The notes under the pieces: model-generated
What the model saw: the letters and a program-made list of their open reading frames with translations, nothing else
Told to the model about the DNA's origin: nothing
Databases searched by the model: none
In this document: in pieces, positions 1 to 40,117 of the stretch
How positions within the stretch are numbered: position 1 is the first letter of the stretch
Layout of the letters: each line of letters starts with the position of its first letter
Made by a program: the position numbers and the translations under genes
NCBI GenBank assembly: GCA_903878285.1
Contig: CAIRHB010000033.1
Location: forward strand, 1 to 40,117
Direction: 5' to 3'
Length of the DNA: 40,117 nt
From: Candidatus Adlerbacteria bacterium
Lineage (GTDB): Bacteria; Patescibacteriota; Minisyncoccia; Phycocordibacterales; SBAW01

Positions 1-2
1 AG

Positions 3-107
3 CTCGAAGAGAAAGCAAACCGTCGCTTCATGGAAGTGTTGGGGTTCTATACACCCGAAGAGAAGTATCTGCAGGCACTGAAACGAAAAAAGCGCCCGAA
101 GGCGTAG
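3..107 (+). CDS. C-terminal fragment of an unidentified protein (…LEEKANRRFMEVLGFYTPEEKYLQALKRKKRPKA*), truncated by window start
   Basis: Open frame from window edge to TAG at 105-107; basic C-terminus. Confidence 0.5.
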   Translation, partial: LEEKANRRFMEVLGFYTPEEKYLQALKRKKRPKA

Positions 108-141
108 AAGATCATCGTCCAAAGAAAGGGGGTTGGGTGCC

Positions 142-273
142 GTGCTACTTGCACTGATTTGGATACTTGTTCGAAAGGGCAATGCAAAAATAAACACAAG
201 CACTGTCGTCGCCGCAATGATTGCTACAATTATTGCCACAACAGTAGGCAGAGGAGACAATCATGACCACTAG
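142..273 (+). CDS. Putative small hydrophobic protein (43 aa: MLLALIWILVRKGNAKINTSTVVAAMIATIIATTVGRGDNHDH)
   Basis: GTG start with AAAGGGGG 9 nt upstream, two hydrophobic stretches, directly followed by a terminator. Confidence 0.35.
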   Translation: MLLALIWILVRKGNAKINTSTVVAAMIATIIATTVGRGDNHDH

Positions 274-275
274 CT

Positions 276-303
276 GCGCCACACCAGGCGCGGTTTTCTT
301 TTT
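276..303 (+). terminator. Rho-independent terminator
   Basis: GCGCC-ACACCA-GGCGC stem followed by GGTTTTCTTTTT. Confidence 0.6.
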
Positions 304-2290
304 ACCGAATCTCAAACCCCTCTGCTTTCAATTTTGAATACACTTTCTCCATCGCGGCGTTTGCGTCGTCGTCGGTGAGCGTGCGGTCGAAGGACTGGAA
401 GATAAGGCGAAACGCGAGCGAGGTTTTTGCGGGCGCGCCATCTTTTGCCGCTTTTTCGAACTTGTCGAACAGAGAAATTTTGACACACAACTCCCCCGCT
501 TCTTTTTTGATTATCTCTTCTATTTTTTTATCGTCTGTCTCGGCAGGCGTCCAAAACGCAACATCACGCACGATGTACGGATATTTTGAGAACGACTGGT
601 AGCGCTCTGTAGTAGAAAGTGGCGCGTCGTCGTAGTGTGTAGGAGCGTCCGAAATAGTTGCAACAAACGCATCGAGCTCTGTTTTATACTCCTCTGCTGT
701 CTTCCCTTTCTTCACCTTCTCGACCGCGATGTCGTAGACAATCTCTTCTTTGCCGCCCTTCCATACGGTGCCGATTTCAAATAGCTTTATTTGAGAGAGA
801 CCGAGCAGCTCTTTGTTGTGTATATTTTTCTCGAGCGCTGCCGCAAGCCCATCTGCCAAGTTACTACGCAAATACGGCTTTACGCCATCAACTTTGTTGA
901 GCACAATACGCTCGCCATGGTCGGCAAAGACGCTGGTGAACACTTCCGAGAATCCTTGCGAGACCAAATACTCGCGGATTTTTTCCGACCAGTAAAAGTT
1001 TTTGTTGATCTCGATTGATTTACTAAACGCGGGCAACGCGACTGCGGGAACTTTGTCATACCCTTGGATGCGCCCAACTTCTTCAATCAAATCTTCTGCA
1101 ATTGTGATATCGAGCCGCTCGGGTGGGACAGAGACGGTGAATACCGTGTCGGCTTTTTTTCCATCTGTTGCAGAAGTAGTTTCTTTTTTGTAGACAAACC
1201 CAAGTCGATCGAACGAATCAGTGATTTCTTTCTCACCAAACGTGTCGCCAAGTACCGCCGCGACTTGTGTTGTGGTAACAGAAACAGTTTTTTTCTCTTG
1301 TGGGTGTGGGTAGACATCAACAAAGCCAACCACTTCGGCGCCAGGCGAGAGCTGGAGAATGAGGTCGACAACCGCTTGCATTGCTGTGCCCGCGAGCTCG
1401 GGCGAGAGCTGCTGCTCGAAGCGCGCGCTAGCGTCGGTGCGCAGTTTGAGCGCCTGCGCCGTCTTTCGCACCGAGACACCGTCGAAGTTGGCCGACTCGA
1501 TAATAATCTCTTTCGTCGACTCCGACACGCCCGCGGGTTTGCCGCCTTTGACGCCCGCGATACCAATCGCTTCGCCCGTGTTGTCGTCGGCAATCACGAT
1601 GTTGGACGAGTTGAGCGTGTACGACTTATCATCAAGCGCGAGCAAACACTCGCCATCCTTCGCCGCACGCACGGCAATCGCATACGTATTCTCCTCCGCC
1701 GAGGTTAAACCTCGGCGGATTGGCTCTGCCACAAGCTTTTCTGCCGCGAAGGCATGTAGCGGTTGCCCGAGGTCGAACATCACATAGTTTGTCGCATCGA
1801 CGATGTTGTTGATCGACCGCTGACCGACTGCCTCAAGACCGTGCTTGATTCGTCGCCCAAGTTCGGTATCTGGCAAGGGTCCGACTGTCACATTCTTTAT
1901 GTGCCCCGCGACATAGCGACGACATAGCGACGTCTGCAGCGTCACCCTAACCGCAGGTTTAACCTGCGGTTGCAAAGTTTCCGAGGATCCTTTCCCAAGC
2001 TCGCCGAGTTTAGGCTCAAGCGAGCGCGTGGAAAGGTCCGAGGAAACACCCGCGAGCGGAAATTTGAGAATTGCCGAAAGTTCTTTGGCAACACCCAAGT
2101 GCGACAAACAGTCGTGCCCGCGGTTGGGGGTGATTTTTACATCGAGCACATCGTCTGGTCTCCCAGCAAAGTTTACTCGGTCGACACCATCTATCTCGAA
2201 CGCATGAAAGGTGAGCGCGTCCGAAAGCACCTCCGTGCTCGGTAACGGATTTTCAAAATATGTCTGTAACCAGTTGCGTGAGATTTTCAT
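302..2290 (-). CDS. pheT: Phenylalanine--tRNA ligase beta subunit (lacking the B2 OB-fold tRNA-binding domain)
   Basis: Start MKISRNWLQTYFE…EIDGVDRV, VKITPNRGHDCLSHLGVAKE, DATNYVMFDLGQPLHAF, C-terminal FDX-ACB domain (YPYIVRDVAFW). Confidence 0.95.
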   Translation of the reverse strand: MKISRNWLQTYFENPLPSTEVLSDALTFHAFEIDGVDRVNFAGRPDDVLDVKITPNRGHDCLSHLGVAKELSAILKFPLAGVSSDLSTRSLEPKLGELGKGSSETLQPQVKPAVRVTLQTSLCRRYVAGHIKNVTVGPLPDTELGRRIKHGLEAVGQRSINNIVDATNYVMFDLGQPLHAFAAEKLVAEPIRRGLTSAEENTYAIAVRAAKDGECLLALDDKSYTLNSSNIVIADDNTGEAIGIAGVKGGKPAGVSESTKEIIIESANFDGVSVRKTAQALKLRTDASARFEQQLSPELAGTAMQAVVDLILQLSPGAEVVGFVDVYPHPQEKKTVSVTTTQVAAVLGDTFGEKEITDSFDRLGFVYKKETTSATDGKKADTVFTVSVPPERLDITIAEDLIEEVGRIQGYDKVPAVALPAFSKSIEINKNFYWSEKIREYLVSQGFSEVFTSVFADHGERIVLNKVDGVKPYLRSNLADGLAAALEKNIHNKELLGLSQIKLFEIGTVWKGGKEEIVYDIAVEKVKKGKTAEEYKTELDAFVATISDAPTHYDDAPLSTTERYQSFSKYPYIVRDVAFWTPAETDDKKIEEIIKKEAGELCVKISLFDKFEKAAKDGAPAKTSLAFRLIFQSFDRTLTDDDANAAMEKVYSKLKAEGFEIR
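1695..1719. repeat. Palindromic element copy 1 inside pheT (TCCGCCGAGGTT-A-AACCTCGGCGGA)
   Basis: 12-bp perfect arms around one base; encodes RRGLTSAE in a region absent from typical PheT. Confidence 0.8.
1949..1971. repeat. Palindromic element copy 2 inside pheT (AACCGCAGGTT-T-AACCTGCGGTT)
   Basis: 11-bp perfect arms around one base; encodes QPQVKPAV. Confidence 0.8.
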
Positions 2291-2356
2291 GTTAGTATAT
2301 TTGTATTATGGCTTCGGCCGACCGAGATTCCCCTCCGCAAGGAGGGGTTTCGTTTT

Positions 2357-3109
2357 TCAGAATTGATTGATGAACCGCAGGTCTGCCGAGTGCATCAAGC
2401 GAATGTCGTCGATACCCCACTTGAGCATGGCGATACGATCAATCCCCGGACCAAATGCCCAACCGCGATATTTTTTTGAATCAATGCCGCAATTCTCAAG
2501 CACTTGCGGATGTATCATGCCCGCGCCACCAATCTCAATCCATTTGTTGCGCAACTTCTCCGGCGCATTCTCACCAATGAGACGCATATCCACTTCGATA
2601 GACGGTTCGGTAAATGGGAAGAAACTCGGGCGAAAGCGCACCTCCGTATCGCTCCCGAAAATCTTGCCGAAGAAAGTTGCAAACGCGCCTTTAAGATGTG
2701 CCATCGTAATATCCTCGCCAACCGCGAGCCCTTCAATTTGAAAGAACTCTGCCTCGTGCGTCATGTCGGTCGCCTCGTTGCGAAACACTTTGCCCGGAGC
2801 GATCACTCGGTAGGGTGGCAAAATCCCTTTCTTCATCTGCTCGGTCATGTAGCGAATCTGCAAACCCGAGGTCTGTGTGCGCAGAACTTTGCCCGGCTCG
2901 TCTTTAATAAAATACGTGTCCTGCATATCACGCGCAGGATGATCCTTCGGCACATTGAGTGCGTCAAAGTTGTACCACTCGTCCTCGAGCAGTGGCCCAT
3001 CTACAAACGTAAACCCCATCTCACCGAAGATGCGATTTGCCTCGCGGATAAGGAGTGAAATGGGGTGCAAATGCCCTCTCGCTGGTGCTGCTGTCGCCTC
3101 CTCTGCCAT
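2357..3109 (-). CDS. pheS: Phenylalanine--tRNA ligase alpha subunit (short form, 250 aa)
   Basis: HPISLLIREANRIFGEMGFTFVDGPLLEDEWYNFDALNVPKDHPARDMQDTYF; class II motifs; C-terminal GPGIDRIAMLKWGIDDIR. ATG at 3109 preceded by CATACT 8 nt upstream. Confidence 0.93.
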   Translation of the reverse strand: MAEEATAAPARGHLHPISLLIREANRIFGEMGFTFVDGPLLEDEWYNFDALNVPKDHPARDMQDTYFIKDEPGKVLRTQTSGLQIRYMTEQMKKGILPPYRVIAPGKVFRNEATDMTHEAEFFQIEGLAVGEDITMAHLKGAFATFFGKIFGSDTEVRFRPSFFPFTEPSIEVDMRLIGENAPEKLRNKWIEIGGAGMIHPQVLENCGIDSKKYRGWAFGPGIDRIAMLKWGIDDIRLMHSADLRFINQF

Positions 3110-3160
3110 ATCCACACAGTATGGCTCAAAACGGCGAAAAATGCTATACTCGTGGGACGT

Positions 3161-4390
3161 ATGGACTGGTCGCTCGGCATCTATATCACGCTGTTTATTG
3201 GCCTCTACTTCGAGGTGTTTTTGCTCATCTCGTTTATCGAGCACAAGCCTGCGCCAAAAACCACCGCGCGCCCGACACACTTCCCCCGCGTGTCGATGGT
3301 CGTCCCGTGTTGGAACGAGGAGACAACCGTGGCAGGCACGCTCGACTCGTTGCTCGCACTCGACTACCCCAAGGATAAGTTGGAGATTTTGGTAATTGAC
3401 GACGGCTCGACCGACAAAACCGGCGAGATCGTCACCGCCTACCACGCCAAACATCCGCATATCATCCTGCATCGCAAGGAAAATGGCGGCAAGTTTAGCG
3501 CGATGAACTGGGGCATCGAGCACTCGAGCGGCGAGCTCATCGGCTTTCTCGACGCTGATTCGTTCGTCGCCGAGGATGGTCTGATTGAAATGGTAAAGGC
3601 ATTTCAAGCGAAGCCGGAGGTGATGGCGTTTGCACCATCGATGAAAGTCTTTCGCCCGCGTCGGATGATTGAGCTCATGCAGCAGGTCGAGTACACCTTC
3701 GGCGTGTTTTACAAAAAGATGTTTGATAACCTAAGCGCGATCAGCGTCCTGCCGGGACCGTTTTCGATCTATCGCCGCGGGGTGTTCGAAAAAATCGGGC
3801 TCTTTCGCCCTGCGCACAACACCGAAGACATGGAGATGACCTTTCGTATGCATGCACACGGGCTCAAGCTCGCCAACGCGCACACGGCGCATGTATACAC
3901 CACCGTACCCAAGACGACATGGAAACTGGTTAAGCAGCGCACCCGCTGGTCGCAGGGATTCCTCCAAAACTCGCAGGAGTATGCGCATATGTACCTCAAC
4001 CCGCGCTTTGGCAACTTTGGTATGGTGGTGCTCCCCTTTGGACTGATCGCCTTTGCATCAGCGCTCTACTGCGCCACGTATGTACTGTGGCGTCTTGGCT
4101 CTTCGGTGATCAACCGCACGCTCGACCTATGGGCGACACGCATCCCTCCACACTTGGCCGCACCGCACCTTGAGTGGTTCTACCTCAACACGAGCATGAT
4201 GACATTCCTGATTCTCATCACCCTTGGTATGACATTTTTTGCCGTCTATGTTGGCAACACGATTGTCAAAAACAAGCTGACGCTCAAATCGTATCTCTCC
4301 TACTTCTTGCTCTTTGGCTTTGTCGCACCCGTGTGGCTGGCGCGTGCAGCGTGGGGAGCACTGCGCGCACAGGAGAGCTCGTGGCGGTAA
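3161..4390 (+). CDS. Family 2 glycosyltransferase, membrane-bound (BcsA/NodC-like)
   Basis: DDGSTDKTGE, FLDADSF, NTEDMEMTFR, QRTRWSQGF motifs; N- and C-terminal TM segments. Confidence 0.9.
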   Translation: MDWSLGIYITLFIGLYFEVFLLISFIEHKPAPKTTARPTHFPRVSMVVPCWNEETTVAGTLDSLLALDYPKDKLEILVIDDGSTDKTGEIVTAYHAKHPHIILHRKENGGKFSAMNWGIEHSSGELIGFLDADSFVAEDGLIEMVKAFQAKPEVMAFAPSMKVFRPRRMIELMQQVEYTFGVFYKKMFDNLSAISVLPGPFSIYRRGVFEKIGLFRPAHNTEDMEMTFRMHAHGLKLANAHTAHVYTTVPKTTWKLVKQRTRWSQGFLQNSQEYAHMYLNPRFGNFGMVVLPFGLIAFASALYCATYVLWRLGSSVINRTLDLWATRIPPHLAAPHLEWFYLNTSMMTFLILITLGMTFFAVYVGNTIVKNKLTLKSYLSYFLLFGFVAPVWLARAAWGALRAQESSWR

Positions 4391-4396
4391 CACTAT

Positions 4397-5065
4397 ATGT
4401 CGTGGAAAAAATACATACTCGCGCTCGCTATCACCGCAGCAATCTTTGGCACGACATTTTATATCACCTCGCATATCGACGCCGAGCGCATCGCCAATAT
4501 CCGCGCAACCGAGAACCAGATCTCGATCGACATCCTCTCGTCTGAGACACAGTTTGAGCTCCTGGGCAGCCTCGACTGCAGCACCGTGTCGAGCAACCCA
4601 GTCTTGCTCACCGAGCTCAACTCCTTGGCAAGTCGCCTGTCGGTCGCCGAGAGCAACCTCGGCAGCGCCAACACCGAAGTCGTCCAGCTTAAAAAACAGT
4701 ACTCGCTGTTGGAGATCAAAGACTATGTCCTGATGCGCGAGGTCGCGCAAAAGTGCCACCAAAAGCCGGTGTATATCCTCTACTTCTACGCCAACGACGG
4801 CAGCTGCCCCGACTGTGCCCGCGCGGGCGAGGTGCTCACCTATCTGCGGCAGCAGTACCCGACACTGAGGGTCTACTCCTTCGACTACAACCTCGACCTC
4901 TCTGCCTTACACACGCTGACCTCGCTGCGCGCGCTCTCGGGACAACTTCCTGCGTTCGTCATTAACAACCGCGCGCCAGTCTACGGCTTCAAATCCGTCG
5001 ACGACCTCGAGTCCCTCATCCCCGAGCTCAAAACTTTGGCAACGTCGACGAGTGCAACGAGATAA
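4397..5065 (+). CDS. Membrane-anchored thioredoxin-like protein with coiled coil
   Basis: N-terminal TM, coiled coil, YFYANDGSCPDCARAGEVL (CPDC). Confidence 0.65.
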   Translation: MSWKKYILALAITAAIFGTTFYITSHIDAERIANIRATENQISIDILSSETQFELLGSLDCSTVSSNPVLLTELNSLASRLSVAESNLGSANTEVVQLKKQYSLLEIKDYVLMREVAQKCHQKPVYILYFYANDGSCPDCARAGEVLTYLRQQYPTLRVYSFDYNLDLSALHTLTSLRALSGQLPAFVINNRAPVYGFKSVDDLESLIPELKTLATSTSATR

Positions 5066-5074
5066 AAACCTCCT

Positions 5075-5150
5075 TGGAGCCACCTCCCAGACTTGAACTG
5101 GGGACCTTCGCTTTACAAAAGCGTTGCTCTACCAACTGAGCTAAGGTGGC
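5075..5150 (-). tRNA. tRNA-Thr(UGU), CCA encoded
   Basis: GCCACCT/AGGTGGC acceptor, GCTC…GAGC D stem, anticodon loop TTTGTAA, TTCAAGT T-loop, 3' TCCA. Confidence 0.95.
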
Positions 5151-5173
5151 GCGTTTGTATAGTATCAAAAACC

Positions 5174-5593
5174 CTACTCCTGCACCACCTTGCGCACGCG
5201 CACCTGACCGCTCTTGAGCAGACGCTTTTTATGCTCGCCGACTTCGCGAAGGAACGCAGACACCTCACCAGTACGCTGTGGCGCACTACTGGTCGTGCGA
5301 CGAATCCACACCAACGTCCGCTCTAACAAATGCTCGGCATAGAGCACCACATGCGCGCTAGCGCGGTGGATATACGCAAGCGACGCCTTGAACACGCGGC
5401 GACCGTACACCCGCACGAGTGCGGGAATGATACGCTCGACCCACAGCAAAGCTGTCGCGCAGAGTCGACCGATTTTTGGGCGCGTGCTGCCCCACAACAC
5501 CGCGCCGGTTTGGAGCTCCCATCGCTTGATAGCGATAAGCAGCACGATACCCAGTATCGATAGAAAGAGCATTATGCTGAAGAATAGCACCAT
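5174..5593 (-). CDS. Hypothetical protein with one N-terminal TM
   Basis: MVLFFSIMLFLSILGIVLLIAIKRWE…, basic C-terminus; gap between tRNA-Thr and tsf. Confidence 0.6.
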   Translation of the reverse strand: MVLFFSIMLFLSILGIVLLIAIKRWELQTGAVLWGSTRPKIGRLCATALLWVERIIPALVRVYGRRVFKASLAYIHRASAHVVLYAEHLLERTLVWIRRTTSSAPQRTGEVSAFLREVGEHKKRLLKSGQVRVRKVVQE

Positions 5594-5612
5594 ATATTGT
5601 TAGTGTGCGAAG

Positions 5613-6197
5613 TTAGCGAACCGAGAAGCAGGCGAGCTGGCTGACGTCGACGCGCTCGCCAAACTTCTGCGTTGCCGCAGAGAGCAGGTCGGCGATGGTC
5701 TTGCTGTCATCTTTGATAAACAACTGGTCGAGCAGGACAATCTCCTTAAGACGAGCACCCACCTTGCCGGTGAGAATCTGCTCGCGGAGGTTCTCTGGCT
5801 TGTCCTGCACATCCGGCAGGAACATCTCGCGGAGCGCAGCGAGCCCTGCCTCGCCCACCTCCTCGCGGCGGATATACTGCGGGCGGCTCGCGGCGGCGTG
5901 CATCGCAATGTCGTAGGCAAGCTTGGCAAAATCTTCGTTTTTAGAAACGAAGTCGGTCTCGCAGGACAGGAGCACGAGCGTGCCGATCTGTGCGTTACTG
6001 TGCACATAGGACGCGACCGCGCCCGCACCGAGCGCACGCTCACCTTTCTTGCGTGCGATCTCGGCACTGCGGCGAGACAAGACGACGAGCGCCTTCTCGA
6101 TATCGCCACCCGCTTCCTCGAGCGCCTTTTTGCACTCCATCACCGAGATGCCTGTTCGATCGCGAAGCGTTTTGACTGTTTCTGCTGTTATAGGCAT
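5613..6197 (-). CDS. tsf: Translation elongation factor Ts
   Basis: MPITAETVKTLRDRTGISVMECKKALEEAGGDIEKALVVLSRR; adjacent to rpsB. Confidence 0.95.
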   Translation of the reverse strand: MPITAETVKTLRDRTGISVMECKKALEEAGGDIEKALVVLSRRSAEIARKKGERALGAGAVASYVHSNAQIGTLVLLSCETDFVSKNEDFAKLAYDIAMHAAASRPQYIRREEVGEAGLAALREMFLPDVQDKPENLREQILTGKVGARLKEIVLLDQLFIKDDSKTIADLLSAATQKFGERVDVSQLACFSVR

Positions 6198-6258
6198 AAG
6201 AGTATCGTGAGAAAAGAGCAAGTAAATAATACGAGAGAAGATCCAGAGCGCACCAGAG

Positions 6259-6999
6259 CTATGCTGTTGTTACAGAAGCGGCTGCCTCGGGTGCAACAGG
6301 AGCCGGAGCTGCGCCGTAGTTGCTCTCGTAGGTTTTCGCAACCTCGCCGAGCAAGTATGCAACACTCTGCAGCGACGCGTCATTTGCTGGGATCGGGTAC
6401 TTGACTGCTGAGCAATCACAGTCGGTGTTAAGGATCGCGATGACCGGGATGTTGAGCTGGCGCGCCTCCTCGACGGCGCCACTTTCGAGACGCGGGTCGA
6501 CAACAAAGAGTGCATCGGGGAGTTTGCTCATACCGCGCAAGCCGCCAAACATGAGTGTGAGGTCGGTGATATCGCGGTCGATGAGCAAACGTTCACGCTT
6601 GGTGAACTTTGCCAACTCGCCCTTCTCGCGCATGTCGGTGAGGTCGATGAGGCGCTGCACGCGCTTCTTGATTTCGGAAAAGTTGGTGAGCGAGCCACCA
6701 ATCCAGCGTGAGGCAACGTAGGGCTGGTTGAGCCGCTCGGCTGCGCGCACCAGCGCCTCGCGCGCCTCGGGTTTACTACCAACAAAGAGTACTGTTTTGC
6801 GCTCCGACGCCAGCGATTTGATGTAGCCAAGCGCCTTCTCAAGGCATTGGGCAGTCTGCTCAAGGTCAAACAGCTCGGTGCCGCCCTTGGCACCAAAGAT
6901 GTACGGCGACACCGACGGATGCCGACGCGACGGCGCGTAGCCGAAGTGCGCACCGACTGAAAATAGCTTATCTACAAGCATTTGTTGAGTTTGTTCCAT
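6259..6999 (-). CDS. rpsB: 30S ribosomal protein S2
   Basis: VGAHFGYAPSRRHP, SRWIGGSLTNF, ALFVVDPRLE…AVEEARQLNIPVIAILNTDCD. Confidence 0.96.
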   Translation of the reverse strand: MEQTQQMLVDKLFSVGAHFGYAPSRRHPSVSPYIFGAKGGTELFDLEQTAQCLEKALGYIKSLASERKTVLFVGSKPEAREALVRAAERLNQPYVASRWIGGSLTNFSEIKKRVQRLIDLTDMREKGELAKFTKRERLLIDRDITDLTLMFGGLRGMSKLPDALFVVDPRLESGAVEEARQLNIPVIAILNTDCDCSAVKYPIPANDASLQSVAYLLGEVAKTYESNYGAAPAPVAPEAAASVTTA

Positions 7000-7075
7000 A
7001 TGATTTCTATACCGCCTACAGTAGCATACCTGCCCCTCGGTCGCAAGCGCTCTGGCGACAGCGGCATGCTGTTAC

Positions 7076-8053
7076 TTATGCATCATCCTCGTCTGCGGCG
7101 CCACCGCCACCTGCGGCAGCAAGCGCATCGAGGATTGGCTCGATCCGACCTGCGAAGATGCTGGGGACGTTGTGCCAACTTTCTTTGATGCGATGGTCGG
7201 TCACGCGGTCTTGGAGGATATTATAGGTGCGGATCTTCTCCGAGCGGTCGCCGGTGCCGATCTGCTCTTTGCGGTCGGCGGAGAGCTTTGCGCGAGCTTT
7301 GTCTTCCTCATACTGCTCGATCTTTGCCAAAAGGACCGCCATCGCCTTTTCTCGGTTGCCGAGCTGGTTGCGCTCCGACTGCGAGCGTGCCTCGAGCCCG
7401 GTTGGCAGGTGAACCAACCGCACCGCGGTCTCGACCTTGTTGACATTTTGCCCGCCCGCGCCGCCCGAGCGAGAGAACTCCATCTGAATATCCGCTGGAT
7501 TGAGTTCGATTTTGTGCTTTTTGCGCAGCGGCAAAATCGCCACCGACGCGGTCGAGGTATGGATGCGGCCAGACTTCTCTGTCGCGGGGATGCGCTGAAT
7601 ACGATGCACACCGGTCTCGAATCGCAAACGCTCATAGACACCCAAACCATGCAGCTCAAGCACCACCTCCTTGTAGCCACCAAGGTCGGTCTTCGACTCG
7701 GAAAGCACGCGCACCTGCCAGCCCAACTCCTCAGCAAAGGCGCGATACATACTCGCAAGCTCTTCAGCAAACAGTGCTGCCTCTTCCCCACCGACCCCCG
7801 CACGAACCTCTAAAATCGCCTCGTTGGGAAACTCCTCCTCGACGCGCTCACGTTCTAAAATCTTTTCAATCTCGTCCTGGAGCGCCTTCTTTTGCTCGGC
7901 GATACGTGTCAAGTCATCATGCGCTAGATCACCCAACTCGCCTGCAGCAAGCTCGGTCACCTCTTTTTCCTCGATGAGCAAGCGCTCAAGCTCCGCGGCA
8001 AAGTACGCGGTCTTTGGGTTTTCCTTATAGCGGTTAATGTCCGCGTCTGTCAT
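7076..8053 (-). CDS. prfA: Peptide chain release factor 1
   Basis: GGQ motif ([19 protein letters not shown]) and PAT codon-recognition tripeptide ([21 protein letters not shown]). Confidence 0.95.
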
Positions 8054-8275
8054 CTATTTTGCCTTAGCGGCTGCCTTGCGTGCTTTAAACTTCTCTACGC
8101 GACCAGCGGCGTCGAGGAGCTTCTCGTTGCCAGTGTAGAACGGGTGGCATGCGCTGCAGATTTCCACCTCGATCTTTTCGCGGGTTGAGCCGACAGTAAA
8201 GGTGTTACCACAGGCACAAGCCACATGTGCCTCGGGGAAATAAGCCGGGTGCGTATCTGTCTTCATGCCAGACAT
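8054..8275 (-). CDS. rpmE: 50S ribosomal protein L31
   Basis: [45 protein letters not shown]; start may be 8266 or 8275. Confidence 0.93.
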
Positions 8276-8292
8276 GGTAGCACAACGCTCGG

Positions 8293-9681
8293 CTAGTCGC
8301 AACTGGGGCTGCTGGGGTTGCCGCCGACGATGTCGATCTGGCACTGGTACTTTTTGGCAAGCGCGGCGACCGAGTTGCCATAAAACTGCAGGCTTTTGTT
8401 GTTTACATTGCCACAACCAGCAAGGTAGCACATCGCTGCCTTGAACTCACCCGAAGTGGTCTGGGAGTCTGCACCATCGTCAGTGAGGTAGATCGCTGCT
8501 GCCATAAACGCGTCCTGTGGATCCCACGGACTCGGCGGCGTATGCCCCGTAAGCGAGCCTACACGATCCTTCGAAGACGTATAGACCCAGTTGCCAGAGC
8601 CGCTCGGCTGCTGGACATAGCCCGCGAGCCCGACCCACGTCGACGGAATAAACTGTGCCGGACCCATCGCTCCGCCGTAGCCATACCACTGCTTTTTTGA
8701 CACTGGCAGCGTGTCAGGGTTCAGCCCCAAACTCGCGGCAATCGCCTTGAACGGCAGCGTGTCGCGTGGTGCTTTCATATCGACGGTCCAACTGCCAGTG
8801 CCGACGTTCTCACCCAGGTCGCTCTCTTCGGCGATAATTCCGAGCAAAAAGGCAGGGCGGATGCCAGTCTGCTTTCCTGCGGCAGTGGCATAGTCGAGCG
8901 CTTTCGCAAACGGGATTGCTGCTGAGCCGTTGAGCTGGAAGAGGGCTGCGCGGATCTGTGCGGCGGATTTCTGATTCTCTGCGATAATCGCCTTGTACGA
9001 CTTTTCCTGCCCTTTTGTCTCGGTCAGGATCTGCTGCTTCTGCGCCTGTTGGTCTTGGATCTGCTGCTCTTGCAACTGCTGTACCTGTCGCAACTGTGTC
9101 TCTTCCTCAAGCTGCTGCTGAAGGTCGTCCTGCTCTTGCTGTGTTGTCGCCTTGGTGGCGGTGATCTGAGTAAATGATGATTGAATCTTTGTCGTGATCT
9201 GATTAAATGACTCGATATCGGTAAAGAAATCTGACAACGTCTGCGACGACAGCGCCAACACAACCAGCGACGTTCCGTCGAGCTGACTCTCCGCACGCAG
9301 CATCGAACCCAGCGACTGTAGCTCGCCATTGAGCTGCGAGTTCAAATCAAAGATTGTGCTCTGCTTGTCTTGGATGCTGCCGGTAAGCTGCTCGATAGCA
9401 AGATTGCGTGCCTTAATCGACAGTTGCGCTTGCGAAATCTGCGTGTTGAGAATCGTAATATCGCGCGAGAGCGACACAACCTGGTTCTGCGCCTGGTCGA
9501 GCACTTGTTGCTGCGCAGCGATCTGCACCTCGATCTGGTTAAGTTGCGCCTGTAGCTGTGCGCGATATGCATCGGTGGTGCTTTGTGCATGCGCTGTTTG
9601 TAGCAACACTCCCGCACCGACAGAAAGGATGCAGACAAACAGGAATGCTAGAGCGCGCATACGCCCGGTCGATATACCCAT
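8293..9681 (-). CDS. Secreted protein: N-terminal coiled coil plus C-terminal lytic transglycosylase (MltB/SLT-like) domain
   Basis: Signal peptide, long Q-rich coiled coil, [18 protein letters not shown]…[18 protein letters not shown]. Confidence 0.8.
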
Positions 9682-9770
9682 CCCTAGAGTATACCAAACA
9701 AAAAGCCCCTGCCGAGATGACAGAGACTTTTTGTATAGTAGCGTGAGATATAGTACGTTACTTCGCAGGA

Positions 9771-10598
9771 TTAGAAGAATCCAAAGAGGCTGTGGAAGAA
9801 TCCGCCGATGCCACCCAAGATGCCGCCAATGAATCCTTTACCCTGCCCGTCAGTGTCGCCGCTGGTAGTATTCGTGCTTGTGGTTGCCGACTGGACACCC
9901 TGATCGATAACCGAAGTAGCGGTCACTGCATTTCCGTTAACGGTTCCCTGCACAACGATCGCATCACCAACCACAACACTCGACATGGTCGAAGTAGCGC
10001 CCTGTTTAGTCACCTTGGCGCTAGTCGCATCGATTGTGTAGGTGACGTTGCTCTTGTTGGTAACTGTGATCGCGGTGCCGCTGACCGCAGTGACGGTGCC
10101 GCCAACGACTGGCTCACCGTTGCCCTGGATCTGTGCACCTGGATTAGTCGACGACGCAATGCCACCGCGCTCGCCATCACCGCGACCCATCCCTTGTGGA
10201 ATACCGTCACGAACAGCGGTCGCTTTGACGCTCGTGCCGCTCACCGTACCCTCGACCATTACCGTGTCACCAACGGTTATTGCCGATACAGACGATGCTG
10301 TACCTGCCTTAGTGACCGTTGCGCTCGACGCATCAACTGTGTATGTGGTTGGTGTCGCAGTCGACGAGCGCTCACCGAAGCCCTTGCTTGTGACGGTAAT
10401 GGTATTACCACTCACTGACACTATGGTGCCAAAGACGCCAGGCGCACGATCTGCGCCACGCCCAAAACCCTGATGCTCGCCAGTAGTGGTCGGCGCGGCA
10501 GTGGTTGTCTGTGCCGACGCAACACCTGCGAGCAAGAGCGAACCAAGCATCGCCGAGCTAGTAATCGCGACCCCAATCTTTGTAGCTGTTTTTTTCAT
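9771..10598 (-). CDS. Secreted DUF5666-like repeat protein
   Basis: Signal peptide; repeated GTIVSVSGNTITVTSKG…YTVDASSATVTKAG and GTVTAVSGTAITVTNKS…YTIDATSAKVTKQG. Confidence 0.7.
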   Translation of the reverse strand: MKKTATKIGVAITSSAMLGSLLLAGVASAQTTTAAPTTTGEHQGFGRGADRAPGVFGTIVSVSGNTITVTSKGFGERSSTATPTTYTVDASSATVTKAGTASSVSAITVGDTVMVEGTVSGTSVKATAVRDGIPQGMGRGDGERGGIASSTNPGAQIQGNGEPVVGGTVTAVSGTAITVTNKSNVTYTIDATSAKVTKQGATSTMSSVVVGDAIVVQGTVNGNAVTATSVIDQGVQSATTSTNTTSGDTDGQGKGFIGGILGGIGGFFHSLFGFF

Positions 10599-10759
10599 AC
10601 TCTATATAGATATCGTCTAGTAATGACTGTGTGTGACACACTTGCTAGTAACTGCGGTCTATTGACCTGCACATAGGTATACGAACGCGCTCTGCTCCTG
10701 GGTGCGCGCAACAACAGCGAGCACGACACACGGAGCTGTTTTTTTGGTATAGTAACCGC

Positions 10760-11329
10760 ATGCAATCTATCAAACTTGGGACACTCGACATCATACCCGT
10801 GCTCGAACACACCAACCTGCTCGCGCAACCAGTAGCCACAGCGCTCCTCGCGCTCGCAGGAACTGACGCTGTTGGTGTCGCCACCATCGACGCAGCACTC
10901 TCCGACACTGCCGCGTTTTGCGAACACTACCAAGTCGAGATGGCGCAAGCGGCAAACTGCGTCGTGCTCGAGGCAAAGCGCGATGGCACGAGCTCCTTCG
11001 CGGCATGCGTCGTGCTCGGCAGCACCCGCGCGGACGTCAACGGGCTCGCACGCCGCACACTCGACGCGCGCAAGGTATCCTTCGCCCCGATGGAGACGGC
11101 CGTCTCGCAAACGGGGATGGAGTACGGCGCGATCACGCCGGTCGGGCTCCCCCACGAGTGGCGCATTCTCATCGACCGCGCCGTCGCCGACGCACCCCTC
11201 GTCATCATCGGCAGCGGCGTTCGCTCCTCCAAACTTGTCGTCCCCGGCTCTTTCCTCGCCTCGCTCCCGAGCGTGCAAGTGCTAGATGGTTTGGGGCAAC
11301 TGAAACCAGCACCCGCAACCGCAGGTTAA
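10760..11329 (+). CDS. YbaK/ProX-type aminoacyl-tRNA deacylase domain protein
   Basis: VVLEAKRDGTSSFAACVVLGSTRADVN, MEYGAITPVGLPHEW. Confidence 0.75.
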   Translation: MQSIKLGTLDIIPVLEHTNLLAQPVATALLALAGTDAVGVATIDAALSDTAAFCEHYQVEMAQAANCVVLEAKRDGTSSFAACVVLGSTRADVNGLARRTLDARKVSFAPMETAVSQTGMEYGAITPVGLPHEWRILIDRAVADAPLVIIGSGVRSSKLVVPGSFLASLPSVQVLDGLGQLKPAPATAG

Positions 11330-11337
11330 ACCTGCGG
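11319..11337. repeat. Palindromic element copy 3 (CCGCAGGTT-A-AACCTGCGG) supplying the stop codon of 10760-11329
   Basis: 9-bp perfect arms; same core as the pheT copies. Confidence 0.75.
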
Positions 11338-11387
11338 AAGTACCGCCTTTTGGTGGGGCCGGAATATAATCGACTGTCACAACCGTG

Positions 11388-11459
11388 TTGCGGGGGCCGG
11401 ATTTGCACCGGCGATCTTCAGGTTATGAGCCTGACGAGCTACTACTGCTCCACCCCGCT
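11388..11459 (-). tRNA. Initiator tRNA-fMet(CAU), atypical elbow, CCA not encoded
   Basis: A1xA72 mismatch, GCGGGG/CCCCGC acceptor, anticodon loop CTCATAA, D-loop AGTAGTA, T-loop TGCAAAT. Confidence 0.9.
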
Positions 11460-11497
11460 ATATACTGCGCACTCTATGCACGCGCTGGGCTAGTATA

Positions 11498-12088
11498 TCA
11501 AATAAAATCAAACTCTTCAAACACGCGCTGGTACATGCTCATGGTCGACTGGACGTCGCGCTGGGTCAGCGGGAAGGCATCGCCGAGGTGGGCTATCGCG
11601 TTTCGCATGCGGTGCGCCTCCCACGCGAGGTCAAGAGTGGTGAACTGTAGCGGGTTGGCGAGCTTGAGCATATCGCCAAGTGTGGCGCCTTGGTATCCCC
11701 GCTCGCGCAGTAGCTGCTCGAGCATGATGTCCGACTCGATGATCGCGCGTCGCCAGTCGCTGTCGTTCGTCGACGAGGCGAGCGCGGCTGCCGCCTCCCA
11801 GCGCGGGTTCTTTGCCTCTGGTGCATGTGCATGATCTTCGTGATGCTGCAGCGCCGCGTGTTCTAATTCGTGGAAGCCGTGATGCTCAATCTCGAGCGTC
11901 CGCGCGCGGTAGTAGAGTACCATGAACAGCAGCACAATCGAGACAACGATACCGAGCACGGCGACCGCCTGCACCAGTGTGATGACATAAAACGGCACCG
12001 AGGAGAGGTCGACTTGTGCGCTCGCACCAGTAATGACCTCGTAGAGCCGCTCAATAATAAACTCGATGTTCAAAGAATCGGTTCCCAT
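11498..12088 (-). CDS. Hypothetical membrane protein
   Basis: Single TM (VPFYVITLVQAVAVLGIVVSIVLLFMVLYY), cytosolic helical C-terminus. Confidence 0.7.
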   Translation of the reverse strand: MGTDSLNIEFIIERLYEVITGASAQVDLSSVPFYVITLVQAVAVLGIVVSIVLLFMVLYYRARTLEIEHHGFHELEHAALQHHEDHAHAPEAKNPRWEAAAALASSTNDSDWRRAIIESDIMLEQLLRERGYQGATLGDMLKLANPLQFTTLDLAWEAHRMRNAIAHLGDAFPLTQRDVQSTMSMYQRVFEEFDFI

Positions 12089-12097
12089 AGATACTCT

Positions 12098-13525
12098 CTA
12101 TAGTACCAGTAGTTTGCCGATAGCAAAGAGCCCCGACTCGTCGCCGTGCGCGGCAGTAAACTGCATACCGACAGGGAGATTTTTTCCATCACGAGTAACG
12201 GTACCCATCGGGACCGTGAGCGCCGGGTTGCCCGTGAGGTTTGCCGTGACCGTAAAAATGTCCATCAAGTACATCGACAGTGGGTCGGACTTCTCGCCGA
12301 TGGTGGTCGCGGGGCACGGCATCGTTGGCGTCGCGATGATGTCCACTTTCTTAAATATCTCGACGAACTCGCGGCGCAACTGCTCGCGCGCGGCGGTCGC
12401 CTTGCCATAAAACGCGTCATAGTAACCCGCCGAGAGCACGTAGGTGCCGAGGATGATGCGGCGGCGCGTCTCGGCGCCAAACCCCGCCGCGCGCGAGGTT
12501 GCATAATCGTCAAACAAGGTCTCGCCCTTTTGCGACAATCCATAGCGGATGCCGTCGAAGCGCGCGAGGTTGGACGACACTTCGGCGAAGTTGGTGATGT
12601 AGTAGGTCGCGAGCGCCACCGACAGCGTCGGCAGCTCGATCGGCTCCCACGGGATGCCCGCCTTCGTGAGCTGCACAAGAGCGGCGTCAAACCGCACGCG
12701 CACATCCGCATCCAAACCCTGCGCAATCAAGCTCACGGGCACGCCAATCTTTTTTGGCGCAGTTCGTGCTGGATATTCTGTTTCAGAAATCGACGTACTA
12801 TCAAGCGCATCCTCACCGCGAATCGTAGTAAAAAGGAGTTCGGCATCCTCAACCGTGCGCGCGAGCGGCCCCGCCTGGTCGAACGATGACACAGCAGCAA
12901 TCAGACCGAAGCGAGAGACCGCACCGTAGGTGGGCTTCAGCCCCACTACGCCGCAGAAGCTTGACGGCGCACGCACCGAGCCGCCGGTGTCGGTGCCGAG
13001 CGCACCCAGCGCCATGCCCGAGGCAACCGCCACCGCCGAGCCACCGGAGGTGCCGCCCGCGGTGCGTGTCTCGTCGTGCGGATTCCTCGTCACGCCAAAG
13101 GCCGAGTTCTCGGTCGTGCTGCCGAGCGCAAACTCGTCCATGTTGGTGCGCCCGAGAAACACTGCGCCTGCGTCCTTCAATTTTTTAATCACCGTCGCGT
13201 CATAGGTGGCAGTGTAGTGCTCGAGCATCTTCGACGCGGCGCTCGCGACACGTCCCTCGACTAAAATATTATCCTTGAGCGCGAGCGGGATGCCCAGCAG
13301 CGGATGGCTCGCCTTCCCTTCTTTTTCATTCTGCGCGCGCTTTGCATCCGCCACCTTCGCCTGTGCCTCAACGTCGGTATATACCTCGAGGTAGGCATTG
13401 AGCGACTTGTTGCGCTTCTCGATCTCGACGAGACATGCACGCGCCAAGTCGAGCGCGGTAATCTCCTTCACCTTGAGTTTCTTGGCGGCTTCGGTTATTG
13501 AAAGATGTGCGAGTGATGTCTCCAT
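12098..13525 (-). CDS. gatA: Glu-tRNA(Gln)/Asp-tRNA(Asn) amidotransferase subunit A
   Basis: Amidase signature GGTSGGSAVAVASGMALGALGTDTGGSVRAPSSFCGVVGLKPTYG. Confidence 0.96.
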   Translation of the reverse strand: METSLAHLSITEAAKKLKVKEITALDLARACLVEIEKRNKSLNAYLEVYTDVEAQAKVADAKRAQNEKEGKASHPLLGIPLALKDNILVEGRVASAASKMLEHYTATYDATVIKKLKDAGAVFLGRTNMDEFALGSTTENSAFGVTRNPHDETRTAGGTSGGSAVAVASGMALGALGTDTGGSVRAPSSFCGVVGLKPTYGAVSRFGLIAAVSSFDQAGPLARTVEDAELLFTTIRGEDALDSTSISETEYPARTAPKKIGVPVSLIAQGLDADVRVRFDAALVQLTKAGIPWEPIELPTLSVALATYYITNFAEVSSNLARFDGIRYGLSQKGETLFDDYATSRAAGFGAETRRRIILGTYVLSAGYYDAFYGKATAAREQLRREFVEIFKKVDIIATPTMPCPATTIGEKSDPLSMYLMDIFTVTANLTGNPALTVPMGTVTRDGKNLPVGMQFTAAHGDESGLFAIGKLLVL

Positions 13526-13547
13526 AGAGTAAATCCTGTGATTCGTA

Positions 13548-13886
13548 TTACTCGTCCTTCTGAATAATTTTCCGCACCACGTTAAAGTCGCCCTGCCGCG
13601 TAGGAAATGCGGCACGCACTTGCTCCTCCTTCCCCGCCAGTCGCGCAGCACTTTCGCCTGTGCGCAACACATCTTCGCGCATGATGTTGCGATGCTGTGG
13701 CGCGATAGAAGCTGCCGCATGCGCAGGGCCATCCGCCCCGACGGCGCTAGGAATCTCCACCTGTGACACCGCCTCGACGTAGCCGACAATATCAGAAATA
13801 TCCTTTTGCAGATTGGCAATCTCGGCATCCGTCAACTTGAGCCTCGACAGCGCCGCCAACCCTTCTATGTCCTCACGGGATATCAT
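13548..13886 (-). CDS. gatC: Glu-tRNA(Gln)/Asp-tRNA(Asn) amidotransferase subunit C
   Basis: MISREDIEGLAALSRLKLTDAEIANLQKDISDIVGYVEAVSQV, MREDV; next to gatA. Confidence 0.92.
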   Translation of the reverse strand: MISREDIEGLAALSRLKLTDAEIANLQKDISDIVGYVEAVSQVEIPSAVGADGPAHAAASIAPQHRNIMREDVLRTGESAARLAGKEEQVRAAFPTRQGDFNVVRKIIQKDE

Positions 13887-13935
13887 ACAGGGATAGTACA
13901 CCATCCGGAGATTTCTGATAAGTGGCATCTTCTCA

Positions 13936-13972
13936 ACAAAAAAAGAAAGGCGACACGTGATTTCGTGTCGCC
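13936..13972 (-). terminator. Rho-independent terminator downstream of 13986-14411
   Basis: GGCGACACG-AAATCA-CGTGTCGCC followed by TTTCTTTTTTTG on the minus strand. Confidence 0.8.
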
Positions 13973-13985
13973 CACAGCGCCCGCA

Positions 13986-14411
13986 TTATGATTTCGTCGA
14001 GCTTGCAGCCGCCAAGGCGGCAAGTTCAGCGACGGCGGATTCTCGCGCCCGTCCGAGCTCTCGCAACTTTGCCTCGAGCTCCTGTCGGCGCCGGTTGACA
14101 TACTCACCAGCCATCCGTTCGAGGATATCCGGATCTCGAAGCTGCTTGAGCCACTCCACCGCAGTCTGACCCGGCTGTGGTGAAACCAAAGCAATGAGCA
14201 CCTCAGCGGGCAATATACGCACTGCGGGGGAATTGGTGACTCCCGGAACCACGAACCCAGGAACTCCTTCGTCTCGGCATATATCCACACAGAGCAATAT
14301 ACACTCGTTACAGATTAATGTCGTGGGGCCCGCGATAAACTTGTGCACTTCGTGCTGCAACTTTCCGCAGAACGAGCAGTACAGAGTCTTTTTACTCTCT
14401 GGCACAGTCAT
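13986..14411 (-). CDS. Orphan ClpX-type C4 zinc-finger protein (141 aa), no AAA+ domain
   Basis: [49 protein letters not shown] Shine-Dalgarno. Confidence 0.8.
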
Positions 14412-14458
14412 AGCCTCCTCCAAAAAACGATGTCGATAGCCGATGTCAGACTAGCGCA

Positions 14459-17130
<2,672 letters not shown>

Positions 17131-17132
17131 AG

Positions 17133-17795
17133 TTATTGCCAGCTAAAGAGATTTTCGCTCACCACGATTTGCCGCGTAGTGCCCCCAACATCGTTCCACT
17201 GCACTGTCACACGCACGATCGCCTCGTTTGCAATGGAGCAATTTGCAGTTACCGCTGAGCTAGCTAAACACTCGATAAGTACCGTGCGAGTAAAAATGGT
17301 TGGCGTTGTGTTTGCTGTAGCAGTAGTACCGTACTGCCCTGTCACACTGTCGTAGAGCAATGGCGTCGAACACAGCGGCAGCCCATTAGCTGCGATGTTC
17401 GCACAGTTGTTGTTGTTTGTCGTATCACGCACAGCGTCTACCGCACATGCCGACGGGGATGCAGAAGCCCCAGGGTAATTAGCGCAGTTTACACCAAGAC
17501 CACCATTGTTTGTATGAGTGTTAGTGGCAGCACCATCAAGCCCAGCAAGCCAATCGGTGTTACCAGCAAGCCGGTTAGAGTCGCGGACAAACCGTACATA
17601 TTCGATTGCGTCCTGCCCCAAGTTGTAGGCGGTCGTTTGATCTTTTGCAATGAGTGCAGAGTTAAGACCCTTGGACGCAATCGTGAGCGGCCCGGCAATC
17701 GCCATCGCAAGCACCAGCACTGCGACTAATGTCTCGATGAGGGTAAATCCGCCGTGACGGCGGACAAGTCCTGCGTGTTTTTTATTACTGGTCAT
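17133..17795 (-). CDS. Prepilin-type protein (PilV-like minor pilin)
   Basis: VRRHGGFTLIETLVAVLVLAMAIAGP prepilin signal. Confidence 0.8.
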   Translation of the reverse strand: MTSNKKHAGLVRRHGGFTLIETLVAVLVLAMAIAGPLTIASKGLNSALIAKDQTTAYNLGQDAIEYVRFVRDSNRLAGNTDWLAGLDGAATNTHTNNGGLGVNCANYPGASASPSACAVDAVRDTTNNNNCANIAANGLPLCSTPLLYDSVTGQYGTTATANTTPTIFTRTVLIECLASSAVTANCSIANEAIVRVTVQWNDVGGTTRQIVVSENLFSWQ

Positions 17796-18399
17796 AGATG
17801 CGTTGTGTGACGGTACTCTGGATATTGAACACGGAGGATTGCGTTGCTGTCACCTGGACAGAGCCCGAGAGCAGAATCGTTACCTTCGGCTGCAGTTGGT
17901 CCGACTTACTTGACCCTACCACGTAGAAAGAGAGTCGCGTAATGTTCACGTCCGGTGGCGTCAACGGTACAAACCCGGGCGTGTTACACGAGGAGTCGAG
18001 CACGTTATTACTGGCGGGTCTTATCTCTCGCTTGATGATGCCGACGCCGGAGCTGTTGTCGAGGCAGTAGGCCACATGCGTCCCATCAGACGCCACGAAC
18101 GAGAGGTACGTACCGGGCGAGCTTTGGCAATCATATACATCGCCATAGTTCCCGCCCGAGCCACAGTAGTACGACACGCCAGTGCGGATGGCGCGCGACA
18201 TACTGTCGAGCGCGGAGCCCATGTTGTTAACCGCGGTATTGAGCGTCTGGGCTTTTCTGTCCGCCTCCGAGAGCGCCAACAGTGCACCAAGCGCGATTAC
18301 CATCACCATCGAAAAGATAGCGGTCGACACCATCACCTCGATGAGGGTAAATCCGCCGTGACGGCGGACATGTCCGCTATGTATGAAGCGCCTTAGCAT
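17785..18399 (-). CDS. Prepilin-type protein (PilW/GspJ-like minor pilin)
   Basis: VRRHGGFTLIEVMVSTAIFSMVMVIALGALLAL. Confidence 0.8.
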   Translation of the reverse strand: MLRRFIHSGHVRRHGGFTLIEVMVSTAIFSMVMVIALGALLALSEADRKAQTLNTAVNNMGSALDSMSRAIRTGVSYYCGSGGNYGDVYDCQSSPGTYLSFVASDGTHVAYCLDNSSGVGIIKREIRPASNNVLDSSCNTPGFVPLTPPDVNITRLSFYVVGSSKSDQLQPKVTILLSGSVQVTATQSSVFNIQSTVTQRIYDQ

Positions 18400-19133
18400 G
18401 ACGTGACAGTAGTGTTTACCTGCGTGCAGGGTGGCTCGACGGTGACCAATCCGGTCGTGGATATGCGGATACTCCTGGTCGCTCCGTTCGCAGAACGTAT
18501 TTTGATATACCCTGCAGAGTATGCGACCAGCCCACCGCCCGAGGTAAGGATGGTACCAGTGGAATCGAGCGGCACAATCACCGCGTCAGGGTTCGGACGC
18601 TTAAAGATAATATCGAGAGAGGTCATGATGCGACCGTCGTTAAACGTATCGTCTACACTCACCCCGCCAACAGTCACTCCGCCAACACACCGTCGCGAGC
18701 CGCCCGAACCGTCTGCCGCAGACGCTGTCACGATCGCGCACACTTCGCTGATGGTATAGCCGTTGTTCAGCGAGAATGTCTTGACCGCTTCGCTCAGGTT
18801 TGTTGGGTCGTAACGACCACTGTTGGTAAGGTCTGCAAAAAGCGTGTAGGAACTCGTGGTCGCGCTGAGGAGAGACAGATCGATGCCGTACGCGGACGCA
18901 TAGGCAGGCGACGCACTGCCCGAGTTGTACACGCTCGTGCCGTACACTTGTGCTTGCCGCACCGACAACGCGATGCTGTATGCTAGGCTGCGCATCACGG
19001 TCGAGCTGTCGAACTTGGACTGTCGCAGCAACAGCACCATAGTGATGATCGCCATAATGGCACACACCACGAGCATCTCGATGAGGGTAAAACCTCTAAA
19101 AGAGCGACGGGAGTGTAGAGAAAAGATTGACAT
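18393..19133 (-). CDS. Prepilin-type protein (GspH/FimT-like)
   Basis: MSIFSLHSRRSFRGFTLIEMLVVCAIMAIITMVLLL. Confidence 0.8.
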   Translation of the reverse strand: MSIFSLHSRRSFRGFTLIEMLVVCAIMAIITMVLLLRQSKFDSSTVMRSLAYSIALSVRQAQVYGTSVYNSGSASPAYASAYGIDLSLLSATTSSYTLFADLTNSGRYDPTNLSEAVKTFSLNNGYTISEVCAIVTASAADGSGGSRRCVGGVTVGGVSVDDTFNDGRIMTSLDIIFKRPNPDAVIVPLDSTGTILTSGGGLVAYSAGYIKIRSANGATRSIRISTTGLVTVEPPCTQVNTTVTSC

Positions 19134-19956
19134 GGAAGAAGTATGCGAGCACTGCCCCAAGAGCCAAGAACGGCGCGAAGGGGATCTCACTGTTCATTGT
19201 AAACCGCCCGACCACAAAGCTCAAAGGACGTTGTGCGGATAACATCAGGGCGATACCAACCGCGGCACCGATCCAAAACGAGAGCATAAGCGCAGTGAGT
19301 CCTGCGGTGAGCCCCAAAAGCCACCCGAGCGACAGCTCAAAGATGCTGTCCCCCCATCCCATCCAACGCCCACCTGACACGAGCGATATCAAAAACAGCG
19401 GGCTCGCGAGCAAGGGGCCAGCGAGCAGCGGCCAGAGCGAAGGAACGACAACAGAGAAAGAGGGCAGATTCTGAAGACTGGAAAGAAACAGTGCGCCGAA
19501 CGTGAGCGCAGCGAGAAGCAACGACGCCGACCACGGGATGATCTGGTGCCGCAGGTCGTACACGACAATAAACAGAATCGTCAGCCAGATCAGCAGGAAG
19601 TAGGCACACTGAAACCAGAGGAATGGCTGGTACAGAAACGCCGCACCATCGAAGAATCCCATTACGCTGGAGAATTGCAAAAAGATACCGAGCGACAGCA
19701 GCCCCGCGAGCAGCTCGACCAGCGGATACTGCGGCGAAACATGACCCTCGCAGTAGCGGCAGCGGCCGCGCAAGAACACATAGGACAGCACTGGCACGAG
19801 GTCAACAGCTGCGAGCGTGTGCCCGCAGTGCATACAGCGCGAACGCCCGCCCATCCCGCGGCCGGTGTTAAAGCGAAAGGACAAGGCGTTGAGAAAACTG
19901 CCGAATATGCATCCAAGCCCCACTGATCCCACCACTAGTAGCAATCCTTCGTGCAT
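19096..19956 (-). CDS. pilD: Prepilin peptidase (type IV leader peptidase)
   Basis: GSFLNALSFR, CMHCGH…CRYCEGHVSPQYPLVELL, VYDLRHQIIP, GWGDSIFELSLGW. Confidence 0.9.
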   Translation of the reverse strand: MHEGLLLVVGSVGLGCIFGSFLNALSFRFNTGRGMGGRSRCMHCGHTLAAVDLVPVLSYVFLRGRCRYCEGHVSPQYPLVELLAGLLSLGIFLQFSSVMGFFDGAAFLYQPFLWFQCAYFLLIWLTILFIVVYDLRHQIIPWSASLLLAALTFGALFLSSLQNLPSFSVVVPSLWPLLAGPLLASPLFLISLVSGGRWMGWGDSIFELSLGWLLGLTAGLTALMLSFWIGAAVGIALMLSAQRPLSFVVGRFTMNSEIPFAPFLALGAVLAYFFHVNLFSTLPSLF

Positions 19957-19998
19957 AGGTAGATAGAGATGCTCGCGCGCTCAACGCGAAGTGAGCCA

Positions 19999-20565
19999 TT
20001 AGTTGGTGACGTCGTAACACAGGGCTGTACCAGCCGTGCCGTTACAGTCGGTAGAATTGCCGTTAAAGTCGGGAGTCACTGTTGATGATGAACATGCTGT
20101 TCCTGCTGGAAAATGCGCCTGATTAGAAGGCATGCTGCCCGTATTCTCTAGCACTGCACCGAGGTGGTAAGCTGATGATTTTGGTGAACAGGCGGTATTA
20201 GAGGTGACCTGTACAGCAACATACTTGTAGCAGCCAGCCTCTGCGCCGGTGGAGCACACCGGCGTACGGAGCGGATCTGACGGCACCGCCGCGATGTAGT
20301 TGGTCAGTGCTCCGCCATAGATATTGGTCGGGTAGCCAAGATTGTCGTTGTAGTACGTCTCAAGCGTCAGCTGAATCGTCTTAATATCCGAAATGCGCTT
20401 CGCGTCACGACCCTTCTGCTTGGCACCCGAAAGCGACACCATCACAATCGATGCCAAAATGCCGATGATGGCAATCACGGTGAGGAGTTCGATAAGGGTG
20501 AACCCGGCAGTACGACGGATACAGCCTCCTAATTGCCGAGTAACTCTTTTTTGTTGGCGAAGCAT
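19999..20565 (-). CDS. Type IV pilin (PulG/GspG-like)
   Basis: [56 protein letters not shown]. Confidence 0.85.
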   Translation of the reverse strand: MLRQQKRVTRQLGGCIRRTAGFTLIELLTVIAIIGILASIVMVSLSGAKQKGRDAKRISDIKTIQLTLETYYNDNLGYPTNIYGGALTNYIAAVPSDPLRTPVCSTGAEAGCYKYVAVQVTSNTACSPKSSAYHLGAVLENTGSMPSNQAHFPAGTACSSSTVTPDFNGNSTDCNGTAGTALCYDVTN

Positions 20566-20593
20566 GATTGTAGTATACACCCAATAGTACAGA

Positions 20594-21172
20594 CTAGAGA
20601 CAGCCTGCCTTTACACTAGGGGCGTCTGAACCCACATGTACAGAGCCATAGGTTGTCTGTGGACCTGCGCCCGAGTAGCCACTGTTCCCGTTTTCGAGTA
20701 CCGAGCAGACTTCCCAGTTTTGAGTAGTGAGTTTATTTGTGCCTGAAATAGCTGCTGCGGGTTGCGTTGAGATAGTGTACACGCAAGTGGCACTGCCAGG
20801 AGTGCTGCTGTTTGCAGCCACGGTTGAACAAAGGGTCGAGCCGCCCGACGGATCTTTATAGAGTGCAAGACTGAGAGGACTTGTACAGGTCGAAGCGTCT
20901 GCACGATTACCGGTGAATGTGCCGCAGTTGTTCGTTGTGCCGTCGTTAAATAATCCGACAGACGACACATCCGCAAGGCTCACTCCTTTGCTAATCTGCC
21001 CAAGAGCTGATATACGATTTGCGTCACGACCTTTTGTGCGGGCGTTCGTAAGCGACACAAGAATAATCGACGCCAAGATACCGATGATGGCGATCACCAC
21101 CAAGAGTTCGATGAGGGTGAACCCCGTATCATGAGGAGTGTGCCGTTTTTGGCTATGTATTGTAGATTTCAT
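20594..21172 (-). CDS. Type IV pilin-like protein
   Basis: [44 protein letters not shown]. Confidence 0.85.
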
Positions 21173-21192
21173 ACTATGCTTTTTACAACGAG

Positions 21193-21249
21193 TAAACAGA
21201 GGCGTCTCTCTGTTTAGCAAGAATTATTCCGACCGCGAGCGCCGCGGTC
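21193..21249. promoter_or_regulatory. Two hairpins upstream of pilin gene 20594-21172
   Basis: TAAACAGAG-GCGTCT-CTCTGTTTA (21193-21216) and GACCGCG-AGCGC-CGCGGTC (21231-21249). Confidence 0.5.
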
Positions 21250-21320
21250 TCGTATGCGAAATATTCCTACAATTATCATGCGTCTATGATAGCACACATT
21301 TCTTGGGCCAAACCGGTTAT

Positions 21321-21356
21321 ACACAAAACCCCGGCCATGTGGCCGGGGTTTTGTGT
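21321..21356. terminator. Bidirectional-type terminator after pilin gene 21372-21917
   Basis: Perfect 16-bp inverted repeat ACACAAAACCCCGGCC-ATGT-GGCCGGGGTTTTGTGT. Confidence 0.8.
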
Positions 21357-21371
21357 AGATGAGATTTTTGA

Positions 21372-21917
21372 CTAGTTACAAGACGCAACAACACCACCAG
21401 AAGTTGTATTGTCGACGCGAACCATACCTTTCGACAAGGTGCCAGAGCCGGACTCAAGGTACGAACAGACTTCATAATTTTGTGTTGTAGGAGTTCCAGC
21501 GACACCCGATTGCTGGTGAACCGAGTACTGACAAGTTGCAGATGACGTCTTGATACACATACCTGCGGCTGTACCGGTCGTTACGGGCGAGGTTGGATCT
21601 GTATACGAAGCGAGAGCGACAAACGTTCCAGAACAAGTCGCTGTGTTGTTTGTATCCGCAGAGGCCGTCGATACGCCCCCCGTACAACCAACAAAAGCAA
21701 CAGCAGGGTCTGCATCGAGAAGACCTACAGCCTTACCTATTTCACCGAGCGACGATACGCGACCTGCGTCACGACCTTTGGTACGAGCACTGGTGAGCGA
21801 GACGAGAATAATAGAAGCGAGAATGCCGATGATGGCGATCACCACCAAGAGTTCGATGAGGGTGAAGCCCTTGAGATGACCTCGGTGACCTCGTCTAAAA
21901 ACGTTTTGCATATACAT
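21372..21917 (-). CDS. Type IV pilin-like protein
   Basis: [53 protein letters not shown]. Confidence 0.85.
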
Positions 21918-22020
21918 ATTCCTAATATAATTAATCCTGCACCTTACTAATAAATGCAGCTTGCTATTAGTATACCGTGTTGCAACCCCACCGTATATGC
22001 CACCTGGGGATAACGCAGGG

Positions 22021-22139
22021 AACCCCCTCACACTCCTTGCAGTAGCTCCCCAAACCAACCCCGCGGATTCTGACTCCGCTTCGACATGCACACGGACAAA
22101 AGTCAGGTGCGGTGGTGGGGATTAGGGGTGTGAGGGGTT
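22021..22139. ncRNA. Candidate structured RNA (or cruciform), strand unresolved
   Basis: Nested stems P1 (22021-22037/22124-22139), P2 (CTCCCCAAACCAACC/GGTGGTGGGG), hairpins GCGGA-TTCTGAC-TCCGC and GCAC-ACG-GAC-AAAA-GTC-AG-GTGC. Confidence 0.45.
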
Positions 22140-22166
22140 ACGTCGCGGACGTGCTACTATGTATGC

Positions 22167-22427
22167 ATGTTGAAAGCACCACCACCTACACCACCGAGCG
22201 ATACTAACATCGAGGAACTTGCTCGTATCCAGGCGGAACTTGCTCACGAACAGGCGCGGAAGCAACATATTCCTGGATTTACCGATGCCTCCGCGAAAGG
22301 TGGTTTTAGTATACTCGGGTGGCTCATCGCGAAAGGAGTCGTGCGTACCGAGCAACAAGCAAATATACTGCTCATCGCTGTCTCAGTCGTCTGTATCGGG
22401 CTCTCACTGTGGTTTATGTTCCGCTAG
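22167..22427 (+). CDS. Small single-TM hypothetical protein (86 aa)
   Basis: C-terminal TM ILLIAVSVVCIGLSLWFMF; TACTAT-N6-ATG. Confidence 0.7.
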   Translation: MLKAPPPTPPSDTNIEELARIQAELAHEQARKQHIPGFTDASAKGGFSILGWLIAKGVVRTEQQANILLIAVSVVCIGLSLWFMFR

Positions 22428-22443
22428 CACATCCCTGCCTGAA

Positions 22444-23730
22444 CTACCGCAACACGAGCGTACACAACAATCCTACTCCTGAGCATGCCATCACGCCAAA
22501 CGTGAACCACACAAACGTGCGCGACAACACTCCCCCACGCTCGTTGCCAAGAATGATTTTACTGCCGTTAATTTTCGCTATCACAAACAGAAGCGGCACG
22601 GCGGCAATGCCATTAAACACAGCTGTCCAGACAAGCGCACGTATCGGGTCGACGCCAGAAAAATTGAGCAAGAGACCGACCAGTGTCGAGACAATGATGA
22701 CGCCGTAAAAACCCGGTGCCTGACGGAATGTTTTTGAGAGCCCTTCGCGCCAGCCGAGTGCTTCGGCAAACGCATACGCTGCCGAACCCGCCAGCACCGG
22801 TATCCCCAAGAACCCGAGCCCAATAATCCCAACCGCAAAAAGCAATTTAGCGAGCAGACCCGCATATGGGAACGACTGTACCAGCGGTTCGAACGCTCGT
22901 GCCGCATCCGCTGCTGTTGCAATGTTGTCGATACCATGGCTAAACAGCACTGTGCCGGTTGCGATGATGATAAACCACTGCGCCACCTCGGCAGCAAGCA
23001 TGCCGGTCATCGTATCAATGCGCAGATTTGGTATAAATGAGTCGGGTAGCGGCGGCTCTTGCTGCTCGCCAGTGGCGATAATCCCCTTTTCAAGCTCTTC
23101 CTCGACCTCTTCGGATGCCTGCCAGAAAAACATGTATGGTGAGATGGAAGTACCGAAGACGCCTGTTACAATAAAGAAGTACTGGAATGAGAATTCAATA
23201 TGCGGCACCACCGTCGCACGCAGAATCTCGCCCCACGGCTCGGCGATCACCAACGCAGTGATGGGGTACGCCAAGAGCGTGATACTCAACCATTTGAGAC
23301 CTTTTGCATATGTCTTGTACGAAAGCAGCACCTCGAGCAACACAATCACGACCGCGATACCTATCGCGAGGATGGTGAATGGGATGTTGAAGATAAGTCG
23401 GATTGCCGCTGCGACGGCACCGATGTCAGCACCGATGTTGATTGTGTTTGCTACCACCACCAGTCCGACAACTCCGTACAGAACGGCGCGCGAGTAGTTT
23501 GCGCGTACCACGCCTGCGAGCCCGCGGCCTGTCACCGCACCAATGCGCGCACATGCCTCCTGGACGGCAATCATGAGCGGCAACTGATAGAGCGCTGTCC
23601 ACAATTGACCATAGCCAAACTGCGCACCAGTTTGTGAGTAGGTCGCGATGCCCGAGGGATCGTCGTCAGCAGCCCCGGTGACAATCCCCGGACCCAGTGC
23701 GCGCAGAAAGTTGCGAATGCGATCCGGCAT
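22444..23730 (-). CDS. Nramp-family metal transporter homolog with altered metal-site motifs
   Basis: GPGIVTGAADDDPSGIATYSQTGAQFGY; multiple TMs; GTSISPYMFFWQASEEVEEE. Confidence 0.8.
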   Translation of the reverse strand: MPDRIRNFLRALGPGIVTGAADDDPSGIATYSQTGAQFGYGQLWTALYQLPLMIAVQEACARIGAVTGRGLAGVVRANYSRAVLYGVVGLVVVANTINIGADIGAVAAAIRLIFNIPFTILAIGIAVVIVLLEVLLSYKTYAKGLKWLSITLLAYPITALVIAEPWGEILRATVVPHIEFSFQYFFIVTGVFGTSISPYMFFWQASEEVEEELEKGIIATGEQQEPPLPDSFIPNLRIDTMTGMLAAEVAQWFIIIATGTVLFSHGIDNIATAADAARAFEPLVQSFPYAGLLAKLLFAVGIIGLGFLGIPVLAGSAAYAFAEALGWREGLSKTFRQAPGFYGVIIVSTLVGLLLNFSGVDPIRALVWTAVFNGIAAVPLLFVIAKINGSKIILGNERGGVLSRTFVWFTFGVMACSGVGLLCTLVLR

Positions 23731-23735
23731 CGTGA

Positions 23736-25838
23736 CTACTTTTCGATCACTGTCGGGATCAATTTCACAGTGATGCTCTGAGAGACACTTGCACCGCCGA
23801 GATTGTGACACGTAAGCGTGTATACCGTGCTCCCTTGGATACTCGCAGTAACGACACTGCCGGTCACTTCGTTATTACTATTTGCCGCAGTGGAAGACAC
23901 CGACACACTCTGACCAGACACCGAACAGTCCTTCACATTCGTTGCGTCCCAGCTAAGCGTTGTTGTTTGATTTGCGTCTACAGACGCCGGCGAAGCGGAG
24001 AAACCAAGCTGTGCTTTTGGAATACAGAGTGACTCATCAGGTGCCGGAGCAGAGCAAGTGGCACCGTCGCAGCCATACGTACCCGTCTGCAGATTATTCG
24101 CGCAGGAGTTGTTGGTGGAACACGGTTCACCAGCGTTTGCGCTGCAGCTTGAGTCGACACAAATACCCGCGTTGCTGAGGAACTGTCCGTTGGGACATAC
24201 ACAGCTATTCGTAGTTGCGCTTAATACCTGACCTCCGGTGCATGTTGGGATTGGGGTGCACGTGCCGCTAACCAGTGTGTCGCCACTTGGGCAGGCACAG
24301 GAGGTGCCATCGGTACTGAGCACCTGACCACCCGTACAGGTGAGGGCTGGAGTGGTGGTACCAGTAGTACCAGCACCACTACAACTACCAGATGCGTCTG
24401 GTGCGCTACCATTAGGACAGACGCAGGTCTCGTTGACATTAGCGGTGCCTGCGGGGCACGCCGCGAGCAAGAGTTGACCAAGTTGCAACGCGTTGCCATT
24501 GTCTTTGAGCGTAAGCTGGTAGGTACCAGCAATGGTCACTGGGACAAGTTGTGTTGGATCTGCTGGCAAACCAGTGTAGGTGGTAGATGCGCCACCCGAG
24601 ACAAGCGCCGAGAACAGGTCAACGAGACCATTGATACTGTTTGTTTCCTTCCATGTTGCCGTCAGGCTACACCCCGCACCGCCCGATCCAAGCACACACC
24701 CCTGACCCGAGAGTGTTGCTGCTGGTGTGGCGACAGTGGTAACTGGAACGTTAGTAGACGCGAGTAAGTTTGTTGTCCCGTGGTCGTAGACCTTGTAGGT
24801 AAAGGTGCCAGCAATCGTTGCAAGAGCCGGGATACTGTACTTTGCTGGCGCTCCTGTCCACCATGGCGTCTCAGTACCTCCTGGTGAGATGAAGGATATA
24901 TCAACAAGACCGTTGGTGGTGCTGGTTGCAGCCCAAGAAACAACAACACTACAAGAACCAGACGTCGCGCTGAGCGTACAACCAGTGCCAGAGATGGTCG
25001 CGGTTGGCTGGGCAGGAATCGCAACAGATACGGTTGCAGTGCTGGTTGCCGAACCGCCAGCGCCCGTACAGGTGATACCGTAAGTAGTGGTCTGTGCTGG
25101 CGACACAGGAACACCTCCAAGCACGTTGGTGGTTGCACCGTCGGTGCTAAAGCCACTACCAACGCAGGATGTTGCATTGGTGCTCACCCAGGTGAGTGTT
25201 GAAGTCGCGCCCTGTGACGTGATGGTACTAGGGGTCGCAGTGAGTGTAACGGTAGGGGTGATGATGGAGAACGGAATATCGTAGGTCGTAGTACCCGTGT
25301 TCACTGTTGGATCTGTCGCTAGGCAAGCAAGACCACCCTGTCCCGAGTTAAAGCATGCTGCATAAGGGTCAGCTGCGGCAAACGACTGCCCTGTACCGAC
25401 AAAATGCACCGCATATGACCCACCAAACGAAGGCGCCGTGAATGACGCCGAACCCGAAGATGGGGCGCCATATTTGGTAAAGACTCCGTTCGTCTCGATA
25501 ACCTGAGGAATCGTGTTGACTAGGGTCTTAGTTACTGACGTATTGGTGTTTATATTTGCAGCAAGTGTTGCAACAAAGTTGGTGCCGTCTGCGTAATTGG
25601 CACACACATTCGACTGCACCGCACCCGCGACGTTAATCGTGTCGCCTGCATTATAGACACTCTTGTCTATGTTGACTGTGTACAAATAGGCGCAATTATT
25701 CCACCCCTGAGCAGAGGTAACGTATGCACCCAGACAAAAGGTATCTGCTTTTGCTGCGTGCGACGGAGTAAACAACACCGCAAACGCGAGGAAGAGAGTT
25801 GCCACCGTAAGACGTAGCGCTGTGGTGCGATTATACAT
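23736..25838 (-). CDS. Large secreted Ig-like repeat surface protein (paralog of 27172-29958)
   Basis: Signal peptide; ADTFCLGAYVTSAQGWNNCAYLYTVN; repeated Ig-like domains; Cys-rich segments; C-terminal VKLIPTVIEK. Confidence 0.8.
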   Translation of the reverse strand: MYNRTTALRLTVATLFLAFAVLFTPSHAAKADTFCLGAYVTSAQGWNNCAYLYTVNIDKSVYNAGDTINVAGAVQSNVCANYADGTNFVATLAANINTNTSVTKTLVNTIPQVIETNGVFTKYGAPSSGSASFTAPSFGGSYAVHFVGTGQSFAAADPYAACFNSGQGGLACLATDPTVNTGTTTYDIPFSIITPTVTLTATPSTITSQGATSTLTWVSTNATSCVGSGFSTDGATTNVLGGVPVSPAQTTTYGITCTGAGGSATSTATVSVAIPAQPTATISGTGCTLSATSGSCSVVVSWAATSTTNGLVDISFISPGGTETPWWTGAPAKYSIPALATIAGTFTYKVYDHGTTNLLASTNVPVTTVATPAATLSGQGCVLGSGGAGCSLTATWKETNSINGLVDLFSALVSGGASTTYTGLPADPTQLVPVTIAGTYQLTLKDNGNALQLGQLLLAACPAGTANVNETCVCPNGSAPDASGSCSGAGTTGTTTPALTCTGGQVLSTDGTSCACPSGDTLVSGTCTPIPTCTGGQVLSATTNSCVCPNGQFLSNAGICVDSSCSANAGEPCSTNNSCANNLQTGTYGCDGATCSAPAPDESLCIPKAQLGFSASPASVDANQTTTLSWDATNVKDCSVSGQSVSVSSTAANSNNEVTGSVVTASIQGSTVYTLTCHNLGGASVSQSITVKLIPTVIEK

Positions 25839-27108
25839 GTTTGTGTGTGCGATGCTTGGTAAAGTAGAACCCTCCGGCGACAAGAACGACCAGCAAAACG
25901 ATTACCGACACAACCGGCACCCAGGGGATGCTCGAGGGTGTGTTGCGCGTCAACTCACCGCTCGCCAATATGCTCCCATTTGCTGCAATGAGATGCACGA
26001 CAAGGTGTGGATTGGTGCAGTTGTGCGTCACCGCGAGCGTAATATGCACCTGCATATTCTCAGGTAGTGCACTCGTAACCGGCGTGACGCAAGCGACTGA
26101 ACCGCTTTCAAGTGAAATCGACAGTTTAGTAGCAGACGGTGTCGAAGAACCTGCTCGCGATCCTGAAAAACCGTCTGCAGACGGTGCCCACAGGAACGAA
26201 GCTAGCGCGTTGCTGCCTAGTGCGTAGTAGTCCTTGTCGAGCGTAATGGTCTGGATAGTGGCACTGGAGCCTTGGATCACGTAGTGTGCGTCGACAACAT
26301 TAGAGGTCTGCGTACCCGCGAGTGACACGAGCACATCGTAGGCTTGTGCATCAGCAGCCTTAGGGAGGGTAAGGGTGACAGTCTTTGTCTCATTTGCCTG
26401 CAAAATAAATGATGTTGTATCTCCCCCACTCGCAGCAACCACGTTGCCGTACGGAGAGCGGTAGTGCGTCTCGTACGTTGGGGTGAGCGTCACCGGATTC
26501 GACGAGTGGTTTGCTGCACTGCAGGAAAGAGTAAGCGTCTCTGTCGGCTTAATGTCGACCCCCTGCAACAAGGTGTACACATTCTTTACCCCCTGTATCT
26601 GCAGATTACATGAGCTAGCCACCAGCTCAACACCGCTTGCGCCAGCAGCAAACGTTACCTGCCCCACATTTGCGATCGCGAGCGGAAACCCAGTGTCAGT
26701 TTTGCTTTGCAGATATACCTCGTAGGTGCCCTGAGCACTTGCTGGGGCGGTATAGGCGATATTCTTATGAACAGTTGCATTCTCTCCAAGGTATACCTCA
26801 TCTGAGTAGACGTACTCGTCTGCAATGTATTGCGTCTTAGAGTTTGGGTTGATGAGCTGCACACTGTAGCGCACATGCGGCTGTATACCAACACGATTGG
26901 TGAAATCGAACGAAATAGACAGGGCGTGATCGTGCTGTGCGGTGATCGCCGCGTTTTGGATATTGACTGTAGCGAGAACGGTAGCTGGCTGAGTGGTAGG
27001 CGCAGGCGCACGAGTAGCTGCATGCACAGACACAGAAGAGAAAAGACCAAACACTAATAAAGCCGCCGCAACTCCACTACAAAACTTCGATAGAGTTTTT
27101 ATATTCAT
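25831..27108 (-). CDS. Secreted protein with C-terminal membrane anchor
   Basis: Signal peptide (MNIKTLSKFCSGVAAALLVFGLFSSVSVHA), beta-rich body, C-terminal TM and basic tail HRTHKHV. Confidence 0.75.
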   Translation of the reverse strand: MNIKTLSKFCSGVAAALLVFGLFSSVSVHAATRAPAPTTQPATVLATVNIQNAAITAQHDHALSISFDFTNRVGIQPHVRYSVQLINPNSKTQYIADEYVYSDEVYLGENATVHKNIAYTAPASAQGTYEVYLQSKTDTGFPLAIANVGQVTFAAGASGVELVASSCNLQIQGVKNVYTLLQGVDIKPTETLTLSCSAANHSSNPVTLTPTYETHYRSPYGNVVAASGGDTTSFILQANETKTVTLTLPKAADAQAYDVLVSLAGTQTSNVVDAHYVIQGSSATIQTITLDKDYYALGSNALASFLWAPSADGFSGSRAGSSTPSATKLSISLESGSVACVTPVTSALPENMQVHITLAVTHNCTNPHLVVHLIAANGSILASGELTRNTPSSIPWVPVVSVIVLLVVLVAGGFYFTKHRTHKHV

Positions 27109-27171
27109 ATGTAATGTATACCTAGTATTAGAACATGGAATTCTGTGCACAAAGATGGTTATCCACACCGT

Positions 27172-29958
27172 TCATCGTTCTTGATAGGTTGGAATAAGCC
27201 CCACATTGGTACTTGCAGAGATCACTTGCCCATTGAGACCCAAGCAGGAAAGCGTATATACTGCCTGCCCGTACAATGCAGCGGTCGTAACACTTTGTGG
27301 TGTGATGGTGCCGGTAGTGCCGGCACCAGGTACTATTTGTGACGAACTCAGTCCATAACCCGCGAGCGTACAACTGGCAACATAGGTTGCCGACCAGGTA
27401 ATCGTGCTCGATTTACCCGGAGACACGCGTGCAGGAGAGGCACCAAAAGTGGCAATCGACGGCGCTGCGCAGACACTGTTACTGGGCGCAACGGCCGAAC
27501 ACACTCCGCTGCAATATTGCCCCGTGGTGTACATACCACAGGTGTTTACTGCAATACACTGACCTGAACACGCTGCTGCTGCGGGCGCAATAACCATCAA
27601 ACCGGTTCCCAGAAGACCGGAGATGGTATCGTTACCCGTTTGATATACGGAGAAAGAATAGTTCCCTTCAACGGAGATGGGTACCGATTGTGTTGGATCT
27701 GCAGGCGCGCTCGTGGCAATCGCAGCCGTCGTACTGCTCGGGTTTGTCTCAAACACATCCACCGTCTTAGCATATGCCGAGCCATCGGCGTTGGTAATCT
27801 TCCAGTACAGCGATGCATTGCAGCTACCGCCACCAATCGGCAACGTACAAGGAGTTGCGGTGACCGTGGACAACGACGGACTCACGGTGATAGCCGTCCA
27901 AGGACCGCAGTTGTTACTGCTGTTTGTCTCGGTGATAGTACTGAACGAGCTTGCACTGTTCTTGTTTGCACAGACACGCAGGTAGTATGTCCCCGCAGCG
28001 GGAAACGCGTATACGAGAGACGCCGTACTTGAACCGCCATTCGCAGACAATGATCCGGTCGTCGTAGACACACCCACATCTGACACTGAAACCCCATTAC
28101 CATTTCCATCAAGCGATACCGCCGTTTGAAACAGGTTAGCAAAACCAGTGGCGCTCGTTGCCGCAAGACCCGTATTGCTCACCGCCGCAGAGAAGGTGGT
28201 CGACTCGTTGGCGCCTGCCACCGTTGGCGTCACAACACTCGCAGTGAGATCAGGAGTAGGAGCAGGACAGATAAACTGACTGAGGCTCGTCCACGCACTC
28301 CATGTCGTACTGTCCCCTGCTGCAACTTCCCACCCATATGTCCCACCAGGAGTAGTGGGTATGCCGGATATCGTAGTTGCCCCAGCAACCACCTTGGTGC
28401 ACCAACCGCTCGCAGAGACCCAACCCACCGGACAGGAAGTAATCGGGAGAGTAATAACCACCGCATAATTTGTGGCACCTAGCTCAGGGTTCCATGAGAG
28501 CACCGCAGAAGAGCCGTTAGCGGCGCAGACGCCGAGGAGGTTGGTGGGTGGCGTCAAACTAGCTGGAGGGCTGACGGTGACGCTATTTGTGCACGTTGCT
28601 GTCGACGAGACTCCGTTGGATGTTACTGTTACCTGCGCGGTCGCTGTGCCTGTGGTGTTGTAGGTTGCAGAAATACTTTGTGTTGCGCCGGCAACACCCT
28701 GAGAACCGCTCCAAGCATAGGCATAGGCGCCGTTGCCGCCAGAAGGTATCGCTGTCCAAGTGACCGAGCCTCCCACAGTGACTGCCGATGGAGAAGCAAC
28801 GCAGGAGACGGTCGGCGTTGGAGCGGCAATGGTCACAGTGTTTGATAGTGCAAGCAAATTGGTTGTGCTGCCATGATTGTATACGTAATACACAAACGAC
28901 CCTGGAGTCGTTGCAGCGACTGGAGAGTTGGTGGCGTTCGCGACAGAGCCGGCGGCAGGCGACACTTCAGTAAGGGATGTCGGCGACGATGCTGGGGCTA
29001 CGTATATGTCAACTAAAGTATTGGCGGTATGTGCAGACGTCCAGGTAAGCAACGCGTTGCAGGTGCCACCTGTTCCTGCAGTAAGGGTGCATCCCGTGCC
29101 CGAGATCGTCGCCGTCGGCTGCCCAGAGATACTAACAGACACCGTTGCAGAGCTTGTCGCAGTACCGCCCGGACCGGTGCAGGTGATGCCATACTGGGTT
29201 ACTTGCGTAGGAGAGACCGAAACACCCGACCCATTTGCGGTCGCGCCGCCAGTGCTAAAACCGCTTCCGACACAGGAGGTTGTGTTGGTACTTGCCCAGG
29301 TGAGCGCTGTAGTACCACCCTGTGTCGTGATGGTGCCAGGGGTCGCGGTGAGTGTAACAGTTGGCAGTGATGAGACTACAGAAAAAGGAAAGTCGTAGGT
29401 AGTGGTGGCAGTAGAGATGCTTGGGTTAGCAAGACACGTAATAAGACTACCTCCGGCAGCAAAACAAGCACTAAAAGGGTCAGCAACGGTGAACGACTGC
29501 CCAGTGCCTACAAAGTGCATAGCGTATGACCCTGCTGTCGGAGGAGCAACAAAGGACGCCGACCCCGAAGAGGGCGTGCCGTAGTTGGTAAAGACGCCGT
29601 TAGTCTCGACAATCTGTGGTAATGCGTTTACTAGTGTTTTTAGTACCGAAGGAGCGGCGCTCGTATTTGCAGTAATGGTGGCAGAAAAACCTTCGCCGCC
29701 AGCGTAGTTGGCACACACGTTCGACTGCACCGCACCAGATGCGTTGATAGTCTCGCCGGCGTTATAGGTGCTTTTGTTTAAATTGACCGTATACAAATAA
29801 GCGCAGCTATTCCAGCCTTGTGCAGAGGTTACATTCCCACCTAGACAAAACGTATCTGCCTTCGCTACAAAGAAGGGCGCAAACAACGCCACAGCAATCG
29901 CAAAGACAGCCAAGAAAAATCGGCAGTGTGCAACTTCAGGGACGAGAGTGCCGTCCAT
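27172..29958 (-). CDS. Large secreted Ig-like/CARDB-like surface protein
   Basis: ADTFCLGGNVTSAQGWNSCAYLYTVN; Ig-like domains; CARDB-like DLTASVVTPTVAGANESTTFSAAVSNTG; C-terminal VGLIPTYQER. Confidence 0.8.
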   Translation of the reverse strand: MDGTLVPEVAHCRFFLAVFAIAVALFAPFFVAKADTFCLGGNVTSAQGWNSCAYLYTVNLNKSTYNAGETINASGAVQSNVCANYAGGEGFSATITANTSAAPSVLKTLVNALPQIVETNGVFTNYGTPSSGSASFVAPPTAGSYAMHFVGTGQSFTVADPFSACFAAGGSLITCLANPSISTATTTYDFPFSVVSSLPTVTLTATPGTITTQGGTTALTWASTNTTSCVGSGFSTGGATANGSGVSVSPTQVTQYGITCTGPGGTATSSATVSVSISGQPTATISGTGCTLTAGTGGTCNALLTWTSAHTANTLVDIYVAPASSPTSLTEVSPAAGSVANATNSPVAATTPGSFVYYVYNHGSTTNLLALSNTVTIAAPTPTVSCVASPSAVTVGGSVTWTAIPSGGNGAYAYAWSGSQGVAGATQSISATYNTTGTATAQVTVTSNGVSSTATCTNSVTVSPPASLTPPTNLLGVCAANGSSAVLSWNPELGATNYAVVITLPITSCPVGWVSASGWCTKVVAGATTISGIPTTPGGTYGWEVAAGDSTTWSAWTSLSQFICPAPTPDLTASVVTPTVAGANESTTFSAAVSNTGLAATSATGFANLFQTAVSLDGNGNGVSVSDVGVSTTTGSLSANGGSSTASLVYAFPAAGTYYLRVCANKNSASSFSTITETNSSNNCGPWTAITVSPSLSTVTATPCTLPIGGGSCNASLYWKITNADGSAYAKTVDVFETNPSSTTAAIATSAPADPTQSVPISVEGNYSFSVYQTGNDTISGLLGTGLMVIAPAAAACSGQCIAVNTCGMYTTGQYCSGVCSAVAPSNSVCAAPSIATFGASPARVSPGKSSTITWSATYVASCTLAGYGLSSSQIVPGAGTTGTITPQSVTTAALYGQAVYTLSCLGLNGQVISASTNVGLIPTYQER

Positions 29959-30025
29959 AATATATCTACATTACAGCACAGTAATGAGCGTCTCGATCTA
30001 CTTATCCCCAGATGGACATGGACGT

Positions 30026-32095
30026 CTAATACTCGCGGTATATCGGGAACACACCGATAGTTGTCGTCTGCGAGGTATTCTTTCCACCATTTCCAGCACA
30101 GTTGAGTGTGTAATCGGCCTTCCCAACCAACGCTGGCGTGGAGAAATTCTGTGTCGAGATGTTCCCGTTATTGTCGCTGGACACCGGCTGTGGCGACGAG
30201 ATACCGTAGCCAGAGAGCGTGCAGCGCGTCACAAACGATGCCGACCAGGTGACCGTGCCGCTTCCACCTGATTTCACCCGCGACGGAGAGGTGATAAGCG
30301 TCTGTATCGCTGGATCGCAGATTGTGTCTGGTGGAGCCACGGCGGTGTTTATCGTGCCAACTGCTGCGTTGTAACAACTGCCATCACACTGGTAAGTCCC
30401 CGCGTTGTGTATGCCGCAGTCATTTGCTGGCGTCGTACAAACAGTACCAGCGTTAAGAGAACAGACGGACACAGACGTCCATGAAGCGCTGCAGTTGTTG
30501 GTATAATTTGACTCAGCGAGCGTGTTGCTGTTAGTCGAATCGGTGTTTGCACAGGCGCGGACATAGTAGGTGCCCGTTGCGGTTGGCGTATATGAAACAC
30601 TCGCCGTAGTGTTACCTCCCGCTCCAAGCGAGCTTGTAATCGAAGTCTGGACATTTGTTGCAATCGCGGCAAAACTGCCTGGGATACTGCCCGGGTTTAT
30701 CTCAAACAAAACGGGGAAACTGCCCGCGGTTGCTGCAACGCCGCTATTGCTGACTACCGCAGAAAAAGTTGCAGGGTTGTTAATCGAGACCGTGCTGTAG
30801 GTAACATTTCCCGCAGTGAGGTCGACCGGGCACGCGGATATAAAGCTCGACGCTGTGCTCGGGCTGTTGCCGCTGCCGTTGATGGCAATCACGCTCCAGG
30901 TGTACCCGGTACACGACGCGGTGGCAATACCAGCAATCGACGCGCCGACGGACGTGGTGGTACAGCCACCACTGCCATTTGCAGTCCACCCGATCGGGCA
31001 GGTGGCGAAGGGAGACATCATTACCGCGTACGAGGTCGCCCCCGGCCCCGACCAGCTAAGCGACGAGGTGAGTCCGTCTGCAGAAGAAGACCCAGACAAC
31101 CCCGTTGGTGCCGCAGGAGGACCAGCAACCACGGTTACATTGCTCAATGTTGAATCTCCTGACGAGTTAAAGCAGGTGACCGTATACGTTTGCGAACCCG
31201 TCGGCGTCACTGCTGCAGAGCCGCTCACTGCCGTACTACTGTTGAACGTGTTCGAACAGGACACCGAGTTGGTGCTAGCCCACGTGAGCGTCGAAGAGCC
31301 ACCACCACCGACCACCGGGGGCGACGCGGTTAGTGTCACCACAGGAGGCATGGGGTATACATTCACCGTCAAATAGGTGCTCGCCGAGCCGCCGGTCTTG
31401 GCGCACGTCGTGGTGTAGGTGGTCGATACGCTTGGTGTAAGGTTAACGGTGCCACTCACTGGGCTGCCGGAGCCGGTACTAAAGTTGGTGCCAGTACAGG
31501 TCGTCGCGCCGGTGCCACTCCACGTGATCGCAACCACCTGTCCGTTATATACCGACGAGTAGCTACTGTTCATACTAATGGAGATCCCATTAACCATCGT
31601 GAAGGTCGAGCCACTACTCGACGAGTAGCTATACGATGTTGGCGCAGCGCTCACGGTAACCGCCACCCAGGCACCGCAGTTGTTGGTAGTATTCGACTCG
31701 GCAATCGCGTTGTTGTTGCCAGTGTCGGTGTTCGCACACGCGCGCACGTAGTATGTACCGGCCGAAGAGGTTGCGTAAGTTGCGTTGATGGTGTTGTGCG
31801 CACCCGATGCTGCAAGTGCCGCGTTGGTGACTGCAATTTTGACTGCGATCGCGGCAAATGATGCTGGATTGTTGGTGGCGTTTATTTCAAACAACACAGG
31901 AAAGCTGCTCCCGGTCGCAGCGCTGCCCGAGTTGGTGATTGTAGCAACCAGCGTTGTCGCAACACCGGCGGTCGTGGCCGAAGGCGTCACCGAGCTCGCG
32001 GTAAGGTCGGGAGTCGCCGCATACACCTGCGCACCATATCCAAAAAACAGTCCCGTCGCGATTACCAGTATATGTGCTAATCGCCACGCTTTCAT
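30026..32095 (-). CDS. Large secreted CARDB/Ig-like surface protein
   Basis: Signal peptide; two CARDB-like units (PDLTASSVTPSATTAGVATTLVATITNSG…YYVRACANTD); C-terminal IGVFPIYREY. Confidence 0.8.
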   Translation of the reverse strand: MKAWRLAHILVIATGLFFGYGAQVYAATPDLTASSVTPSATTAGVATTLVATITNSGSAATGSSFPVLFEINATNNPASFAAIAVKIAVTNAALAASGAHNTINATYATSSAGTYYVRACANTDTGNNNAIAESNTTNNCGAWVAVTVSAAPTSYSYSSSSGSTFTMVNGISISMNSSYSSVYNGQVVAITWSGTGATTCTGTNFSTGSGSPVSGTVNLTPSVSTTYTTTCAKTGGSASTYLTVNVYPMPPVVTLTASPPVVGGGGSSTLTWASTNSVSCSNTFNSSTAVSGSAAVTPTGSQTYTVTCFNSSGDSTLSNVTVVAGPPAAPTGLSGSSSADGLTSSLSWSGPGATSYAVMMSPFATCPIGWTANGSGGCTTTSVGASIAGIATASCTGYTWSVIAINGSGNSPSTASSFISACPVDLTAGNVTYSTVSINNPATFSAVVSNSGVAATAGSFPVLFEINPGSIPGSFAAIATNVQTSITSSLGAGGNTTASVSYTPTATGTYYVRACANTDSTNSNTLAESNYTNNCSASWTSVSVCSLNAGTVCTTPANDCGIHNAGTYQCDGSCYNAAVGTINTAVAPPDTICDPAIQTLITSPSRVKSGGSGTVTWSASFVTRCTLSGYGISSPQPVSSDNNGNISTQNFSTPALVGKADYTLNCAGNGGKNTSQTTTIGVFPIYREY

Positions 32096-33096
32096 ATAAT
32101 CGTATTTTTTGGTGTCCCATCCGCAAAACTTTGCAGTGAGTCAATGGTTGTATCGAGGATACGATGTACCGCCTCGTCGGTGTTAAATGCGACATGCGGT
32201 GTGATGATGACGCGCGGATGCGCCAAGAGCGCGTGGTTTTCGAGCAAGGTACGTAGCTCGTCCTCTTTTGGATGTGCGGTACCGAGGAGCTGCAATTCAT
32301 CATCCATCATTCCCTCTTCCTCAAGGACATCAAGCCCTGCGCCTGCGATGGTGCCGTCATCAAGCGCGCGCAGAAGAGCGTCGGTGTCGATAACCGCGCC
32401 GCGCGCAGTGTTGATGATATAGGCACCTTTTTTAATCTGTGCGAATGCGGCAGCGTTGATGAGGTGGTGTGTGCTCGGCAAGTACGGCACATGCAGCGAG
32501 ATAATATCTGAGCCTGCCAACAACTCGGGCAGCGAGACATAGGTCGCGCCGTAGTCGCTGACCAGCGAGGCATTTTGATGCTCATCGGTCGCGAGCACTT
32601 TCATACCAAAACCGTGTGCAATACGCGCCGCATGTGCGCCAATGCGCCCCGTGCCAACGATGCCGATGGTTTTACTGCACAAGTCGAAACCGCGCAGGTT
32701 GTCCTGGGCGAATGAATGTCCTTGCGAGACGCGCTCTTTTGCATCAACCACTTTGCGGGACAACGCGAGCAAAAGCGCAAAGACAAACTCCGCAACCGTC
32801 GGCGCGCCATAACCTGGCACCGTCGCGACGGCAACCCCACGAGCTTTTGCCTCGGCGATGTCGATATGGTCGTAGCCGGTCGAACGGGTCGCGATCAGCT
32901 TGAGATTAGGAAATCGGTCGAGCACAGCCTTGGTCACTGGGCTGTCGACGAATACGGAAATCGCGTCGACCGACAGGTCGGGCGCACTGGTGTCTGCGAT
33001 ACTCCCACCGGAGCGAAACACCACCTCCTGCCCTGCCAACTTTGCTGTGACATACTGCTCCTCCCACGACTCTTTGCTGTAAAAAATAATCTTCAT
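32092..33096 (-). CDS. D-2-hydroxyacid dehydrogenase (D-lactate dehydrogenase-like)
   Basis: IGIVGTGRIGAHAARIAHGFGMKVLATD; NTARGAVIDTDALLRALDDGTIAGAGLDV; ITPHVAF. Confidence 0.9.
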   Translation of the reverse strand: MKIIFYSKESWEEQYVTAKLAGQEVVFRSGGSIADTSAPDLSVDAISVFVDSPVTKAVLDRFPNLKLIATRSTGYDHIDIAEAKARGVAVATVPGYGAPTVAEFVFALLLALSRKVVDAKERVSQGHSFAQDNLRGFDLCSKTIGIVGTGRIGAHAARIAHGFGMKVLATDEHQNASLVSDYGATYVSLPELLAGSDIISLHVPYLPSTHHLINAAAFAQIKKGAYIINTARGAVIDTDALLRALDDGTIAGAGLDVLEEEGMMDDELQLLGTAHPKEDELRTLLENHALLAHPRVIITPHVAFNTDEAVHRILDTTIDSLQSFADGTPKNTII

Positions 33097-33118
33097 GATT
33101 TGGGTAGTTAACCATTAC

Positions 33119-33751
33119 TTACGCATTTACCTGCGAAGACACTTGCCGCACCTCTTTGGTGAGCGAATGTCCCTGCTCATCGAGCGTGTAGATAATAATA
33201 CCACCAAACAGCATCTCGACCTTTGGCGCATCCTCGTGCGGAATCTGTTCAATATATATCTCAAGTGCCCGCAAGGCGTTACCATGCGAGACAATGAGCA
33301 CGTTCTTACCCTCGCGAAGGCGCGGCAGCACATCTTCGACAAAGTGTGGCACCGCACGTTCGTAGACCATTTTGAGTGTCTCGCCACCGGGTACTGGGCA
33401 GTCCCAGTCGCGGCGGACGCAGTTAAATTTTTCCTCGCCGAGAATCTGCTCCATCTCCCACTTGTTTTTGCCGGTATAATCACCATAGTCGCGCTCGTTA
33501 AACGCTGCATCGTACTCGACCGGAATATTCTTCGTATTGCGCCCCTCAAGCATGCATGAAAGTGTCTCGATGGCACGCACCTGCATCGACGCAAACGCGC
33601 AGTCGATGCGGATGTCTTTAATCAAATCCCCCATCTCTTGCGATTTTTGGAACCCGTAGACGGTCAGGTGCGAGTCGTGCGCACCGGTCCAGCGACCCTC
33701 TTTATTCCACTCCGACTCGTGATGTCGGGCTATCAGTAGTGTTCCCATCAT
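33119..33751 (-). CDS. Phosphoglycerate mutase, histidine phosphatase type
   Basis: LLIARHHESEWNKEGRWTG; ERDYGDYTGKNK; PGGETL; VLIVSHGNALRAL. Confidence 0.88.
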   Translation of the reverse strand: MMGTLLIARHHESEWNKEGRWTGAHDSHLTVYGFQKSQEMGDLIKDIRIDCAFASMQVRAIETLSCMLEGRNTKNIPVEYDAAFNERDYGDYTGKNKWEMEQILGEEKFNCVRRDWDCPVPGGETLKMVYERAVPHFVEDVLPRLREGKNVLIVSHGNALRALEIYIEQIPHEDAPKVEMLFGGIIIYTLDEQGHSLTKEVRQVSSQVNA

Positions 33752-33799
33752 ATAATATATAAGTATACAGGACTATGATGATCTGTCGCCAAGAATCAA

Positions 33800-34615
33800 T
33801 TATAGCGCATGCAGACCTACCACCCCCTCGTGTCGCTCGGTCGCCTCGATGATGCGACGCATCGCCTCGACTGCCTCGACCGGGTACTTGCCCACCGCGG
33901 TCTCATCCGAGAGCATCACCACGTCGGAGCCGTGCGCGACCGCATACTCGACGTCGGTCACTTCGGCACGCGACGGCGTCGGATGGTCGATCATAGAGAA
34001 AAGCATTTGCGTGGCAGTAATCACCGGCTTGCCTGCAGTACGCGTACGCGCCAATATATCGGCCTCAATAAAGGGGATTTCCTCGAGCGGCACCTCATTC
34101 CCAAGGTCACCACGGGCAATCATAATCGCATCCGACGCGGCGATAATCGCGTCGATGTGCTCGAGCGCAACCTTGCGCTCGATCTTGGCGATAATCTTCT
34201 GCGAGCCGCCAGCCTCTGCCACTATGCGGCGACACAGAACCACATCGGTAGCAGAGCCGACGAACGACAGCGCGAGATATTCCAGCTGCTGCGCTGCACC
34301 AAACTCGATTGATTTCTTGTCCTGCTCGGTGAGCGCCGCGCCCGCCTGGTCGTAGGTGTGCCCGACCGTCTCCTGTACACGAGGCCCCGGCAAGTCTTGA
34401 ATGATAGGAATTTTCTTGCCGACCGAGGCAGCAACTTCGCGGATCATCGCCACCTGCTGTGCGCGCTCGTCGAGCCCACCCCATGCGAAGTTGAGCCGCA
34501 CCACGTCGAGCCCCGCCGCCACCATCGCCGAAAATACCTCGCGCGAGTTGGACGCGGGACCAAGCGTCGCGATGATTTGTGCTCTATTCTTTTGAGTCTC
34601 TGATTGTGTAGTCAT
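33800..34615 (-). CDS. Pyruvate kinase-like A-domain-only protein (271 aa)
   Basis: IIATLGPASNSREVFSAMVAAGLDVVRLNFAWG; IPIIQDLPGPR; IIAKIERK; DAIMIARGDLGNEVPLEEIP; KPVITATQMLFSMIDHPTPSRAEVTDV. Confidence 0.85.
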   Translation of the reverse strand: MTTQSETQKNRAQIIATLGPASNSREVFSAMVAAGLDVVRLNFAWGGLDERAQQVAMIREVAASVGKKIPIIQDLPGPRVQETVGHTYDQAGAALTEQDKKSIEFGAAQQLEYLALSFVGSATDVVLCRRIVAEAGGSQKIIAKIERKVALEHIDAIIAASDAIMIARGDLGNEVPLEEIPFIEADILARTRTAGKPVITATQMLFSMIDHPTPSRAEVTDVEYAVAHGSDVVMLSDETAVGKYPVEAVEAMRRIIEATERHEGVVGLHAL

Positions 34616-34657
34616 GCTGTATTGTTATTACTGTACCTGTTCTTAAGTCCTCCGACA

Positions 34658-36001
34658 TTACGCAACAAGTTCATCTGCGATTTCCAATAATCTGTTGTAT
34701 TTGACCACACGCTCGCCGCGCGCCAAAGAACCGGCTTTAAGATACGTGCAGCCCAGGCCGACCGCAATGTCGACAATCGCCGTGTCGCCGGTCTCGCCCG
34801 AGCGGTGTGACGCAAACGGCACCCAGCCCTGTGCGCGAGCAAAAAGCACGGCGTCGATGGTCTCGCTGACGGTGCCAATCTGGTTTGGCTTAATCAGCGC
34901 CGACGTTACTGCGTGTTTTTCTGCAGCAATCTGCATCCGGGCGACGTTGGTGGTGAGCAAATCATCACCCACGACGAGCGCACGGCCGTCCACTTTTTTA
35001 GCAAACTCGGCAAACGCATCCCAATCATCCTCAGCAAAGGGATCCTCCAGTGAGAAAATCGGATACTTCGTGAGCAATCCTTCGTACCATCTCGCGAGCT
35101 CGGCACTCGAAAGGGCTTGTTGAGCACTCAACACATACTTCCCTTCTTGAAAAAAACTCGACGCAGCAGCATCAATAGCGATTTTTACCTCGTCGGTGGT
35201 GTAGCCTGCGCCGATGATTGCCGCGACCAGTGCATCGAGCGCGTCCTCGTTGCTGCCGATCTTTGGAGCGAAGCCACCCTCGTCGCCAACACCTATAGAA
35301 AGTCCTCTCGCATGCAAATTGTCGCGCAGCTTCGCGATACACGCCGCCGCGACCTCAATCCGCTCTGTTGTCGTCCCCCGCTGCGGCACCAGCATAAACT
35401 CTTGGATACTCAACCCACTGTCGGCATGCTTGCCGCCGTTGAGCACGTTAAAAGATGGGGTTGGCAATGATGGCGCAATCTGCCCCAGCGATGCAAACCG
35501 CGCATCTGCTGCAATAGATTGGTTCGCGAGCGTGTTGCTGTAGCTATATAACGGGACTCCAAGTTTCCCTGTGCCAGCATCTGTCTCGGTAGCGGCTGCG
35601 CGAGCGAATGCCAAAGACACCGCCAAAATCGCGTTCGCCCCCAGCCGCGATTTGTCAGGCGTGCCGTCGAGTGCAATCAACGCTACGTCCAACGAGCGTT
35701 GATCAAACTCTTTTCCTTCTGCATCTCCACTTCCCACTTCGCCTGCATCTTTTGCACTAGCACCAGTTAGTGCACGAGCAATCTCTCCGTTGATATTCTC
35801 GACCGCGCGGCGCACGCCTTTGCCGCCAAAACGCTTCTCGCCATCGCGCAGCTCGTGCGCCTCGTTCTTGCCCGTGCTCGCCCCCGACGGCACCGACGCA
35901 ATCACCTTTGCGCCTTTGCCTGTCTCCAAAGCCACCTCGACGGTCGGCAACCCCCGCGAATCTAAAATCTCCCGCGCCTCCACCTTCGCAATCGTCGTCA
36001 T
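34658..36001 (-). CDS. eno: Enolase
   Basis: AREILDSRGLPTVEVAL; VPSGASTGKNEAHELRDG; GDEGGFAP; SLEDPFAEDDW; VGDDLLTTN; SHRSGETGDTAIVD. Confidence 0.97.
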   Translation of the reverse strand: MTTIAKVEAREILDSRGLPTVEVALETGKGAKVIASVPSGASTGKNEAHELRDGEKRFGGKGVRRAVENINGEIARALTGASAKDAGEVGSGDAEGKEFDQRSLDVALIALDGTPDKSRLGANAILAVSLAFARAAATETDAGTGKLGVPLYSYSNTLANQSIAADARFASLGQIAPSLPTPSFNVLNGGKHADSGLSIQEFMLVPQRGTTTERIEVAAACIAKLRDNLHARGLSIGVGDEGGFAPKIGSNEDALDALVAAIIGAGYTTDEVKIAIDAAASSFFQEGKYVLSAQQALSSAELARWYEGLLTKYPIFSLEDPFAEDDWDAFAEFAKKVDGRALVVGDDLLTTNVARMQIAAEKHAVTSALIKPNQIGTVSETIDAVLFARAQGWVPFASHRSGETGDTAIVDIAVGLGCTYLKAGSLARGERVVKYNRLLEIADELVA

Positions 36002-36062
36002 GTTGCTGTGCAGTATAGCACGTTATAAAAATGGTCTTGCAAAATAAGCACATATAAAAGTC

Positions 36063-36087
36063 AAAATCGAGGCGAGACCTCGATTTT
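36063..36087 (-). terminator. Terminator hairpin after 36089-37360
   Basis: AAAATCGAGG-CGAGA-CCTCGATTTT. Confidence 0.6.
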
Positions 36088-36088
36088 A

Positions 36089-37360
36089 TTACTGATACTG
36101 AATAAACAGCGGTTGGGGTTTGAGGTGGAGGATTTCGGTGGTGGTGAGCATGCGGGTCGAGGGCGGGCGGATGTCGTTTTTGTAAAAGAGTTTAAAGCCA
36201 GTGAACTGTACTGGCGCGCTTGCGATAAACGCCTGGTACGTCCCCTGCTTGCGCGTCGGCGATCCCCAACCGTCCATATCCATCACCACCTCTACCTCGG
36301 GCAACGGTGTAATCGCTGATGCATGGGTCACCATCGGCTGCGTAAAGCGATGCACCACCAATATTTTTGGCGGCAGATTGTTTTTCTGCACCAACCCTGC
36401 CAAGTACTTTGCCGCCCAGTTGATGTCCGAGGCGTCGAGCGTACCAATCACCGTGCCGGGCTTTTTGCCCGAGGTCTGCATCGCGAACTCTGGATCGAGC
36501 GCAAGGTGCACATTAGGCATACTCAAGTATTTCTCCAGCAGCGGTACTTCTGTTTGTACACTGCTGAGCCCCACCTGTACATCAAGTATCACGATGCCAT
36601 GCACCTGCGCCGCCATCGAAAGCGCTTGGTCGATCTGGCTATCCGGCATGCGCAAACGATACTTGCCATCTTTTCCTGCGCTCCCCTGCGCAGTGACCGC
36701 GATATAATCTATCGCAAGCACCACAGGGGTTGATGGATCGGCCGCCTGCCACTGTTGACCCGCCGCCTGCAGCCGTGCAAGTGCCTCCGCTGGCGGATAC
36801 TGACCGAGCACGCCCATCCCTTTTGAATAAAAGTTGCCGTAGTAGGCGACAATGCGATTAAACGGCAAGAGCGCCCCGCCAAGCGGATACGGCGCGCCCG
36901 CGGCTGGCCAGATTGATTTCTGCGGCTTGGCAACAACAATCTTCTTCGTTGCTGTTTTTGCTTTTGTTGACGTGGCACTGGTCGTGACAATAGTGGTCGT
37001 TGTGGTCGCCACTGGCGCAGTCGCGACTGCCCACGGGATACCGAGTGTGCTAAACCCCGCTGCCATGCTCGCACTCATATCAAATGTCGGCACTGTTGTT
37101 GTTGCAAACGCCACCTGCCATAATTTTATATCGTATGCAGCACGATTAAGTGTCGAAGTTGTAGTAGTAGCAATCGAATCCGCCATCGTAGCGGATGAGC
37201 TCGCCATGCCCGAGAGCGCCACCGCGGCGGCGTCATACCTGATCGGTCGCAGGTTCGAAAACAAAATCACGTACACAAACACCACAGCAACCAACACACC
37301 CGCGCCCACCTGCGCAGCGAGTATCGCCGTGGTATGTTGTGCGGCCGTGTGTTTTATCAT
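36089..37360 (-). CDS. Membrane-anchored extracytoplasmic protein, possible glycoside hydrolase-like barrel
   Basis: N-terminal TM, Thr/Ser-rich linker, globular domain FNRIVAYYGNFYSKGMGVLGQYPP…LAIDYIAVTAQG…VILDVQVGLSSVQTEVPLLEKYL…VHLALDPEF. Confidence 0.6.
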   Translation of the reverse strand: MIKHTAAQHTTAILAAQVGAGVLVAVVFVYVILFSNLRPIRYDAAAVALSGMASSSATMADSIATTTTSTLNRAAYDIKLWQVAFATTTVPTFDMSASMAAGFSTLGIPWAVATAPVATTTTTIVTTSATSTKAKTATKKIVVAKPQKSIWPAAGAPYPLGGALLPFNRIVAYYGNFYSKGMGVLGQYPPAEALARLQAAGQQWQAADPSTPVVLAIDYIAVTAQGSAGKDGKYRLRMPDSQIDQALSMAAQVHGIVILDVQVGLSSVQTEVPLLEKYLSMPNVHLALDPEFAMQTSGKKPGTVIGTLDASDINWAAKYLAGLVQKNNLPPKILVVHRFTQPMVTHASAITPLPEVEVVMDMDGWGSPTRKQGTYQAFIASAPVQFTGFKLFYKNDIRPPSTRMLTTTEILHLKPQPLFIQYQ

Positions 37361-37782
37361 GCAGCGGTATGATGCTTCTCCTCTAACTTTTCGATATGTT
37401 CGAGCTCGGCGTCGATTTTGTCGATCTTGTTGAGTATATACTCGGTGGTCGCCTTTTCCGAGTGTACCTCGCGCTCGGTCTGCTCGGCAATGTGCTCCTC
37501 TTTCTCGACCAGTTTTTCCTCGCCGGATACATCCGCCAAGATCAACCGATCGCCCAAAAAGACTGATATCAAAAGCCCTGTGATAGTAAGGAGGACGGCG
37601 CCCGCGAGCACCGCGAGCGGCCCCCATAGGAGTGGCGTGAGTGACGCCGTTTCCCATACTCCCTTCCAAAACAGGACCACGCCCACACCCCCAACGAGCG
37701 CGTACGCCACCGGCCGCTTGGTGAGCCAGCCGCGTATCCGATCATCCCCTTTCCGAAAAAACCGCACCACACGTCGCAACAT
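37357..37782 (-). CDS. Hypothetical protein, two TMs plus charged coiled-coil tail
   Basis: Two hydrophobic segments then EEKLVEKEEHIAEQTEREVHSEKATTEYILNKIDKIDAELEHIEKLEEK. Confidence 0.65.
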   Translation of the reverse strand: MLRRVVRFFRKGDDRIRGWLTKRPVAYALVGGVGVVLFWKGVWETASLTPLLWGPLAVLAGAVLLTITGLLISVFLGDRLILADVSGEEKLVEKEEHIAEQTEREVHSEKATTEYILNKIDKIDAELEHIEKLEEKHHTAA

Positions 37783-37815
37783 GCTGCGTATTGTAGCATG
37801 GAATAGTGCAGTGCT

Positions 37816-38202
37816 TTATTTCCCCTCTATAGATTGTACGGACGATGCAACATATCGCTTTTTCTGCACCCACTGTTTTGTCGTCAAATCGTATTCTGCT
37901 AAATCTTCGCCCCAGTAGTAATCTGGGTAAAACGAATGGATGCGCATTGTTGCCGATGTGTTGCGTCCAAAATCACCACCTCTTTGAAATGTGCATAGAA
38001 AGGTCTTTCCTTGTTCATCCACTCCCGTAACCTCTAGCAATGAATGTATCCCTTGCTCATCAATAATTTCTCGCTCGACCTTTGGATTTTTGCAGAACTT
38101 CTCCAGCTCAGAAAGTATTTCAGCCCGCGACGGAGCATATTCCCAAATCGCCACCTCCTTTTTACCCGTCGGCTCCCTTCGCGGTGGTTTTTCCATAGAC
38201 AT
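37816..38202 (-). CDS. Hypothetical protein (128 aa)
   Basis: TATACT-N6-ATG start; MSMEKPPRREPTGKKEVAIWEYAPSRAEILSELEKFC. Confidence 0.65.
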   Translation of the reverse strand: MSMEKPPRREPTGKKEVAIWEYAPSRAEILSELEKFCKNPKVEREIIDEQGIHSLLEVTGVDEQGKTFLCTFQRGGDFGRNTSATMRIHSFYPDYYWGEDLAEYDLTTKQWVQKKRYVASSVQSIEGK

Positions 38203-38261
38203 AGCCCAAGTATACCGCATGTGCGGATGTACGCAGTTAGCAAGGCGTGTCTTACTCTTAC

Positions 38262-38290
38262 TTAGATATACCCCAGCCGGGTAAAGAGCG
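38262..38290. repeat. Direct repeat copy 1 (displaced NUDIX 3' end: encodes ALFTRLGYI* on minus)
   Basis: TTAGATATACCCCAGCCGGGTAAAGAGCG; 28/29 identical to 39171-39199. Confidence 0.9.
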
Positions 38291-38305
38291 CGCTATACTA
38301 TTTTC

Positions 38306-38692
38306 ATGTTGAAGCAGTTTTTGCAATGGATTCGACTCAAGCAGGTGCTGCACGAGAGCACCTACAAACCACCGCTGTTTAAAGAGGGCGAGATTTGGTG
38401 GTGCTCGATGGGAGAAAATATCGGCATTGAGACAAACGGCAAAGGCGAACGCTTTACTCGACCCGTGTATATTCTGCGTAAGTACGATAAATACACCTTT
38501 CTCGGGTTACCACTCACCACCAAAGGAAAAGTGGGTACCTGGTACTGCCCGATTGAGTTTAACGACAAAAAACAGACCATCGTGCTCGCTCAAGGTAGAA
38601 CATTTGATTATCGTCGACTCAAAAACCAAATGGGACATCTTGGTATACAAGACCGAGAAAAAATATGGAATGCGTACCGCGCACTGCACTAA
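38306..38692 (+). CDS. MazF/PemK-like toxin domain protein
   Basis: KEGEIWWCSMGENIGIETNGKGERFTRPVYILRKYDKYTFLGLPLTTK. Confidence 0.75.
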   Translation: MLKQFLQWIRLKQVLHESTYKPPLFKEGEIWWCSMGENIGIETNGKGERFTRPVYILRKYDKYTFLGLPLTTKGKVGTWYCPIEFNDKKQTIVLAQGRTFDYRRLKNQMGHLGIQDREKIWNAYRALH

Positions 38693-38933
38693 AAACATAG
38701 AACCCCCGCACATCGCGGGGGGCGTGGGTTTCCCCAAATACTCCTCTAGTATAGCACGACCACGTGCTGTGCAACAAGTACTCACACTCCACCGCCAAAC
38801 CGCGCGGGGCGCAATCTTGACCAAGCGGTCGATATCTTCTCGCGTCTCTTATCCCCAGAGATTTGTGTATCGCGGGTTGGCAGGGGCGAGTATAATCACC
38901 ACAGGTAAGAGTGCGTGGCAATTTTTGTCCAAC

Positions 38934-39036
38934 TAGGGAGAATACAGCGCGGGCGTAGCATATGTTGGAAATGCAATGCCCGTAGCAAGGTTTTGATGAC
39001 GGTTCGAATCCGTCCGCCCGCTCTGTATTCTCCTTA
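38934..39036 (+). ncRNA. tRNA-Gly-like RNA (core 38949-39022) inside an extended helix
   Basis: GCGGGCG/CGCCCGC acceptor, U73, GACGG-TTCGAAT-CCGTC T-arm, GCAT/ATGC D stem; flanks GGAGAATACAG/CTGTATTCTCC are complementary; anticodon arm does not fold canonically. Confidence 0.65.
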
Positions 39037-39170
39037 AATGAACAACTCTCGTATAATAATACTGCTGTTTTTCAACACTTTCGTTTTTGTTGTTTAGCTA
39101 TGTCTAGTGTCAGTGTATTACATACTCGGCGGTGTGTATATGGTAGATGTCCACATCCTCCATCTAGGTT

Positions 39171-39199
39171 TTAGATATACCCCAACCGGGTAAAGAGCG
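39171..39199. repeat. Direct repeat copy 2 (genuine 3' end of the NUDIX gene)
   Basis: TTAGATATACCCCAACCGGGTAAAGAGCG. Confidence 0.9.
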
Positions 39200-39629
39200 A
39201 GACGGAGGGCGGGGTGAGTTTGAGGTCGCGCAGCTCGGGCAAAGGAGACCAGCGGTACTCGCTAAACTCGCTCGGGTCGAGCGTGATTGCTACGTCGCTT
39301 GCAGGTTTGTCGAGCACTACTTTGTAGATTTTGAACTGCATTTTTGCCAACACACGCTCGCCCGTGTCCTTGAGTGTTTTTTCCGACTCGCCGCGACCGA
39401 CGTCGTCCACAAGTGTTATGTCGAACGGAGAAATGTCGATACCGAGCTCCTCGTTAACCTCGCGCACCAGCGCCTCTACAGGGTCCTCGCCCTGCTCGAT
39501 GCCGCCACCAGGGATATGCCAGCAGTCGAGATACACGCCGCCCTTGTTTGGATCTTTCATCGCTTGAAACAACTTCCCATCACTCGAAAAAATCAGTGCC
39601 GACACAATCTCCCGCTCGATGGTTCTCAT
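39171..39629 (-). CDS. NUDIX hydrolase
   Basis: NUDIX box GGGIEQGEDPVEALVREVNEELGID. Confidence 0.92.
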   Translation of the reverse strand: MRTIEREIVSALIFSSDGKLFQAMKDPNKGGVYLDCWHIPGGGIEQGEDPVEALVREVNEELGIDISPFDITLVDDVGRGESEKTLKDTGERVLAKMQFKIYKVVLDKPASDVAITLDPSEFSEYRWSPLPELRDLKLTPPSVSLFTRLGYI

Positions 39630-39749
39630 GTTTGAAATTATATCACAGAGATATACGCGGCCGCTTGCACAAACCAAGTGTTGGGTTTATTATATGTACA
39701 TCACCACGAAAAAGACCCTTGCGCGGGTTGGTCTGCGCCGGGGGCTTTT

Positions 39750-39980
39750 TTATTTCTGGGGACGGGATTTTCGCTCCAAAATAGACCGTTGTTCTTGTAT
39801 ATAGGCGATGCGTGCACCTGTTTTCTTTAACAACACCGAGCACTTTTCTGCTGGACTGGGAGACAAGATAACCTCAAGCCGACCCCGACTTTGCAAGAGT
39901 GTCACCAATGGAGCATAATCGCCATCACTCGCCACAAGCACCGCTTTCTCCAAACGACCTTCATAAAAATCCTGTGCCCG
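39750..39980 (-). pseudogene. NYN-domain (LabA/DUF88-like) C-terminal fragment
   Basis: DFYEGRLEKAVLVASDGDYAPLVTLLQSRGRLEVILSP…LLKKTGARIAYI; upstream part not open in this frame. Confidence 0.6.
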
Positions 39981-40117
39981 TGAATCTCAAAACTCCTCCA
40001 CTGTTCATTACAGCCACCAAACGCAAAAAGAGCACGTACAATAGAGTCAGTTACAAGCTAGCTCTTTTGCACTATGCCCTTGTTGCACACTCATCATATC
40101 GTCGATTTGTATTGCTG

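What the first reader, a model, noticed from the sequence alone, without database searches (positions are those of the whole stretch)
38262..39199. ~0.9 kb cassette (MazF-like gene plus tRNA-like RNA) between direct repeats that duplicate the 3' end of a NUDIX gene
Seen: TTAGATATACCCCA[G/A]CCGGGTAAAGAGCG at 38262 and 39171, same orientation, 28/29 identical, 909 bp apart. The right copy is the last codons and stop of the NUDIX gene; the left copy is an orphan piece of that end. This is the arrangement expected when an element integrates at a gene 3' end, regenerates it and displaces the original end. There is no antitoxin next to the toxin-like gene and no integrase in the segment. Inference: a minimal non-autonomous cassette or stabilising module. 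The alternative is a NUDIX duplication followed by deletion.
Basis: partly seen in the sequence, partly recalled or inferred. Interest (0 to 1): 0.72.

Follow-up and report, generated by a model that had tools for sequence, protein, structure and literature searches.

The report
Lone MazF-like toxin with partner RNA
In these tiny-genome bacteria (Patescibacteria), a toxin gene thought to lack an antidote is nearly always followed by a small convergent RNA gene that could be the antidote, and such toxin-RNA modules repeatedly enter genomes leaving a duplicated piece of the neighbouring gene, which is what the repeats in this window appear to be.

Summary
The 29-bp direct repeats (28/29, 909 bp apart), the MazF-like gene and the tRNA-like RNA are all real; the repeat occurs nowhere else in this 930-kb genome. 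A sister genome carries the same cassette with both repeats, so it is old and stable. Flanking direct repeats recur around this toxin family (10/71 loci versus 3/239 other genes), 29-123 bp long, copied from whatever gene is adjacent. In two cases (dnaE in this genome, pheS in another) a close relative has the uninterrupted gene. The cassettes share no ends and carry no integrase. This fits imported DNA recombining through one homologous end better than site-specific integration or transposition. The toxin is not partnerless: 70/77 family members have a convergent promoter just downstream, predicting a ~55-nt two-hairpin RNA. Its core sequence, searched in 384 whole genomes, hit 12 times, always at the 3' end of this toxin gene. 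It is a candidate RNA antitoxin. In the window a diverged version lies at 38693-38741 (minus), identical in the sister. Transcription and antitoxin activity are not shown. The tRNA-like RNA is a separate gene with a 21-bp acceptor helix, not linked to the toxin.

The parts
38262..38290 (.). left direct repeat, orphan copy of the NUDIX 3' end
   Evidence: only two copies genome-wide
38294..38299 (+). -10-like TATACT, 6 nt before the toxin start codon (possible leaderless promoter)
   Evidence: sequence; such boxes are only slightly enriched before this family (36/80 vs 155/519)
38306..38692 (+). MazF/PemK-like toxin gene, 128 aa
   Evidence: Pfam; MazF fold by Foldseek (E 4.1e-7); 13 synonymous vs 2 nonsynonymous codon changes to G005
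38693..38741 (-). candidate small RNA convergent to the toxin: hairpin P2 (38726-38734) and GC-rich hairpin P1 (38703-38721)
   Evidence: architecture conserved in the family; no difference from G005 between 38693 and 38757
38748..38753 (-). -10 box (TATACT on the minus strand) of the candidate small RNA
   Evidence: the -35 box here is weak (TTGTTG)
38783..38896 (+). duplicated copy of the nrdA upstream region; its end supplies a TATAAT box upstream of the tRNA-like RNA
   Evidence: 83% to G000:C24:457-570; two copies in G005 as well
38934..39037 (+). tRNA-like RNA with the acceptor helix extended by 14 bp (tRNA core 38949-39022)
39171..39199 (.). right direct repeat: last codons and stop of the NUDIX gene
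39171..39629 (-). NUDIX hydrolase gene (ATG start at 39629)

Best explanation
The segment holds a two-gene toxin module: a solitary MazF/PemK-fold toxin plus a convergent ~50-60-nt RNA with two hairpins, transcribed from its own promoter at the toxin's 3' end. Next to it stands an unrelated tRNA-like RNA gene. Shown by comparison: the module is a conserved unit in Patescibacteria, and it is flanked by duplicated pieces of adjacent sequence more often than other genes are. Inferred: (a) the small RNA is made and is the antitoxin, most likely by binding the toxin through a conserved unpaired ACA-containing 5' end, in the manner of type III systems, alternatively as an antisense RNA; (b) the module enters genomes on imported DNA that recombines through one homologous end (a gene fragment shared by donor and recipient) and joins illegitimately at the other. 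This gives A-B-[toxin-sRNA-A']-B'-C, where B is the direct repeat and the gene stays intact. The NUDIX repeats are read as such a scar, older than the split from the sister species.
For: Convergent promoter (score at least 9.5) within 200 bp of the toxin stop in 70/77 family members, against 11.5% of background windows and 17/77 on the other strand. Hairpins are kept through many different sequences (both present in 34/48, mean 2.2 in shuffled sequences). A strict motif scan finds it in 37 of 80 loci at the toxin 3' end and 3 times elsewhere in 1.37 Mb, one of those beside another copy of the toxin. Independent search of 384 whole genomes with the 16-nt core: 12 hits, all convergent at the 3' end of this toxin (11 with a substantial toxin match, 1 a C-terminal remnant) and all preceded by promoter-like boxes. 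ACA in the leader in 46/57, 15.6 expected. No recurrent protein neighbour (at most 4 of 80 loci). Direct repeats in tight geometry: 10/71 toxin loci vs 16/4522 shifted windows and vs 3/239 other genes, p=4e-5. Uninterrupted genes in relatives: dnaE in G005 vs a 56-bp duplication in G000; pheS in G191 vs a 92-bp duplication in G049. In the pheS case the right copy has its own promoter-like box and start codon, different from those that stay with the left copy, as a donor upstream region would.
Against: No transcription, toxicity or antitoxin data. In the window the small RNA is diverged: weak -35 box, no ACA in the leader. Hairpin P1 often lacks a U run, so the RNA may read on into antisense of the toxin. 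About 86% of toxin loci show no detectable tight repeats. The window has two duplicated pieces (NUDIX end and nrdA upstream region), which a single one-ended insertion does not explain by itself. The dnaE comparison is complicated because G005 carries a different PemK just upstream of dnaE.
Confidence: 0.55

Rival explanations
1. One reading: a small non-autonomous element integrates at gene ends by site-specific recombination or transposition, and the repeats are attachment sites or target duplications.
For: Repeats flank the cassette and the gene is regenerated; such repeats are enriched around the family.
Against: Repeat length 29-123 bp, no common repeat sequence, no conserved left or right cassette end, targets mostly gene 5' parts, no integrase or transposase in the cassette.
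Confidence: 0.15
2. Tandem duplication followed by loss: the segment from the NUDIX 3' end to the nrdA promoter was duplicated, and in the left copy the NUDIX body was replaced by the toxin.
For: In G005 both outer parts of the NUDIX-nrdA-upstream unit are present twice in the same order and at similar spacing.
Against: No residual NUDIX body is detected; the comparison of the supposed NUDIX promoter remnant is weak (8 of 300 shuffles reach it). It does not explain why unrelated loci of the same toxin family carry the same kind of scar.
Confidence: 0.25
3. The conserved element downstream of the toxin is not an antitoxin but a transcription or mRNA-end signal of the toxin, or a recombination end.
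For: It lies at the toxin 3' end and near the right cassette boundary; hairpin P1 could end the toxin mRNA.
Against: No T run after the hairpins in toxin orientation; a near-consensus promoter points inward; the leader sequence and hairpin P2 are conserved where a terminator needs neither; right boundaries lie at variable distances beyond it.
Confidence: 0.2

Closest known systems
Type III toxin-antitoxin systems (ToxIN, CptIN, TenpIN; PMC5086642)
   Same: MazF/Kid-like fold endoribonuclease next to a structured small RNA that is its only conserved partner
   Different: RNA is downstream, convergent, with its own promoter and a single copy; type III has an upstream array of tandem repeats in one operon with a terminator before the toxin, and a pseudoknot
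Type II MazEF / PemIK
   Same: toxin family, fold and the conserved Arg and Thr that correspond to the known active-site residues
   Different: no recurrent protein antitoxin next to the gene; an extra conserved N-terminal helix (KDFDxW motif) before the MazF domain
Type I toxin-antitoxin systems
   Same: RNA gene on the opposite strand next to the toxin
   Different: the toxin is a MazF-fold protein, not a small hydrophobic peptide; the predicted hairpins end before the coding region
Homology-facilitated illegitimate recombination and transformation-made merodiploids (PMC3240628, PMC3784515; abstracts read)
   Same: one homologous end, one illegitimate end; partial duplications arising from imported DNA
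   Different: inferred here from genome comparison only
YrlA and other tRNA-like bacterial RNAs (recalled, not tested)
   Same: tRNA-like fold on a long helix
   Different: the window RNA matches only the Rfam tRNA model above threshold

Membership tests
Type III toxin-antitoxin | toxin with MazF/Kid-like endoribonuclease fold | tested here: met
   Foldseek best hits are MazF structures, E 4e-7; sequence profile hits MazF/EndoA/PemK
Type III toxin-antitoxin | antitoxin RNA of tandem repeats upstream in the same operon, with a terminator before the toxin | tested here: not met
   single-copy RNA, downstream and convergent with its own promoter
Type III toxin-antitoxin | RNA folds as a pseudoknot and is processed by the toxin | not testable with these tools
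   two hairpins supported by changes in paired bases; pseudoknot and processing need experiment
Type II MazEF/PemIK | MazF-family toxin with conserved active-site Arg and Thr | tested here: met
   invariant R and T in the aligned family members; Pfam PF02452. That these are the catalytic residues is recalled from MazF literature.
Type II MazEF/PemIK | protein antitoxin gene adjacent to the toxin | tested here: not met
   no neighbouring ORF family recurs in more than 4 of 80 loci; the 134-aa neighbour in the window has no Pfam or NCBIfam match
Type I toxin-antitoxin | RNA antitoxin antisense to the toxin mRNA | tested here: inconclusive
   convergent position; hairpin P1 near the toxin stop often lacks a U run, so read-through into antisense is possible
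Integrative element at gene 3' ends | integrase and constant attachment core | tested here: not met
   no integrase in the segment; repeats 29-123 bp with unrelated sequences
tRNA gene (38949-39022) | tRNA covariance-model score above threshold | tested here: met
   43.1 bits vs 29
tRNA gene (38949-39022) | normal 7-nt anticodon loop with a defined anticodon | tested here: not met
   8-nt loop in the structure that fits both G000 and G005; ARAGORN calls Ala(AGC) in G000 and an undetermined type in G005

The most novel reading that the evidence does not exclude
A widespread toxin-antitoxin architecture of Patescibacteria for which I found no description: a MazF-fold toxin neutralised by a single, convergently transcribed ~55-nt RNA with an ACAAAU leader and two hairpins. 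It spreads between genomes as a compact module carried on gene fragments by one-ended recombination, leaving partial gene duplications.
Probability: 0.42. Interest if true: 0.82.

Novelty: new variant of a known kind. Interest (0 to 1): 0.66.

Why it matters
Patescibacteria carry many PemK/MazF-like toxins without a recognisable antitoxin gene. If each is paired with a convergent RNA, the apparent orphans are complete systems, a further kind of RNA-controlled MazF exists, and the question becomes directly testable in a laboratory strain. The repeat scars would also give a handle on how such reduced genomes take up genes: imported DNA that spares the essential gene it lands in by duplicating part of it.

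Tried and rejected
The Rfam scan of 12 toxin loci at gathering thresholds gave only ordinary tRNAs, so the RNA is not a listed family at that threshold. Comparing the supposed NUDIX promoter remnant between left and right units was not convincing. A leaderless-promoter signature of the toxin was considered and is only weakly enriched. IS200/IS605-like ends were considered because of the GTCAA motif; the motif is explained as the -35 box of the convergent promoter. The tRNA-like RNA as toxin partner was rejected: its homologue in a sister genus has no PemK nearby. A plain MAFFT alignment of the small RNAs misaligns the variable hairpins, so pairing statistics were computed by script. Phage origin: only one relative of the toxin in viral contigs. 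PADLOC: no match. Literature searches showed no title or abstract describing such a partner RNA; the library is incomplete and most full texts were not read.

Full report
Where this is. The window is contig C33, bases 1-40117, of a 930-kb genome in 44 contigs. Its genome size and the toxin family members found in genome contigs, mostly Parcubacteria, Nomurabacteria, Kaiserbacteria, Yanofskybacteria and similar, place it in the Patescibacteria; this placement is inferred.

The observation. The two 29-bp repeats are present as described, 28/29 identical and 909 bp apart, and are unique in the genome up to 3 mismatches. The right copy is the end of the NUDIX gene. The toxin-like ORF matches Pfam PemK_toxin and its predicted structure (mean pLDDT 82.5) matches MazF structures. 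The tRNA-like RNA scores 43.1 bits with the Rfam tRNA model.

Sister genomes. G005 (about 92% identical DNA here) has the same cassette with both repeats, the toxin at 98% amino-acid identity and the tRNA-like RNA. The toxin differs by 13 synonymous and 2 nonsynonymous codons, so it is under purifying selection. The cassette therefore predates the split and is not a recent insertion. G027 has the NUDIX gene (78%) with an unrelated neighbour and no repeat, so no clean empty site exists for this locus in the data held. A further duplicated piece was found: window 38783-38896 is an 83% copy of the region upstream of nrdA, which in G005 stands right behind the NUDIX gene and is 99% identical to its second copy there. 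The nrdA call rests on reading the translation, not on a family search.

The repeats are a recurrent scar. Thirty PemK-family loci of relatives were scanned; several have direct repeats on both sides. In this same genome a second PemK (contig C37) stands between a 56-bp orphan copy of the start of dnaE and the intact dnaE start; in G049 one stands between a 92-bp piece of pheS and intact pheS (gene names from the translations). With 80 more loci from genome contigs, tight flanking repeats occur in 10/71 loci against 16/4522 shifted windows and against 3/239 other genes of 100-300 aa, one of the three being itself a PemK (p=4e-5). Repeat lengths are 29-123 bp and the sequences are unrelated. 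In G005 the dnaE start is uninterrupted, and the sequence before the left (orphan) copy in G000 matches the native dnaE upstream region of G005. In G191 pheS is uninterrupted; in G049 a native-type promoter and start stay with the left copy, while the right copy has a different promoter-like box and in-frame start. That is the pattern A-B-[cassette-A']-B'-C expected when imported DNA carrying its own version of the gene recombines through the gene at one end and joins illegitimately at the other, a process described in naturally competent bacteria (PMC3240628, PMC3784515). Cassette ends are not conserved and there is no recombinase, which speaks against transposition.

The toxin has a partner RNA. 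Sequence directly downstream of the toxin is strongly conserved. Read on the opposite strand it is a promoter (TTGACA, mostly 16-17 nt, TATACT) in 70/77 loci, against 11.5% of background windows and 17/77 on the toxin strand. The transcript would begin near ACAAAU, followed by a 3-4-bp hairpin with a short loop and a GC-rich hairpin reaching to near the toxin stop codon; both helices are kept through many different sequences, and both hairpins are present in 34/48 RNAs against 2.2 in shuffles. The strict combination of promoter, leader and hairpins occurs in 37/80 loci at the toxin 3' end and three times elsewhere in 1.37 Mb, one of them beside a second toxin gene. Those loci had been chosen for the toxin, so an independent test was made: the 16-nt core ACAAATGGCTTCGGCC in 384 whole genomes gives 12 hits, and all 12 lie convergent at the 3' end of this toxin, one of them a remnant. 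The reversed control pattern gives two hits. No protein family recurs beside the toxin, and Rfam has no match at gathering thresholds in the 12 loci scanned.

In the window. The same architecture is present in diverged form: -10 box at 38748-38753, hairpins at 38726-38734 and 38703-38721, minus strand, with no difference from G005 between 38693 and 38757. The nearest toxin outside the genus (57%, G053) has a recognisably related RNA, ACACATTTGGGAATTCCCACG. The ACA leader and the -35 box are not kept in the window, so the claim is weaker here than for the family.

The tRNA-like RNA. Its acceptor helix continues for 14 more pairs (14/14; 35 ordinary tRNAs of the genome have 2-7 of 14). Between G000 and G005 two acceptor pairs and one anticodon-stem pair change on both sides; with only two sequences this is suggestive rather than proof. 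The anticodon loop has 8 nt. A homologue in sister genus G064 (101.8 bits) stands at another locus without the toxin, so it is an independent gene.

What is shown and what is inferred. Shown by computation: the repeats, the recurrent scars, the conserved convergent promoter and hairpins, and their near-exclusive linkage to the toxin. Inferred: that the RNA is made, that it neutralises the toxin, that ACA is the contact (MazF enzymes are known to cut at ACA or UACAU; recalled knowledge), and that entry is by one-ended recombination.

Noticed in passing
window 38934-39037: tRNA-like RNA with a 21-bp acceptor helix (interrupted by one mismatch) and 8-nt anticodon loop; relatives with long perfect helices occur in pairs in G064:C62 and G062:C20 of a sister genus.
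   Followed up: partly
window 38783-38896; G000:C24:457-570; G005:C13:8335-8449: A 114-bp piece of the nrdA upstream region is duplicated in front of the tRNA-like RNA and may serve as its promoter; the two copies are 99% identical in G005 but 83% in G000.
   Followed up: partly
window 39045-39170: About 126 bp between the tRNA-like RNA and the right repeat are unrelated between G000 and G005, although both sides align at 92%.
   Followed up: no
window 39753-40117 and G000:C24:1-456: A NYN-domain gene fragment at the contig end appears to continue at the start of contig C24, which would place nrdA next in this genome.
   Followed up: no
L165 22-3867: Array of four PemK genes, two identical, several preceded by a copy of the 5' end of the same downstream gene.
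   Followed up: partly
L141 4880-4990: An extra copy of the small RNA stands at the end of pheS directly before a PemK gene, without its own toxin.
   Followed up: partly
toxin residues 1-20 (window 38306-38365): The family has a conserved N-terminal helix (K3, F5, W8, K12 invariant in the aligned set) before the MazF domain, outside the part matched by solved MazF chains.
   Followed up: no
loci L096-L099 (G272, G294, G239, G162): Some ordinary-looking tRNA genes of other Patescibacteria also have long complementary leader and trailer sequences.
   Followed up: no

What the first reader, a model, noticed from the sequence alone, without database searches (positions are those of the whole stretch)
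38934..39036. tRNA-Gly-like RNA with a non-decoding anticodon arm enclosed by an extra 14-bp helix
Seen: a 7-bp acceptor (GCGGGCG/CGCCCGC), U73, a canonical T-arm and a GG-containing D-arm. The segment between them (A-ATGCC-CGTAGCAA-GGTTT-TGAT) gives at best an 8-nt loop without U33 and a stem with a T·T mismatch. The flanks continue the helix (GGAGAATACAG/CTGTATTCTCC, plus G·T, A-T and T-A) across one C·T mismatch, giving about 21 pairs in total. A TATAAT lies at 38891-38896. Two internal segments resemble each other (GCGTAGCATATGTTGGA and CCGTAGCAAGGTTTTGA). Knowledge: G1-C72, C2-G71 and U73 are bacterial Gly identity elements, and C35/C36 are missing here. Inference: a non-decoding tRNA-like RNA, a tRNA mimic, or a decayed attachment-site tRNA.
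Basis: partly seen in the sequence, partly recalled or inferred. Interest (0 to 1): 0.75.

Follow-up and report, generated by a model that had tools for sequence, protein, structure and literature searches.

The report
Non-decoding tRNA-shaped RNA in long hairpin
A small Patescibacteria genome carries a gene for an RNA that folds like a transfer RNA at the tip of a long hairpin but has no usable anticodon; its fold, though not its anticodon arm, is kept in a sister species, and many ordinary tRNA genes in the same phylum turn out to sit in similar hairpins.

Summary
Window 38949-39022 matches the Rfam tRNA model (43.1 bits; the genome's other 42 accepted tRNAs score at least 50.7). A sister species in the same genus (Ca. 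Adlerbacteria) has it at the same locus. Four pairs changed on both sides and stayed paired; T-arm and D-arm determinants are kept, while substitutions cluster in the anticodon arm. That fits a folded, non-decoding RNA selected for shape better than a dead gene.

The Gly reading fails: this lineage's Gly tRNAs carry A73; U73 occurs in its Thr and Cys tRNAs. The enclosing helix is not unique. Covariance searches find over 150 candidate tRNAs in comparable long hairpins across the order (those inspected are ordinary, mostly Thr and Ile), and others across the phylum, often beside or inside broken copies of themselves. I found no description of this in the papers available.

Best reading: a former hairpin-enclosed tRNA kept as an RNA that presents the tRNA elbow. 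Function and expression are untested, and only two true homologues are known. Tests for an RNA antitoxin of the adjacent PemK, a Y RNA, or a phage/plasmid relic were negative.

The parts
38782..38896 (+). Upstream segment with the TATAAT (38891-38896); a near copy stands upstream of the B12-dependent ribonucleotide reductase gene in the sister genome, so this is probably a duplicated promoter region (inference)
   Evidence: second copy at G005:C13:8335-8449, 87% identical; sequence; downstream gene: ATP-cone, RNR_Alpha, RNR-II insertion domain
38925..38931 (+). 5' arm of the outer helix TTGTCCA (pairs with 39039-39045; 6 of 7 pairs here, 7 of 7 in the sister species)
   Evidence: one pair changed on both sides (U-A to C-G), one C·A mismatch here is U-A in the sister
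38934..38947 (+). 5' arm of the 14-bp flanking helix TAGGGAGAATACAG
   Evidence: 14 of 14 bases identical in the sister species
38949..38955 (+). acceptor stem, 5' strand GCGGGCG
   Evidence: two pairs changed on both sides in the sister
38958..38974 (+). D-arm GCAT-ATGTTGGAA-ATGC, with GG
38976..38993 (+). anticodon arm ATGCC-CGTAGCAA-GGTTT, 8-nt loop, non-decoding
   Evidence: sister ATGCG-CCTGGCAG-CGTGT, also 8-nt loop, last stem pair changed on both sides
38994..38997 (+). variable region TGAT
38998..39014 (+). T-arm GACGG-TTCGAAT-CCGTC
   Evidence: identical in the sister
39015..39021 (+). acceptor stem, 3' strand CGCCCGC
39022..39022 (+). discriminator U73, opposite C38948 (U opposite U in the sister): unpaired in both
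39023..39036 (+). 3' arm of the 14-bp flanking helix CTGTATTCTCCTTA; no encoded CCA
   Evidence: 13 of 14 identical in the sister; the one change gives A·C
39039..39045 (+). 3' arm of the outer helix TGAACAA; similarity between the two species ends here

Best explanation
The locus encodes a structured, non-decoding RNA: a tRNA cloverleaf at the tip of a long stem (7-bp acceptor + 14 bp + an outer 7-position helix). Shown: the anatomy, its presence at the same locus in a sister species, upkeep of pairing and of the elbow (T-arm, GG D-loop), and faster change of the anticodon arm. Shown for the wider group: many ordinary Patescibacteria tRNA genes are enclosed in the same way. Inferred: it descends from such a hairpin-enclosed tRNA that lost its anticodon and is kept because its elbow and stem are bound by a tRNA-handling protein (a maturation or modification enzyme, RNase P or a nuclease), so that it works as a tRNA mimic, decoy or scaffold, in the manner of the tRNA-like module of bacterial Y RNAs. 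Which protein is unknown.
For: Rfam tRNA match. Homologue in Ca. Adlerbacteria at the same locus between the PemK and NUDIX genes. Two acceptor pairs, one anticodon-stem pair and one outer-helix pair changed on both sides and stayed paired, and none did with the partner slid by 1-2 positions. Random placement of the same number of substitutions gives at least 3 such pairs in 0.14% of trials. The competing 5'-half hairpin has 8 of 8 pairs here but 6 of 8 in the sister. Substitutions are 7 of 22 in anticodon arm plus variable region against 2 of 37 in U8-A9, D-arm, 26 and T-arm (p 0.01). Upstream region alignable, leader 50%, element 82-100%, downstream 34% identical, so the element is a conserved unit. 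Covariance model R2 of enclosed tRNAs scores it 95.4 bits, among the best of about 400 genomes. It lacks the Ala pair G3·U70 and A73, and its discriminator does not match Gly of this lineage.
Against: Only two sequences, so the covariation count rests on a few events (25 of 500 shuffles reach it). Inverted repeats can also become matched by replication template switching, without selection on RNA. The tRNA-like part diverges faster than the neighbouring genes (13 of 73 against 67 of 1251). No expression data, no terminator found just after it, and no evidence for any partner protein. Descent from a hairpin-enclosed tRNA is by resemblance of architecture, not shown by intermediates.
Confidence: 0.45

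Rival explanations
1. A decaying tRNA pseudogene with no function; the matched changes in its stems come from template switching between the arms of an inverted repeat.
For: Faster divergence than neighbouring genes and than 39 of 42 orthologous tRNAs; T·T mismatch and 8-nt loop; broken copies of tRNAs are common next to hairpin-enclosed tRNAs in this order; absent from the other 33 genomes searched in the genus.
Against: The T-arm is unchanged and the D-arm changed only in two loop positions; a changed pair also occurs in the short anticodon stem, where template switching over an inverted repeat is less natural; no tRNA-like pair is lost between the two species.
Confidence: 0.3
2. A working but aberrant tRNA for Ala GCU/GCC codons, with U-(A/G)GC-A in an expanded 8-nt loop.
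For: ARAGORN reads Ala(AGC); the sister loop CCTGGCAG contains U-GGC-A; no ordinary tRNA-Ala(GGC) was found in either genome.
Against: G3-C70 instead of the G3·U70 present in both other Ala tRNAs, and U73 instead of A73; many genus members without the element also show no Ala(GGC) match (listing truncated); ordinary tRNAs are mostly identical between the two species, this one differs at 13 of 73 positions; the 8-nt loop has no U at position 33.
Confidence: 0.1
3. It acts at the DNA level: a palindrome or cruciform, or a remnant of integration at a tRNA gene.
For: 31-nt arms, 84% complementary; nested and broken tRNA copies around enclosed tRNAs elsewhere suggest recombination at such sites.
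Against: No duplicated tRNA end within 2.4 kb, no phage or plasmid match; the neighbouring proteins scanned are PemK, NUDIX, enolase, pyruvate kinase or without a family match; conservation of T-loop and D-loop residues is unexplained by a palindrome.
Confidence: 0.1
4. An RNA antitoxin or decoy for the adjacent PemK/MazF-type toxin, which has no protein antitoxin upstream on its strand.
For: Adjacent in both species, 372 of 387 bases of pemK conserved, no upstream antitoxin frame on the same strand.
Against: None of 29 other PemK loci examined has an enclosed tRNA-like RNA; the one other match is a plain tRNA-like stretch without the helix. A terminator-like hairpin separates the two.
Confidence: 0.05

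Closest known systems
Hairpin-enclosed tRNA genes of Patescibacteria (set collected here; no published name found)
   Same: tRNA cloverleaf closed by a long helix continuing the acceptor stem; same phylum, and one Thr(CGT) example in the same genus (L167)
   Different: All the other enclosed cloverleaves inspected have normal anticodon arms; most pair base -1 with base 73 and many have broken tRNA copies in their flanks, neither of which holds here
Bacterial Y RNA (YrlA) with tRNA-like module
   Same: tRNA-like module on a stem formed by the ends of the RNA (known from the literature, recalled)
   Different: No Ro60/TROVE gene in any of 35 genus genomes, and no YrlA match in Rfam even at E up to 10
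Non-decoding tRNAs and tRNA pseudogenes of bacteria (for example the peptidoglycan-synthesis tRNA-Gly of staphylococci, recalled)
   Same: Cloverleaf kept while decoding is lost
   Different: Those keep an ordinary 7-nt loop and Gly identity; this has an 8-nt loop, a long flanking helix and no Gly identity of its own lineage
SpF41 streptococcal sRNA (Rfam RF02435)
   Same: tRNA-like T-arm and acceptor; best sub-threshold Rfam match (23.5 bits)
   Different: Far below its gathering score of 52; no shared flanking helix; not a member

Membership tests
decoding tRNA | cloverleaf with acceptor, D-, anticodon and T-arm | tested here: met
   Rfam RF00005 43.1 bits, above gathering
decoding tRNA | 7-nt anticodon loop with U33 | tested here: not met
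   8-nt loop in both species
decoding tRNA | sequence constraint like other tRNAs between the two species | tested here: not met
   13 of 73 differ; 29 of 42 ordinary orthologues identical, 39 of 42 below 12%
tRNA-Ala | G3·U70 pair and A73 | tested here: not met
   G3-C70 and U73; own Ala tRNAs have G3·U70 and A73
tRNA-Gly | discriminator and anticodon of Gly tRNAs of the lineage | tested here: not met
   all Gly tRNAs of both genomes have A73 and NCC anticodons; element U73 without NCC
hairpin-enclosed tRNA set of Patescibacteria | helix of about 12 bp or more continuing the acceptor stem | tested here: met
   14 of 14 paired plus 6 of 7 in the outer helix; R2 95.4 bits
hairpin-enclosed tRNA set of Patescibacteria | pieces of the same tRNA in the flanks (24 of 37 loci) | tested here: not met
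   none within 300 bp and no repeat in 37700-40117
bacterial Y RNA (YrlA) | Ro60/Rsr partner gene in the genome | tested here: not met
   TROVE absent from 35 of 35 genus genomes, control positive
bacterial Y RNA (YrlA) | match to the Rfam model | tested here: not met
   no match up to E 10
attachment-site tRNA remnant | duplicated tRNA 3' end and neighbouring integrase | tested here: not met
   no such repeat; no integrase among the neighbouring proteins scanned
type III toxin-antitoxin RNA | association with the toxin family across genomes | tested here: not met
   0 of 29 other PemK loci has an enclosed RNA
expressed small RNA | transcript of the predicted length | not testable with these tools
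   no RNA data held

The most novel reading that the evidence does not exclude
Patescibacteria carry an undescribed class of hairpin-enclosed tRNAs, and from it arose a non-decoding RNA that survives as a tRNA-elbow mimic binding a tRNA-handling protein.
Probability: 0.28. Interest if true: 0.75.

Novelty: new variant of a known kind. Interest (0 to 1): 0.55.

Why it matters
Non-decoding RNAs with tRNA shape are few and informative, because they show which part of a tRNA its partner proteins need. Here the elbow is kept and the anticodon arm is free to change, which makes a direct prediction for binding tests. The wider set, ordinary tRNA genes locked in long hairpins and sometimes nested inside broken copies of themselves across reduced Patescibacteria genomes, raises a testable question about how these tRNAs are cut out of their precursors and how such structures arise.

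Tried and rejected
Glycine tRNA: own Gly tRNAs have A73. Y RNA: no Ro60 gene, no Rfam match. RNA antitoxin of PemK: no association at 29 other PemK loci. Phage or plasmid origin: no similarity. Replacement of a missing tRNA-Ala(GGC): Ala(GGC) matches are patchy across the genus, and the element lacks Ala identity. Further homologues downstream of NUDIX orthologues in three more genus members: none. A scan of a genome collection with a D-arm pattern returned the known sister contig plus two contigs from other phyla that I take as chance and did not follow. Tandem origin of the anticodon arm from the D-arm: resemblance weaker in the sister species. Four scans of viral contigs gave no answer from the machine, so that collection is untested. 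Flanking helix at tRNA-Leu(CAA) of this genome: not kept in the sister.

Full report
What is there. The window lies in a 0.93-Mb genome of 44 contigs. The nearest relative with the element is in the same genus and carries the title Candidatus Adlerbacteria, a group of the Patescibacteria (recalled). At 38949-39022 on the plus strand stands a cloverleaf that reaches the Rfam tRNA model at 43.1 bits; the other 42 tRNA matches accepted in this genome score 50.7 or more. The anticodon loop has 8 nt, and the stem has a T·T mismatch. The acceptor is continued, across a C·T mismatch, by 14 bp, and after a 2-nt internal loop by a further helix of 7 positions. Of the 43 tRNA-like genes scored in this genome only this element and tRNA-Leu(CAA) have a clear flanking helix, and the latter is not kept in the sister genome.

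Is it conserved? A model of the element and its homologue finds only one other strong match in 35 genomes of the genus: G005:C13:9134-9240, 128.3 bits. The neighbours are the same (pemK before, NUDIX after, enolase further off). Identity by segment is 88% upstream, 50% in the leader, 100% and 93% in the 14-nt arms, 82% in the cloverleaf and 34% beyond the outer helix. The element is thus a conserved unit with defined ends. Of 42 pairs, four changed on both sides and stayed paired: two in the acceptor, one in the anticodon stem, one in the outer helix. Sliding the partners gives none at shifts of 1-2 and one at +3. Random placement of the observed number of substitutions gives three or more compensated pairs in 0.14% of trials for the inner 35 pairs. 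The column-shuffle control is less striking (25 of 500), as expected with two sequences. A competing hairpin of the 5' half, favoured by the centroid of the isolated cloverleaf, keeps 6 of its 8 pairs in the sister.

Where it changes. The T-arm is identical, and the D-arm differs at two loop positions; U8, the first A of the D-loop, GG and TTCGAAT are kept. The anticodon arm and variable region hold 7 of 13 substitutions in 22 positions, against 2 in the 37 positions of the elbow parts (p 0.01). The element as a whole changes faster than neighbouring genes and than 39 of 42 orthologous tRNAs, 29 of which are identical. This is what one expects if the shape and elbow matter and decoding does not. 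It is not proof: replication template switching can match the arms of an inverted repeat without selection.

Identity. In both genomes the Gly tRNAs carry A73, and U73 is found in Thr and Cys tRNAs. Ala is suggested by U-(A/G)GC-A in the loop and by the lack of an ordinary Ala(GGC) gene in both assemblies, but the element has neither G3·U70 nor A73, and Ala(GGC) matches are patchy in the genus (the listing was truncated). The element's best similarity to any tRNA of its genome scores 65, where ordinary tRNAs have a median best score of 93.

The wider set. Searching 397 genomes of the order with the element's model returned, besides the element, 15 tRNAs in other genera that are not homologues but are also enclosed by long helices continuing the acceptor stem. 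A model built from these and the element (R2) finds more than 150 full-length matches above about 79 bits in the order, and matches at E up to 1e-20 in 37 of 384 genomes drawn from the phylum. Those inspected are mostly Thr and Ile tRNAs with normal anticodons (also Lys, Gln, Gly, Leu, Pro); for the remaining matches the isotype and anticodon were not read. The model was built to find the helix, so its pairing is partly by selection. Independent of the model, pairing continues outward beyond its ends (51% against about 38% expected), and other tRNAs at the same loci lack the helix. In 24 of 37 loci inspected, pieces of the same tRNA recur within 300 bp. In L125, L159 and L162 the enclosed tRNA stands between the 5' and 3' parts of a broken copy of itself. 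I found no account of this in the papers searched, which excludes most subscription journals. No non-Patescibacteria control could be run, so confinement to the phylum is not shown.

Reading. The element shares the enclosing helix but differs in lacking a decoding arm, in keeping base 73 unpaired, and in lacking tRNA pieces in its flanks. I read it as a former enclosed tRNA kept as a non-decoding RNA. The segment before it, including the TATAAT, recurs upstream of the B12-dependent ribonucleotide reductase gene of the sister genome, so it probably has a promoter of its own by duplication (inference; the consensus scan did not flag it). What it binds is unknown. An elbow-binding protein is the most economical guess.

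Confidence. That it is a real, conserved, tRNA-shaped and non-decoding element: high. That selection acts on the RNA: moderate. The proposed mimic function: low to moderate.

Noticed in passing
L111-L119, L123-L128, L151-L173, L209-L216: Many ordinary tRNA genes (mostly Thr and Ile) in this order and phylum are enclosed by 12-30 bp helices continuing the acceptor stem; 24 of 37 loci inspected also hold pieces of the same tRNA in their flanks.
   Followed up: partly
L125, L159, L162 (also L115-L117, L127): tRNA-in-tRNA arrangement: the enclosed tRNA stands between the 5' and 3' parts of a broken copy of the same tRNA, with further small hairpins inserted in the broken copies.
   Followed up: partly
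L111, L113, L114, L116: The 3' arm of the enclosing helix runs into a stretch of T, so the enclosed tRNA may double as a transcription terminator.
   Followed up: no
window 38782-38896: Segment duplicated in the sister genome upstream of the B12-dependent ribonucleotide reductase gene; contains a dyad CCACAGAAATTTGTGT there that could be an NrdR box (recalled motif, untested).
   Followed up: partly
window 38306-38692: PemK/MazF-type gene, strongly conserved, without an upstream antitoxin frame on its strand; the family is present in 94 of 297 genomes of the order, three copies in this genome.
   Followed up: partly
L038 (tRNA-Leu CAA of this genome): 12 of 14 flanking positions pair around this ordinary tRNA, not kept in the sister genome L131.
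   Followed up: yes
window 38262-38290 and 39171-39199: 29-bp direct repeat, 97% identical, one copy covering the 3' end of the NUDIX gene; also repeated in the sister genome.
   Followed up: no
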